Below the pieces are notes generated by a model, which saw only the letters and a list, made by a program, of their open reading frames with translations, searched no databases and was not told where the DNA came from. Both the position numbers and the translations under genes were made by a program. This document shows positions 1 through 64,000 of a DNA stretch of 64,000 nucleotides, one piece after another. The first letter of the stretch is position 1. Each line of letters opens with the position of its first letter. The stretch spans positions 75,146,001 to 75,210,000 of the forward strand of contig NC_072895.1 of NCBI RefSeq assembly GCF_027943255.1, read 5' to 3'. The stretch is from Anastrepha obliqua (taxonomy: Eukaryota; Arthropoda; Insecta; Diptera; Tephritidae).

Positions 1-300
1 TCCTTTTGTGTTGGTGTAGCCAATTGTCTTTTATATGACCAGAAAGGTATAAGTTGCTACGATTGGGCCAAACACTCAATTCCGACCTCTACTTTCAACA
101 ACTTGCAAGATTGAAGCAGGCAATAGAAAGACTTTTGGGTTCCATCAAGACAATGCCGCTACAAACATCTTTAACGCCTCGCTAGGAGTCTCCAGATATT
201 AAACGGGAAGTGCCATTGAATTCGATTTATGGTCAAAAGCTGGCGCCTAGTATTATCACCTTTTAAAACATTTACAAAACTAACTATTATAAACACCAAT
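1..300 (+). pseudogene. Decayed mariner transposase remnant (cecropia-like)
   Basis: Read in shifting plus-strand frames, this stretch carries mariner transposase signatures: TLNSDLYFQQLARLKQAIER near 75-130, a FHQDNA-like second catalytic Asp motif near 140-165, and an LAPS-xYH-like block near 240-265 where the third Asp region should be. It enters from the left window edge and has several stops and frameshifts, so no product is possible. The best family resemblance is to the mariner at 40836-42000. Identification rests on short motifs only, so the right boundary is approximate. Confidence 0.5.
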
Positions 301-1454
301 ACTACTACTACGTGAAATATAATAAAAAATACTCTGTTCTCCAGCGATGAAACTGTGTGGCACCTCGTTCTTACAAATATTTTGTCCTGAAGCAGTGTTC
401 GTTTCTGAATACAACTTGATATATCATATGTACATACAGGACACTTTTGTGTAAAAATTTATGAGCGTGCCGTAACTTATATCTACATATTTACATATGT
501 ACATACATACGCCAAAGCAATCGTCGCGCTGCACATACCCAGTGAAACAATTTTTTGAAGCTGAAAGGAACCGAAAGAGTTTCAAATCGAAATTTTATTT
601 GAAATATAATATATAAATTTATATTCAACGTAATCATTTCTTATTAAAACGTCGCCATATTACAGAAGATGTTAAGAAAAAATAGGTTTATCTAATAAAA
701 GTAGGGCAAAAAATTGACAAACTTAACTTTTTATCAACATCTAAACCAAGTAAACCGCTAAACTAACATAACTACACTTTGGATGGTATTAAGAATACAA
801 ATTATTAAAAAAAATAACATAGTTTGTTGCAGAATACAATAAAATACCATTCGGACCATTAAAAGAGTTTCTAAGTTTGTCTTATAATATTTCATTCCAT
901 CAGCGTAGAACTTCTTGGGATTTCGCGACAAAACTAGGTGCATTATGCAACTCTATTTGAATAAGATCGCTCTGCAAAGTGAAAAAAAAAATCATAATTT
1001 GGGAGCCATGCTTAAGTGTTCGGCTTAAGGTTTTTATGCTGGAAAGGGTTTAAGAGGTTAACTAACGATGGTTTTTGTTTGCTATGAACAACATAATCCG
1101 AGAACACAGCGTTAAGATTCTATGAATCATGCATCTAAAGAACCCAGTCAATCTTGATCTGGTTGATTCAACTGAAAAACATGCTTACAAATTTCTAATT
1201 GTTGACAGTGATTAGAATCAGTTTCAGCTCACTTTTTCCATAACATTTGCTTCTTTTTTTTCATTATTATCATACATAATAAGCTTTTCATTATCACTAG
1301 TTCCTCGATTGCTCCAGGTATCTAAGTAGAAAATGAATGCTGTATCTCCTTTTCGATGTACCTCATCAGACGTATGTACCGAAAGTTTTGAGGGTTATGG
1401 AAAATACCGAACGATTACTACGTACGGTTGTGTAAATCTCTCAATTCTACAGAT
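300..1454. other. AT-rich stretch without recognised genes
   Basis: Apart from the short mariner-like scrap at 860-960, I see only AT-rich sequence with scattered short ORFs and no codon structure, motif or repeat I can name. Confidence 0.5.
860..960 (-). pseudogene. Possible mariner transposase C-terminal scrap
   Basis: The minus strand reads NPKKFYADGMKYYK, followed after a frameshift by an NGPNGI-like segment. This resembles the KPPKFYTDGIMSLEEKW...DQNGIYL end of the mariner at 40836-42000. It is about 100 bp, has no boundaries, and lies on the opposite strand from the remnant at 1-300. Confidence is low. Confidence 0.35.
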
Positions 1455-1811
1455 GAAATCCATCAGGTTGGTAATATTGCTAAGAACCGATATGCCTCCT
1501 GTCTAGCTATCGCATCTATATCCCTATGACCAGGGACTAAGGGATGGGCCTAATTTCAAAATATTCGCAGCCCAAAGGTAAGCCAGACATTCCCCGACTA
1601 ATTTCGAGCGCACCAACATCCAGCCCAGAGCTTTCATTGGCTCTTGAATGCCGAAGTAAATGTTTATTTTCTTGATAGTAGTAACCAACAATTTCTTTCT
1701 TGACTGCGGCTACTTCCGCATGGACTACACTGCAGTGATCCGGTAGCTTGAATTTGAGCTCGATGGGGCACAGTGCGTAGAATACTTTGACCTTAACTTT
1801 GAACATCTTAT
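1455..1811 (-). pseudogene. LINE ORF2 RNase H fragment
   Basis: The minus strand encodes part of an RNase H domain of a non-LTR retrotransposon. A FKLPDHCSVVHAEVAAVKKE segment (the 'AE' carries an RNase H acidic residue) is followed by a frame break and a VPGHRDI segment, the usual C-terminal RNase H motif. The fragment stops exactly at the TTAA-flanked MITE that begins at 1812, so the MITE may have inserted into or beside it. A similar RNase H relic lies at 15080-15410, also minus strand. No reverse transcriptase remains. Confidence 0.6.
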
Positions 1812-2102
1812 TTAACACGTTCCCGCCGGCGCTGTTATTCATGGCCTTCGCCCACAGACGGCAACGTTTACATCTTTTCGCTCTATCGGAAGCGATTGCA
1901 GGTTATAATATATAAAACGAAATTTTTTCATAAGGGTAGTCGTTTATGGCTTCTCATCTCATAGGTACCGTCTAATAAAGTACCATTGGTAGTACACGCC
2001 GTCCCATGAAGCAATCTTGTGCGGGCCACCGCTGGTACACGCCGCCTCATGAAGCAATCTTGTGCGAGCCACCGGTGGTACGCGCCGGCGTGAACGTGTT
2101 AA
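1812..2102. mobile_element. piggyBac-type MITE with TTAA ends
   Basis: TTAA occurs at 1812-1815 and again at 2099-2102. Inside these the ends form an inverted repeat: CACGTTCCCGCCGGCG on the left, and CACGTTCACGCCGGCG as the reverse complement of the right end (one mismatch in 16). Next to the right end are two near-identical direct copies of a 43-46 bp unit (1988-2033 and 2034-2076) containing GAAGCAATCTTGTGCG, plus the start of a third. TTAA duplication with GC-rich terminal repeats fits a non-autonomous piggyBac-superfamily element. There is no coding capacity. It is GC-richer than its surroundings. Confidence 0.75.
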
Positions 2103-2145
2103 AAAAAAGTTAGATTATGTTGTACGGTCTAATACATACTATATA

Positions 2146-3438
2146 CGAGGGTGGATTGATAAGTCTTTAGAATTGCGACATGTATCGGTCATAAATTTAC
2201 TTAATTATTGTGATCGTTAAAAGTGAACTATCAAAAGCGAGCTGTCAAAATTTCATAACATATGGTCAAACGGTACTTTTTTGAGAATTATTTTTGCAAA
2301 ACACTTTTGTATTTTTATTAAAAATGGAAAAAAGTTAACTTCGTGTTGTTATAAAGTTCTTTCATTTGAAAGGTTTAAACCAGAAACAAATTATTGAGCA
2401 GTTGCAGACAGTATTAGGGGAACATGCACCCTCAAATTCAACAGTTTACAATTGGGTAAACGAGTTTAAACATGATCGGATAAGCACCAAAGATGAGCCA
2501 CGCTCTGGGAGGCCAAAAGAAGTAACGACTCCAGAAACGGTGGAAAAAGTGTACAAAATTGTCACACAAGATTGAAGAATTAAATTGAGAGAGATCGCTG
2601 ACATTGTTAACATTAGTTATGAACGTGTGCATAACATAATACATAATGAATTGGGTATGAAAAAGCGTTCAGCTAGATGGGTGCCGCGTTTGCTAACTCC
2701 TCGGCAAAAAATGAACCGAATGTCGACTTCAAAAGTTGGTTTAGACATGTTTAACAGAAATCCATCGGAATTTTTGCGTCGTTTCATAACGATGGATGAA
2801 ACGTGGATCCACCACTATACACCAGAGTCTAAAAAAACAGTCCAAACAATGGGTAGAACGTGGCTCAAGTGCTCCAAAGAAGGCAAAGGTCGTTGCATCA
2901 GCTGGTAAGGTTATGCCATCTATTGTTTGGGATGCACAAGGTATAATTTTCATAGATTATCTTGAAAAGGGTAAACCCATCACAGCTGATTATTATTCAT
3001 CTTTGTTGAATACATTGGACCAAAATATTAAGCAAAAACAGCCACATTTGAAGAAGAAGAAAATCCTCTTTTATCATGATAACGCTCCTTCACATTCATC
3101 TTGGAAAACGCAGAAAAAAATAAATGAGTTAGGCTATGAATTGCTCCCTCATCCACCATATTCGCCAGATTTAGCTCCCAGTGACTTTTTCCTTTTTCCA
3201 AATATGAAAAAATGGCTCGGCGGAAAAAGATTTGCGCCAAATAGTGAAGTTATAGCTGAAACAAATGCTTATTTTGAAGGTTTTGAAAAAACTTATTTTA
3301 GAGAAGGAATAAATATGTTAGAAAAGCGTTGAAAAAAATGTATTGACTTAAAAGGAGATTATGTTGAAAAATAAATAAATCTTTTGTTAAAAAACCAATG
3401 TCTAGTTTTCATTCTAAAGACTTATCAATCCACTCTCG
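2146..3438 (+). mobile_element. Full-length mariner element (DD34D), inactive
   Basis: The element is 1293 bp, typical for mariner, with TA at 2144-2145 and 3439-3440. The ends are inverted repeats: CGAGGGTGGATTGATAAGTC on the left and its near-exact complement on the right (one mismatch in 20). It holds one transposase pseudogene. The ends resemble those of the truncated mariner at 33730-34609, so the two are probably related families of the irritans type. Confidence 0.93.
2324..3374 (+). pseudogene. Mariner transposase pseudogene
   Basis: This encoded a DDE/D transposase of about 350 residues for cut-and-paste transposition at TA sites. The N-terminal helix-turn-helix region (KGLNQKQIIEQL...STVYNWVNEF) is followed by the catalytic core: MDETWIHHY (Asp 1), FYHDNAPSH (Asp 2) and PPYSPDLAPSDFFLF (Asp 3). 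I count 34 residues between Asp 2 and Asp 3, hence DD34D. The ATG at 2324 follows the 5' inverted repeat region. Lesions seen: TAA at 2336-2338, TGA at 2573-2575, a frameshift near 2830 in an A-run, and TGA at 3330-3332 where the family has Trp. The natural end is the TAA at 3372-3374. Few lesions suggest a moderately young copy. Confidence 0.9.
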
Positions 3439-3440
3439 TA

Positions 3441-4535
3441 TGCATGTATACACCGACCAAAGCAAGAGTCATTTCTATCATTGAACATTTTATAAGAGAT
3501 TTTCAAAAAGTCGATAGCTTTTGTTGACTGGGTGCATACATATGTTCATACGGCGACACAAACATACACGCATATATACTATAATATATTTGTGTTTCCC
3601 TCTAAGTTTCGGAGTGCTGCAAACATAAATTTTCCCGACAACATATGTTTGTGTGTGTGTGTGTGTGTGTGTGTGGATGTATTTTTGAAAAGCTGTAACA
3701 CAAAGACCTTCTTTAATGGGATATGAATCAGCAGCAAAGCAATTTCACTCACTCATGTACGATGATTAATGGCTGATGTTATGGACGTACTTTCGGCAAT
3801 TGCCCATACAAACGTATAGATTTGCAAGTGAATATGAGAGTGTGTGTATGTACAAATTAAAAATGGTTGCTGAAGATAGCAAAATATATTATTCGGCACT
3901 AGATGGTAGGGATAACTTTGAATAGTTTTTTTCCGGTTAGATTTGGTATGAGTGATTGGTTCGATGTTTGTAGTAGTGTATTTAACAAGGATCCAATTAG
4001 TGTTTTATAAATCGCAATTTCGATAAATTTATTACACGTTAAGTAGTAATAATTTACCCGCCAGGTGCCTGCTTGAAGTAAAAAGAACAAAGAATAATTT
4101 CTTTCATTTCTCTCGAAGCTGGCCTTTTTACGTACATATGTTAATCCTCATTACAACACTTTTGATATATCGTACCCGTTTTTTACCATCAATAAAACGA
4201 TAATATCCTTTTTATTTTACTCAGGTGATGCGCTCATTTTACTTAAAAACTTGCTACCAAACATATTTTGCCTTCACCTAAAGGCCTAATCTCTTCGAAA
4301 TCTCCGAAACCGACATCCGAAGATCATCCTGCATGAAACTATGGACTTTTACCTCTCTAGGAAGCCATTCCGACAGACGCTGCAACTTTCACGTTAGACA
4401 ACAGTTTCAACCGAAGTTTTGTGTTTTCAAGTGAGTTGTACACATATAGGGACCTTTCTGACCACGAAACGTACAGAAAGCTGAGTAAAAGTGATTGAAA
4501 TACGAAACTAATTTTGCTTACAACCTTGTACATAT
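3441..4535. other. Unassigned AT-rich stretch with a (GT)n tract
   Basis: No gene recognised. A (GT)n microsatellite runs at 3650-3675. The remainder has no motif I can place. Confidence 0.5.
3650..3675. repeat. (GT)n microsatellite
   Basis: Uninterrupted alternating GT for about 26 bp. Confidence 0.95.
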
Positions 4536-6295
4536 CTAGGTTAGGTTAGGTTAGGTTGAAGCGGTTGTCCTGTATGACACACTCAGGCTCATAGCCTATT
4601 GTGATGCCGCGTGGGGAGCTTGTCCCTATCTCTCCTAAAACCAGTGTGTGTTTTTCAAAAACTATAGAACTGAGGTCTTCTATAGAACTGAGGTCTTCTA
4701 ACTCATTAAAAAATTGTCTACCCAGAATAGTAAACCTGCGGCTAGATAGAGCAGGGCAGTGGCACAGTAGGTGCGAGAGTGTCTCTTCCTCGTCCTCATC
4801 TAGACAACTTCTACAGAAGTCATGTGTTTGCACACCCATCTTTTGGGCGTGTCTACCTATTAGGCAGTGCCCCGTTATGACTGAGATCAATGTGCTAAGA
4901 CTGTATTTATTTTGGCTTAGCAGAGATTCTGTGCGTTTAGCATTTAGAGTCGGCCATAGTTGACGGGCGATTTTGCAAGTGGCTTCTTTACGCTATCTTT
5001 CGTTTGCTTTCTTTACAATTTCTTCAAGGATGAGTAGCTTACATGTTTGTAAGGGTATCCCTATGTCATTATCTATGTGCTCGTCAGACAATTTAGTGCC
5101 GAGTTTGCTAGTTCATCGGCTCTACAGTTCCCCTCAATGTCGCGATGGCCAGGAACCCATGTTACCTTTAGGTGAAATGACTCAGCCATCTCGTTAAGAG
5201 ATGTGCGGCATTTCATGGCTACCTTGGAGGTTGTCGACTGTTTTGTGAGGGATTTTATCGCCGCTTGGCGATCAGTGAAAATGTAGATATCATTTCCGGA
5301 TATCGGATCACACTGTATCAGTGTCGCGGCTTTTATTATTGCCATCAGTTCAGCGTGAAAGACACTACAGAAGTCGGGGAACCGAAAACTGAAGGAGATC
5401 CCCAGATGTCCGGAATATACACCTCCGCCCACCCTGCCCTCGAGCTTTGAGCCATCTGTGTATACATGGATGGACTCGCCCTGCCTCACGTCGTCCCGTT
5501 CCCACTCTTCCCTTGAGGGTAGGAGGGTCGTAAATGATGTAATGGCAAGTATAGGCGGGAGTGCATAGTCCACCAGTCCGGGAAGCCCCGAAGTGCCAGC
5601 CAGGATTTTACATAATCCGTGTTTGACCACTTGTTTAGAGTGTTCAGCCTTATTGCCGCACTGCGTGCGTTATATATTGCCTGCAGATCTACCGGAAGGA
5701 GGTTTAATGTCGCATATAATGCTTTCGATGGTGTGGTTGACATGGCGCCGGTTATCAGAAAAGATGCTAATCTTTGCACCTTGTCAAGTTTCTTGATGTT
5801 CACACCCTTCTGAAGGGCATCCCACCATATTACAATACCATAGTAGAGAATTGGCCTAACCTAGCCAATGTATCATTCTGGGTTCCAATCCCCATTTCTT
5901 CCCAATAAGCCTTCCGCAGGAGTACATTGCGGTCATAGCTTTACGTGCTCTGTCTGCGACTGTGAGCCCCCAATTTAGCTTCCTATCTAGTATAAGTCCT
6001 AGATATTTTGCCCTTTCTATTACTCTAAGTGGTTTACCTCCTAGGAATATTTGTTGAAGAGCAGGTGTTTTGTGTTTTCTACTAAAAAGTATCAGATCCG
6101 TTTTTTCCGGATTTACTTCTAGTCCTCGACTTTTACACCAAAGTGATAGTCTCTTGAGAGATCTTTGTTGGAGGTCACATAATGTTGGAAGGTGTTTCCC
6201 CGAGATTGCTATTACAATATCATCGGCATATGATATTATTTTACCTCCAATTTTTTCAAGTTCTTGTAGAAGATTATTGAAGATTATTACATATC
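4536..6295 (-). mobile_element. 5'-truncated LINE with RNase H and TTAGG-like tail
   Basis: A non-LTR retrotransposon lies on the minus strand, 5' end at high coordinates. Homology begins inside the reverse transcriptase just before the YADD box (near 6290), typical of 5' truncation during target-primed reverse transcription. It runs through RT thumb, RNase H and a Cys-rich tail, and ends at 4536-4557 in a short array that reads AGGTT repeats on plus and AACCT on minus. The clade looks like the LOA/I/Jockey side of the RNase H-bearing LINEs. I cannot settle which. Confidence 0.88.
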
Positions 6296-6308
6296 TATGT
6301 ATACACAT
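4546..6308 (-). pseudogene. LINE ORF2 pseudogene: RT, RNase H, Cys-rich tail
   Basis: In order along the minus strand: the RT palm end with ISYADDIVIAISGK (two of the catalytic Asp) near 6230, a thumb segment AKYLGLILDRKLNW near 6000, and a connecting segment NIKKLDKVQRLASFLITGAM near 5790. RNase H follows, with VYTDGSKLEGRVGGGVYS (first Asp, near 5470), CSVFHAELMAI (Glu), YIFTDRQAAIKSL (Asp) and VTWVPGHRDIEGNCRADELA (near 5110). A final segment has GHCLIGRHAQKMG and a C-x2-C...H-x4-C finger-like motif (CRSC...HLLCHC), ending in the tail array. Frames are broken near 5856, 5630-5800 and 5073. An 18-bp tandem duplication (4663-4680, 4681-4698) repeats EDLSSI in frame. Confidence 0.87.
4663..4698. 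repeat. 18-bp tandem duplication in LINE tail
   Basis: Two exact copies of TATAGAACTGAGGTCTTC in direct tandem within the LINE C-terminal coding region. They keep the reading frame. Confidence 0.9.
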
Positions 6309-6309
6309 A

Positions 6310-8530
6310 TTTCCTCACACTTACAAATGCACTGCTAATGGTAGAAGCGCCATAAAGTATGTTATGCAAAAAACAACAAATACGCATCAAATATGATTTA
6401 CATGCGTAGGGAGGGAAAAGGGCTGGTCAAATCGGGAAATAAAAAAAAACTACAAAATATTATATGTATATGTATGTATGTACACACATACGAGCGCAAT
6501 ATCTATAACAATAACTTTGAACGTGGAAATAAATAACCAATATATTCAGCGCCATATACAAAATATTACTTTTGAATTTTGAATGTGATTCAATAGCTAA
6601 AGCCAGAGCAATAATAACAATAATAAACAAATGCAGGAGCGTTCAGTAAAGGGAATAACTATTTTACCGCAGCTAGCGTGTATACCTTGTATTTTTGGCT
6701 ATTATAGCGAACAGAGCATTTGAGCGCTTATTTTTCATAAACATTCGAAATATACTTGTGTGTGTGTGCGTGAATTTATTTCAGTGTGTGTGTGTATATA
6801 TGTATATATGCATATTCAATATCTGATGATTGTTGCTCGCTTTTATTTTCGTTTTTATTTCAATAATGTGGTCGTGATTGTGAATCATGGAATAAATTGC
6901 CTTCCCCGTTATCCACTATTCGTTACAGTTTGTGCACATATTTATTGATTGATTGTATTGTACTGAAGTGAAAACTGTTGAGTTTTGCGCTGTTATGGCG
7001 CATTTTGGTAATAAAATACAAACGCAAGCATACACAAGCGCACATACAGTAGTACGCACATCGCGTATTAGCTGGATATGTAAACCAGTTGATCAAGTGG
7101 TTTTGTTTGTTTTGTTTTTAGTATTTATGAAAATGTTTGCAGTGTGTGCTGGGATATACATATGTTTTCACAACATCATAGAAATTTTAAGTACACGCCA
7201 TGGCTAAGAGAAGTAGCGGCAATATTTGGAAAAAGCCGAAAATCGTATTTCTTACATTTTTGTATTTCTTAACAAAATGTCCGCCATGCTGATGTACGCA
7301 GGTGTTATTTTGAATAGCCCGCTATTTCGGTAATTTTTTGATATTTGACAAGTATAAACTACGCCATTACCAAAAAATACATGATGGAAAGAATAATGAG
7401 ATGGCGCCTTCCGTGGCTCCGTTACTTTGCTCTCAGCGAATTTGACAACGAGTTACGTGATTTTAGCTCCAGTATGGCCAGATTACCATTATCGTAACTT
7501 GATTTAGCTTTTTGATTTGTTATTTAGTCTCGGAAGTTTAGTTCTTTCTTCATGACATTTTTCTAGCCTGTTCTAATTAAAATGTAATGTTTAAAATTTT
7601 GTAAAATATACATTTTTGAAAAATTAGTTCAATAATTCACTCAGTTTTATTTAGCTTTACTTTTTTTAACATCTGGTGGCATTGCCCGCGATTGCAGGTG
7701 TTGTTGGTGTTCTTCTGCTTTCGGCAGTCAAATCTCTCTCTCGCTACTGCATTGTTGCCTAGCTTTGGATATAATATAAAAACGCACTAAAATGCCCATT
7801 CAAAGAAAATAACACAACAAATTTTTATTGAATTGTCTTTAGAATGTGAGTTTTTTTTTTAATAAATGTGTTATGCTTATGTACAATTTAATTTATGAGT
7901 TTTTTGTTAAGCGAGACTTTTTTTGTTAAGGGAACGACTTATTTGCTATATTTGAGGTTATGTAACTAGATAAGGTACTCTTTTTTTAAAAAACGTCAGT
8001 ATAATTTCTTTAGTATTTTCTGGTATTTTGTGGCTTATTTTTACAATGAATATAACTCTTTATGTCCTATGTCTCACTAAGGATTGATGACCGGAAGAAA
8101 CGATTACACCTCTGTGGTTTTAATTCGCATTCAGAAAGTTCAAACTCTTTTTAAAATGTGTAAGAAGGTTTTCAATCTTAAGAAGAGTTGAGAGGAGAAG
8201 ATTTAATATTCTTGCATAACCTTAAATGGAGCCAAACATTAAATTTGCACTTTCAAATTATCAAATTTTATAAGAGTAAAAAAATTTTCATTAGCACTAA
8301 AATCTTCTCAGAGTGACCTTTTTTAACCTTCTTTTGTATAATAATACAGTTTTTTTTTTAACTTAAAGTTTCGGTAGCTTTAAATTAGAAAAAAAAACAA
8401 ACACGAAATTTCAAAGTTTTCGGTATAAAAAAGCACTAAATTTGTTGCGAAGAGCAAATGGTTGGCAATACTGCACAAGTTGGAAAAACGTGACGTCACG
8501 TACTCTCTGATGGGCGCAATCTTCTTTCTA
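6310..8530. other. AT-rich spacer, no gene recognised
   Basis: About 2.2 kb of AT-rich sequence with short GT/GTA runs near 6755-6800 and several poly-A/T tracts. The longest ORFs are low-complexity. I can assign no element or exon. Confidence 0.5.
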
Positions 8531-8539
8531 TCATTCTTG

Positions 8540-9342
8540 CTAAAAATAGAACGATACACGCTTAAACAATGCATTGAAATTATTAAAATTCACAACAAAA
8601 ATGGTGACAATTCGGCAGAGACGGTTCGTAAAACTTGAACATTTTTGGTCATCGTGAAGCACCTTGTCGGACCGCAATACAGAAATTGGTGAAAAAATTC
8701 GAGCTGTTGGGACAAGTTAGTGATGTGAAGAATGAAACCCGTGCACGTCGCTCAAGAACAGCCGAAAATATTGCTGTTGTAGCCGAAAGTGTTGAAGAAA
8801 ACGCAGGTTTGTCCATTCCTCGTCGTTCTTTAGAATTAGGCATTCCACAAACGTCACTACACTGTATTTTGCATAAAGATTTCGGTTTAAGGCTTATAAA
8901 GCCCAGTTAAAACAAGAACAACGTTCTGTCTTTGCTGTTTCGGTTGTTGAAATGCATGCAAATGATCCGGAATGCCATCGAAAAATCATCTTGAGTGATG
9001 AGGCCCATTTCCACCTTGGCGGCTTCGTCAACAAGCAAAATTGTCGGATCTGGGGCTCAGAAAATCCAAGAGTTATTGTTGAAAAGCCTCTTTGCTCTCA
9101 ACGTGTGACTGTTTGGTGCGGTTTATGGTCCGGCGGAGTCAATGGACTTTACTTTTTCGAAAACGAAGCTGGATCAACAGTTACGTTGAATGGATTGCAC
9201 TATCGAGAGATGATTAACGACTTTTTATGTCCGGAATTGGATAGTATTGATTTGGTCAACGTTTATTTTCAACAAGACGGCGCTAAGTGCCACACAAGCA
9301 ACGAAACCATTGATCTTTTATCAAAATAACACCTCTTATTGG
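8540..9342 (+). pseudogene. DD41D mariner-like transposase, 5' two-thirds
   Basis: Plus-strand relic of a rosa-type (DD41D) mariner transposase. It begins near ERYTLKQCIEIIKIHNKN (8550), shifts frame near 8635, and continues through a helix-turn-helix region (SIPRRSLELGIPQTSLHCIL). After another shift near 8910 comes the catalytic domain: ILSDEAHFHLGGFVNKQNC (Asp 1), the TVWCGLWSGGVNGLYFF block and YFQQDGAKCH (Asp 2). It stops after TIDLLSK, so Asp 3 and the C terminus are absent. The break lies at the TA beside the minus-strand DD41D element at 9345. The sequence is closest to the copy at 42689-43070. Confidence 0.8.
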
Positions 9343-9778
9343 TAAACCCTGTTTTTTAGAGGTTAGGTTTTCAAGACGAAATAAAACGTATATAATTTAA
9401 TGTTATGGCCAAGAATTTAGCTTTATTATAAAGATAAGAGTTTGCCATTATGTTTTAAAAATGATTTCGGGCAAGTGGCCGCCGCGGCTGGCTCGAATAA
9501 ATTCCAGCCGAGAGGCTCAATTTTCGACCACTTTTTGCAGCAATTGGGGCCGTATGTCAGCAATAACGCGCCGAATATTCTCTTCCAAGACGTCAATCGT
9601 CTCGGGCTTATCTGCGTAGACAAGCGATTTCACATAGCCCCACAAGAAATAGTCCAGCGGTGTTATATCGCACGATCTTGGAGGCCACACCACAGGTCCA
9701 CGGCGCGAGATAATGCGCTCACCAAAAGTTTCCTTCAATAAATCGATTGTTGCGTTGGCTGTATGGCATGTAGCGCCG

Positions 9779-12700
9779 CACAGTGGTTTCTGGGCGGAAA
9801 AAATTCCAAATGATGAAAATTAACAAAAATATTTAAAAAAATTTTTTCTGAATAGCTAATTTAATGAGGTTTCTGAAAAAAAGAAATTCATTTATTTATA
9901 TGATATGTGCTGCGCAGGAAAAATCGCCAAAGTTGTACTATTGCTGGCAGCAGGTTTTTCTGAATATTTTTCATAAAAGGTTGATTAATAAGTTCCTTAG
10001 CTGGATGAACAATATTTAAAATCTTTTATGATTTTTATATTAGGTATGGATAGTACCTTAGATACCTCCAGTTATCATGGTCTTAGTAGAACATAAATCA
10101 GTTAATCGAAAGAAAATATGTAAAAGAGTATGCGATTAGGAGGTCTATAAAAAAAGCTCCACTCTTTTCCAAGCTGAGTACTATATTTTAGTATTAAGTA
10201 CATTCTGCGCAATCAGATTGATGTAAAATCAGCTGCCACCAGCTGCCACCTTGGCCGTTTGAGGTCTTTAAATGTTCGTATTAGCTCAAAATCTTGATGA
10301 AATCAATTGTGTTATGTACTGTGTAAAAGCACTTGTTGATGAAATACAAATACTGGTCGAAGTAGCATTTGGAATAATAAAAAAATGTTTTTGAGAATAA
10401 AGTCAAGGAGTTGAAATAAATGTCATTAAAAAGTGTAGCCATCGGCGAATCGCAGCGTTATCTTGGAGAGTTCGACAAATATAATTTAGCTGCCTTTATT
10501 CGAAATTAGCAAGAAAACATTCTTCTAATTGCATTTTGCTTAATTTCATATTTCATTTAAATAATTTGTTTTACAAGTATATTGTGTACTGGTTAATGAA
10601 TAAATATTTTCTATCTTATCAAAGTTTCAACCCTGACATTAATTTTTAGCTTTTTAGACAACATTTTGTAATGGGTTCAGTCTCTGATTAATGCAGTTGG
10701 ATTTACTTTGATGCCATCTTTTTTTGTGTAAGTTCATTGACATACTGCACTTACTAGGAAAATACTCGCTCCTTCTTACAAACCAAACATTCCGTAGATT
10801 CTATACGAGTATACTTATTTAAATAATTAGAATTTATTGAATTACTTTATTGAAATGGAAAATTTTTCGATTTCCTATAAAATTTTGTATAAAAAGATCA
10901 TTGATAATAATCGCGATTTTGATAAATTACAGTTATTCTTTAAAAATACTTACCCTAACGTCAGCGATTCTCAAATTCAAAAAGTTTTATTTCAAATAAA
11001 ACAGCGATTTTTACCACACTTCAATAAAAAATGGAATACTTGTAGCAGGACAAAAGCCAAATTTGAAGCTAAGTATAGTAGTTGGCTTGAAGGAGTTTTT
11101 CACTTCAATTTAGATGTAGAGTGTGCTTCTGTTTCAAAAAAAATTACAAAAAGAGTCGGTAGACCTCAAAAAAAGTTTGAGAATTGCTGTACGCGTGCTA
11201 AACGATATAAAATAAGTCAAGTTCGTTCATTATATTCCGATGAGCAAATTAAAAGTGCTGCTAAATCACGCACAAAGGCTCCAAAAATGCACCATATCGA
11301 CGCTGACAAAGCACTTGCTATATTTATACAAACGGAAATGTCGAAATACCAATACCAAGTTTTGAGACAAGGTTTAAAAAAAGAGGGCCACGACATTCTT
11401 CCTCCTTATAGTAAGATTTTGGATGCGAAGAAAAGGTGTTATCCTGAAAGCATGACAATTACAGATACTTCAGCGTCTATTGATTTACAAAAACTTATAG
11501 ACCACACAGCAAAGCGGCTGCTTCATTCGATGACTGAGGATGAAATCGCTGAAATTGACGATGAATCATTAATAATGTATTCTAAATGGGGTTGTGATGG
11601 TGCGTCTGGACAATGCGAATACAGCCAAAAACTTGGTGATAAAGAGTTATGTGATTCTAATCTATTTATGACATCAATAGTGCCATTAAATTTGTCCTGT
11701 CGAATAAACAACAACGTAGTATGGAAAAACGAACGTCCTTCTTCTACGAGATATTGTCGATGTATCCAATTTCAATTCGCAAAGGAAACCCCTGAAAAGA
11801 TTCGAGCTGAAAAAAATAGAGTAGATGCGGAAATCGCACAAATACAAGATTCAGTTGTTGATATACGAAATCGAGTTTTTAAAGTTCGGCATGAGTTTTT
11901 CTTTACAATGTTGGATGGCAAAACGGCTCAAGCTGTAACCGAAACTCCTGCATCGTCTTCTTGCTTCATATGTCTCGCAACCACATCTCAAATGAATTGC
12001 TTAGAAAAAATTAAAGCTCGGCCTATAAATCCTGAAGCTATCAAATTTGGTATGTCTCCTTTACACGCGCGTATCAAATTTATGGAATACATTTTACATA
12101 TAGCATATAACTTACCAATAATGTGCTGGAAAACGAATGCCGAAACGCGTCCAATAAAAGAAAAGCGAAAAGCACAAATTCAGATTGAATTTGCGGAGAA
12201 AACTGGACTTAGATTAGATATGGTAAAGCAAGGTAAGGGAACTACCAATGATGGCAACACATCCAGGAGATTTTTTGCCAATCCTGCGTTAGCTTCTGAA
12301 ATAACAGGTGTTAAAGAAGAAATAATTAATAGATGTGCTGTGATTTTAGAAGCAATAACCTGCACAGAACCGGTGGATAGTTGTAAATTTGATAATTATG
12401 CATATGATACTGCAAAAATGTTAGTCGCCAACTATGGATGGTATAACATGCCATCATCAGTACATAAAGTATTATTGCATGGTGAGCAAATAATTGAAAA
12501 CTGTACATTTTCTGTTGGCGCGCTTTCTGAAGAAGCTTAAGAATGTAGAAACAAGGATTATAAACGCTATCGGAATCTGCATACAAGAAAGTGTGATAGG
12601 GTTTCAACAAATGAAGATGTTATGCACATGATGCTGCTATCATCTGACCCTTTTATCAACAAATTAAGACCGACTCCAAAAAAGAAATTTCTTATTTTAA

Positions 12701-13319
12701 GTGATGAGGCAAAAAACTTGTTACGCGATATTAACAATAACGAATAAAGTAATAATGTTCGTTTTTTTCTTAAGGAATAATAATAACTTTTCATAATGAT
12801 TTTTTATTATCTTTATAAAAAAATCTTTTTAAAATAGAACACAAAAACAAAAAAATATTAGTAGTGCTAATTAACGCCATATTTACTAAAACCATTTGAA
12901 ATTAAACTTAATTTTTGAAATTATGATTTTCTTTAAACTTTTCTACTGCGACTAGATTTAGTACATAAGTTAAAACATAAAAAACAATAATGCAATTGAG
13001 TTTTATTTATTTTTAGCAATTAAACGACCTTTGGGTCACTTCAACCCTGACAAATAAGCAGTTAGAAGGGTTAACAATTTATTTTTACGAGTTTGAAATC
13101 CGTTTTTATTCTTATTCATAATAGAAAAAGGACAAGTTTTTGTAAAATATTATTTTCAATTCCGTAGTTTTTCAAAACTGTTTAGAATTTCCAAAATTTT
13201 TTCTAGTTTTAGCTTAGACATTTTATGAATTTTCAGTGTACCAATTTTCAGCTCATTCGGACTATCCGTTTGCAAGATATTGAATTGCTTCCGCTTTTCG
13301 TCGATTTAGAACCACTGTG
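9779..13319 (+). mobile_element. Complete Transib element (RAG1-like transposon)
   Basis: The element is 3541 bp. Its termini are CACAGTGGTT on the left and the complement AACCACTGTG on the right, flanked by identical CGCCG at 9774-9778 and 13320-13324. A 5-bp GC-rich target duplication and CAC-starting ends are hallmarks of Transib. The first seven bases at each end equal the consensus V(D)J recombination-signal heptamer. At the left end a 12-bp interval separates the heptamer from an A-rich AAAAAATTC. The element carries one transposase reading frame with about 1.06 kb before it and 0.57 kb after it. A 13-bp direct repeat TTCAACCCTGACA lies inside at 10626 and 13040. Confidence 0.93.
10837..12747 (+). 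pseudogene. Transib transposase (RAG1 core relative), one premature stop
   Basis: A single frame of 637 codons encodes a Transib transposase, the family from which the RAG1 core is thought to derive. It makes double-strand breaks by nicking and hairpin formation at CAC-ended termini. Visible features: an AT-hook-like GRPQKK near residue 108; first catalytic Asp in WGCDGASGQ (residue 254); second in MLDGKTAQ (360); a zinc-binding CxxC in SSCFIC (376/379); the MSPLHARIKFMEYILHIAYN block; GKGTTNDGNTSRRFF; and the VHKVLLHG segment. The third acidic residue is expected in the SEEAxExRNKDYKRYR block. A TAA at codon 568 (12538-12540) cuts the protein there, and the next codon is Glu. Downstream the frame stays open to TAA at 12745-12747. 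ATG at 10837 is the first; 10855 is an alternative. No frameshift was seen. Confidence 0.92.
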
Positions 13320-13881
13320 CGCCGTCTTGTTGGAACCAAAGGTCGTCCACATCAACATCGTCCAACTCAGGCACGAAAAAGTCATTAATCATGGCTCTAT
13401 AGCGCTCACCATTGACTGTAACATTATGGCCGGCTTCATTTTTAAAGAAATATGGACCAATGATTTCCTCTGCCCATAGAGTACACCAAACAGTGACTTT
13501 TTGAGGATGTAACGGCGTCTCAGCAATGGCTTGTGGATTATGTTCACTACAAATGCGACAATTTTGCTTATTGACATACCCATTCAACCAAAAGTGAGCT
13601 TCATCGCTGAACAAAAACCATTATTTTCGAACCGCGCGAACCGAACCATTATTTTCGTAATAAATTTGCACGATTTGCAAACGTTGTTCAGGTGTAAGTC
13701 TATTCATTATGAAATGGCAAACCAAACTGAGCATAAATCAAGTGACAGCTGTCAAAAAGACCATCTACGAAAAAAGTAGTGCCAACTTGAAAACCTAACC
13801 TCTAAAAAACACACCCTTTAGAACAATAGAATTACATCACTTCCACAAATTACTTATATATAAATATATACGAAATATGTT

Positions 13882-14800
13882 AAAAAATAAGGTGAATTTT
13901 AATTTTTCATTTCTCAAAAAATATTTATTTATTCATCAATTTCTATTTGATCTCCCTCAAAGTAGTCCTCCTCAGGTATAATATACTTTTGCCAGTGTTT
14001 TTTCCAATTCTCGAAGCAGTTCTGATATGCACTTTTTGGTATGTCCTTGAGCTCTCTCAGCAACTCGGTTTTTATCTCCTCAATCTTCGCAAAACGCCGT
14101 CCGTTCATGGGTCTCTTCAATCTTAGGAACAGAAAAAAGTCGCAGGGGCTAAATCTGGTGAATACGGTGGTTGAGGCATGATAACGGTATTGTTTTTGGC
14201 CAAATAGTCTCTCACAAGCAAAGATGAGTGAGCAGATGCATTATCACGATGCAAAAGCCACATATTTTTTTTTAATTCTGGGCGTTTTTTTCGTATTACT
14301 TCACGAAAACGGGGCATAACTTCAAGGTAATACTCCTTATTTACCGTATAACCTTGTGGTAAGAACTCCTGATGCACTAAGTCATGGTAATCGAGTACAA
14401 CCTTGACATTTAATCGAACTTGGCGAGCTTTTTTGGTTCTAGCTCTTCTGGACTCTTCCATTGGGACGATTGGGCTTTGGTTTCGATGTCATAACTATTC
14501 TCGTATACCCATGATTCGTCACCAGTTATGACCTTTTTAAGTGAATCTGGATCATCGTTGACGTCAACAAAATTCTGCAATTTTGGAACGAACTTCCCTG
14601 AAACACACGCTTCATGCTCAAAATTTCCGAAAAGATTGAATGGCATGCCAACTAATATGCCGACATCTTCAGCAACTTCTCTAATTGTGATTCGACGATT
14701 CCCCATAACAGTTTTTTTTTCACTTTCTCAACATTTTCATCGGTTGCTGATGTGCTGGAGCGTCCAGAGCTAGCGTCGTCATTCACATCTTCTCTGAGAT
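13882..14800 (-). pseudogene. Mariner transposase (DD34D), 5'-truncated
   Basis: The minus strand carries, from 14796 down, the end of the DNA-binding region (SGRSSTSATDENVEKVKK), VITGDESWVYE (Asp 1), LLHRDNASAHSS (Asp 2) and PPYSPDLAP. A one-base loss near 14150 then shifts the frame just before the third Asp. The last segment is RFAKIEEIKTELLRELKDIP to EDYFEGDQIEIDE, with a stop at 13929. Further frame breaks lie near 14430 and 14680. The low-coordinate end has a partial inverted repeat (AAATAAGGTGAA near 13885-13896) matching the inner part of the ends at 18611-18629 and 32074-32100, so this is a diverged relative of those mariners. The 5' third is replaced by unrelated sequence. Confidence 0.83.
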
Positions 14801-15079
14801 GATTGCACCTCATCCTCCATACAGCTGGCGCAAGCAGTACGCGAGACAATTCCAAGGCCCACAGCATGCATATCTCGCGGATAGTGCCCTGTGAGAACAC
14901 CCATGAAATTCGAAAGCTGAGATTTTTTCAACGTTGCAAGATCCCTCGAACTCCTCCGATCCCCACGTGGACAGAGGGATTTCCCGACCTTAGTTCGTGT
15001 ACTTACCCAGCGTTCGCTAAGTTGGCGTGAACCCCATCTTTCCAGGAGCAGATCACAGGTAGTAAAAGGTATCCCAATC
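14800..15079. other. Unassigned GC-richer segment
   Basis: This joins the truncated mariner to the LINE relic. It is GC-richer than its surroundings and probably a continuation of degraded LINE sequence, but I recognise no motif. Confidence 0.35.
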
Positions 15080-15410
15080 CTTTACCTTCGCAGGGAAACC
15101 CCCTCTCAAGGGACATGTGGGACAACTGGGTGACCAGGAACCCAGATAAGCTTTATGTCAAAGAACTCGAATGCAATCGGAAGTGTAACCAGACATTCCC
15201 TGGTCAGTTTCGAATGCTCCATCATTGAGCCGAGTACCTTAATTGCCACTTAGCTAACGGTAAGTATTTACTTTTTTGACAGTTAGTACGAGTAGCCAAT
15301 TAGCAGCTTGTTTGATTGCTGCTACCTCTGCTTGGAACACATTGTGTCTCCAAGTGTAGCCCCCCGTACACTCCTCCCTCGATGGAATGTGAGTGTATAA
15401 TATTCCACTT
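15080..15410 (-). pseudogene. LINE RNase H fragment
   Basis: The minus strand reads HNVFQAEVAAIKQAANWLL (RNase H acidic motif, near 15340) and, after frame breaks, an IWVPGHPVVP-like segment near 15125 equivalent to the WVPGH motif. Between them, DGAFETDQGMSG resembles the LDVGALEISRGMSG stretch of the relic at 1455-1811, so both probably belong to one LINE family. Both ends are lost. Confidence 0.6.
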
Positions 15411-15559
15411 GGACTAAGCGAAGGGTGATGATCCGCCGATAGGATGATAATCTCAAAGTTTCTAAGGACATTTTAGTGCCCATAAGTGAGGTTGAGCCAA
15501 TAACCCGAACCTGATTACGGTATAGGCAACGGTTTGCCTGCCAATTTTCTAGAAATTAC

Positions 15560-15685
15560 AAGGGCTTTTTCTGCGAAACATCCTGAAGAACATTCCGATC
15601 AGTGACCTGAAACGCTCTTTTGAAAAGCTTTTAGATCGCGAAAAACAGTGTATCGCGGCCAGAGGGGACTATTTTTAATAAATAA
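15560..15685 (+). pseudogene. Mariner C-terminal remnant
   Basis: The plus strand reads PISDLKRSFEKLLDREKQCI followed by AARGDYF and a stop, the typical end of a mariner transposase. Nothing upstream matches the core. It lies about 275 bp before an N-terminal mariner remnant in the same orientation, so these are pieces of two copies or a rearranged one. Confidence 0.5.
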
Positions 15686-15929
15686 ACTCGAAGTTATCAG
15701 AACAAAGCTCCTGTCATTTCTATTTTAGCTCCGTCTTGTTTGTTTTGGACTTCACCTTGTAGGAGAATTTTTGAGTGATCAACTAGCTCCTCTTTTACAA
15801 TATAATTAGTTTCAGGGACTAGCTAATGATACTCTCTACTATTCCATTCTGAAATTAACTGCTAGTTGGGAGTAATGAAAGACTCTTGCAACTTAAATAG
15901 TGCATGTATGTATTTACCCTGTTGGTCCC

Positions 15930-16185
15930 TGGCCTTCGGGATATTTTTAAAGTAAGGCAGGAATTCCGGGATTACTCTTTGGTTTTAAAAATCACAAATT
16001 CGAAAGAACGTAGGATCAGTGGTGAAGGCAATAGCGGTGGAAGACAAACAAATTTTGAAGACCCGGAATCGGAGGCATTTTCTAATGAAGCCTCGTGTAA
16101 AAATTAAAAATAAATAGCAAAACCATTAGGAGTGATTCAATAATCCATTTCGGGATATTTTAAAGTGGTGGGATGCTAATAGTAT
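15930..16185 (+). pseudogene. Mariner N-terminal remnant (mauritiana-like)
   Basis: The frame around 15997-16105 reads SGGRQTNFEDPESEAFSNEA, then past two stops AKPLGVIQ*SISGYFKVVG. This matches the linker and second helix-turn-helix of mauritiana-type mariners (SGRP...EDAELEALL...LGVTQQSISKRLK in the family). No catalytic domain follows. Stops at 16105 and beyond show it is dead. Confidence 0.5.
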
Positions 16186-16249
16186 CAAGAGACGTTACAA
16201 AGCTATCATTCCGCATTATTCGGCGATCGGCGCATGTGCCACAATAGCG

Positions 16250-16643
16250 GTGAAAGGGTTTGGGGGGTGCCGTATCGAGTTTTTTCGGTGTGGAATTCAT
16301 GAACTACTCGAAAGATTTACAACTATAAACTAAAATGACTTTTTGTTTTAAATATTGCCCTAAATTTTGCGAAAAAAGCGAAGTCAAAGTTGTGTATATA
16401 CATAGATCTTGGCCTAAAAATTTTCCAGTTGCATTGTCACAATAAGAAAAGATGAGTGAAAAAAGAATAAATCAAATGACCTGAAAAAAAGTGAAATGAA
16501 ATAGGTGAGTGAAAGGAAATGAAGCGAAAGAAATAGAAGCGAAATTTAATAAACAGTTTTCATTCCGCTCTAAGATTTCTGGCTAACTTATCAGCTCAGC
16601 GGCTAAAAAAAACGAAGTGACAGCTACTAAATTTTGATGTTGA
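16250..16643. other. Unassigned AT-rich sequence
   Basis: No recognised gene. It contains a purine-rich run of GAAATGA/GAAAG units near 16450-16550 without a clean period. Confidence 0.4.
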
Positions 16644-17007
16644 AATAAAAAATAGTTTAAAAAAACTAAAAAACACGCTTTTATTGCTAATCGAACTAAA
16701 AAGTAGAAAATAAATTTTAATGACAAAGGGACCTATAATGAAGTAATAGCAAATCGAACGATCAGTCATAGTCAACTACCTCAGAAAAGAATTATAACAT
16801 AAATTAAGATACAAATAGAATAATTCAAATTAGAGTTAAAAGCGTGGGATGCTTGATATAGTAAATATTACAATCATTCTATTGGCAACTACCTATGTAC
16901 AGAGGGTTATGAAAGTGAAGCAAAATGCATTTTTTATTTTCTAATTTTTAGTTCGATTAGCAAAAAAAGCGTGTTTTTTAGTTTTTTTTTTTAAACTATT
17001 TTTTATT
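16644..17007. repeat. Foldback repeat with ~70-bp arms
   Basis: The left arm (16644-16714) and right arm (16936-17007) are imperfect reverse complements sharing AACACGCTTTT, GCTAATCGAACTAAAAA and AATAAAAAATAGTTTA blocks. The loop is about 220 bp. This is consistent with a non-autonomous foldback/MITE element. I see no clear target duplication and no coding content. Confidence 0.7.
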
Positions 17008-17008
17008 A

Positions 17009-17420
17009 TGAATGAAAATTATTGTTATCATTGCAGTCAGTGAATTAATGATTCGATATATTCGTGTTATATTTAATTCCTTTCTTATCGACTGTGAGTC
17101 TAAAGCTATGCAGTTATCGGCCGTGATAAAGAAGTAATCGGGATGAAGAACTTATTTCGTGGAGGGAGCCTAAGAAACGGCTACCCCACTCCTAAAACGG
17201 AGAGGTAACAACAAAATATACTGACATAATCAATATGTTTCATACTTTTCCCCATATAGATCATTGATTGAAGGTCGAGCCTTGTTTTTCTGAATGAAAA
17301 TTATTGTTTTCATTTAGTCAGTGATTTATAGTCCGATTTAATTGTGTTATATTTAATTTCTTCTTTACCGACTATATGCCCAAAGAAAGGCCAGCATTGG
17401 CCTTGACACAGAGCACATAC
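17009..17420 (+). repeat. Diverged direct repeat, period 282 bp
   Basis: A unit starting TGAATGAAAATTATTGTT at 17009 recurs at 17291. Both copies continue through GTCAGTGA, GTGTTATATTTAATT and an ATCGACT/ACCGACT block. The first unit begins directly after the right foldback arm. Confidence 0.65.
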
Positions 17421-17814
17421 TCTCAGCACAGAAAAGGGAGACCGTGGATTATATTGACACAATCAAAACGAGATGTAAAGTTCCAGTTTGGTTTTTTTTA
17501 GTTCATTTTTGCTGTGAATTGTACTTTAATCAATAAAATTTTATAAATGAAATTATAGTAATGATAAATTCCTTCTTTATTTGCCAAAATTTTGTTCCGT
17601 AAAATAACTTCAAAATTTATGTCTTGATTATTTTATTGTAATTAACAAAATTACATTTTATATGAAAATTATTTCATCTTATATGAACATTGAATAGAGT
17701 AAATTTGCGTGTATGAGACTTGTAGTATCTACGCATGTGTAAAGACTATACAAAGTGAGAATGCAACTACCCTGAAAACGTTTTAGCCGAGCAAGTTCGA
17801 ATTCGAAGGAGTAA

Positions 17815-18579
17815 GATATGTGAAAACCATTTTGAAAGACCATTTGGATCTACGAAAAGTCAAATCTCATTTGGTACCGAAAACTCTCAATTTCTTGGAA
17901 AAAAGTCGTCGCGTTTATGTGTGTGAAACAATGTTTTCAGACTATCAGGACAAGCTCAAATGCATCATTACGGGAGATGAGACTTGGATTTATGCTTACA
18001 ACCCTGAAACAACCGACCAATCAAGCGAATATCGTGCTAAAGGCGAGGCCAGACCGAAAAGAGCACATCAACGTCGTTCAAAAATAAAGGTCATGATGAC
18101 AGTTTTTTTTCGATTTTCGTGGTGTGGTGCACTATGAATTCCTTCCACCTGGCCAAACTGTTAATAAGTAATATTATTTGAGCATTATGCGTCGTTTACG
18201 TGAAGCAATTCATCTAAAAAGACCAGAATTATGGGCCAACAACTCTTGGTTTTTGCATCACGATAATGCACCGTCTCACACTGCATTCGCTCTTCGTGAC
18301 CATTTCGCCAAAAATTTCACGCATATCGTTCCGCAACCACCGTATTCGCCTGATTTGGCTCCGTGTGACTTCTGGCTATTCCCAAAACTCAAGAGACCAC
18401 TCCGGGGAACGCGTTTCGAGTCGATTGAGGTGATAAAAGCTGAATCGGAGAAGGTACTGATGGCTATGCCGGAAATGGACTATTTGGCATGTTTCGGGGA
18501 TTGGAAAAATCGTTGGCATAAGTGTATTTCATCGAGAGGGGATTATTTTGAAGGGGATGAAATTGATTTACAAGAATAA
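17815..18579 (+). pseudogene. Mariner transposase, N-terminally truncated
   Basis: The relic covers the end of the second helix-turn-helix (VKTILKDHLDLRKVKSH), ITGDETWIYAYNPE (Asp 1), LHHDNAPSHTA (Asp 2), PPYSPDLAPCDFWLF (Asp 3) and a C terminus DYFEGDEIDLQE. Lesions: an extra T in a T-run near 18110 shifts the frame, and a stop replaces a Glu codon in VNKEYYL (near 18170). It is close to the copy at 32124-33165 across its length, and slightly longer in the LKRPLRGTRFESIE region, where the other copy has lost four codons. Confidence 0.88.
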
Positions 18580-18629
18580 ATAAATATTTTTCATTTTACA
18601 ACCAAACTCACCTTACTTTTTGCCCACAG
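17815..18629 (+). mobile_element. Mariner element, 5'-truncated, right end intact
   Basis: The right end carries TTACTTTTTGCCCACAG followed by TA (18630-18631), the same inverted repeat as the complete element at 32074-33356. The left end is missing: homology starts abruptly near 17815 within the DNA-binding domain. Confidence 0.87.
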
Positions 18630-18659
18630 TAAAAAAAAGAAAATATTAATCCTGACAAT

Positions 18660-18783
18660 CCTAATAAGGATAATGGGAAACTTTTATCAAATTATTGCAT
18701 TGTCATCGGTCCTTGATAGGTGTGCAAAATTCCAAGTCGATTAGATTTTTAGAAGCCAGTGAAAATTAAGCTCAAAGATTCCG

Positions 18784-18814
<31 letters not shown>

Positions 18815-18832
18815 CATACATACATACATACA
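18660..18832 (+). repeat. Possible RTE-like LINE 3' end with (ACAT)n tail
   Basis: An (ACAT)n array of about 12 units (18785-18832) directly follows a segment containing AAAATTAAGCTCAAAGATTC. This arrangement, a short unique 3' region ending in a tandem tetranucleotide, resembles 3' ends of RTE-type LINEs in insects. The microsatellite is certain, the LINE assignment is not. Confidence 0.4.
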
Positions 18833-19670
18833 ACCCGAACTAATAAAAGTGTGTTAAAAAAATAGATTGTAATATTAACATTTAATAAATTTAAATTGGA
18901 GTTATTAAATCATTTTGTCTAGACAATTGTCGCTCAAGCATTCAATCATAAGCTAAGGGTGCACGCCTAAAAATGCTTTACTACCAAATATGAAAACTGA
19001 AAACCGCAAAAATGTGAAATCTGTATGAAAAATTAATATACAAGCGCCCTCATGTGCCATACTAAATATTTGTTTGCACGCATTCATTTACCTCAAAAAT
19101 ATATACTAACTATTTTTGATGTGGTGACAATGATAAATGTCTGCCACAAATCATAACATCTATTTGTGGATTCAAATTTTCAGGTGCTACCAAATTACTA
19201 CAAATTAGCATAATTTGAAAAAGAGTAAACGAAGCCATAAATAAACAACCAGCACACTGTCTACGGCAGCACGACTGTCTACGGCAGCAACACGGTAGCA
19301 ATCATCATCATCATAATCATTTGCAACATAACTTGCAGCAACTGTCGCTGGTGTAGCAGCGAAGCAATTAACACCAATAGTCGTTGCTAATAGTCGTTTC
19401 AAGGTGAACAGACAACAACAAAATACTACGAATCAAACTTACCAACATCGTCAATAATCGCATACACCAACATACGAGTACATACATCCATACATAAATA
19501 TTTGGTGTAATAATTTGCTGTAATATAGGGATACGCAAAGATACGATGCATAACAGCAAATGTTTACGTGTTTGTGTTTGTAAACAGATGCATAGGCATG
19601 CTTATGTGTGCATGTAGGCAGCTATTGGTGGCAAATCACTTCTGTTAACTCTTTGCTTCAAGTGTATATA
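18833..19670. other. No gene recognised
   Basis: AT-rich spacer. A short tandem of CTGTCTACGGCAGCA lies near 19257-19290. The rest has no recognised motif. Confidence 0.5.
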
Positions 19671-21171
19671 CAGTGCCGCTCAACTGAATAGGTTTGAAAA
19701 TTATTTCTTCTATTTTTTCTACTCTCTTTGTTCTCTATGGCATTTTTCCCTTCTTTCTTTTTGACAACTTTGACTTCACTTTTTGATTGACTGCGTGATT
19801 GAAAACTTATAATTTCTTTAGTCTACTTAAATTTAAAGTAATTGCTACCATTTTTTTTTTAATATGGGTCGGGGAAAATCTTTAACCGATTTTGAAAAAG
19901 GTCAAATTAAAGTCTTTATTGAATCAGGCCTAAAACATAATGAAATAGCAAAGAAGATTGATCGAAGCCAAAACGAGGTAAGCAATTTTCTTCGTAATGA
20001 TGCCGATTACGGGAAAAAAATGAAAGGAGGAAAAATATATGCTACAACGGCATCAGAGAGGCGACTAATCATTAGAACTGCTTCGAGTTCCCACCTCTCT
20101 GCCAGTAAAATCAGGGATGAATGCGGTGTAAATGCTAGTTTGGCGAGTTATTCGGAGTGCTAAACACTTAAAGAGATTAAAAATAAAAAAAACCTCCTCT
20201 CAATGATGCACGGAAGGAAGCGCGACTTCGATTTGCGCGGGATCACATGACATGGAACAAAGAGTGGAAGGCTGTGATCTTCTCCGACGAAAAAAAGTTC
20301 CATCACGACGGACCGGATGACTACAACTATTATTTTCACGATATGCGAAAAGAGGAATGCTTTTTGAGTCGTCATCACTCCTGTACAGAAGGCATAATAG
20401 TTTGGGGAGCCATATCGTTTTATGGAACTTGCGAGCTGTAGTTTGTTTCATCAAAGATGAATGCAAATATCTAAAAGACTGTGCTCCAAAAGGCTTTCCT
20501 CCAGTTTTGCGAAATGTTTGGACCTATTCACTGGCCGTACGAACAAGACAACGCCCCCATCCATACAGCCCAGATTACAAAACAGTGGATTAAGGACCAC
20601 AATGTCAACTTGCTCGAGTGGCCGCTATACTCCCCAGACATAAATATTATCGAGAACATTTGGGGACTTTCATCCAGGAGAGTGTATGAAGGGGAACACA
20701 ATTTCAAGACTCGGCGACCCTGGTTGAAGCGATTAAAAAAGCCTTGTCAACTACATATTTCATTGAGTGAAATTGAAAAATATTACGTTTCCTTATCAAC
20801 TCGAATGTTTGAAATAATTAAGAATAAGGGTGGTCATACCAAATATTAAATAATGCAGAAATAGTGTCTTTTATTATTTAAGTTACCGAGTGCCATGAAA
20901 TATTGCTGTGAATAATTTTTTTTTATATTTTTGTTGGTCAAACCTATTCACTTGAGCCAAAAATAATGTAGATTTTCAGCTATGTTTTTGAAAATATAAT
21001 AAAAAAAATATAAAAACCAAGCCAAAAAAAAACAAAAAACTTTTGTATTTTATAAATAATTAATCGTTTTACTTAACAAAATTTATTTGGTTTAAATCCG
21101 AGTGCTCGTTATGAAGATATTATGTTCTAAGTCTAAAAAAGAAGTCAAACCTATTCAGTTGAACGGCACTG
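19671..21171 (+). mobile_element. Tc3-like element (DD34E) with both ends
   Basis: The element is 1501 bp and flanked by TA (19669-19670, 21172-21173). The ends are CAGTGCCGCTCAACTGAATA on the left and, complemented, CAGTGCCGTTCAACTGAATA on the right (one mismatch in 20). A further partial copy of the end motif (CAAACCTATTCACTTGAGCC) lies inside the right end at 20939-20958, suggesting a doubled transposase-binding site. It contains one broken transposase gene. Confidence 0.92.
19864..20849 (+). pseudogene. Tc3-like transposase pseudogene
   Basis: The ATG at 19864 starts GRGKSLTDFEKGQIKVFIE, the N-terminal helix-turn-helix of Tc3-type transposases, followed by the ERRLIIRTAS...SASKIRDE second DNA-binding region. 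The frame breaks near 20150 and again near 20200. The catalytic domain reads VIFSDEKKFHHDGPDDY (Asp 1), then after shifts near 20440 and 20500 EQDNAPIHTA (Asp 2) and LYSPDINIIENIWG (Glu). I count 34 residues between the second Asp and the Glu. The C terminus ends IIKNKGGHTKY at 20849. At least three frameshifts and no long deletion. Confidence 0.87.
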
Positions 21172-21276
21172 TACATGCACACGTGCATACATATGTATGT
21201 ATATGTTTGTTCATGTATGCGTTATACGATTTTATGCTTATAAATATGACAACGAAAAGTTACTTAATTTGAAGTA

Positions 21277-23331
21277 GGAGCATTCCATGGTTCGTACGGG
21301 ACAGATCGTACGAATTTTTACAGTTTACAACCTTAATTATAGACAAACCATAACTTTTTAAAACGAGTTATTTAGTGCACTAATACTGTGTGGTAGTTTT
21401 CTAAACGAAACCTATAAACGTGCTTTAAAATATTCGCACATCTTTGCAAAATCAAAAAAAAATTATATGTTCGTACGGGACAGCTCCAGTCTACCACTAC
21501 TCTGAGTTATAGTGAATTAAGGGAAATTTCAGCGAAACTAATAATATTAACAAGAAAACGAAAATGACATTTGATTGTGATTGTATTAGAGTTTATTAAC
21601 ACAACAAAAACATGTAAAACATATTTAGTTTAAATGACTTATAGTGTAAAAATGAAAATGTTCGTACGGGACAAATTGTGTTCGTACGGGACGCGTACGA
21701 AATTCAGCTCTTAAATTTGGATTTTAACGTTCTCTAAAGGGAAAATTTGATGCTGTTGTTATCTTGAGCATGGCTTTTACATGTAACTTCGCTAATATTT
21801 CGTGAAATTTGGATATTCCGGGTATAGGCTTGGACGATTCCCAGGGACGAACATCCCGAATTTTGTCAGCTATTTCGGATGCAGAAATATAAAAAATGGA
21901 TGTTGAAGGAACAAATGTGGCAGCAACTTTTGCGAAATCATTCGCGTTTTGGATTACAGTATTGATTCCTTGGCTACGGGCTTTTTGATTAACAAGTCTT
22001 TTTATATTGCCACCGAGAAGTTTGCTCCAGTAGGAACTATTGTAGCTTATTTTCAAACCCTTCAATTTTAGAATAAATTTAAAATAAATAACAAAACATT
22101 TTTCGGTCGTAGTGCACAAAATCTAGAAAACTCTATTTTTATGTTCGGAAAATATTCCTTAAATATATAAAAAGCTTCATCTAAAAATAAGGTGAGGTAG
22201 TGCTTTTGTAATGTAAGTTTTTTACCGTTAGTCCAACAGACCATTGTGTCGTTCATGCCCGGGCATGTATAAACAATGTCTGGACGAATGTAAAAATCTT
22301 TCACCATTTTGGTGGTTTCGTCATCGTTAATTGGTTCATTTATAGATTTATTCCTAACGTTATCAATACTAAGTCCAAGTTTTTTTGCCACACCCGCTAC
22401 AACAGCCTGTTTTTAGTGGGTGAACTGGGTAGACTTCGCATACATTTCTGTACAGCCTTATCATACGTTTGCTTACATTTGTATGGAAAACATTCAGATT
22501 CCCAATCACCAACAATATTTGAACCAGCCTCCCTGTCTTGGGTTTGGATCAACTTTTTGGCTCTTTGGACTCTCTTTTTTTCTTTTTCGTACTTCTTCCT
22601 CTTCTGTATTTTTTCCTGGGTCATGGCTTCAGTTTTTCTTTTCCTCCACTGTTTCACTCTTTCTTTTTCGTTGCTTTTGAAATCTGGACCTTTTTTTTTC
22701 ATTTCTCGTCTCTCCATTTTTTATAACGTGACACGCTATAGTTGTTATTATTTTCTCCATTTTTTAGTTAAAAGAAAAACTTATATGCCGTGTTCGTACG
22801 GGACAAAATTTAATGACTGAATATTGAACTTATTTGCGATGCAAACTGAAATCATTGCTTTACAAGTAAAAAGAGCACCAGTAGTTTTCTTTAAATGTAA
22901 AGTAATCGAAACAAATAAATTACTCGGATGAGCAGAAAAATAACTGTACAATGTTAAGTGCGTTCGTACGGGACATCATCGAATCATTTTTTTAAAAGAG
23001 CATATCTGCGTTGTTCATAAATAAACTTTTTTTTTAATATTACGTTTCAAAACGTAAAAGTTTGTTCTTTTAACACCAATTATCAGTTTCACGCTATATG
23101 TCACACATAATGAGAACTAAGCGCTTAAACTTGACCAAATTTCGATAGAAGAAAATAAAATTTTTATGAGTTGTTTTTGTTGTAAAAAAAGATACTTCAA
23201 ACTGAGGTCAAGTAAAAGGTCGATGTGTATAATGAAGATTGATATATTTTAAATACATTAACACTAATATAATCATCCGGAAATGCAATTTGTTCGGCGG
23301 TCGAAATTTACCATTTTCCATGGAATGCTCC
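21277..23331 (-). mobile_element. Internally deleted DNA transposon, 4-bp TSD, CGTACG motif array
   Basis: Perfect 14-bp inverted repeats GGAGCATTCCATGG (21277-21290) and its complement (23318-23331) are flanked by AGTA on both sides (21273-21276, 23332-23335). Inside, the motif TTCGTACGGGAC occurs six times in the same orientation: 21291, 21470, 21661, 21681, 22793 and 22964. At 21291 and 21681 it is followed by CGTACGAA, giving a near-palindrome. Four copies lie beyond the 3' end of the gene and two beyond its 5' end. A 4-bp duplication is a feature of the Sola superfamily, but I cannot confirm that placement. Confidence 0.78.
21724..22717 (-). pseudogene. Transposon-associated basic protein, central region deleted
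   Basis: On the minus strand the ATG at 22717 opens a very basic, coiled-coil-like N terminus (REMKKKGPDFKSNEKERVKQ, then a run of K/R/E) and a LPSSPTKNRL segment. A frameshift near 22393 follows, then AVVAGVAKKLGLSIDNV, VKDFYIRPDIVYTCPG, KKLTLQKHYLTLFLDEAF and FCALRPKNVLL. The sequence then jumps near 22090 to a C-terminal part with LLGGNIKRLVNQKA and FAKVAATFVPSTSIFYIS. In related multicopy arthropod and cnidarian proteins I recall, a long acidic catalytic region separates these parts, so this copy looks internally deleted. Function is inferred as transposase from context only. Confidence 0.6.
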
Positions 23332-23964
23332 AGTATCTTTGCAAGAACGCGTTCTGTGCAATATATGTTCATATATGAAGCTAACAGCTTTGCAACATTG
23401 TTGGCATTACTTTTGCCACCAGCTCAGTACAAAATACTTAATAATAATGTAGTTCACATTTGTGATTCAAATGAGTGGTATCCTATGCGTATGTTGAGCA
23501 TTTATAAGTGCGATATTAATGCATGTGTGATAAACCCATGTTGGCTACGAGATACATGCATATGAATGCATACACGAAGTTATTTTGGCTCATCTATATT
23601 TATAAAGCAGTTAGGTATTTATTTGTTTTAGCTGTTTGTATCCCGTCATGTTGGAATATATGAGATGCGATTATTTACTGATATTTATTTGCTCAGATAT
23701 TATACCAGAAAATATGCTTTGTTTTGAGGTCCGTAGATGCTTCTAATAAAAATAAGTTTTTTTCTCATGGTGAAGGGGTTTGTGAGTAACGAATTTTCCT
23801 ATTGACATGTTAAGGTGTAAAAAGATTAAACATCCAACATGTTAAAGTGTTATTAGCCCGGTACCTGACACGTGGGGTTTAATTAACCTCTGCGAATTTT
23901 ATTTTTGAATTTTTATTTTTATTTTAAATCCTAACACAACAATTTTGCAATAGTTTTAGATATA
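23332..23964. other. No gene recognised
   Basis: AT-rich spacer between two transposons. No motif seen. Confidence 0.5.
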
Positions 23965-25492
23965 CTGTGAGCATCAAAATAAAATGTACAAAGCATTTTG
24001 TTATAATATGGATTTTATTTCAGTCTTTTATAACAAAACAATATATTTTAATTTCATATTTTTTAAATTAGTATTTGATTCTCTACTTAATAGTAGAAAA
24101 CAACAAAAAATAAATTACAATAACAAAAGTTTTAAAACAAAAACAAAATTTAGTGCATATTTTACGCGTCAAAATAAAGTGTACAGCGTACATCAGTAGC
24201 ATTTTAGCGATGTTGTACCGAAAAAAATACCGTTATATTTGCTTGTTTACTTCCTTTTTCACTGCATATGAAAGTTTTTTCATATTGTATTTTAATTGGT
24301 TGCGATCGGCAGACTGAAAAGTTTTTGTCTACAGTGAATTAAATTCTATTATTTATTTTTTTTAATAATGGGTAAACAAACTTCGACTGATGTTAGAGAA
24401 CTGGTACTAAAGCTTCGCAATGAAGGTAAAACCTTCTTTGAAATTGGCTCAATTGTCAACAGCAGCCATAATACTGTGAAAAAAATAGTTGACGAGTACA
24501 AAAAGGTCGGCAGAGTAGAAAATCGCACAGGTGCAGGCCGTCCAAAAGTTTTAAATAAGACTGAAGTAAGGTCTATAGTGCGTAATGTGAAGAAAAATCC
24601 CTTTAAAAGTGCGACCAAGATATCACAAGAAGTTTCAACTGCATCAGATACTAGCGTAAGTGTCAGTACAATACGTCGAGCGTTGCATGTAAATGGGTTA
24701 CATAGTCGTCTCCCACGCAAAAAGTCACTAATACGACAGTTAATAAAAAAACGTCTTTATTATGCAAAAAAATACGAAAATCGGCATGTTTCTTTCTGGA
24801 ATAATGTCCTGTTTAGCGATGAAAGTAAGTTCGAGGTATTTGGGCAACAAAAACCGTCCAAAATTTGGTAACCACAGTTAAACTCGGTGGGTGTTCGATG
24901 ATGGTGTGGGGATGTATGGCGGCAAGCGGAGTTAGCAATTTGGTTTTTATTAAAAGTACCATGAACAAAACAGATTATCTGAATATTTTACAAAATAATT
25001 TGCTAACCCGTGTACAGAAATTAGACTTGCAGGGATCTTGGAACTTTCAACAAGATAATGATCCCAAGCACACAGCAAAAATAGTAAAAGAATGGCTGCT
25101 TTATCGTACTCCTAAGACATTGGATCATCCTCCACAGTCACCGGACTTAAACCCTATTGAACATTTATGGGAGCATTTAGACCGCCAAATCCGGAAAAGG
25201 ACAATCACCAATATGGATATGCTTAAACTCGTTATAAAGGAAGAGTGGGATAAAATTTCATCTGACGTGTCAAAAAAACTAGTTTAGTCGATGCTACGAA
25301 GACTGTCTTCCGTTATCAAAGCAAAAGGAAAATCAACAAAATACTAAATCGATATCATTTTTGTAAAATATAACTCTGTGCAATTTATTTTGACGCGTAA
25401 GATATGCACAAAATTTTGTTTTTGTCTGAAAACTTTTGTTGTTGTAATTTATTTTCTGTTGTTTTCTAGTATTAAGTGGAGAATCAAATACT
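23965..25492 (+). mobile_element. Tc1-like element with long inverted repeats, right end truncated
   Basis: The left end starts CTGTGAGCATCAAAATAAAA after a TA. An internal repeat of the end motif, ACGCGTCAAAATAAAGTGTA, lies at 24164-24183, and its complement occurs at the right near 25378-25397. The right flank from 25370 to 25492 is the reverse complement of 24071-24190, so the inverted repeats exceed 200 bp with two motif copies each, the IR/DR layout of Minos- or S-type Tc1 elements. The outer ~105 bp of the right repeat is missing, cut where the inverted duplication begins at 25493. Confidence 0.87.
24368..25347 (+). pseudogene. Tc1-like transposase pseudogene
   Basis: The ATG at 24368 starts GKQTSTDVRELVLKLRNEGK. 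A helix-turn-helix (FFEIGSIVNSSHNTVKKIVD), a GRPK linker and a second DNA-binding region follow. The catalytic domain has NVLFSDESKFEVFG (Asp 1), FQQDNDPKHTA (Asp 2) and PQSPDLNPIEHLWEHL (Glu). Near 24865 about ten residues are deleted with a frame change. A TAG at 25285-25287 then interrupts the last 20 codons, which end AKGKSTKY at 25347. Otherwise well preserved. Confidence 0.88.
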
Positions 25493-26441
25493 TGTCCATA
25501 TTGGTTTCAAGATAGTTGAGCGAGTTTCCTGTAGCCTTCCGTTTGGTGAAAATATGGGTTTTCCATGTTTTCTGCTTTAGTGTAAAAGTAAATCAATAAC
25601 AAGCGCAATTTGTGGATAATGCAAAGAGTATTACTTTTCATCGCCGAATTTGCAGGACTAGTCCCCTTAGACATTTTGTCGAAAGAAATGCATAGATAAT
25701 GCATAAAAGGCTATCCGAACACGACGGTAAAGCAAGTCGTAAGGGTATTGCAGAAGAAGAAAGGTGTCATTCGATCACCCAGCAGCTGCAGCAGATTACC
25801 GAAAGGTAGATGGACGCATGGGCTAATACCCATTCTTGCGACGTAGTTAGAAAGGAACCATGGGGAAACAAATTTCTATCTAACCCAATTCCTATCAGGG
25901 CATGGGATATTTAGATTCGGCCAAGACAGTTCCCCAAACTGACGAATCTACACGGAGAGGGAAGAAAACGTTGATAAATTTTTTGTTCCAATGCCCACGC
26001 TATGCTCCCGAAACCTGTAACATATTAAAATGAGAAAATATTTCAGATTTTATGCTGAAATCGGGTGATAACTGGAAGCGAATCGACGCGCATGCAAAAC
26101 ATATTGACAAAGATTTAAGACGCGCGGAGGTTCGTAGACGTAATAACTAGCAGTCTATGAGCTAACCGGCCCAGTGAGGTAATACCCTTTCGGCCGTTCC
26201 GCGGGGAGAATGGTAGATTGCGGGAGAGCTGTCTAGTACGTTAGTGTAGCTGTGAGGCTGACTTTCCTCTTCACGGGCGTTGTCCCGGGGGGAAAAACAC
26301 AAGTATGTACAATATATGAGTATATACCCTACAAGACAGTGCTGAGCTCTTTTGACAAAAATTCCAACACATTTACAAGTATTTTATTAGTTCTAATACA
26401 TGCTAATTATCAAAATAGCATACACAGCATTTTTAATGGGG
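25493..26441 (-). repeat. Inverted duplication, arm 1 (with 629-bp extra segment)
   Basis: 25493-25567 and 26197-26441 are near-identical reverse complements of 29206-29280 and about 28972-29205 (about 1 difference in 75 and about 5 in 195 by eye for the inner part). In arm 2 the two blocks are contiguous; here they are separated by 25568-26196. The 75-bp block encodes part of a Jockey-type LINE on the minus strand. Confidence 0.85.
25740..26070 (+). pseudogene. R1-like LINE ORF2 3' fragment
   Basis: The plus strand reads GRWTHGLIPILAT, NFYLTQFLSGHGIFR, a RFGQDSSPN segment and, after a gap, LINFLFQCPRYAPETC. This is the conserved C-terminal region of R1-clade LINE polymerases, in the family a Cys/His-bearing region with SGHGCFR and CPRF motifs. 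The usual CPxC stretch between has been lost. It lies within the extra segment of the inverted duplication arm. Confidence 0.65.
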
Positions 26442-26576
26442 AAATCAAATATTTCATTTGATATTCTTTTCCCCTGATCGGTATGAATTCTGTCTCTCTT
26501 TTACCAATAACAATTTCATATAAGTGAAAAATATATCCACTGCACTTTAAACGCCAAAACAACTCATTTGTATGCT

Positions 26577-27110
26577 TATAATGTGGCTGCTCTGAAAAAA
26601 GTGTTAGTGTGAAATTTTGCTGTTGTTGTTGTAAGGTCGCCATTGCCGAATGAGTAGATGCTTGGCTAAAAGTTTAAAATTGGTTAGTTCGCATCCCCGT
26701 AAAATATAAATCTTATAATTTCTAAATAAAACATTTTAACGAAACTCCTCAGCCTGATTACTTTTTAACGAAAATGAGGACTTTTTGACATCAGTGTTGA
26801 TTAATTTTAACGAAATAATGTGGTGCTCTGAAAAAAGTACTAGAGTGAAATTTAGCTGCGTTTGCTGTGTAGTAGCTGTAGCCGAATGAGTAGATGCTTG
26901 GCTAAAACTTGAAAATTCGTGAGTTCGAAAGTCCGTGGATGAAACACCGAGTTGGTGTGGAAGAGTTTTTTAATGAAAACTAAAAAATATTGAAAATTCG
27001 TGAGTTCGAATCTCAATGAAAACACAAAAATATAATTTTTATAATTACTAAATAAAACAATTTAACGAAACTCCTCAGTCTGATTACTTTATAACGAAAA
27101 TGAGGAGTTT
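26577..27110 (+). repeat. Two direct copies of a tRNA-headed SINE-like repeat
   Basis: 26577-26790 and 26817-27110 share TGTGG-TGCTCTGAAAAAAGT, a tRNA-like head with CCGAATGAGTAGATGCTTGG (A-box-like) and a GTTCGAA-type B box, then TCTAAATAAAACA, AACGAAACTCCTCAG and ACGAAAATGAGGA. The second copy is longer, with an inserted GAAAACT...AATATTGAAAATTCGTGAGTTCGAATCTC segment that duplicates the B-box region. They look like tandem SINE insertions or a dimer. Confidence 0.6.
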
Positions 27111-27204
27111 GTGCTGAACTTTCCCATGGCTAGAACTAAAATGTGTAGTTGGATGAGGATAGTGATGATGATAATATGAGTAGGGTACATATATTACAAA
27201 AGCT

Positions 27205-27340
27205 ATTTCATTCGGAGTCGGCTTGAAACTGTAGGTCCCTCCATTTGTGGAACAACATCAAGACGCACACCACAAATAGGAGGAGGAGCTCGGCCAAACA
27301 CCTAACAGAAGTGTACGCGCCAATTATTTATTTTTTTTTT
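27205..27340 (+). repeat. SINE family 1, 3' body
   Basis: Contains TTCGGAGTCGGCTTGAAACT, GGAACAACATCAAGACGCAC, GGAGGAGGAGCTCGGCCAAA and a terminal GTACGCGCCAATTA before an AT/T run. The same body occurs at 37606-37785 and, inverted, at 43085-43182. The head is missing. Confidence 0.75.
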
Positions 27341-28484
27341 TTATTTCATTCGATGACCATTCCTATGAGACCTTCGAAGTAAAGCAGCGAGTTTACATGT
27401 ACATATTAGTGCGGAGTAGTTGACCTTAACAGTAGCTACGCGACGGTGAAGCGTATAAATATTTCTTAGCACCAATGAAATAGCAATGTTGCAGCTATAT
27501 AACATGCAACATGGCACAGTTCTGCTCACTGCTTTGATTTTTGTGGCTAACACACACATTCAAATATAATCTCTCACACACACACAGGTTAGACTTTATT
27601 GCATTTTTATGCGGTTTGGTTGGCTCTTTATTGCTTTGCTCTATTTTTTGTACTTCTTTTAACTTTTATGTATTTGTGCCGATGTTGTTGCTGCAATAAT
27701 TTGTTGCGATTTCACTACTTGGCTTTTATAGTTTCTTTTTCCTTTCTACATTCTATTTCGCCGCAAATTGTTCAATTTTCATCCGTATTATAGTAGTGGT
27801 AGTACATTCGTTTGAGCGTACACCTGGCAACAGCCTTCACTTACATTACCTTCAGCTTACTACGAGTGTTCTTCACAACTTCGATATTATTGATTTGTTG
27901 CTATTAAAAGGCTTGTGGGTATATTTCTTTGTACTGTTATTATTGCTTTTTTTCTTTCGGTTAGATGGTTGTATTGCCATTTTGTGGTAAAACGGAAATA
28001 AAAAGCGCAACAAAGACGGTATGCGCTGAAGTATTTGAAAATTGCCAGCGACTCCAATAAAAAGATCAATAAGCCATAAATGGATGTAAGTGAGAGTGTG
28101 TTGATAAGAGAGTGACATAGTGAGTGTGGGTAAATAGGTGGGGGCGAGTTCAATAGTACGTATGTTTGGAGATTTTGTAATTAAAAAGTACAACAAGGAA
28201 AGTCCCTTGTAAAAAATTGCATATAATAAAAGTAAGGGAAATACAAGTGTTTAGTAGTATATACAAATCATTTCCTAATTTTATTTGCAACACTGTTTAG
28301 GAGATCTCTCGCGTTGTTAAAATTGGCTATAAAATAGACAAAAATGTGGTTTGTTCTTAATTTGTTTATTCACAATGTTCTCAAGGATTTCAGAAACTCT
28401 ATGCATTTAGAAGTAGAGAGTGACATGAACAATAGCGGTGGCAACGGTGCAACCTCTAGGTACAGCTGGTATATTGCTAGTCAG
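27341..28484. other. No gene recognised
   Basis: AT-rich spacer with T-rich low-complexity ORFs on both strands. No domain, motif or repeat identified. Confidence 0.5.
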
Positions 28485-28970
28485 ATAGTGACAATGGAAT
28501 CGACAAGGTTCTCCTTGTCTTCCTTTGAGAACTATAAGTCCCCTGGACCTGACGGAATATATCCAGCAATGCTTAAAAAAGGAGGAGACAGGCTGATTGA
28601 GGCCCTGAAAAGGATCTTCACAGCATGTCTTGCATTTGGTTATATACCATCCCAATGGCGACGCGTAAGAGTAGTATTTGTAGTAGTAGTAGTGAGAGGC
28701 TGTTAACCGCTGGTGGGAGCAGTGACGAACAAAACACAGTCAGGGCCAAGCAAGGATGTCCCCCACGGGGTGTTCTTTCTCCGCTGCTGTGGTGAGTGGT
28801 CGTAGACTCTCTACTAGTGGAGATGCAGGAACTCGGTTTTCATGTCCAAGCATATGCGGACGATGTCTGTGCGCTAACATCGGATAAATCCTTAAGGAGG
28901 TTTTGCACGAAAGTGCAGAGGATTCTGGACAAAATCGATGACTGGTGCATGAGACAAGGTCTCATTTAAA
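28485..28970 (+). pseudogene. LINE reverse transcriptase fragment
   Basis: The plus strand reads FENYKSPGPDGIYPAMLKKG (RT motif with the SPGPDG signature), FGYIPSQWRRVRVVFV, then after an internal deletion RAKQGCPPRGVLSPLLW (motif B region) and GFHVQAYADDVCALTSDKSL (catalytic YADD), ending IDDWCMRQGLI. The segment between motif 2 and motif B, with the first catalytic Asp, is missing. R1/Jockey-type. A TGA sits in the LLW region. The 3' boundary coincides with arm 2 of the inverted duplication. Confidence 0.8.
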
Positions 28971-28971
28971 A

Positions 28972-29280
28972 AATGCTGTATATGCTATTCTGATAATTCG
29001 CATGTATTAGAGACTAATAAAATACTTGTAAATGTGTTGGAATTTTTGTCAAAAGAGCTCAGCACTGTCTTGTAGGGTATATACTCATATATTGTACATA
29101 CTTGTGTTTTTCCCCCGGGACAACGCCCGTGAAGAGGAAACTCAGCCTCACAGCTACACTAACGTACTAGACGGCTCTCCGCAATCTACCACTCTCCCCG
29201 CGGAACATGGAAAACCCATATTTTCACCAAACGGAAGGCTACTGGAAACTCGCTCAACTATCTTGAAACCAATATGGACA
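28972..29280 (+). repeat. Inverted duplication, arm 2 (contiguous)
   Basis: This is the reverse complement of 26441-26197 joined directly to that of 25567-25493. The join falls at CGGAA|CATGG (29205/29206). See arm 1 for differences. About 2.5 kb separates the two arms. Confidence 0.85.
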
Positions 29281-29385
29281 TGTGGACTGCAGCTAACTCC
29301 AACATCGAAACACTTCAAACATTCCAGTCGAAACCCCTCAGAATGAACTCAAACGCTCCCTATTATATCAGAAATTAACAAATTC
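29209..29385 (+). pseudogene. Jockey-type LINE ORF2 fragment
   Basis: Reading across frames, the plus strand gives RKAYWKL-like, STILKPIWTCGLQL and SNIETLQTFQSKPLRMNSNA followed by PYYIRN. These match the post-RT region of Jockey-clade LINEs (LKPIWTYGIQLWG...FQSKxLRMITNAPWYVRN). It is cut at about 29386 by a DD41D mariner fragment. Confidence 0.7.
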
Positions 29386-29794
29386 ATCGTGACCGGCCTC
29401 ATTTTGGAAAAAATACGGCCCAATGATGCCGCCGGCCCATAAATCGCACCAAAAAGTCACTCTTTGTGGGTGCATTGGTTTCTCGGCAATCACGCTTGGA
29501 TTATCATTCGACCAAATGCAGCAATTCTGCTTATTGCCGAATCCAGGGTAGGTGAAAATGTGCCTCATCACTGAAGATGATTTTCTTCACGAAGTGCGCG
29601 ATATGCACTTTGATTTGAACGCCCGTTTTCATAATAAGCCTGAATAACTTCAACGCGTTGCTAGATTGTGTATCTTTCCATGGTTCAAATTGAGCTAGTT
29701 CGAAATTGAAAAATGTCAAATGAAATTCAGAAAACAACTTGACGTTTAGGTGTGGTTTACATTCAGCATCGGCCCTTGAAATTTAACCACCCTT
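29386..29794 (-). pseudogene. DD41D mariner-like copy, internally deleted and 3'-truncated
   Basis: The 5' end on the minus strand is AAGGGTGGTTAAATTTCAAG with TA at 29795-29796. The N terminus reads MERYTI*QRVEVIQAYYENG followed by RSNQSAYRALRE. It then jumps directly to KIIFSDEAHFH, skipping most of the DNA-binding domain. The catalytic domain continues FGNKQNCCIWSNDNPSVIAE, TFWCDLWAGGIIGPYFF and NEAGHD, where the fragment ends. An in-frame stop lies in the first ten residues. Same kind of internal deletion as the copy at 13.6 kb. Confidence 0.82.
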
Positions 29795-29796
29795 TA

Positions 29797-30612
29797 TGTG
29801 CACATTTTAAATTATTATATTTCGTTGATATTATTTTTTTTTTAGTACCAAGTAGTGTTTGATCAGGAAGAAGACATTCGTATAAGTAACATGTTTTTTC
29901 TCGCCTATATGAGTATGTGGTAAACAAATCTCAGCGCTAATTAAAAGTGAGAATATGCAATCATTTTATATGTTAAGCAACTGTCAAAATATGCTACTTG
30001 TGTAGAAAACCACTTCATACGTTGAGTATTTGCTGAACATTGCAAACGCGATCAAGGCCTCAAAGAATGCAGTAGTTAAAATTAGCCGGAAACCAACATG
30101 AGCAATCAGGGAAAGAACATTTATGTATGTAAAACAAAGCATTTGGAAGTAATAAGAAAAGTCGCAAACCAAATCTAACAAGTCGCCTACTACAAGTGAA
30201 ATCAACCAGGAGCTGTTAGCAACAACCTTAAAAATTTTAACGAACTTTTGTTCTATTCTCTGTATTGTCTTCGACATTAACTTATACATAAGACCATGAG
30301 GTTGAGGTGGAAACCTCACAAAGAATCTGTACGTTGGTTTCTGTTTCATTGGTTCAAAGTAGTCATAAACTTAATACAGCACTTTAGTACGCGAGTGTGA
30401 GTGTGTACGTGTCTCATACAAATAGGCCACTGACCATAAAATTCACACTTAAATAGCCAGAAATTAAAGAAAGAAATTCTCATTGCGGAAAATGAACTCA
30501 TAAAAAATATATGTAAAGCGAGTATAGAAAGATAAAAAAATTTAAGGTCGCTGCATAAAGTAAGAAAGACAGGGTTGAAGAAGAAGATGGCAATGCGTGT
30601 AATATACAAGTA
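29797..30612. other. No recognised element
   Basis: Apart from the hydrophobic frame at 29984-30349, nothing recognisable. Confidence 0.45.
29984..30349 (-). other. Unassigned hydrophobic ORF, 121 codons
   Basis: An uninterrupted minus-strand frame from ATG at 30349 to a stop at 29984. The N terminus is polar and basic (KQKPTYRFFVRF). It is followed by at least two long hydrophobic, potentially membrane-spanning stretches (near residues 45-80 and 80-105). Composition recalls insect multi-pass chemoreceptor exons, but I see no diagnostic motif, and AT-rich DNA readily gives such frames by chance. Confidence 0.2.
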
Positions 30613-31061
30613 CAGTAGGTTCTGTTTTTATGCGGTAGATACGTTCCGCAAGAAACAGCATAAAGAAAAAACAGCATAAAAAAAGCTACTAGTTCTATAG
30701 TAAAACTATAGATACGTTTCAAATGCTAAAACCGCATAAATCTGAAATAATCGCATAAAAAAGGGCACTAGTCCCATATTATTACTATAGATACGTTCCA
30801 TAGACCGCATGAATCTGAAGTAATTAAATAAAATCGCATAAACAAAATATTGTATCTTTGAAAATTATATCTTTATATATCTTCCATACTTGTAGGGTTA
30901 GCATTTCTGATGCAATCTGTGATGAGTTTTTGCTTAGCTGGTTTAGAATCTTGTTTATATTTACAATTCCCCATAGGTCGACATGCATTTTGTAATTTAA
31001 AAAAAAACCGCACTATTTCAAAACCGCATAAAAAAAAGCCGCATAAAAACAGAACCTACTG
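30613..31061. mobile_element. 449-bp MITE, TA duplication, 23-bp inverted repeats
   Basis: The ends CAGTAGGTTCTGTTTTTATG (23 bp with the following CGG) and the exact complement at 31039-31061 are flanked by TA. Internally the end-derived motif GCATAAA recurs at least seven times, and a unit with ACTAGT...ACTATAGATACGTT...CCGCAT is duplicated in tandem (about 30690-30760 and 30766-30850). No coding capacity. A TA target suggests mobilisation by a Tc1/mariner-type transposase. Confidence 0.88.
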
Positions 31062-31063
31062 TA

Positions 31064-32073
31064 CTGCGAACTTCGGGAAAATATGTTTATATTGTGAGCG
31101 CAGTATATGCCTCACTCGCTGTAATAGTACGAATATTATTACTAATGAAGCACGTCGAGCTTATGCGACTGATAATAGGCACGTATGGGAAAATGGGCTT
31201 AAGAGCGAAATAAAGTAGTAAAAACGTACATATAAGTGAGTATGCGCTAATGTTTTATATTACATAACATTCTTACAGCTCTGAGACATATATACGTACA
31301 TCTCAACTATAGAAACACTCATAATTTGACAAGATCAGGATAAACTACGTTTCACCTTGACTTATATTTTTTTAGAAGGTTCTAAAACTCAGAGAGTTAT
31401 TTAAATATACATATAGGTATATTTATTGTAATTTTTTAAATTAAAATTAAAAAGTTTCAGTTTTAAATATAATAGGGTATACCAATAATTTCCTCTTGCT
31501 GTTTGTACAATGATGTTAAATTCCTAATTAGTCTCGACAGCTTCAGTGTGCATTTTCGCCAAGAAAAAGCTTATTTGAAAAAAATAGCTACTATTGTAAG
31601 ACTAAAAAATGCCAAGTATTCGTTATGTGAAGGGAACACCCAACATCTCCATCAAAACAAAATTGTTAAAAATCAACGCAATTTCGAAACACTTCATACT
31701 GCATACTCGACATTTTTATAGAGTTTCATGAAAAAGAGTTAGAAATTGTGATGAAATTTTATTTATCTATTTAAACCTAAAAATGAAGTATTTCGTACCG
31801 ACTTTGAAAAACAGATTAATGACAGACAATTCAATCAAAAATAAATTAAGCTTATAATTTACTTATTTCATTTTAATGAAAAAGCAGCATATTAAAGAAT
31901 ACTTAGAATAAACAATTCTAACAATACTCGTTAAACAATTCATATAGAATTTCTGGGCACATCCAAGACTACTAATGCAACATGTATAATAAGGTCTGAC
32001 AATAAAGGCGTATTCCTGTTTCGAACGCACAAAATAGGTATATGTAATATATAATAGCTTTAAAGTACATATA
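31064..32073. other. No gene recognised
   Basis: AT-rich spacer. Nothing assigned. Confidence 0.5.
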
Positions 32074-33356
32074 CTGTGGGCAAAAATTAAGGTGAATTTG
32101 GTTGTAAAATGAAAAATCTTTATTTATTCTGGTAAATCAATTTCATCCCCATCAAAATAGTCCCCTCTCGATGAAATACACTTATGCCGATGATTTTTTC
32201 AATCCCCGAAACATGCCAAATAGTCCATTTCCGGTATAGCCATCAGCACCTTCTTCAATTCAGCTTTTATCTCCTCAATTGACTCGAGTGGTCTCTTCAG
32301 TTTTGGGAATAGCCAGAAGTCACACGGAGCCAAATCAGGCGAATACGGTGGTTGCGGAACGATATGCGTGGAATTTTTGGCGAAATGGTCACGAAGAACG
32401 AGTGCAGTGTGAGACGGTGCATTATCGTGATGCAAAAACCAAGAGTTGTTGGTCCATAATTCTGGTCTTTTTAGACGAATTGCTTCACGTAAACGACGCA
32501 TAACGCTCAAATAATATTCCTTATTAACAGTTTGGCCAGGTGGAAGGAATTCATAGTGCACCACACCACGAAAATCGAAAAAAACTGTCATCATGACCTT
32601 TATTTTTGAACGACTTTGACGTGCTCTTTTCGGTCTGGCCTCGCCTTTAGCACGATATTCGCTTGATTGGTGGGTTGTTTCAGGGTCGTAAGCATAAATC
32701 CAAGTCTCATCTCCCGTAATGATGCATTTGAGCTTGTCCTGATAGTCTGAAAGCATTGTTTCACACACATCAGACTTTTTTCCAAGAAATTGAGAGTTTT
32801 CGGTACCAAACGAGATTTGACTTTCCGTAGGCCCAAATGGTCTTTCAAAATGGGTTTCACAGATCCTTTTGATATTCCGATCATATCAGTAAGGTCTTTA
32901 ACAGTCAACCGACGATTTTTGAGCACTAACTCTTTCACTTTATTGACGTGTTGGTCATCTGTTGACGTCGATGGTCGTCGGAGCGCTCCAAGTCATCAAC
33001 ACGTTCTCGACCCTCTTTGAAGTCTTTGTACCACTTATAAACATTTTTCTGCGACATGGTCGAACCACGAAATGCCTTCTGCAACATGCTAAACGTTTCC
33101 GCAGCTGAAATTTCATTCCGCAAACAAAATTTGTTGGCACTTCTCCGCTCAATCAAATCAGACATTGTGAAAATCGAAAAATGCACTCCTGGTCGTTTGG
33201 TAAATACAACCGTAAATATATTACTGATAATGACATTCATATGAAAGTTGCCCAGATGTTATTAACAGTGCCGCCAACTCATGAAAAAAATAACTAGAGC
33301 GAAATTTTAATCCCGCGAAGTTTGACAAATAAATTCACCTTACTTTTTGCCCACAG
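32074..33356 (-). mobile_element. Full-length mariner (DD34D), inactive
   Basis: The element is 1283 bp. The left end is CTGTGGGCAAAAATTAAGGT, and the right end is the complement of CTGTGGGCAAAAAGTAAGGT (one mismatch in 20). TA flanks the left end; the right flank is AA, so the duplication has mutated. Same family as 17815-18629. Confidence 0.92.
32124..33165 (-). pseudogene. Mariner transposase pseudogene
   Basis: The minus-strand ATG at 33165 gives SDLIERRSANKFCLRNEISA, then a first helix-turn-helix ending VYKWYKDFKEGRERVDDLER. A deletion near 32990 shifts the frame. NRRLTVKDLTDMIGISKGSV (second helix-turn-helix) follows, and a second shift comes near 32770. The catalytic core is ITGDETWIYAYDPE (Asp 1), LHHDNAPSHTA (Asp 2) and PPYSPDLAPCDFWLF (Asp 3). 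Four codons are missing after LKRPL, and a TGA replaces Trp at 32199-32201. The natural end is EIDLPE at 32124. About 345 residues originally. Confidence 0.9.
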
Positions 33357-33539
33357 AATATATGAATCAAAAAAGTCCAAAAATAATTGAAGCAAGCACA
33401 GAACATGACCTTAATATAGTGCATTTAAAATGTCTTTAAAAATACTTATGGAATTTAGAGTCAAATATCACAAAAAATTGTTTGACTAATTTTTATTTTT
33501 TTTTTTTAAGTTTGAAATTTGGATATTTACGAAAAGATG

Positions 33540-33722
33540 GTTTTGTAAAGCGATCAAATTGGAGGCTGGCGCCAATGCAAAAGTGAATGGCGAACGCTAT
33601 CGTGCCGTGATATCGGAAATTGTAGCTTCACAACATTTGGTGTCAACAAGATGGCGCTACTTGCCCATACAGTCCGTGAAACAGTTAGATATTAGTTCCA
33701 CGAATTTAAACGTAGGCGAACA
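33540..33722 (+). pseudogene. DD41D mariner-like fragment
   Basis: Reads EAGANAKVNGERYRAVISEI and, in a shifted frame, QDGATCPYSP, equivalent to the NEAGxxVTVNGERYRAM...QQDGATCHT region of other DD41D copies here. It joins the truncated mariner at 33730 with almost no spacer. Confidence 0.65.
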
Positions 33723-33729
33723 TGGGTTT

Positions 33730-34543
33730 TTGATGACGTGGTTACCTCGGAAATCATTCAGCAAGAGCACGACATGATTCTCGCTGATCGACGAACGAAG
33801 TAACAGACGCCATAGGTGTGTTGACCCGCACGGCAATTAATATTTTACATGATAAATTGGCGATGAAAAAATTGTCGGCCCGATGGGTGCCGCGATTGCT
33901 CACGGTGGAGAACAAGCGGATGCGGCTGTTAACGTCGAAACAATTTAAGCGAGATCCGAAGGAATTTTTTCGTCGAGTTGTCACCAGATTCATCATTACA
34001 TACCAGACTTTAAACAGCGAACAAAACAGTGAATTTCTTCCGGTGAATCTGCTCCAAAGAAGGCGAAGACAGTCCCATCGGCTGGAAGGGCCATGGCGAC
34101 GATTTTCTGGGATGCGAACGTCGTCATCCTCATGGAATTTTTAGACAAAGGAAGAACGATCACTAGACAACACTGCTGTGAGTCTTTGGATCGCTTTCAC
34201 CAAAATTTGAAGGAGAAACGGCCAAATTTGGCGAAAAGGAAGATACTGCTTCTCCCCGATAACGCACCAGCGCATTCAGCCCCCGAGTTGTCACCACCAA
34301 ACTGCATGAATTGCGTTACGAATTGCTTGCGCACCCCCAGTATTCACCCGATCTGGCTCCCTGCGACTTTTTCTTGTTCTCTAACATAAAGAAATAGCTC
34401 GCGGGAAAAAATTTAGTTCACACGAGGAAGTTATCGCCGAGGCAGAGGCGTATTATAGCGAGTTCAACAAATTCTATTCTAAAAAATGGCCAGAGTGTTG
34501 GAAGAAGTGTACCTTTATAAAAGGCGACTGTGTTGAAAAATAA
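33730..34543 (+). pseudogene. Mariner transposase pseudogene (irritans-type), N-truncated
   Basis: Starts at VVTSEIIQQEHDMILADRRT. A frame change near 33800 leads to LTRTAINILHDKLAMKKLSA then RWVPRLLT, KEFFRRVVTR (then a small deletion destroying the first Asp-Glu-Thr motif), and GKVMATIFWDANVVIL. The core resumes with LLLPDNAPAHSA (Asp 2). After another shift the sequence encodes a PQYSPDLAPCDFFLF-equivalent (Asp 3 region near 34340-34380). The end reads KKCTFIKGDCVEK with TAA at 34541-34543. At least four frame lesions. Confidence 0.82.
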
Positions 34544-34609
34544 AAAATAAAATTTTTTGAAAACATGGTGTATTCATTTCTAACACGAGTACTTATTGAA
34601 CCTCCCTCG
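33730..34609 (+). mobile_element. Mariner element, 5'-truncated, right end intact
   Basis: The right end CGAGGGAGGTTCAATAAGTA (as complement) is followed by TA at 34610-34611. The end resembles that of the mariner at 2146-3438 (CGAGGGTGGATTGATAAGTC). The left side is lost within the DNA-binding domain. Confidence 0.83.
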
Positions 34610-34611
34610 TA

Positions 34612-37099
34612 AGGTCTAAATGCTTTGTCTACAAACCAGCTTCAATTGAAGTATTGAAAGCCAACAATGATGATCACGTGATGCCGAGAGAAATCCTCCG
34701 GAGAATCATTCTAAATTGGTATTTACGTATGGCCGGATTACGGCGCAATTGCGGGCAATATTTGAGAGGGATTATCTTTAGAAAATAATTATTATAAATG
34801 GTTCTATATAAAATTCTTTAAAAGAATGGTTCTACACAAAAATAATAAAGAATGGCCAGTAATTTTGAATTTTCGTTGTTTTATTTCAATATAAAATCCG
34901 ATACCTCTAAATTGATCACAATTGCGAAGAATAATCTACGTTTTCGTAAAAAAATTCTAAAATTACAAGAGCGAAAAGCGAATTGTTCAAATTTGTCAAA
35001 TTTGCTAGAGTTATAAAGCGCACGGTATATACATTTTAAATTGGTTTCTTATGCTAATGAAACCTTTCTAGTTTTGCCTAAGAGTATAATGATGACCGAG
35101 CATGCTTCCATTAGAAAGTCGTGTTTTACCTTATGTAGCCTAAGAATTAATTTTGTCATCAAAGCATTGATAATGTGCGAATTCACTTAAGTGCACTATT
35201 TTACCTCTGGAAAAAACCTTGTTTTTGCTTTCCTAAGTACTTATGTATTTATGTGTATGTATGTACTTATGTGAATTCGCAAAGGTACCATAAAGTTATG
35301 GTGCAGAAGTAATCTGTAAGTTACATCTTCACAGTATATCGACTCGATTTTCAGCAAAAGACGCTTAAGTGCACATATAATTCTGCTTTAGCTCGAATTC
35401 ACGGAAATAATGTAAGTTCTACAACATTTTTTAACGCAGAATTGACGCGTCCCAAAAGGATATTTGAAAGCATTAAAAGCAGCGCAAGTGCAAACTAGGA
35501 TCCGTGTACTTACATGATTTTTTTTTTGTTTTTGTTTTTTACTACGCACATATAACGTGTAAAGGAAGAAATTGATAGCTGTAAGTGGGTGAAGCTTTAA
35601 TGACAATTTTCCATTTGCTTAACAGTTGGCGAAAGCGGTGAGTGAAGAGTTTAACGCATACAAGTAACCCATAAATTATCATTAAGAAAAAGAAAGATAA
35701 AATTTTCCTAAGGGAAATATGGCCGTGTAGGTATGTAAGTTAAGATTTGAGTTAGGAAAAATAAGATATGAAAGCCAAGAAAATAGTATAAGGTAGAGAG
35801 ATATAAGAATTTATAGAGTAGACAAAATTTTCTACTCTTTTTATGTAACTCGATATAAATATCTTTCTTATTTTACTCGAAAGAAAGGTACATTAGCAAT
35901 CCTTTAAAGTATCGTTCAATAGGATCTTATGTGTGAGAAAAGGTACAAAGTACCTGATTCGAGTTGAACAGACTCGGATTACTAAACGAAAATTTTTTGC
36001 TGAACGATTATCCAACGATTATCAAGTAGGCTCTCGTTAAAATAAAGTTGTTTCCAAGGAGCCCATCATAGAATCATCTTCTTTCCTAGAATGTGGAATA
36101 GAAATCAAGGGCGTATTTGCTGAAAACAACCAACCATCGACTAGCTGCACTGCGCGCACGCAACTATGAATATCAGCGCAAGGTTATCATGAGAAGACAG
36201 TAACTTTCAAGTGGTTGAAACCACATGACGATTGCACTCTTCCGTTGTTCACATATTTTCAGACTATGAGTACGGAAAAGTCTTGTTTCGGGATGATCTG
36301 TGACAAAATGTATGGATAATCGTGCTGTACTATACTTACGAGTATATTTGCGAGGTTAAAGTTTTTAAATCAACTAGAATCGAAACGTAAAATACGCAAA
36401 ATCCATGAAACAAAATAACAAAGGAATGGGCCGAGTTGATATTATGGACCAGAAAAAGTCATTCAATAGTCATTATTTCCCAAAAATAAAACTCATTTCA
36501 TTTTAAATTATTATTCAGTCATATATCTAAATAAATATCTAAAACAAATTCTACTTGCGCCTTTTCTACAATCTCTTTGCTTTCAGTATGTACGAGTATA
36601 ATGTTTCACCAATGATCGAGATTATTGTGACACTTAGCACAAATTGTAATGTGTAAGTCGAAATGTAAATAAAGTTTTATTTTTTCTAGTAATCAGTTTT
36701 TCTGCACTACTTTAATATGTCACTGATTGACCGTTACCGACCAATGGGACTTGCATTGGTATCTACATCCGTTTAGATTGGTGGGGTAGATAAATGTAAA
36801 AGGCCGTTTTGATCGTTAAGTTTGGTACATCATATCTCAAAATGCACATTCATATATTAATTTATTTTTCTACAGTGTTATAGCCTTCTTGATGATAGGT
36901 AGCAGAAAAAAAGCGAGCAGCAGCTATTTTTAGCAGTACAGATGTACTAAGTTAGGATGTGCGCCTAGAAGAAAATATGATAAGGTAAAATAAAAAAAAC
37001 ATTCATAGGTCCGAATTTCGAATCGATAAAATGGAATGAAAGCAAAGGGAAGAGGGTTAAATCTTAGATGTGGCATACTCTAGACTAGTACGCAAATAA
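34612..37099. other. Long AT-rich spacer
   Basis: A 52-codon open stretch without ATG (about 34631-34789, containing PREILRRIILNWYLRMAG) looks coding-like but is unassigned. The rest of the 2.5 kb shows no element or exon I can name. Confidence 0.4.
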
Positions 37100-37330
37100 C
37101 AGCATGGCTATTAAAGCTCATGAGATCAAAATCACCAGCATAAGCCAATTTAGGATTGCTTAGGCTCTGCCGCTCGACCAATATCTTCTAGCATGAGATT
37201 AAGAAATGCACATGATTGGGAGTCACCTTGTTTGAAACCTCGTTTGGTATCAAAGTCTAAGAGAGGTCCTTCGCAATTCTGACGTAGTTGTTGGCGGTGA
37301 TGCTAAATCGAAACATCGCGTCATAAGGTA
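37100..37330 (-). pseudogene. Reverse transcriptase fragment (non-LTR)
   Basis: The minus strand reads FDTKRGFKQGDSQSCAFLNL and MLEDIGRAAE, followed across a stop by LAYAGDFDLMS, where the catalytic YADD has become YAGD. This matches the RT motif B-to-C region (TKRGFRQGDSLSC...YADDIDLI). About 75 residues remain. Clade unresolved. Confidence 0.65.
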
Positions 37331-37605
37331 ACTCCTTTTCGTGCTGATCACGTGCATTGGCGTATTGTGAATATCTAATCGACTGTTGATTTTTCATTTG
37401 ATGGCCTACTGATGGGGGGATTCAGTCTTTCGCACAATAGGCTTGATAGGGATTAAAATGCTATGCTTCAGATTTATTATATATTTAGTGTTTATTTTGA
37501 TGTTTATATGGTTTACTGGAAAATATAAATTTCTGTGACCAAAAGTGTGTTATAGAATGAAAAGTTGCGTAATTTTGAAGTATTTAAGAGCTAATAGTGA
37601 ACGCT

Positions 37606-37785
37606 ACTCGGCAGACAATCACAAACAAACCTCCGAGTGTATTTCTCCTATTAAGCAGCTCCTCGTAAAAACAATCTACCTGCGGGAGATGGCGCAAAAC
37701 TGCAGGTCTCTCTATATGTGGAACAACATCAAGACACACACTACTAATTGGAGAAGGAACTCGGCCAAACACCCATAAAAAAGCC
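37606..37785 (+). repeat. SINE family 1, body
   Basis: Shares CGGCAGACAAT, CCTCCGAGTGTATTTCT, GGAACAACATCAAGAC and CTCGGCCAAACACCC with the other copies. The head and the far 3' end are missing. Confidence 0.75.
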
Positions 37786-37865
37786 TTGAGAACTTAAAAT
37801 TATAATACAAACCAGAACTATTGTTGCAATGAATTTCTGTTTATTATAACTTGGTAGATATTTTC

Positions 37866-38165
37866 ATGGCATTTATTTTTGCATGACAAGCTGCGCCGTC
37901 TTGTCGTCGCTGTTTAGCTCATTAATTTTCGAAAACAAAAATCTAGTCAGCTCGATGCACTCGCCATTCACCGTAACGGCAGCTCCTTCCTAATTTTGAA
38001 AGTTATAAGGGCCGATGATTTTCGCAAGTGCTCTTTGAACTTCGCGAATAGATAAATTTTTTTTTTTTCAAAGTACACTTCCATGGTGACTTGCCAAACA
38101 TTACTGAACGGAAACAAAATTTGCCATTCTCAGCCGTCAAACCATAGTTATGGATATCGATCGTG
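37866..38165 (-). pseudogene. DD41D mariner-like copy, internally deleted
   Basis: The minus strand reads SIREVQRALAKIIGPYNFQN (N-terminal segment fused straight to the GGIIGPYFF block), then EGAAVTVNGECIELTRFLFS and INELNSDD...DGAACHA (Asp 2 region). Asp 1, much of the DNA-binding domain and everything after Asp 2 are missing. An in-frame stop follows FQN. Confidence 0.6.
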
Positions 38166-38527
38166 CAGCTAAAAAACACTTGATGTATATAAGAGCTTAA
38201 CGTGAAGTAAGTAAGGTGCAGACAAAATAATATAAAAGGTGTGAAAATGCTGCACTTTTTTATTAAAAGTTATGCGCTCGAAAATATTTATGGAATGAAA
38301 AATCTAGTATTTGAAAGATATTTAAATGCTCAATGCGTATGCCTGAAACTTAAAAACCAACTGAAGAGAATCGCAGGTCTCCACTTTTGCCCTTCGGCAC
38401 ATTAAGGTATAGGCTTTACAAAATATATACAGGCATGTTCTGAAAATCGCGCGATTTCAATTCGGATCCGAAATGGCAATTCGTCCGATTTCATTTAAAT
38501 TCGATTTTAAGTTCGAAACAGCCGAAA

Positions 38528-38731
38528 CAGCGAGAGGTAGTGAAGATAATAAATGTTTGTTGCGCACTACATAACATATGTAGGAGTAATCCAATAGATG
38601 TCATTGAAACAGAAAGTGTATTAGAAAACAATACAATTGAAGAGGAAATTGCTGGAAATGACGAAAACAGTAGTTTGTATAGTGTTGGAAGAAATATAAG
38701 AGACTCTATTGCTAGAAATTTAATATTATGA
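38528..38731 (+). pseudogene. PIF/Harbinger DDE transposase, C-terminal scrap
   Basis: Reads KIINVCCALHNICRSNPIDV then an acidic stretch and RNIRDSIARNLIL to the stop at 38731. The V(C)CALHNI motif is the conserved C-terminal signature of HARBI1-type nucleases. The catalytic DDE residues lie upstream in the family and are absent here; stops precede 38540 in this frame. The apparent ATG at 38540 is probably an internal Met. Confidence 0.8.
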
Positions 38732-38905
38732 AACATAAAATTTATTCATATTAAAAGGAAATATATACATAACAGTTCAATAAGATTCTTTTATTGTATA
38801 TTTATTTTTTAGTCTCTATCTCAAGCATTTTAATTTTAATTTTAACTGATTTATGTTGCAACTGCTCCATTTATTAGGTACGTCTTACAGGTAACGTCTT
38901 TGCTT

Positions 38906-39725
38906 TTACTCTATACTTTGAGTCTTCAAGCGATTTTGCTCTGCCAGCAATTCATTTTGTTTCTCAACAGCACGACAAAGTCGTCGAATCTCTTCCCTTT
39001 CATCTTCCTGCGATTTTGCAATCTTGTGTTGGTTTTCGCAAATGTTATCTAAAGTGGTGGATATTTTCTCCATACAAGTAGATTGCGTTGCCATACACGC
39101 CTGAAGGCTGTCCTGCGTTGACACTCGTGGCCTTTTTGCAGCTCTCGGGGTAGCCACCGCTGCCCTACTAGTTTGGGGACGTTCGTCCTCAGATTCGATA
39201 GCGCTATTATTTTCTTTTGTCCCAAAGCTTCTAGAATGGTTTATGCCCTCAACGGCTGCAAAAATTCCACAAGCTCTTGCAACACATTCTTCGTTGCTCG
39301 TCAGTACATGCTTATTAAAAGGTCCACCTCCTGTTGCCCTCGATTCTAGATTGTTATGGGCAACCTTTTTCCGAATGCACCCCTTCCAGTCAGACCATAT
39401 CTGGAAAAAAAGACAACTCAAAAATATTTATTTTAATATTTGACTAAATACTTACTTTTTTCCATCCATTATTACCTTTTTGGGGCGGCCCTTCTGCATT
39501 TAGCAGCGTCGTTAGCTCTTTCCACTTTTCCTCAACAGCAACTCTGTCGCCCTTCGAAAAATTCTTCGCCAAATCTGGATGAGATTCCATAAACTCGACC
39601 AAAATTAGCTCTTGCTTGGAGTTCTTGTGTTTTCCCCTAAAAGTTTTTGAATAAGTTTTAAATATTTTAAATAAACACTTTTATTTACATAAATATATGC
39701 AGTTATTTTGAGTAAATACTCACAT
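38906..39725 (-). CDS. Harbinger Myb/SANT-like DNA-binding protein, three exons
   Basis: The second protein of PIF/Harbinger elements, which binds the transposon ends and partners the nuclease. Proposed exons (minus): AT of the start codon at 39725-39724, then 39636-39456, then 39400-38906. The introns are 39637-39723 (GTGAGT...TTTTAG, splitting ATG between T and G) and 39401-39455 (GTAAGT...TTCCAG). Spliced product 225 residues, with no stop or shift. Residues 1-90 form the tri-helical DNA-binding domain with its Trp-spaced pattern: MGKHKNSKQELILVEFMESH, EEKWKELTTLLNAEGPPQKG, GWKKIWSDWKGCIRKK. After a basic/Ser-Thr-rich linker (ATPRAAKRPR) comes a Gln/Glu-rich C-terminal coiled coil (EREEIRRLCRAVEKQNELLA). 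Splicing is inferred from consensus sites and frame continuity. Confidence 0.82.
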
Positions 39726-39964
39726 TTTGATCAATTTATTTCAACAAACAGTTTATAAGAATGCCACAAACCGCTAACGTTTAAGTTGCCGAAAATTTAA
39801 CTGGAAAATTTTAACGATTTCGATTTCCAGAACAGGGTGACAAAACGATTTGCTGATGTTCGAAAAAAAACGAAAACGGAACGATTTACAGGACATGTCA
39901 AACGATTTGAAAACGGAAAATGCGAAAATATTGCCCGAAAACGATTTGCAGAACATGCCTGATA

Positions 39965-40835
39965 GTCGTATTTCTGATAGCATGTGTCAGCAGTACAGAT
40001 AAGCTCGGCAACTATGAGGAATTGAAGCAAGCTGTGAAGTGAGTATATCAACACTCTCAAACAAGCAACCGAAGAGCATAGTGCCGTATTTGCTTTGTGC
40101 ATTAAAAGCACATTAAAATTACTTTTTTGCATTTTGTGATTCTGGCGGTCGAGTAAGCATGTGGAACATTTTATTGTGCTTGCTTGCAAACAATCTCGCG
40201 CACTCAAATTTCCTGCTGCTTTGCTTTTTTTTCACCTATGTCATTTTATGCTTTATGCTTCATGCTCTTATTTTTATTTCCCTATTCAAGTTTGTTATTA
40301 CTAATATTTTTTTTTTTTTTTTGTGTATAATTTGTTTTATTTTCCTTTGCTTGAGAAATTGTATCTTGACTACCGCGTCCTGGCGCCTGTGTGTATGTCA
40401 AAAGGCATATTCACTTGATGTTAATGTAATTATAATTTTCTATGTATTTTTAATAATAGCAGTTAAAGTAACGGTTGCGTCGACAATGTCTGTGCCACCA
40501 CCAATTATGCGCCGTAATACTCTTGAATCCAGAAGAAACGAAAATACGTTAATGTTGTGCAGAAAATGTTAACGGTTGTGCTGGTAAACATTTTTGTTGT
40601 AATGGAATTTATTGTAGGGCGATTAAAATTCTTGTCAGAGTGACTGTGAGAAAATTAAGTGCTAAGGAGAATGCTTGTGAAATTTTGCAGTGAGTTAATG
40701 AATAAAGTGTAGTAGCAATGAATTCAGTTTTGTTTTTGTGTTTTTTTATTCGCGCTAAATTGAAAATTTGTGTAGTTCAGACCCTTTAAACACATAGATA
40801 TATGTAAGTATATACTATATACGCTTACATTCTTT
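39965..40835. other. No gene recognised
   Basis: T-rich spacer. The plus-strand frame at 40159-40572 is hydrophobic and low-complexity, and I do not consider it a gene. Confidence 0.5.
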
Positions 40836-42000
40836 TTGGGTGTTTGACCGAAAAATTTAACCAAAAAAAAATTTAATTCGGAGAAGTTGAAAAAAAATTA
40901 TAGCTGATCAAAAATGAGTGAAAATAATGAAGAAATTCGCTATATTTTGAAATTTTTGTATAAAAAAGGGAAGAATGTCACGCAAGCCACCAATGAAATT
41001 TCTCAGGACGATGCTGTATCAGTTCGTGTAGCACAACAATGGTTCGCTCGCTACCGTTCTGGAAATTGAAAGATACACCTCGCTCCGGTCGACCTATCGT
41101 TGAAATAGTCGATGAAATTATGGAAAAGATTGACCAGGACCGTCACATAAGCTGCCATGACATCGCCAAGACACTAAACATTCATCATCAAACGGTTTTG
41201 AACCATTTAAAAAAGGCTGGTTACAAAAAGAAGCTCGATGTTTGGGTACCACATGAATTGTCTGTGAAAAATTTAATTGACCGAATTAACATCTGCGATT
41301 CTTTGCTGAAACGAAATGAAATCGAACCATTTCTGAAGCGAATGGTAACAGGAGACGAAAAGTGGATCAAATACGACAATAATGTGCGAAAAAGATCATG
41401 GTGCAAGGGTGGTGAAGCTCAACAAATGGTCGCAAAGCCAGGATTGACGCCTCGAAAGGTTATGCTGTGTGTTTGGTGGGATTGGAAATGAATCATCCAC
41501 TATGAGCTGCTCCAGCCTGCTCGAACGATTGATTCTACACTTTACTGTCAAAAACTGATGAGATTGAAGCAAGTTATCGAAAAAAAAAACGGTCAGAACT
41601 GATCAGCTGAAAGGGCGTCGTCTTGCAGCAGGACAACGCTAGGCCACACACATCTTTGATGACTCGGCAAAAACTGGGAGAGCTTAGCTGAGAAGTTTTG
41701 ATGCATTCACCATATAGCACTGACCTTGCACCATCGGACTACCATTTCTTTCGGTCAATGCAGAACTCCCTTAATGGAGTAAAGTTGGCTTCAAAAGAAG
41801 CCTGTGAAAATTACTTGTCGCAGTTTTTCGCCGAGAAACCACCAAAGTTTTACACTGATGGAATAATGTCTCTAGAAGAAAAATGGCAAAAGGTGGTCGA
41901 CCAAAATGGTATATATTTGGTTTAATAAAGTTCATTATATATATAAAAAAATGAGTTGAAGTTTGATTAGAAATACGAAAAGACTTTTTCGACTACCCAA
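40836..42000 (+). mobile_element. Mariner element (cecropia-type), nearly full length
   Basis: The left end starts TTGGGTGTTTGACCGAAAAA, and the right end complement starts TTGGGTAGTCGAAAAAGTCT with TA next to it at 42001-42002. The ends are only moderately similar. Both open with the TTGGGT typical of this mariner group. About 1.17 kb, holding one broken transposase. Confidence 0.75.
40914..41925 (+). pseudogene. Mariner transposase pseudogene (cecropia-type)
   Basis: The ATG at 40914 gives SENNEEIRYILKFLYKKGKN and a first helix-turn-helix ending AQQWFARYRSGN, then a frameshift near 41070. DTPRSGRPIVEIVDEIMEKI, a second helix-turn-helix (SCHDIAKTLNIHHQTVLNHL), LDVWVPHELS and VTGDEKWIKYDN (Asp 1) follow. 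Stops and shifts lie from 41491 to 41700, where the Asp 2 motif (QQDNARPHT equivalent, near 41640) is out of frame. The end reads SPYSTDLAPSDYHFF (Asp 3) to KWQKVVDQNGIYLV with a stop at 41923-41925. Confidence 0.87.
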
Positions 42001-42002
42001 TA

Positions 42003-42686
42003 TATAAAATAAAAATAAAAAGGAATACGTGTTAAACTACATTTACTGTTACCATATACAAAAATGACTAGTAGCGATTGGCGACTACAATTGGTGCATG
42101 TGCCGTAAGTAAAACGAACAACTGATACCGGATAAGACTCACGTATTCCTAAGACTTAGTTATTCTCTAATGTCATCGCCGAATTTCTGCTGTCATTATC
42201 ACGGCCTATTAAGCGACGATCGAAAGATAGTATTTGGCCAACTCATTTGTCATGTTAGAAAGCCCAAGAAGTAGAGCACGACCGATCTTCTTCTTCTACT
42301 TCGGCTTCAACCATACTCAACCACAAAAATTTCAGTTCGGTGCGGCTTCGACCCACAAAAGGGTGGAACTTAGGCTAAAAAAGTCGGTAAATTATTTTTG
42401 TTCAAAACCGAAGTTCGGCCCTAAGAATCGATGCAATTACGTTCTCTACCTGGATCTCAAAATTAATCTACGGCGAAGTGTTGCAGAAGCTTTGAACGAT
42501 AGTCCTTTGTACATAGTACTCAGCTAATCTTTAGTTTTGAAGGCCTTTGACTTAAATAACTGTCTTTCTATCAGTGGAACCTGCTACTAGATCACGGTGA
42601 AAGAGCATACTCTACCAGTCTTTCTCTTATGTGAGCCCGATGCTCGACTTCTTAGTGGACATTGCTGGCGTCATGCAAAATATATA
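42003..42686. other. No gene recognised
   Basis: Plus-strand frames here are short and without domain motifs. Confidence 0.45.
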
Positions 42687-42688
42687 TA

Positions 42689-43075
42689 AAGGGTTTTCCA
42701 ATAACACGTGTTACCTATCGCTATCGAGAGATGATGAACGATTTTGTATGGCCGAAGTTGGATAGTATTGATCTGGACGACGTTTATTTTCAACAAGACG
42801 GCGCTACGTGCCACACACAAGAACGAAACCATTGATCTTTTACGGGAAGTCGCACTCTCGAAGAGGTGATCACAATTTGCCACCGAGATCTTCTGATTTA
42901 ACACCTTGAGACTTTTTCTTTGGGGACACGAGAAAGAGAATGTCTACGCCAACAGCCCAGGATCGATTCAAGACCTCAAAGAAGGAATTCGTGAGGCTAT
43001 CGAGGACATGGCATCCACTTTGCAATTCGGTTATGGAAATTTTTAAGAAAAGGATATTGTCCTGTAAGCGTGGTC
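42689..43075 (+). pseudogene. DD41D mariner-like copy, internally deleted
   Basis: The left end AAGGGTTTTCCAATAACACG follows TA at 42687-42688, and within 30 bp the sequence jumps to YREMMNDFVWPKLDSIDLDD then VYFQQDGATCHT (Asp 2). After several frame breaks come an equivalent of PPRSSDLTPxDFFLWG (near 42890-42925), NVYANSPGSIQDLKEGIREA and a C terminus KRILSCKRGRGG near 43075. Closest to the copy at 8540-9342. The 3' inverted repeat is replaced by a SINE insertion. Confidence 0.78.
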
Positions 43076-43081
43076 GTGGTA

Positions 43082-43182
43082 TATGTATATTATATAGATA
43101 ATTGGCGCGTACACCCTTTTTGGGCTTTTGGCCGAGCTCCTCCTCCTATTTGTGGTGTGCGTCTTGATGTTGTTCAACCAAT
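43082..43182 (-). repeat. SINE family 1, 3' part, minus strand
   Basis: Reverse complement of the family tail: AATTGGCGCGTACACCCTTT, GGCCGAGCTCCTCCTCC and GTGTGCGTCTTGATGTTGTT. It adjoins the DD41D relic directly, with an AT-rich tail between. Confidence 0.78.
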
Positions 43183-43265
43183 GGTGGTCATTTGCCTGAT
43201 GTTGTTTTTAACTATTAACGGCATACCTTCCTCTTTATAATGAAATAAACATCCGACCATTTATA

Positions 43266-43741
43266 CAGGGTGGGCCACATAGCGTTTGCTTTTTGAACCA
43301 CCTATTTTTTTGAGAATGGTAACACAAATGACATGACAAATGTGTTCATAATTTACTTAAAGGTATGACATTTACGAAATGGGACGCTATACGCTTGAAC
43401 AAAATTGGGAAATATTGAAAACCTATTTCCAAAGTGGTGAGTATTCTTCTTCTTCCGCGGTTACAGTAAATGGCGAGCGTTACCGTGACATGCTCAACGA
43501 GTTGTTTCCAAAAATTGAAGAGGATGACATGGACGACATTTGGTTACAACAGGACGGTGCAACTTGTCACACCGCCAAAGTTACACTCGAACTTTTGGCT
43601 CCCGTTTTTGAAAACCGAATAAACAGCCGAAATTCCGATATCAATTGGCCGCCTCGGAGCTGTGATTTAAGCCCGTTGGACTATTTTTTGGTTAAGAATT
43701 TGGTTATAGAATTTGTAAGGACCTGTATCCGATTAAATTAA
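43266..43741 (+). pseudogene. DD41D mariner-like copy, internally deleted
   Basis: The left end CAGGGTGGGCCACATAGCGT follows TA. An ATG at 43379 opens a frame that reads GRYTLEQNWEILKTYFQSGE (N terminus), then jumps to AVTVNGERYRDMLNELFPKI, IWLQQDGATCHTAK (Asp 2) and WPPRSCDLSPLDYFLV (Asp 3, 41 residues later). The middle, with most DNA-binding residues and Asp 1, is deleted in frame, leaving an uninterrupted 120-codon ORF. The C terminus is truncated after YFLV. Catalysis is impossible without Asp 1. Confidence 0.82.
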
Positions 43742-43894
43742 AAAAAATGAATATAGAAAATAAGAAAACGCAAGAACGATATTCCACTTTAATTAGGACA
43801 AAAGACACTAAGATCTTGATAAAAAGGAAAGCATACGGATCAAATTACATTATTACTTTACAGACCTATTGCAGTATTGAATACAGTAGCGAGG

Positions 43895-43990
43895 CGGTGT
43901 TTACAATTATTATATTCAAGTAATGTAAAGGTCGAAGATGAGGCACGTTTTGGTAGGCCAATGGTGGTAAATGTTGGCAATCGAGAGGTC
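43895..43990 (+). pseudogene. Short mariner N-terminal remnant
   Basis: The plus frame reads SNVKVEDEARFGRPMVVNVG, matching the linker FxSGNFxVEDxxRSGRPxVxNV between the two helix-turn-helix motifs of cecropia/mauritiana mariners. About 30 residues only. Confidence 0.4.
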
Positions 43991-46835
43991 AGAACGGCAC
44001 GATGGCATTCCATGACAAAAGTTTAATCTAAACGAGGTAATCATGTTAATTTCAAATTCAAAATGAAGTGAAAAAAGCTAAACATTTTTTAATGGACCTT
44101 CACATTTTATAATAACTTCCAAAATAAAATGAAGATATCTCGAATACAGTTTTTGAAATTCAAAGAAACCTAAATTATATGCATTGAAATTGCACGATAG
44201 CAAGTTCCAGCACTGCACTGGATACTACATATCCGGCATTTAATTACATTATTTGTTTACTTGTAAGCAACTAAATCAGCCACCCACTATGACAAATAGT
44301 AACCAAAGTGACTCAAATAACAACCGTATAACAAAAAAAATTAAGAGAAAATAAATCGGTACATACTTCCACAGCGCCATTAGCTACGCGAGTACGTCTT
44401 ATCACATTTTCCCCCAATCCAAATATGCATAAACCACAATTTGCTTTCAAGTAATCGAAAAATACTTGAAGTAAAATGTGGCAGAAAGTATGCTACTTTA
44501 AGAGGAACAAGAGAGAAAAATACAACCAAAGCAAGTCATGGAAAATTCGACTAGTAAACTGTTGTTGGCGAAAGTGCGCTACAAAGTATGCAAAGTAATT
44601 TGGTACTATGAGCGTACGTATATACATACACACACGCTTGCTATGAATGTGGTAGCAAGCAAGTTCACAAATACATATATATGGAGCTTCGTCTGCCTTT
44701 GCGTTACGCTTGAGTCTTTTACATGGCGAAGGCAAGTGAATTTTTAGAGGGTTGCAAATTGGATACATCTACTGTTTTTCATACTATATGTATATCTCAT
44801 CTTGTACGTACCCATATACATATACACACCAATACTAACAAATACACTTGCGCACAGTCAAATAAAACTAATGCGTTGTACGCGTTGCTGAATTTAAATG
44901 AGGAATTAATGCGTACATTACATTCCACTTTTTCTGCATTTACTTTTGATCAGCATTGGCAACTACATACATCGCACATCTTCGCACCCTCCGCGTGCTT
45001 TTTACCCAGTGACGTTGGTAAGGATGCTTTTCAAGAATGCTTTACGTATTTCTCTTTTCGCTTTCACTTTACTGTTTAGTCAATTTTACTTTTACCCACT
45101 TACGCAGGTTTTTTGGCTTACGTCGATTTTTCGTTATATTTTTATATTTATTTTATATTATAAGGCATTGAGTACTTTTATACACTACTTTGCCATTTCG
45201 TTTGACACTTTGTAATGCATGTGAAAAGAAAGTCTATGGGAGCATGCTTGTATATACATATGTACATGTATATAATATATGTATGTGTGTGCTTGGCAAG
45301 AAGTAGCAGCAGCATCAGCGGAGGTGTGAGCCACTTACTTGCGAGGATTTTTACGAAGCAAGCGCTTTTAAATGTGTGTGTGCATGAGCATGTTATATTA
45401 GTATTGTGTAAGCGTGCGCAACAACAAATCGTCATGTGCATGTGTGCGATTGCTTTGAGAATTAAAGTAGCTGAAGTCGTTACGCGTCGTTGCCCAGCAC
45501 ACTTTATCATCGTTGAGGTAAAGTAGAAGAAAACGAAATGTGAGCGAACACAAATAGTCCAGCAAAAGTTACAATGAACAGACCTGCATTGAATATCTAA
45601 CTACTATAAATTACATATAGTATATAAGTAGTATGTAAGTATATAATTCTAATAAATTATGTTGCCCACATTTCTAGCGATTTTCCTTTAATTTCTTTTT
45701 ATTTTCACTTATGAAATTGTTCGTGTTTTTTGTGTCGCCTTTGGTCGTAGCCAACCTTTATGTCAACGAAATCGCATTCACTGTTAGCCCAGAGGAGTTT
45801 TATATCTTCTATTAAGTTAAACAAAAAATCTTCGCGGCGTAAAGTTATATACGAGTATATATGTAAGTATAATAACAGTCCAATTTTGGTGGTGATTAAT
45901 TAAAAGTTTTATAAGTCATATTGTTTGGAAATATCTGGATGTATACATCTTTTGGACAATGCGAGAAATAATAAATAAATTAAACAGAAAGAGAAAGAAT
46001 ACGACACAAAGAATTTTTTGAAGTGAAAACTTCTTTAGAATCGTTGGGAGTGATTTGAGACTCGATGAAACGAAAAAGCGACACTAAAAAGAGACATACA
46101 TATAGATCTTATAGTATATAGCCTGCGAGAGAATGAGATAGAACACAGTTATACAGCGTTCCCTATTCTCCATCTCCTCTTTGTGCGGTGCTTCGTAGAC
46201 TCCCCACACTTGGCTACGAAGCGTTATATGTTGCTATACGTATATGTGTGTGGCTGCGTACTGCTGAGCCACGCTAGTATAGTGAGTATTGTAGTATGTA
46301 AACTTGCTTTGGTGTTTAGTTCAAGCCTCATACGTATGTATGTTTGTATGTATGCTAGTACGTATGTGTGCGCGCCTGTTTTTTTTACGAAAGGTTTCAC
46401 TTCTATCGCGTCTAACCATTAGACTGGTATTTCTTTTTTAGTTTTATAGGCATTTTAGTTTTCGTCTTCTACATCGGCAAGCTTTCTAAAGATCGTTCGC
46501 CATTTGAATTTTGCAAAAACTAGCTTCCGGTTCATAATTCGGAATCCCTGTAATTTATCAAGTGGTGAAGAAATAGTGGAGCATGCATCTCAGCTCCAGC
46601 TGCTTAGCATTACTTGTATAGCACGCACTAGAGTGAGACTTTTTGGCAAGCCTCAGAATTAAGTAGGACTAGAGCCAAACTTTTTGGGACAAGCCTTCTT
46701 GTGTTAGCCAAACAGAAATGGGCAAAGCTAATTTACTGAATTTTCCTGGGCTTGAGATGCATTAGGTGAAGCTAAGAGGATTACCACTTGGCCTATTTTC
46801 ATAATATTTATTCCATTATTATATTTAATATTACG
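43991..46835. other. Long spacer without recognised genes
   Basis: 2.8 kb of AT-rich sequence with TATG/CATA-type short repeats (44610-44640, 45240-45290, 46330-46370). Several short ORFs on both strands overlap and are low-complexity. Nothing assigned. Confidence 0.5.
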
Positions 46836-46990
46836 ACCGTCGTAGCAGAATTATTTGGTGGGTGACTACCATTTAGAAGACGTAAGTTCAAATCTCCGTG
46901 AAACACCAAAATGAAGAAAGTTTTTTCCTAATAGCGGTCGCCCCCCGGTAGGTAACTGCAAGCCTCTCCTCTTGGAGGGTATGAGAATTA
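46836..46990 (+). repeat. SINE family 1, tRNA-like head and part of body
   Basis: The head shows A-box-like TAGCAGAATTATTTGG and B-box-like AAGTTCAAATCTC, then GTGAAACACCAAAATGAAGA and AATAGCGGTCGCCCC shared with the copy at 52033. The tail half is missing. A tRNA-derived pol III promoter is implied. Confidence 0.75.
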
Positions 46991-47032
46991 TGAGTCAGTT
47001 TATGATTTGTATAGTTTTTTGTTTTTTAATTT

Positions 47033-47777
47033 TTAACCCTCCGTTGGGCACCCAGGTCTGGCCAGATCTTTTTCGATTTTTGGACGTAAATTTAACATAT
47101 ATTTATCTATCATAGCTAACACTTGAGCTTCCAGGTAGCTTCCTAAATAAATTTTTAAAAAAAATGTGATACGAGATACAATTTTTTCACAACTTTGTCA
47201 AACACATCGGTCCTTGTAAACATTGAAAATGGTATGAATAAGCCAGCCGGTTTTTCTCAATTTACTATTTATTTGGCTCTGGAATCATTTTTCAGCAAAC
47301 CAATTACTATCCCTGATAATATTGTAGCCAATCAACCAAAGATTGTCGTTCTTGTCTACAAGGAGGCGAAAAACTTGTTTCTACTGAATTGTACGCAGGA
47401 TTCTAGAAAGTGAACAGCACTCAAAAATCTCTCATACATGTTTTGCTTGCCTTCGTCCGAATCCATAAATAAATATAATTAAGATACGAAATAAAGTTCA
47501 TTGTTCAACTTTTTTTTGTTGAACCTTCTTCGGAATTAGACAAAATATAGAAAAAATAGTTTTTTTTTCTAAGAGCATTATTTTTGCTTCAATGCATGCC
47601 AAAACCACTGAAAGAGCTAAAAAATTAAAAATATATACCTGCGATACTTAAATATGAATTATAAATGTGGCGCATTTGCCACATATTCTCATATAAATTC
47701 ATGTAAATACATAGCGGTCTGTCCCAACCCGGATGCCCAACCGAAGGTTTTAAAAAGGTGTCCAACGGAGGGTTTAA
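47033..47777. mobile_element. piggyBac-type element without transposase, TTAA ends
   Basis: TTAA at 47033-47036 and 47774-47777 flanks inverted ends: CCCTCCGTTGGGCACC on the left, ACCCTCCGTTGGACACC as complement of the right. A second variant of the end (GCCCAACCGAAGG) lies just inside the right end. At 745 bp, with only a 72-codon unrecognised ORF (47195-47413), it is non-autonomous. The ends differ from those of the TTAA MITE at 1812-2102, so a separate family. Confidence 0.8.
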
Positions 47778-49425
47778 CCAGCCAAATTGAAACTACGAGG
47801 AGTATCATATCGTAAGTATGTAAAAATGAATGTTGTGAGAAAAATGCCCTCGAAATCCAAAGCAAAAGTCTAGCTTGCCACCATATTGGTATCAGGCTCG
47901 GATAAGTATGACTTTATAAAGTGAAAAGGAGAGTAATTTTCAGTAATTGAAAGTAAGAAAGGCAATTTTAGGACTCTTTCGCGGCGATAGTCTAGGTATA
48001 AATTTTAACATTCAATTTTAACTTCTTGATAGAACCAAAGCTACTTTGCAGAAGAAGTTCTTTTCCTGCAAAAATGTCTGCTCACAGTTGATTCTGAACC
48101 CTTCTTATATTAATCACAGATAGTACATGTTTCACTTATCTTATTATTCAGCCCATATGTATATATGTATTACATATTTTTAGTATTTAATGGGCTTCAG
48201 AATTTTCAGATAATTTAAATCGCCGGCCTAGCATCATTTCCGAACCATCAACCTCCACAATTTTCTAAACTATTATATAAAGAGCCAATCCCCTTTGCAC
48301 TTTACCTCCACAAGATACTACTTTTGCATTTGCATTGCCTTATCACTTTTACAGCTATTGAACTAAAGCCAGTTTCAAAATATTAGATTATATTTGCTAT
48401 TCAATCAATTTGAGTACTCACTAAACTAAGTGTTGTTGCTCTTTTCGCTTCTTTACTATTTTCCAAGCAATGTAATTATTTTGAATTCTTATAACCAATT
48501 TTCCACAATTCTTTTGGCTCATATATATGTGTATCATCCCTATTGTGGCCTACTTCCGCATACAGCCAGATAGTCTATGTAGTACATCTGATTTCAAGTG
48601 AAAGCAAAAGATAACTTTGTAATTTCAGTTGTTGGGAAAAATTTTCTGATAAAATGTGCGCACATTCCAAAATTAATTGTGTCGTTCCTGAAAAGGATGG
48701 CATGCAGCATATCTATACGAGCGCCTAAAAGCCAGAAGTAAATGTCATGCAACAGACAAGCGATCAAAATGAATACGAAAAACTACAGTTTTGTGCAATG
48801 CCTAGAAGGTTGCACAGAAAGATAGAAAATATATGGACATATAAATTATACAGAAGATCAGAGTGGTAGGCTGGCAGAGCAACAGAAGGGAGTGCAACTA
48901 AGTGTCATTGTGGATGGATGGAAATGGAGTAAACTGTAAGTGAAATGTAGATAGTGCAAACTATTCTAAGCTGGCGTGTGATAAGTGCACCTGATAGGCA
49001 ACTATAGAAACCGGATGCAGGTATGCCAAGTACTGCTCTGCAAAAGTATTGCAAATATTTAGTAGCTTCTGTTGTATCAAATTGGGCTTTAATAATCAAC
49101 ATACAGACGTAAGTCTATTCAGTGAAGTGGCTGTTTGTTAAACGTCTCAGATAACCAACCATGCTGCGTGATATTGATATTAATGCAGATAAGCATGGAG
49201 GCAGGGTGAAATACTTGGAGGTCTGCTTAAATTTCTTCTCGATATACATTGGCTACATGCCAATAAATTTGGTAGGTATTTTACAATACTGAATATTTTC
49301 CAAAGATTTTTGACAATTACTGAAATAGAGAGCCAAAATAAAATAATTTCATGGCACAAAACAAAAGAAATGTATTTGGGTAACTTTGCTTTAATTGTCA
49401 GAATATTGAGATTTAATCTCTTTTG
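47778..49425. other. No gene recognised
   Basis: AT-rich spacer. Nothing assigned. Confidence 0.5.
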
Positions 49426-49535
49426 ATATGGCTCCATGTGACTTTTTCCTGTTTCCCAAGCTCAAGTTGCCGCTCCGTGGAAAACATTTTGAGACAATTG
49501 AAGTCATAAAAGAAAATTCGAAGAACACACTCGAG
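49426..49535 (+). pseudogene. Mariner C-terminal fragment
   Basis: Reads MAPCDFFLFPKLKLPLRGKH then FETIEVIKENSKNTLE, the region from the third catalytic Asp onwards of a DD34D mariner of the same type as 17815-18579. Both sides are lost and flanking frames are unrelated. Confidence 0.75.
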
Positions 49536-49963
49536 CTTGACTTGTTTACAGTAGCACAGAAAACAAACTATGTGACATATCACGCCGAAATTTGCCATGT
49601 AAGCTTATAACAGTCCTACCAAAAAACAAAAAATTTATTTTTGCCATATGTCATCCGTGGACCGTTTTATTGATACCGTCTCGTTCATATTTGAGCAGAA
49701 GGTATATGACGCTTGACCTGGCGAATAAAGTAAATGAAGTAGGATGCTGGTCTTGACGGAAAATACGAAACGCGAAGTGAGCCGGAGCATTGTTGTTAAA
49801 TTTAAAATTTCTAAAATTTGTACTTAGAACCATATCTAAAAAACTTATAAGTATTACGTAAAGATAAATAATGTGAAGAAAAGTACCTACTTTATAAAAG
49901 AAGGATATACTTAGATAACATAAAATAATCGGAAATATTCCAAGCATCTGGGCTCTACATATA
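49536..49963. other. No gene recognised
   Basis: AT-rich spacer. Nothing assigned. Confidence 0.45.
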
Positions 49964-50546
49964 CAGGGCCCGCCATCTATCGTTACGGATTTGAACTAGG
50001 TATTATTTGAAGAATGGTAACACTTATCTGTCATCTGATTTGACAGAAAATTAGTTTTATTCTTCCGCTGAATGAAAATGGTTGTGTATACGCTCAAAGA
50101 ACGCTGGAAAATATTGCGACATTACTTTGAAAATCATGCTACGATCAATCTTTTGCGCACTGTCTTCGAAGATCGCATTATCAGCCGAAATTCTGATATC
50201 GTTTGGCCGCCTCGGAGCTGCGATTTGACGCCGTTGGATTATTATCTTTGGGGTGCCGTCAAAGACCAGTGTTATGCCAACAAACCAGCAACAATTGATG
50301 CACTGAAGACCAACATACGCGATGTCATAGCTGAAATATAGCCGCATACAATCGAAAATGTGTTGAAAAATTGGACCGATCGTTTGGATGGTGCATGGCT
50401 AGCCGAGGCAGCAATATGAATGAAGTTGTGTTCCATCATTAACCGGACGGATTGTACTTCAAAATAAAAAAAAACAGTTTGGAAAAATATTGCGTAGTTT
50501 CTTTTTTCTAGCATTTTTAATTCCGTAAAGTTATATGGCGGGCCCG
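49964..50546 (+). mobile_element. DD41D mariner derivative with both ends, 583 bp
   Basis: TA at 49962-49963 and 50547-50548 flanks inverted ends: CAGGGCCCGCCATCTATCGT on the left, CGGGCCCGCCATATAACTTT as complement on the right, both then continuing TTACGGA. It carries a shrunken transposase frame (see next entry), making it MITE-like but clearly derived from a DD41D element. Confidence 0.85.
50072..50419 (+). pseudogene. DD41D transposase with in-frame internal deletion
   Basis: The ATG at 50072 (or 50078) gives MVVYTLKERWKILRHYFENH, the usual N terminus. It then jumps to ATINLLRTVFEDRIISRNSD, WPPRSCDLTPLDYYLWGAVK (Asp 3) and ANKPATIDALKTNIRDVIAE. A TAG at 50339-50341 precedes the rest of the C terminus (PHTIENVLKNWTDRL), which runs to 50419. 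Asp 1 and Asp 2 are both gone. Confidence 0.85.
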
Positions 50547-50548
50547 TA

Positions 50549-51529
50549 ATTTCTTCTACTACAAAGAATCTGCTTCTACCTGCGGTCCCGGTTAGATTAA
50601 AATATTCCATCCCTTACTTTTTTGCTTTATATTTATGTAAGTATTACCCTTTTTTCAAGTCATTTTCCCTGGGCTCTCATGCACATTTTTTAAGTACCTA
50701 TCCACGCAACTTTGAAATCAACATTTTCAACATTCAGTACTTACATGACCAATGGAAAAAAGTAAAATTTTGAAAGCAAAATTGTAATACTTTAACGTTT
50801 CCATCAAATTTTGAGTGAGCTTAATAGAAATAAATAAATGCATGAACGACGACAAATGCATTAAAATAGCGCCAAGAAGATATTGGAGGAGCAGGAGTGT
50901 TACTTGGGTGTAAGCAATTGGCAGACACCGGATGCCATGAAGAAGCATTAAACCTTAAACAGCACACACATCTCACAGCGAATGTGTGCTTAAATGCATG
51001 TGCGTGTGAAATTCTACTTGTGAAGTTGAAGAATGAAAAAGCGACTGAAGGGAATAACGCAGAACAAAAGTATTTGAAAGATAGGACAGTAAGACAATAA
51101 GAAGCAAAAGTATCCGGTATTCTGATCTAGTGGAAATATTTTGCCTTGAGAATCATTCACATTCGTAGGCATACCCCTAATTAAATACAAATTCCTAATA
51201 ATCTATGTATATGCGTATCTACATACATTTTGGGCTTTGGTATTATTATTTCATTATAGCTTTTTTATTTCTATTTCCATTTTAGAAAATCAAAACGTTT
51301 AATTATGAAGTTTGTTCGGAGCAGCAGCTAGTCCCGTACCACAATCTACAAATTAGTATGTTTAATTAGAGCTAACATTTATAATTTCTTCCAAAGCGGC
51401 AACCGGTCTCCTTAATATGTTATGTTATGTTATATATTTTTATTACACATTCCTTATCATGTTCTCTTTTATTTAACGACACACAAACATACAAAGCATA
51501 TGCAGGTAATTGCTTAGCATAACATATCG
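50549..51529. other. No gene recognised
   Basis: AT-rich spacer with an ATGTT microsatellite-like run near 51417-51435. Confidence 0.5.
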
Positions 51530-51778
51530 ATGGTTTTCGAGAAAAGTGACATAATTCAAAAATACAAAATACTGAGTTGGGTCAGTTCTCTAGATAAGTG
51601 ACGCGCCAATTCGATCACCTGACAAAACGACACTAAGCTATCTCTCAGAATTGCTTCAAGATTCGCTTATGACGCTTTTCCAGACAAAAATATATACCTA
51701 ATAGTTGATTTTTGCTTTTAAGGGCAAACTCCGAACTTTGAGTTAATTTTGAGTTGTGTCGCTTTTCTCGAAAACCAT
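51530..51778. mobile_element. 249-bp MITE-like inverted-repeat element
   Basis: The ends ATGGTTTTCGAGAAAAGTGA and, complemented, ATGGTTTTCGAGAAAAGCGA continue as similar sequence (ACAYAAYTCAAAA) for about 32 bp. No coding content. The target duplication is unclear (AT at most), so the superfamily is unassigned. Confidence 0.72.
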
Positions 51779-52032
51779 AATAACACATAACATTGTTGTT
51801 CTTGTTGCCAGCTTTATGCAGTTGCATATATAATATATAGAGGTACATATGTATATTAGCGACGAGACATAATCAGATAATTTTTTGTAAGCACGGTTAC
51901 GCAAGCTTTGGCCATGGAAGCAATGTTTGTTCAGAGTTCAAATATCACATTAGCGCGCGGCTGTTAATACAGGTATATTTAAAAGTTTTAACCTTGCAAA
52001 GTAATCTTAATTTTTTGTACAGTAGCGTCATC

Positions 52033-52285
52033 CGGCCGCCGTAGTCGAATGGCTAGCTCCGTAAATATTAATTGGGTGCACGCAGGTTCGAATATCCGTG
52101 CATTACACACCAAAATGACAGGACAAGTTTTTTCCAATAGCGGTCGCCCGTCGGGCGCAATGGCAAACTTTCGAGTTCATTTCTGTCATAAAAAAGATCC
52201 TTATAAAAAATATCTGCCGTTCTGATCAGCTTTTAAGTGTAGACCCTTCCATTTCTGGACTGCAAGACGCACTCTACAAATTTAT
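52033..52285 (+). repeat. SINE family 1, most complete copy
   Basis: The tRNA-like head has GCCGTAGTCGAATGGCTAG (A box region) and CAGGTTCGAATATCC (B box). Next come ACACCAAAATGACAGG, AATAGCGGTCGCCCGTCGGG, GCAATGGCAAACTTTCGAG, a TCTGCCGTTCTGATCAG segment and a GACTGCAAGACGCACTC region equivalent to the tail of the other copies, ending in a T-rich run. About 250 bp. Presumed to depend on LINE machinery. Confidence 0.8.
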
Positions 52286-52559
52286 TTTTTTGTATATATA
52301 AAAATAGTACATAGTAAGACTAAGGTCTTTTAATAGTACTTCAACAATATTATAAACAACTGGAATATTTTTAACATACAAGTTTCGTAATCTAAATTTT
52401 ACACCAGTTCATTTACGAATCAATCCAATATATTTAACTTAACTATTGTATAATAATAAGAAGAAAAGAAGCTATAGGAAAAGAAAAGAAGGATTTAGAG
52501 AAGAAAGAACAGAAGTAGTAATTAGAGAATGTAGAGAGAAATTGAATGCCCTAATTTAA

Positions 52560-54270
52560 TGCAATCAAACACTTTTAAAGTAATTATAGACTTGTGCCCT
52601 GAAGTTAAATCTGTTAAGTCCAGCCTTCACAGTGTCGGGTAATGAGTTCCACACTTTAACAGCGCTAATGAAAAATAATCTAGATGATGGTGTGTAATTA
52701 AATTTTGGAACGATGAATTTGTTGTGTCTGCGAGACCTTACTGGTATCAACTTCTCTGTCAGATAGGGAGGAGACTTGAATAATGTAAGTTTGCACAAAA
52801 AAATGCAATTTCTAGCCGACAAATAACTGTTAAGGCAACAGCCCAGTAACCTTGATCGCCATGCAGAGATTTGGTCGTATCTGCCAATCCCATATACATA
52901 GGTACATACCGCGTAGCGTTATTAAATGCCACATTAAGTTTGTGGCAAGATGTGGAGTCGAGTTTGCTGTATACCACCTCAGAGTACGTAATGAGAAGCA
53001 TAATTAGCTGGAGAACTAATTTGCGCCTCGTTTTCTCTGGCTTGAATGCTGCAGAGACTCTCAGCTTACGCAATGTAGCATAAATGTTCCCCACAACCCT
53101 ATTTATATGGTCAGCACAGGTAAGTTTTGTGTTGAGAATAAACCCCAAATTTTTTACCTTATCCATAAAGGTAAGGGAACTTGTACCTATCCATAATTTA
53201 GGGATATTGTCAACATGCACAACACTATTACATATAGGTAAGACATATGACTTTGACGCGTTCAGACATAAAGAGTTTTCATTAGCCCATACAGAAATAG
53301 CAGACAAATCACTGTTTATTTTGAAACATAAATCTTCAACGAGACCAATACGACTGGACAAGTACAATTGTATATCATCAGCATACGCATGGACATTCAC
53401 ATACTGACCAACGTTAAAAACATGATTGACAAAAAGACTGAATAAAAGCGGACCAAGGATAGACCCTTGCGGAACACCAGTGTGAGACTGAGATGTTGAT
53501 TTACTGGTCTTGACCTTCTGCGTTCTGTCTCCAAGGAAGCTGGCCATGAGCTTCACCGCACTGTCTTTGAAGCCGAAATAGTGTTTAAGCTTCAAACATA
53601 ACAATTTGTGATTCACTGAGTCAAATGCTTTAGAAAAGTCAAGTAAGCAAAGTAGAGTCAAGTCTCCGTGGTCAAAACTAATTCTAATTTCGTCCAGTAT
53701 TTTAACCATTGCAGTCGAGCAACTGTGATTTTGTTTGAAGCCAGATTGTAGTGGAGAGAGTAGACGATTGTTCTGTACAAATGATGAAATTTCCGTGGCC
53801 ATCAAGTTTTCGCAAACTTTGGAAAATGTGGGCACTATGCTGATAGGTCTATAGTCACCAGCATAAATAGCATTTGCCTTTTTTGCTACTGGGAAAACTA
53901 TAGCCTTTTTCCATCCTGCTGGGAAACATGAACTAGTCAAGCAATGGTTTATTATATGGGTAAGGGGTCCCATTATATGTTGGATGACTATACGGACGAA
54001 TTTTTACGAGATACCATCGTCGCCTACAGCATTAGACTTTATTTTGGATAACGCTTTCAGGACATCTACCTCACTAACTGTCATAAATTGAAACTGTTCT
54101 TTTAGAGTAGCACAAGGTGAGGACTCTTTTAAATAGGAGCACAGTTTGTTTTCTTACCAACACTAATGAAGTAGTCATTAAGTTCATCAAGGTCAATCTC
54201 ACATTCGGGACTTCCCTTGCCATGAGTTTTAAATTTTTGACGTGATAACGTCTTATAATTCGATTTAGCC
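52560..54270 (-). mobile_element. 5'-truncated LINE (CR1/L2-like group)
   Basis: A non-LTR element on the minus strand. Coding homology runs from about 54270 (DELNDYFISVGK region, just before the RT) to a stop near 52565, with no RNase H after the RT. The endonuclease is missing, so the copy is 5'-truncated. The 3' boundary is uncertain; a pyrimidine-rich run (minus strand) lies at 52450-52510. Confidence 0.82.
52565..54190 (-). pseudogene. LINE reverse transcriptase, near-intact core
   Basis: From the 5' side: a pre-RT segment with VSEVDVLKALSKIKSNAVGD then a TAA at about 54008-54010. An uninterrupted 404-codon frame (53973-52759) follows: GDYRPISIVPTFSKVCENLM (motif 2), LLSPLQSGFKQNHSCSTAMV, LLCLLDFSKAFDSVNH (motif A with catalytic Asp), GVPQGSILGPLLFSLFVNHV (motif B), VHAYADDIQLYLS (motif C) and VKNLGFILNTKL (motif E). 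A frameshift near 52815 leads to the C-terminal block PPYLTEKLIPVRSRRHNKFI and VWNSLPDTVKAGL. The motif set matches CR1/L2/Daphne-group LINEs. The RT catalytic residues are all present. Confidence 0.85.
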
Positions 54271-54559
54271 GGCTGCACGCGCGAAAAAATGTGTTGTAAC
54301 CTTGCTCAATCGTCGTTACCTTGCTCCTGCGGCGTTACCTTGCATGAACTGCAAGCGAGAGCGTGGAACGAACGACAAAGAGCACAATCGGCCCCCGCGG
54401 TCGGCAACGTTCGACATCTGGCTCTGTCCTACTTGAGTGAGCATATATATGTATGTGTATGTATGTATATGCGCATAGGTATATAAATTCACATATTTGA
54501 ATTTTCATACGACTTCTTCCTGTGTGCATGGTAATGAACCATTTCTCTGTTGAGAATGG

Positions 54560-54735
54560 GACGATGAGAGGAAAATTAGGAAATATTAGAGGGAGTGTTT
54601 CGAGTGTAATGTGTCTTGAAAAAGTCAAATCGATGATGGTGCCTCTTCGTGTTGTTGACTTATTAACGTCTGATGCACAATAGAAATTGAACATATCTTT
54701 CATGAATTTGATAAATGTTTCGTAATTTTTCACGT
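54560..54735 (-). pseudogene. Possible endonuclease-like fragment
   Basis: The minus strand reads FNFYCASDVNKSTTRRGTII then DLTFSRHITLETLPLI. The S-TT-RGT-IDLxFSR pattern resembles the C-terminal part of apurinic-type endonuclease domains found in insect LINEs and in some repeat-associated proteins. No other endonuclease motif is visible. Confidence 0.35.
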
Positions 54736-55339
54736 TTGCTTAAATGTAACTTGACCTATTCCATTGCGATTCGATTTACCTCCTTCTCTACATCCATACA
54801 AAATATCTATCAAACAAATAAAACTAAATTTTCTTTTGAAAAGTGCAACCATTCCATCAACATTTTCTTATGACGTTGTCACGTTAAACTATCGTCAGTA
54901 AACCGACTTTTCAGACAACCTCTTTTTTAGGTTGCGCCACAGTTCTCTTGTTGGGAGTGACGGATCAAGTTTTAAGTAACTGTACCAACGTTTCGCTTGT
55001 CGTACAAACTTATTGCAGTGGTTTCATTTCGGATTTCCTTGCAGTCTTTGTTGAGTCTTGCCTGGTTATCTTACTGTACGTCAGTTAAGATGCTAAAGTT
55101 TTTTCCCCTGGGTATTTTTGAGTTATTTATTTTTCTATAGTGTTAGTGGCATAGAATTTATCGTGTATTGATTTTTGGTTTTCATATATTTCTATATTTC
55201 ATTAGCATGTAACGTAAATTTGCCAGTGTTTATATACATAAGGACATAAAATTAATCGTACCTGAGGGTTAACATTTGTAATAAAAAAAAGTATATAAAA
55301 CCTGCTATAAAAATACTTCAAGCAAGGTAAACTGAGGAA
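54736..55339. other. No gene recognised
   Basis: AT-rich spacer. Nothing assigned. Confidence 0.45.
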
Positions 55340-56205
55340 AACGGTCCAACATACTGCTAGCCTTAAAACAACTGAAGGTGCCACTTTATCCCTTGCGCAT
55401 CATCAGAAGGTATTTCAGCAATCGTGTCATCGTGTCCTTCAGTATGATACTGATAATGGGTCAAGAAAGTTTGAAACCACTAGTGGGGTCCCTGTTTGGA
55501 ACGTCATGAACGGCGGGGTCCTAAAACAAAACATCCCGATAAGGCAGATAACTTAGGATATGCTGATGACATTGCGTTGGTTGTTGTAGACAAGTGGCTA
55601 GCTCAGCTGGAAGCAAAATGCGGCGATGCAGCAGCGAGAGTATAGTGATGACTCTGTAATGTGGACTTGGAGCTGGCAGCCCAGAAAACGGAGGCCGATC
55701 TTATAAGCGCACGGAAGCAAAAAAGGATTATGAGGATTACGATTGGTGGGAACGAAACATTCTCACAGCAAGCGATTAAGTATCTCGGGTCATGCTCGAC
55801 ATGAGACTAAGATTTAAGTATCATTTGGCAGCAGTTAATTGTAAAGCCCACATAGGTGGGCGGCCGCAAGGAGAGAGGAGACGACTCATATCAACTGTAG
55901 TAGAATATATCGTGTTATACGCAGCGCCGATATAGGCTGAGGCCAAGCATAGCCATATGCGTGAGGTGGTTCGTACCTACAGACGCAGCGTACTACGTAC
56001 TGCATGCGCTTCTGGAACGGTATCAGACGTCGCAATATACTCTGTTGTTAGAAAGATACCAGTGGATATCCATGCAATTGAGAGAAATAAGTGAAACTGA
56101 CGGTAGCAAAAAAGACTGCAGAAAGAACGCGATTGATGGCCGAATGGCAAAGAATGAGCAGTGTTGGAGATGTGCTCGACCATTGCTAAATGGCACGCTG
56201 TAAAA
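55340..56205 (+). pseudogene. R1-like LINE reverse transcriptase fragment
   Basis: Frame-hopping plus-strand homology: ALKQLKVPLYPLRIIRRYFS, ETTSGVP joined directly to WNVMNGGVLKQNI (QGSVLGPLL of motif B deleted), GYADDIALVVVDKWLAQLEA (catalytic motif C, 55555-55615), LELAAQKTEADLISARKQKR, IGGNETFSQQAIKYLG, RRRLISTVVEYIVLYAAPI and RTACASGTVSDVAIYSVVRK with IPVDIHA. This order matches the R1 clade from finger to thumb and connection. Multiple stops and shifts; both ends lost. Confidence 0.82.
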
Positions 56206-56340
56206 ACGACGACGTATTTGTTTTACTTGAATCCGCTAGTTGCACGGGCATTTGGCTATAAAGCAAATTTTCATAAGAGCCATTTGGCATTCGTATTACT
56301 ACTATTAGCTAAATTTTGAAAGCATTTCATTTCCAATAGT

Positions 56341-56442
56341 TTTTAATAAAGACGTGTATATTGCGTACTAAAAAATTATATTATATTTTTTTAAATTATA
56401 TTTTTTAATAAAAACGTCTATATTGCGTACTAAAAAAATTAC
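56341..56442. repeat. Short direct duplication
   Basis: Two copies of TTTTAATAAAxACGTxTATATTGCGTACTAAAAAA (one near 56341-56375, one near 56403-56439) separated by an AT-only run. Confidence 0.75.
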
Positions 56443-57924
56443 CTAGTAACGTACTTGCTTCGTATCACACATACTTGTTATCGGCTTTTGCTTGATGAAA
56501 ATCAAAAATTTTAGATATTAGCGTCATGCACCCGACACGCACACATATAAGCCGCTGGACATGCTTGCTGGAGCGTCACCAAGAGCTATATGTCAGCAAC
56601 CGTTTGTGGCAGCCATACTCGTAAGACCGCCAACGCCATTATCACTACCCTTACGCCTGTTGCCTGTCATTTGTGTCTGTGTAACATTTTGGGGTTTACA
56701 TCTATCATGGCTTATGCTATTGACCCAAAACATGCTTACCAGGCTATACGAACGGATAAGGATAAGGCGCATAGGAAACACATTCACACAATTATGTGGA
56801 CACTATAACATGAATGTACACCGCAGAATGGCTTTCATTGTTGCGATGGCTGGCAGAGTGGGCGAAGTCGGCTACAGCTACAAATACACATGCATATAAT
56901 ATACAAGAATACTTATGTGTGAGTTTGCTAATGCACTTGTATGAGTATGTTTGTATGTGCGAGAGGGTGTGTGTATGTCTACTGCTGCTATCACTATAGC
57001 ATAAATTGCCATTGGTTAAGCAGTTCGAGTGTATTCGGGATATCAATTTGATTGTCATCGAAACACTGAACTGTTGTGGGTTTTAGTTGCAAGCAAAGTA
57101 GGATATTTGTAAGCAGGACAAGTATAAGCATTCTACGATTACTCGTACATATACAATTACTAGTGTGCAACATGTGTGCGAGCAAGTAGTATATGAGCAG
57201 CAATAATGCTGTTGGAGAATTGACAGTTAGATAATATACAATCTCTAACTAAACCTATAACACATGCTCGAATGAACACATTAAATAAAAAGTATTGGTA
57301 ACAAAAGTGACATCTTACAACATACACACACAAATGTGCGCCTGTACTCGTATGTATTATATGTACACAAATGCAAACAATATGACTGCCATTAGATACT
57401 ACGAATCGATAACGGCTATTATACACAAACGATTTGCCAGAAAATTATATGGTAAATGTACATGGGATAACCAGGATGAGGTGAGTTCGATTTGTAGCAA
57501 CTGCTTGTTGTTGGGTAGTAATGACACTTGTAAGCATTTACTGAGATGACCCAATATCGCCTACTAAATTGTTGAAAAATGTCACAAAGGTGTTATAGCT
57601 GAGCCGTATACATATAATCCCGCTTAATAATAATGTAAACTTACATATGTATGTGCATACAACGTAGGATATCAACCGATAAATATAGGTGCATGCTTAT
57701 CTGTGTGTATACATTAGTATGCCTCACCTAAATAATTTGAAATTTTTCCAGTGGAATTGGGCAAAACTAGTTTTAAACCTTTTTATTTATAAAACTAGAG
57801 TTTAAGTTTAAGAGAACTGCATAAAAATGTTTAAACAATTTTATCGATTCATGTGTTTTCTGTGGCTGTTTTTGGAAAAATATAATAACACATTTACAGC
57901 AAACAACCCGAAATATATTAAATA
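56443..57924. other. No gene recognised
   Basis: Slightly GC-richer near 56520-56880 with overlapping ORFs in all frames but no domain signature. The rest is AT-rich with GTAT-type short repeats. Confidence 0.45.
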
Positions 57925-60267
57925 TCTATATATATAAAAGAAAGTCATGTTAGTTACACTATTTATAACTCGAGAGCGGCTGAACCGATTTGGCTGAAAA
58001 TTGATGGAGAGGTAGCTTAGAACCAGGAGACGGACAGAGGATACTTTTTATCCCATTCGAACGCGTTTCCGTGAAGTCACTATAAAATGTGGTATAACAA
58101 AAACGCATCTGATATGAAATAACAAAACGCAAATGGCAGCTAAACGTAATTTTGTCTATGGTTAAGTAGACAATTTGATAATATTATATTATTACACTTC
58201 ATGCTTCATCGAAGAATTTTCAACGACGGAAGCAAGGTGATACGGTAACTGGCTATCCGGATGTGCGTTCTACTGATGCTCTTGGTCGTATGTATACAGT
58301 TCATCCAAAGAATGTTGAATGCTTCTATTTGCGGTTGTTGCTGGTAAATGTGCATGGGCCAAGGTCATTTGAGTCACTACGGACTGTTAATGGTACAATA
58401 TTCCCAACATATCGTGCTGCATGTGAAGAACCCAATTTACTAGAAAACGATACCCATTGGGATACGACAATCGTTGAAGCCATTATCTCTGCATCTCCAA
58501 GTGAGATACGCACATTATTTGCTATCATCATTTCGACATACTTTCCATCGAACCCATCTAACCTATGGCATAAATACAAGGATAATATGTCAGAAGATAT
58601 TTTACAACAAATTCGTGTCAGTTCCAGAAATTCGGATCTTGAGATGGATGAGGAGATACATAATCGGGCTTTACTCTTGATCGAAGACATGTGTTACCTT
58701 ATGTGCGGTAGTTTATTAGTCAGGTTAGGAATGCCAGCGCCAAATCGTGAAATGAATGACGCATTTAATCGAGAGTTGGAACGGGAACGTGAATATGATT
58801 CCTGGTGATCATTAGATTTAGTAGTTCAAACGAATGTACCACTGTTGAATCGCTAACAAAAATAAGTTTATGATACATTAATGAAGGCAATTGATGATGG
58901 AAATAGTGGTTTATATTTCCTTGATGCCCCTGGTAGAACTGGTAAGACATTTCTCATATCAGCAATTTTAGCCACTGTTCGTGCGAGATCCAGCATTGCG
59001 CTTGCAGTTGCTTCTTCTGGAATAGCAGCCACATTGTTAGAAGGATGCCGTACGGCTCATTCAGCATTAAAATTGCTGTTAAATCTTCAAAAAATTGAAG
59101 AACCAACATGTCATATTTCAAAAAACTCAGCAATGGCCAAAGTTTTATCAGCATCGAAAATCATCATCTGGGACGAATGCACAATGGCGCATAAACGTGC
59201 ATTAGAAGCACTTAACCGAACATTGAAAGATATACGCACTGACTCGAGATGTTTTGGAGGCGCAATGATTTTACTGTCTAGCGACTTCTGCCAAACACTG
59301 CCAGTAATTCCAAGATAAACGGCTGCTGACGGAATAAACGCTTGCCTCAAATCATCGAATCTATGGCGCTATGTGAAGAAACTACAGCTGACAACAAACA
59401 TGAGAGTTGCATTACGTAATGATACATCTACTGGAGATTTCTCTGAGCAATTACTGACTATCGGTAATTGTCGAGTACCTTTCGACGAATTGAGCGGATT
59501 GATTTCATTTCCTCAGAATTTCTGTAACTTTGTCTCTCTCATTAATAACTAGAAAAATAATGAATGGTTGAGTGAGCGAGCAATTTTAACGGCTAAGAAT
59601 AAAGATGTAGATGACCTAAACTACATAATTCAAAACAATATCATTGGAACAATGCAATCATTCAAATCCATTGACTGTGTAACAATTGAAGATGAAGCCA
59701 CTAACTATCCAATTGAATTTTTAAACTCCTTGGATGTGCCTGGCTTACCACCAATCATGCTTCGAAACATAAGCCCACCAAAACTTTGCAACGGTACACG
59801 TTTGGTGGTAAATAAATTGATGAACAATGTGATTTACGCGACGATACTTAACGGAAAATTCGAGGTGAAGAAGTTCTCATTCCGAGGATCCCGAGGATCC
59901 CAACCGATCTTCCGTTTGAGTTTAAAAGACTTAAATTTCCGATCTGTCTTGCATTCGCCATGACCACTAACAAATCACAAGGCCAATCCTTGAAAGTTTG
60001 TGGTCTGAATCTAGAAAATCAATGTCACCAATCTCACATGGTCAATCATATGTGGCATGTTCACGGGTCGGAAAAGTATCTGTGTTGTTTGTTCTTGCAC
60101 CTGATAATAAAACGAAAAATGTCGTGTATCAGAAGGTGCTTACCTGAAGAGCGCAATCTATTAAAGCTTCATTGAAATACCTGATTAATAAAAAAATTAA
60201 CTTAATAAAATCAAAGCTCTGTTTTTTATTGCCTCTAGGGCGGAACAAAGTTCGCCGGGTTAGCTAG
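57925..60267 (+). mobile_element. Helitron with both termini, Rep region deleted
   Basis: The 5' end begins TC followed by TATATATATAAAAG and is preceded by A (57924). The 3' end is CTAG (60264-60267) followed by T, preceded by a short hairpin GGCGGAAC-AAA-GTTCGCC at about 60239-60256. TC...CTRR ends, a near-terminal hairpin, insertion between A and T and no target duplication define Helitrons. The 5' region (ACTCGAGAGCGGCTGAACCG near 57967-57986) is the conserved leader I associate with an abundant insect Helitron family. 2343 bp, against well over 5 kb for autonomous copies. Confidence 0.92.
58220..60175 (+). pseudogene. Helitron RepHel C-terminal half (Pif1-like helicase), broken
   Basis: Coding homology starts near 58220, in the region between Rep and helicase: GRMYTVHPKNVECFYLRLLL and MSEDILQQIRVSSRN. 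A stop at 58806 and a frame change follow. The helicase has a Walker A motif DAPGRTGKT (58920-58950), where the family has GGTGKT, then SSGIAATLLEGCRTAHSALK, Walker B IIIWDECTMAHK and LLSSDFCQTLPVIPR. Stops lie near 59318 and 59550. Later motifs are NGTRLVVNKLMNNVIYATIL and MTTNKSQGQSLKVCGLNL, ending near 60175. The HUH nuclease domain needed for rolling-circle initiation is absent. Confidence 0.88.
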
Positions 60268-61796
60268 TAACTTATAAAAAAAAAGATCGAAGATTGGAAA
60301 AATATGAAAAACCAGCTTTTATCAAATCCTCATTTTTTCAATTTCTTTTCTGATTCTTAACGAAGAAGACAGAAAAAATCTTATAGAAGACATTTATGTC
60401 GTTTTCTTTATAACGACAAAATATTTAAGCTACAATTTAAAACAAAAAAAAAAAAGAAACAGGATTTGAACAAAAAGAATAATTTGAACCTGGGCATTTC
60501 GGTAACCACTCATTATTTCTTTCTCACCCTCTTTGGGACAATTTATGCATCTAGTGGAGGATCTTCATCAAATTTTATCGAGAGAGAAGCGATACAATTT
60601 TCAATTCTTGACGTTTCTTGTTCCAAATATGATATTTGGAGTTAAAAGTATTTTATATTATATAGCATCTAACAAGTCAAGTACGCATAATTTTATCGAT
60701 AACTTTTTAAAAGACGTGGTAGGCTTAAACTTTAGCTTAGAACTTTGCTGATATAATAAGATATTGAAGTACAACTCAATTCTTTCTCAAGTCAACGTAG
60801 ACGGTTATTGTGCGTGACCACAGTGATTTGTAATATTTTGCACAGTCTATGTTGGCTTAACAACGCAGCTCCAATTAAGTGCTATATGAAGTGTCTGACC
60901 ATTGAACAATTTCCATCGCAATAGAACTAACTTGAACAGCCAGCCAGCAGAGTTAATTTAACATTGCTCCGAAAGCAGTTGCAGGAGAATAAGGACATTT
61001 AAAGACTGAATTAACGCACGGTTGATATGGATTATTGGACTTATGTCCATTTGTTTCAGGAAACATTTTGTTGTCGAAAGTGTTTACCCTATAAATGCAG
61101 TCAACATTTTCAAACAATTTCGTGGAAACACACAAGTCTCATAAGCTACACACACAACAGTAGCAGCAACAACACAACCAACAGTGGCAGAGTAAAATAT
61201 ACAATAAATCACAACAGTAGCTGCGAATTGCCGGCAACCAATGCAAATGAGTGGTGCAAATACAAACTTAGTCAACAAGTCTCAGCACATAAACCAAAAA
61301 AAAAACACGTAATTTAAATAACAGATAGAGGGAGCAGAGATGGTAGGCACGTAGTAAACTGCAGATTGTCAAATGCAAGCATACAGCAGCAAATCAAAAA
61401 GTTAACTATGCATGCTATACATGCACGCTCTATATATACTTAGTATAGGTATATGTATGTATGTATAGGTATATGAATGAATAGCCCCTAGTGACCCAAC
61501 AAATTCAGAACACAAATCCAAACACTTTTTAAGATACGCCTCACACAACAGATAATGCCAACAAATGACTGTTTTGTACGCGCCTGTGTAAAAAAGTGGG
61601 TATGGCAGCACTTTCGAATTTATATTAGAAATTCCAGAGACTGCTGATATAAACAGCATTGAAAGACAACTAAGCGCGGCAAGTATTTACGTATAAATTT
61701 AGGTGGATTTATACACGACCCATGAAAAGCGGGTAGCAGAAAGGTTGAGCTGCATTGCCCATTTGCATTTACCCCAAATGCATACAAACGTGTATG
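60268..61796. other. No gene recognised
   Basis: AT-rich spacer with a poly-A run near 60440 and TATG repeats near 61440-61475. Confidence 0.5.
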
Positions 61797-63092
61797 CGAG
61801 GGGTGCCTTTTATATGTCGGGATTTAGCAACCCTGGTGTTGCAATCTGGCAACTGACAGCTGTATCGCAAAGTTTGACATTTTTTGGCTTTTACATACTC
61901 AGAACGTTTTGAAATACCAGCGCTATTTGTGTTGTTTGCAGTAACTTAAAAGATTCATCTCGGTCCAAAAATGGAATTAAATCGTGAACATTTTCGTGCG
62001 ATTATTTTTTACAACTTTCGACGTGGATTAACTCAGCAACATTGCATGGATGAACTTAATTCATTTTTTGGCGATGAAGCTCCATGAAGAAGCAGTGTTA
62101 ATCGATGGTATGGTGAATTCAATCGTGGTCGTAGTTCACTCCAAGACGAATTTCGTGAAGGTCGTCCAAAATCAGTTGTTGTTCCGAAAACCATTGATGC
62201 TGTGCGCAAACTGATATTGCAAGATCGTCATGTGACCAATCGTGAGATTGAGACAATCTTAGGCATTAGTGGGACCAGCATACATTCAATATTGCATAAA
62301 CATTTGACTGTCAAAAAAATTTGTTCGCGTTGGATCCCACACAATTTGTCAATCGCTCAAAAAAAGGATCGTGTCGATTGGTCGAAGGAAATGCTCAAAA
62401 AATACGATCACGGGGCTTCGAAACACGTCTATGACATCGTGACAGGTGATGAATCATGGATTTACGCGTATGAGCCCGAAAGTAAACAGTAGTCGACTGT
62501 ATGGGTGTTTCAAGATGAGCCAAATCCAACAAAATTTGTTCGCGCACGAAGCATTTCCAAGCAAATGGTCGCCTGTTTTTTCGGAAAAACTGGATATGTC
62601 GCAACCGTACCACTAGAACAGCGCAGAACAGTAAATTCTGAGTGGCACACAAACATTTGTTTGCCAGTTGTCTTCCAAAAATTAGGAAAACCAATCGCCA
62701 AAGACGGATCACTCTTCACCAGTACAATGCGAGCTCTCACACATCGGCTCAAACAACTGCATTTTTCAGCACCCAAAACATCGAATTAATGTGTCATCCG
62801 CCGTATAGTCCTGACTTGGCACCGAATGACTTCTTTTTATTCCCGTACGTAAAAAACAAACTGAGAGGTCAACGTTTTTCGACACCTGAAGAAGCGGTTG
62901 CGGCATTCAGAATGCATGTTTTGGAGGTACCTCATTCAGAGTGGCAAAAGTGCTTCGACAATTGGTTCAAACGCATGCAAAAGTGTATAGATCTTCATGG
63001 AAAATATAATATTTTGAAAAACAATAAAGTGATTTTCGATGATTAAAATTTGTTTTTTTTCTCTAATCCCGAAATATAAAAGGCACCCCTCG
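61797..63092 (+). mobile_element. Full-length mariner, inactive
   Basis: The element is 1296 bp. The ends CGAGGGGTGCCTTTTATATG and, complemented, CGAGGGGTGCCTTTTATATT continue TCGGGATT, about 28 bp in all. TA flanks the right side (63093-63094); the left flank is TG, a mutated TA. Contains one transposase pseudogene. Confidence 0.92.
61971..63046 (+). pseudogene. Mariner transposase pseudogene
   Basis: The ATG at 61971 gives ELNREHFRAIIFYNFRRGLT and the first helix-turn-helix. A TGA at 62082-62084 follows GDEAP. VNRWYGEFNRGRSSLQDEFR and a second helix-turn-helix (TNREIETILGISGTSIHSIL) lead to RWIPHNLSI and VTGDESWIYAYEPESKQ (Asp 1), then TAG at 62490-62492. STVWVFQDEPNPTKFVRARS and MVACFFGKTGYVATVPLEQR follow. 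A frameshift comes near 62670. The Asp 2 motif reads LHQYNASSHTS where the family has HHDN, so the catalytic Asp is Tyr. The third motif PPYSPDLAPNDFFLF is intact, and the C terminus continues to the stop at 63044-63046. A decayed but structurally complete copy. Confidence 0.9.
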
Positions 63093-63094
63093 TA

Positions 63095-64000
63095 TAACAT
63101 GTAAGTATGTGCACATGCATTTTACAATAGTTACGAGTATGTATCTAAAATCTCTAAGGATTTGCAAAGAAAAACTGCAAATTTATGCATCATGACACTG
63201 ACAGTGCGATAAATGATAAAAATAAAAACAAAACAAAAAAAGGCATAAAGAAGGCGTGCCATGCAACTGTAGCATGCAGTTCGAAAGAGCAACAGAGCAT
63301 CAAAATGCCTTGCCCCTTGGTAGGAATGACGCTAGCATAATGTTAGCAAGCAAGCCACAAGGAGACAAAGAAAATGCACCAAATTTTCCCATAAATTGGC
63401 AAATCTGTATATTTATACAGAATTATATCCAAAGCATAGTGCACAAGTATTTTATACATTCTTGAGTTCATGAAATACTTGGCCTGCAACTGAGGAAGTG
63501 AGGCAAGACAACAATTACAAACTGCAACGAACAACGAAAGTCTGAAATTGGTAATGGCGTATTGAAACAGGCAAAATGCTAACAAGTTTCAGCACTGCAT
63601 GAGTAAGTATAGGCATAAGCTTATACACATACATACACATACAAACACAAACATAAAAATATATATAAGCATTTGTGCGCACATTTGCATGGTCGATTGC
63701 GTTAAGGGGATTTAGAGCAGCATTTTCGGTGCTCATCGCTTGTGTAGTTGCTTTGCTGTAGCCGGCAAGGCAATGCACTTATACGCATGCACAAACACTC
63801 ACTTATACATACATACGACGAGTATGTATATAATGATTTTCCTATTTTGTATTGCACTCGATTTTGCTCGCCTTGCTTAATTTTAATTTTTGTGTTTTCT
63901 CATTGTAGTTATGCATTTTGTGGGTGTTAATATAAATATATGTATTTAGATATAGCCGACGATTTTCAACTGCCCACACTCAGCTGTAAGCCGAGCAATC
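63095..64000. other. No gene recognised
   Basis: AT-rich spacer with CATA-type repeats near 63620-63660. Nothing assigned up to the window edge. Confidence 0.5.

Follow-up and report, generated by a model that had tools for sequence, protein, structure and literature searches.

A young Transib family in Anastrepha obliqua with ends that carry the same block at 12 and 22 bp

The 3.5-kb element found in the window, the 64,000-nucleotide stretch of Anastrepha obliqua DNA analysed here, is a copy of a Transib family, an assignment supported by the homology of its transposase, its ends and its target site duplications. The family is new, ordinary in kind, young and recently mobile. The explanation that we prefer, with a probability of roughly 85%, is a cut-and-paste Transib with a RAG1-type DDE core and bipartite ends in which an A-rich block stands 12 bp behind one heptamer and 22 bp behind the other. 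Its ends, duplications, uninterrupted related sites, copies, homology, predicted fold and block spacing were observed, and we infer the chemistry, the use of the block as a binding site and a functional need for the asymmetry.

In the window sequence CACAGTGGTT starts at 9779 and AACCACTGTG stops at 13319, marking the two element ends (inverted pair I10), and no other exact CACAGTGGTT site occurs in the whole window. Both ends open with the heptamer CACAGTG (9779-9785, plus strand; 13313-13319, minus strand) and are flanked by CGCCG (9774-9778 and 13320-13324), as the original prediction had it. The left heptamer is followed by a 12-bp spacer (9786-9797, plus strand), whose last four bases (9794-9797) read GCGG in common with the right end, and by the A-rich block AAAAAATTC (9798-9806, plus strand), which is the 9-mer previously noticed at this distance. 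Read inward, the right heptamer is followed by a 22-bp spacer (13291-13312, minus strand) that also ends in GCGG (13291-13294), and by the block AAGCAATTC (13282-13290, minus strand), which reads AAACAATTC in the other 26 copies. The right-end block repeats the left-end block 10 bp further in; the earlier view that the right end has no equally good 9-mer overlooks the same block standing there at 22 bp. The element had also been described as complete, which holds for its ends but not for its gene, where a TAA at 12538-12540 cuts off the last 68 codons.

The transposase gene (10855-12540, plus strand) runs for 561 codons up to this in-frame TAA, while the remaining 68 codons and stop lie beyond it (12541-12747, plus strand) and begin with the Glu that aligns with HzTransib E436. 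Catalytic Asp 248 (11596-11598, plus strand) and Asp 354 (11914-11916, plus strand) are both present and align with HzTransib D126 and D225, respectively, as well as with RAG1. We take the RAG1 counterparts of the two Asp and the Glu to be D600, D708 and E962, and the E962 numbering is compatible with the alignment positions on the 1040-residue RAG1 chain. The HzTransib triad is reported as D126, D225 and E436 (PMC6941560), and the offset from chain index to entry number was computed from alignments and fold search. Because its frame ends one codon ahead of the catalytic Glu, the window copy is unable to make active enzyme and its gene is dead. The two open copies of the family encode a 630-residue transposase and carry D248, D354 and E563 in register with HzTransib and RAG1 in the alignment; another copy, L027, is free of stops from codon 4 onward. 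The activity of the two open copies is not assured because each departs from its relatives in at least one otherwise conserved column.

Transib transposases are homologous to the encoded protein, and its nearest relative by sequence and by fold is HzTransib, with a match far ahead of those to RAG1 and RAG1L; homology, alignment and fold search thus support the Transib identity and RAG1-type core originally proposed. Two transposase pieces gave no family in Pfam at E up to 0.1, and many database relatives of the protein carry PF26100. The viral contigs searched held no relatives, and none of the 14 pattern matches in genome contigs was a relative. Among the other frames inside the element the longest has 94 codons, and no RAG2-like convergent gene was found there. 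A GRP motif (residues 102-104; 11158-11166, plus strand) is placed collinearly with a GGRPR stretch in RAG1, which we take to be the nonamer-binding domain; the match to RAG1 (KGGRPR and following residues) is weak by itself (i-Evalue about 0.4, conditional 2e-6), and the fold search covered mainly residues 144-609. The motif was considered as a companion of asymmetric ends and rejected, as a family with symmetric ends (family F below) has it too. By eye, a shorter segment after GRP was seen alongside asymmetric ends, in a set of just six families.

Searches with the left and right 212 bases of the element covered the genome of the window itself, 836 Mb in 204 contigs. The left query returned 28 copies (98-100%) along with a single diverged relative, and the right query returned the right ends of 27 copies (94-100%) and three diverged ones at 73-83%. 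Both ends lay within the fetched stretch in 24 of the 28 copies and three more right ends were fetched separately, while the search with the right 212 bases found none for the 28th (L032). Many of the 27 copies found in addition to that of the window (L009-L035) contain internal deletions or insertions, and a full open frame is present in two of the 28 and missing from the other 26. The left heptamer is CACAGTG in 28/28 copies and the right one in 26/27, with CACAATG in the remaining copy. The left block is identical in 26/28 copies; at the right end GCGG closes the spacer in 27/27 and the block reads AAACAATTC in 26/27. Because identical ends recur in the host genome, those in the window are far beyond chance. 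The 17 full-length copies differ from one another by a mean of 0.86% and from the majority sequence by a mean of 0.44%.

Identical 5-bp duplications were found around all 24 copies with both ends in the fetched stretch and around the three others, and thus in 27/27 copies with both ends, in keeping with the GC-rich duplication first proposed. They read CGCCG (12 copies), CGGCG (7), CGTCG (2), CGACG (1) and, once each, CGGCA, CAACG, TGGCG, CGATA and CACCG; CGNCG makes up 22 of the 27 versus 0.16% of window 5-mers. A target asymmetry is not claimed: T after the duplication in 22/27 and A before it in 12/27 gave p 0.010, or p 0.038 with two repeat sites dropped (20 and 12 of 25), and the effect weakened with more copies, having stood at 21 and 10 (p 0.002) with 24 copies and at p 0.010 (paired test 0.035) with 22, repeats dropped.

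The window element sits in codons reading QQDGA of a mariner-like transposase gene that it splits (left flank 9529-9778, minus strand; further part 13320-13574). Joined through one CGCCG, the two flanks matched L050:6323-6822 at equal length (96.6% over 500 bases, a single CGCCG at the junction) and, gap-free, two diverged copies in the window (9028-9314, 69%; 42719-42817, 77%; both on the minus strand). Uninterrupted sites with a single CGCCG, which the original prediction had proposed to look for, therefore exist, but they belong to further copies of that mariner-like element and do not represent the empty allele of the window locus. One further copy (L010) occupies the same mariner position; its flanks differ from those in the window at 25 of 530 bases and the elements at 27 of 3521 (p 7e-10), and because the flanks diverge more than the elements, the two elements seem to have entered the same target independently.

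Spacing was examined by an ungapped offset scan of the first 55 bases of the two ends, with offsets up to 30, dinucleotide shuffles as the null and one copy taken from each of eight families. The best offset in the window copy was +10, with a score reached by 10/500 shuffles (11/400 in a repeat run), and copy L011 gave the same offset with a score reached by 6/2000. The short and the long spacer of the window family (12/22) differ by about one turn. Among the three diverged right ends, L062 has AAAGAATTC at 22 bp (block 8/9, GCGG missing), L060 has CACAAATTT at 22 bp (GCGG kept, block 5/9) and in L061 no heptamer was seen. Spacing is unchanged in the diverged relatives, whose closeness or small number does not allow selection to be proved.

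A more distant comparison was made with a related family (family B), whose protein is 50% identical to that of the window family (family A). At the left end, A and the B copy L037 agree at 7/7 heptamer positions, at 2/8 of positions 8-15, at 12/13 of positions 16-28 (GCGG and the A-rich block) and at 17/42 of positions 29-70, and the chance of 12/13 at a 17/42 background is about 1.6e-4. The corresponding values for a second B copy (L041) were 6/7, 3/8, 11/13 and 17/42. The left A-rich block taken alone matches at 8/9 in L037 and in the closer relative L036 and at 7/9 in L041, and the right ends of A and B agree at 6/7 in the heptamer, 9/13 in the block region and 12/42 behind the block. L036, with GCGG at 1/4 and positions 29-70 at 31/42, does not discriminate. 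The proposed conservation of the A-rich block is thus mostly upheld by family B, where positions 16-28 stand out from their neighbours, with L036 contributing nothing either way. Its likeness to the vertebrate nonamer ACAAAAACC fared worse: the window copy scores 6/9 at 12 bp on the left, as stated before, and 4/9 at both 22 and 23 bp on the right, but other spacings do better (7/9 at spacer 37 left and at 11 right), so the match is nothing special. At 12 and 23 bp these ends do not carry ACAAAAACC and have a different A-rich block in its place.

Protein searches of the genome gave at least 74 and at least 91 Transib matches in two overlapping searches. Twenty divergent loci were examined and 12 gave both ends; matching duplications were a requirement of the script, for which reason those of the 12 loci are not independent evidence. 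The eight for which both ends with duplications were not obtained (L039, L040, L042, L044, L048, L052, L054 and L056), some of which displayed one end only, were left out, and no ends were found for a further family (L065/L066). Family B (L037, L038, L041) has left ends of the form CACASTG-12-AARAAAGTC and right ends of the form CACACTG-23-AAAAAAGTA, with an offset of +11 reached by 0/500 shuffles for L037 and 14/500 for L041. Family G (L050, L051) carries CCAAAAATC at 14 and CCAAAAATA at 24 bp (offset +10, 6/500 shuffles). Family E (L045, L046) also gave +10, which is not significant alone (175/500 shuffles), and its right end has ACAAAAATC at 24 bp, an 8/9 match to the vertebrate nonamer; the +17 of family D (L043) is not significant (98/500). 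Symmetric ends with offset 0 were found in families F and I, and family K, a single copy (L063/L064), is likewise symmetric, with CACATAC-23-ACAAAAGTC and CACATAG-23-ACAAAAGTA. K (23/23) and B (12/23) have their block end in common (AAAAGTC/AAAAGTA). An exact CACAGTG does not serve as a general mark, since other families in this genome use CACTGTG, CACACTG and CACATAC/G. Duplications in family D and G copies read CAATG or CAGTG.

Under shuffles, a best offset of +10 or +11 in at least four of eight families has P 6.3e-5. This null is liberal because cross-family pairs of left and right ends reach +10/+11 about three times as often (at least 5/56, versus about 3% in shuffles), and at the cross-pair rate the chance of four in eight is near 0.003. 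In the tree, a supported clade of four rows holds A and B, and a second clade joins E to D and G; the asymmetric families therefore represent two clades and not four independent cases.

The alternative to be taken most seriously, which we regard as unlikely, is an ordinary Transib that depends on nothing beyond the heptamer and the first ten bases, its A-rich block being AT-rich background that recurs at the two ends by chance. The element is AT-rich, the vertebrate nonamer match is unremarkable (6/9, bettered by 7/9 at a left spacer of 37 and a right spacer of 11), cross-family pairs yield +10/+11 in at least 5/56 cases, and HzTransib ends are said, in the excerpts of PMC8289069 available, to show little or no nonamer similarity. 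Against this, the repeated block includes GCGG and is therefore more than A alone, its left/right match is reached by just 10/500 or 6/2000 shuffles, positions 16-28 are conserved with family B (12/13 or 11/13) between two unconserved stretches, and the +10/+11 offset recurs in four of eight families. That the block is instead a transcription or host-factor site near a promoter, rather than recognised by the transposase, seems improbable: the left end does lie about 1.1 kb upstream of the gene, and there is a report of a host YY1-like factor binding to ProtoRAG ends (PMC7481187), but the block is found at either end, hence also downstream of the gene, with a fixed distance from each heptamer, and in several families.

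Two further readings have hardly any probability left. A RAG-like (RAG1L-RAG2L) transposon would share the CACAGTG heptamer, the 5-bp duplications and the RAG1-type core, but the longest other frame in this 3.5-kb element is 94 codons and HzTransib is nearest by sequence and fold, with RAG1 and RAG1L far behind. For a recombinase locus that has been domesticated or is used by the host there is a precedent, RAG1 being a domesticated relative, but this reading is opposed by 28 dispersed copies with fresh duplications, of which 26 lack a full open frame, and by the position of the window copy, devoid of the catalytic Glu, inside a mariner-like element.

For the cut-and-paste Transib that we favour, homology to HzTransib and RAG suggests that the transposase would nick the outer edge of CACAGTG, that cleavage would leave a hairpin on the flank and a blunt transposon end, and that the two ends would be inserted 5 bp apart into CGNCG. 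Each end would be bipartite, with the heptamer serving cleavage and the GCGG-AAAnAATTC block probably serving binding; with the block set back by 12 bp from the left heptamer and by 22 bp from the right one, the ends would differ by one helical turn, which could make them distinguishable and favour the pairing of short with long. The window copy, having both ends intact, could still be mobilised in trans. Transibs as a group can do without asymmetry, because HzTransib is reported to be symmetric and families F, I and K are symmetric. A more tentative proposal, which we consider possible but doubtful, is that a 12/23-type rule is already present in these Transibs, with the transposase reading the A-rich block through a RAG1-like nonamer-binding segment (the GRP motif) and its complex forming best on 12 plus 22-23 ends. 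If so, the 12/23 ordering rule of antibody genes would have been inherited from single-gene Transibs, without RAG2, and the families of one genome would let us see how symmetric 23/23 ends became 12/23 when the left spacer lost one helical turn.

The feature is of moderate general interest, as it offers young natural 12/22 and 12/23 ends in one genome. The 12/22 family beside 12/23 and 23/23 families makes a natural set for the origin of the 12/23 rule, and the window family is useful for its mean divergence of 0.44% from the majority, its two open copies in 28 and its 12/22 ends. A literature search of limited scope gave, among the matches listed, no account of this family or of offsets clustering at one helical turn. 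The kinship of Transib with RAG1 and the RSS-like Transib ends have long been known (PMC7204232, PMC4411706 and PMC8355894, citing Kapitonov and Jurka 2005). As far as the available excerpts go, the literature treats symmetric Transib ends as usual and 12/23-type ends as the trait of a few families (PMC8289069, PMC8355894): most Transib families, HzTransib included, are described as symmetric (PMC8289069), asymmetric 12/23 (+/-1) ends are listed for Transib5 of Drosophila melanogaster and Transib2/N1/N2/N3 of Anopheles gambiae, and other Transibs are given symmetric 20-22-bp ends (PMC8355894).

HzTransib, for which a hairpin cleavage route and a RAG1-type triad are reported (PMC6941560), was compared through its structures (PDB 6pqn, 6pqr, 6pqu, 6pqx, 6pqy and 6pr5); the solved chain starts approximately where residue 145 aligns (entry number 21) and includes nothing equivalent to the 144 N-terminal residues that contain the GRP motif. 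The window family resembles hopper and transib2 of D. melanogaster in being a Transib with a 5-bp duplication and a short palindromic target motif, but the motif is CGNCG here and CCANTGG there (PMC3276498). Like Transib5 and the A. gambiae group, set beside it by description, it has asymmetric bipartite ends with a short and a long spacer, whereas here the offset is 10 bp (11 bp in the related family B) and the block is common to both ends. CGCCG, the duplication around the window copy, is also what PMC11844651 names as the target of the strand transfer complex of mouse RAG. With the V(D)J RSS the window family shares the exact CACAGTG and an A-rich block that stands at 12 bp at one end and one turn further in at the other; it differs in its block (AAAAAATTC / AAACAATTC, not ACAAAAACC), in a spacer of 22 and not 23 bp and in having no RAG2-like gene, while the spacers of family B are 12/23, as in RSSs.

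The Transib copy at 9779..13319, a member of family A, splits a mariner-like transposase gene (9529-9778 and 13320-13574) at its QQDGA codons. Another family A copy of the same genome, L010, appears to be an independent insertion at the same mariner position in a different mariner copy. Several further frames of the window resemble mariner/Tc1 elements as judged from frame reading only. By the same reading alone, a reverse transcriptase-like frame was assigned to 52759-53973, an RNase H/reverse transcriptase-like pair to 5073-6308 and a Helitron/Pif1-helicase-like stretch to 58263-59963. Among the 27 insertion sites of family A copies with both ends and identical 5-bp duplications, the duplication was directly followed by T in 22 and directly preceded by A in 12. 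This imbalance might mean that the family deviates from the palindrome rule in the literature; the signal is weak, and it faded as further copies were added.

In the diverged relative L036 (C2:112024941 of the same genome), whose left end matched at 69%, the heptamer CACAGTG is preceded by TGCCG, and the A-rich block AAGAAATTC follows it after 12 bp; a matching right end was not found within the 4 kb fetched. The block end AAAAGTC/AAAAGTA occurs both in symmetric family K (one copy, L063 and L064, with 23/23 spacers) and at the right end of family B (L037). The left end of family B resembles this shared end minus 11 bp of spacer. Judged from these termini, 12/23 ends may have arisen from symmetric ones when one spacer was shortened by 11 bp.

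The genome itself is rich in Transibs of many families, with at least 74 and at least 91 protein matches in two protein searches that returned overlapping sets, and the protein searches showed stop-free open frames of approximately 650-690 residues for several of these families. Comparison by eye of N-terminal frames, including those of the other-family loci L047 and L053, revealed that the N-terminal regions vary between families past a GRP or GRK motif. The pre-core stretch, likewise compared by eye, is longer in families F and I (symmetric ends) and shorter in families A, B, E and G (asymmetric ends). The family B transposase encoded at L037 (C5:2753377-2755254) exhibited 89.8% identity over 625 residues to a protein of the moth Heliothis virescens (P0005); because of this identity, horizontal transfer of family B between insect orders would be indicated, provided that the host is a fly.
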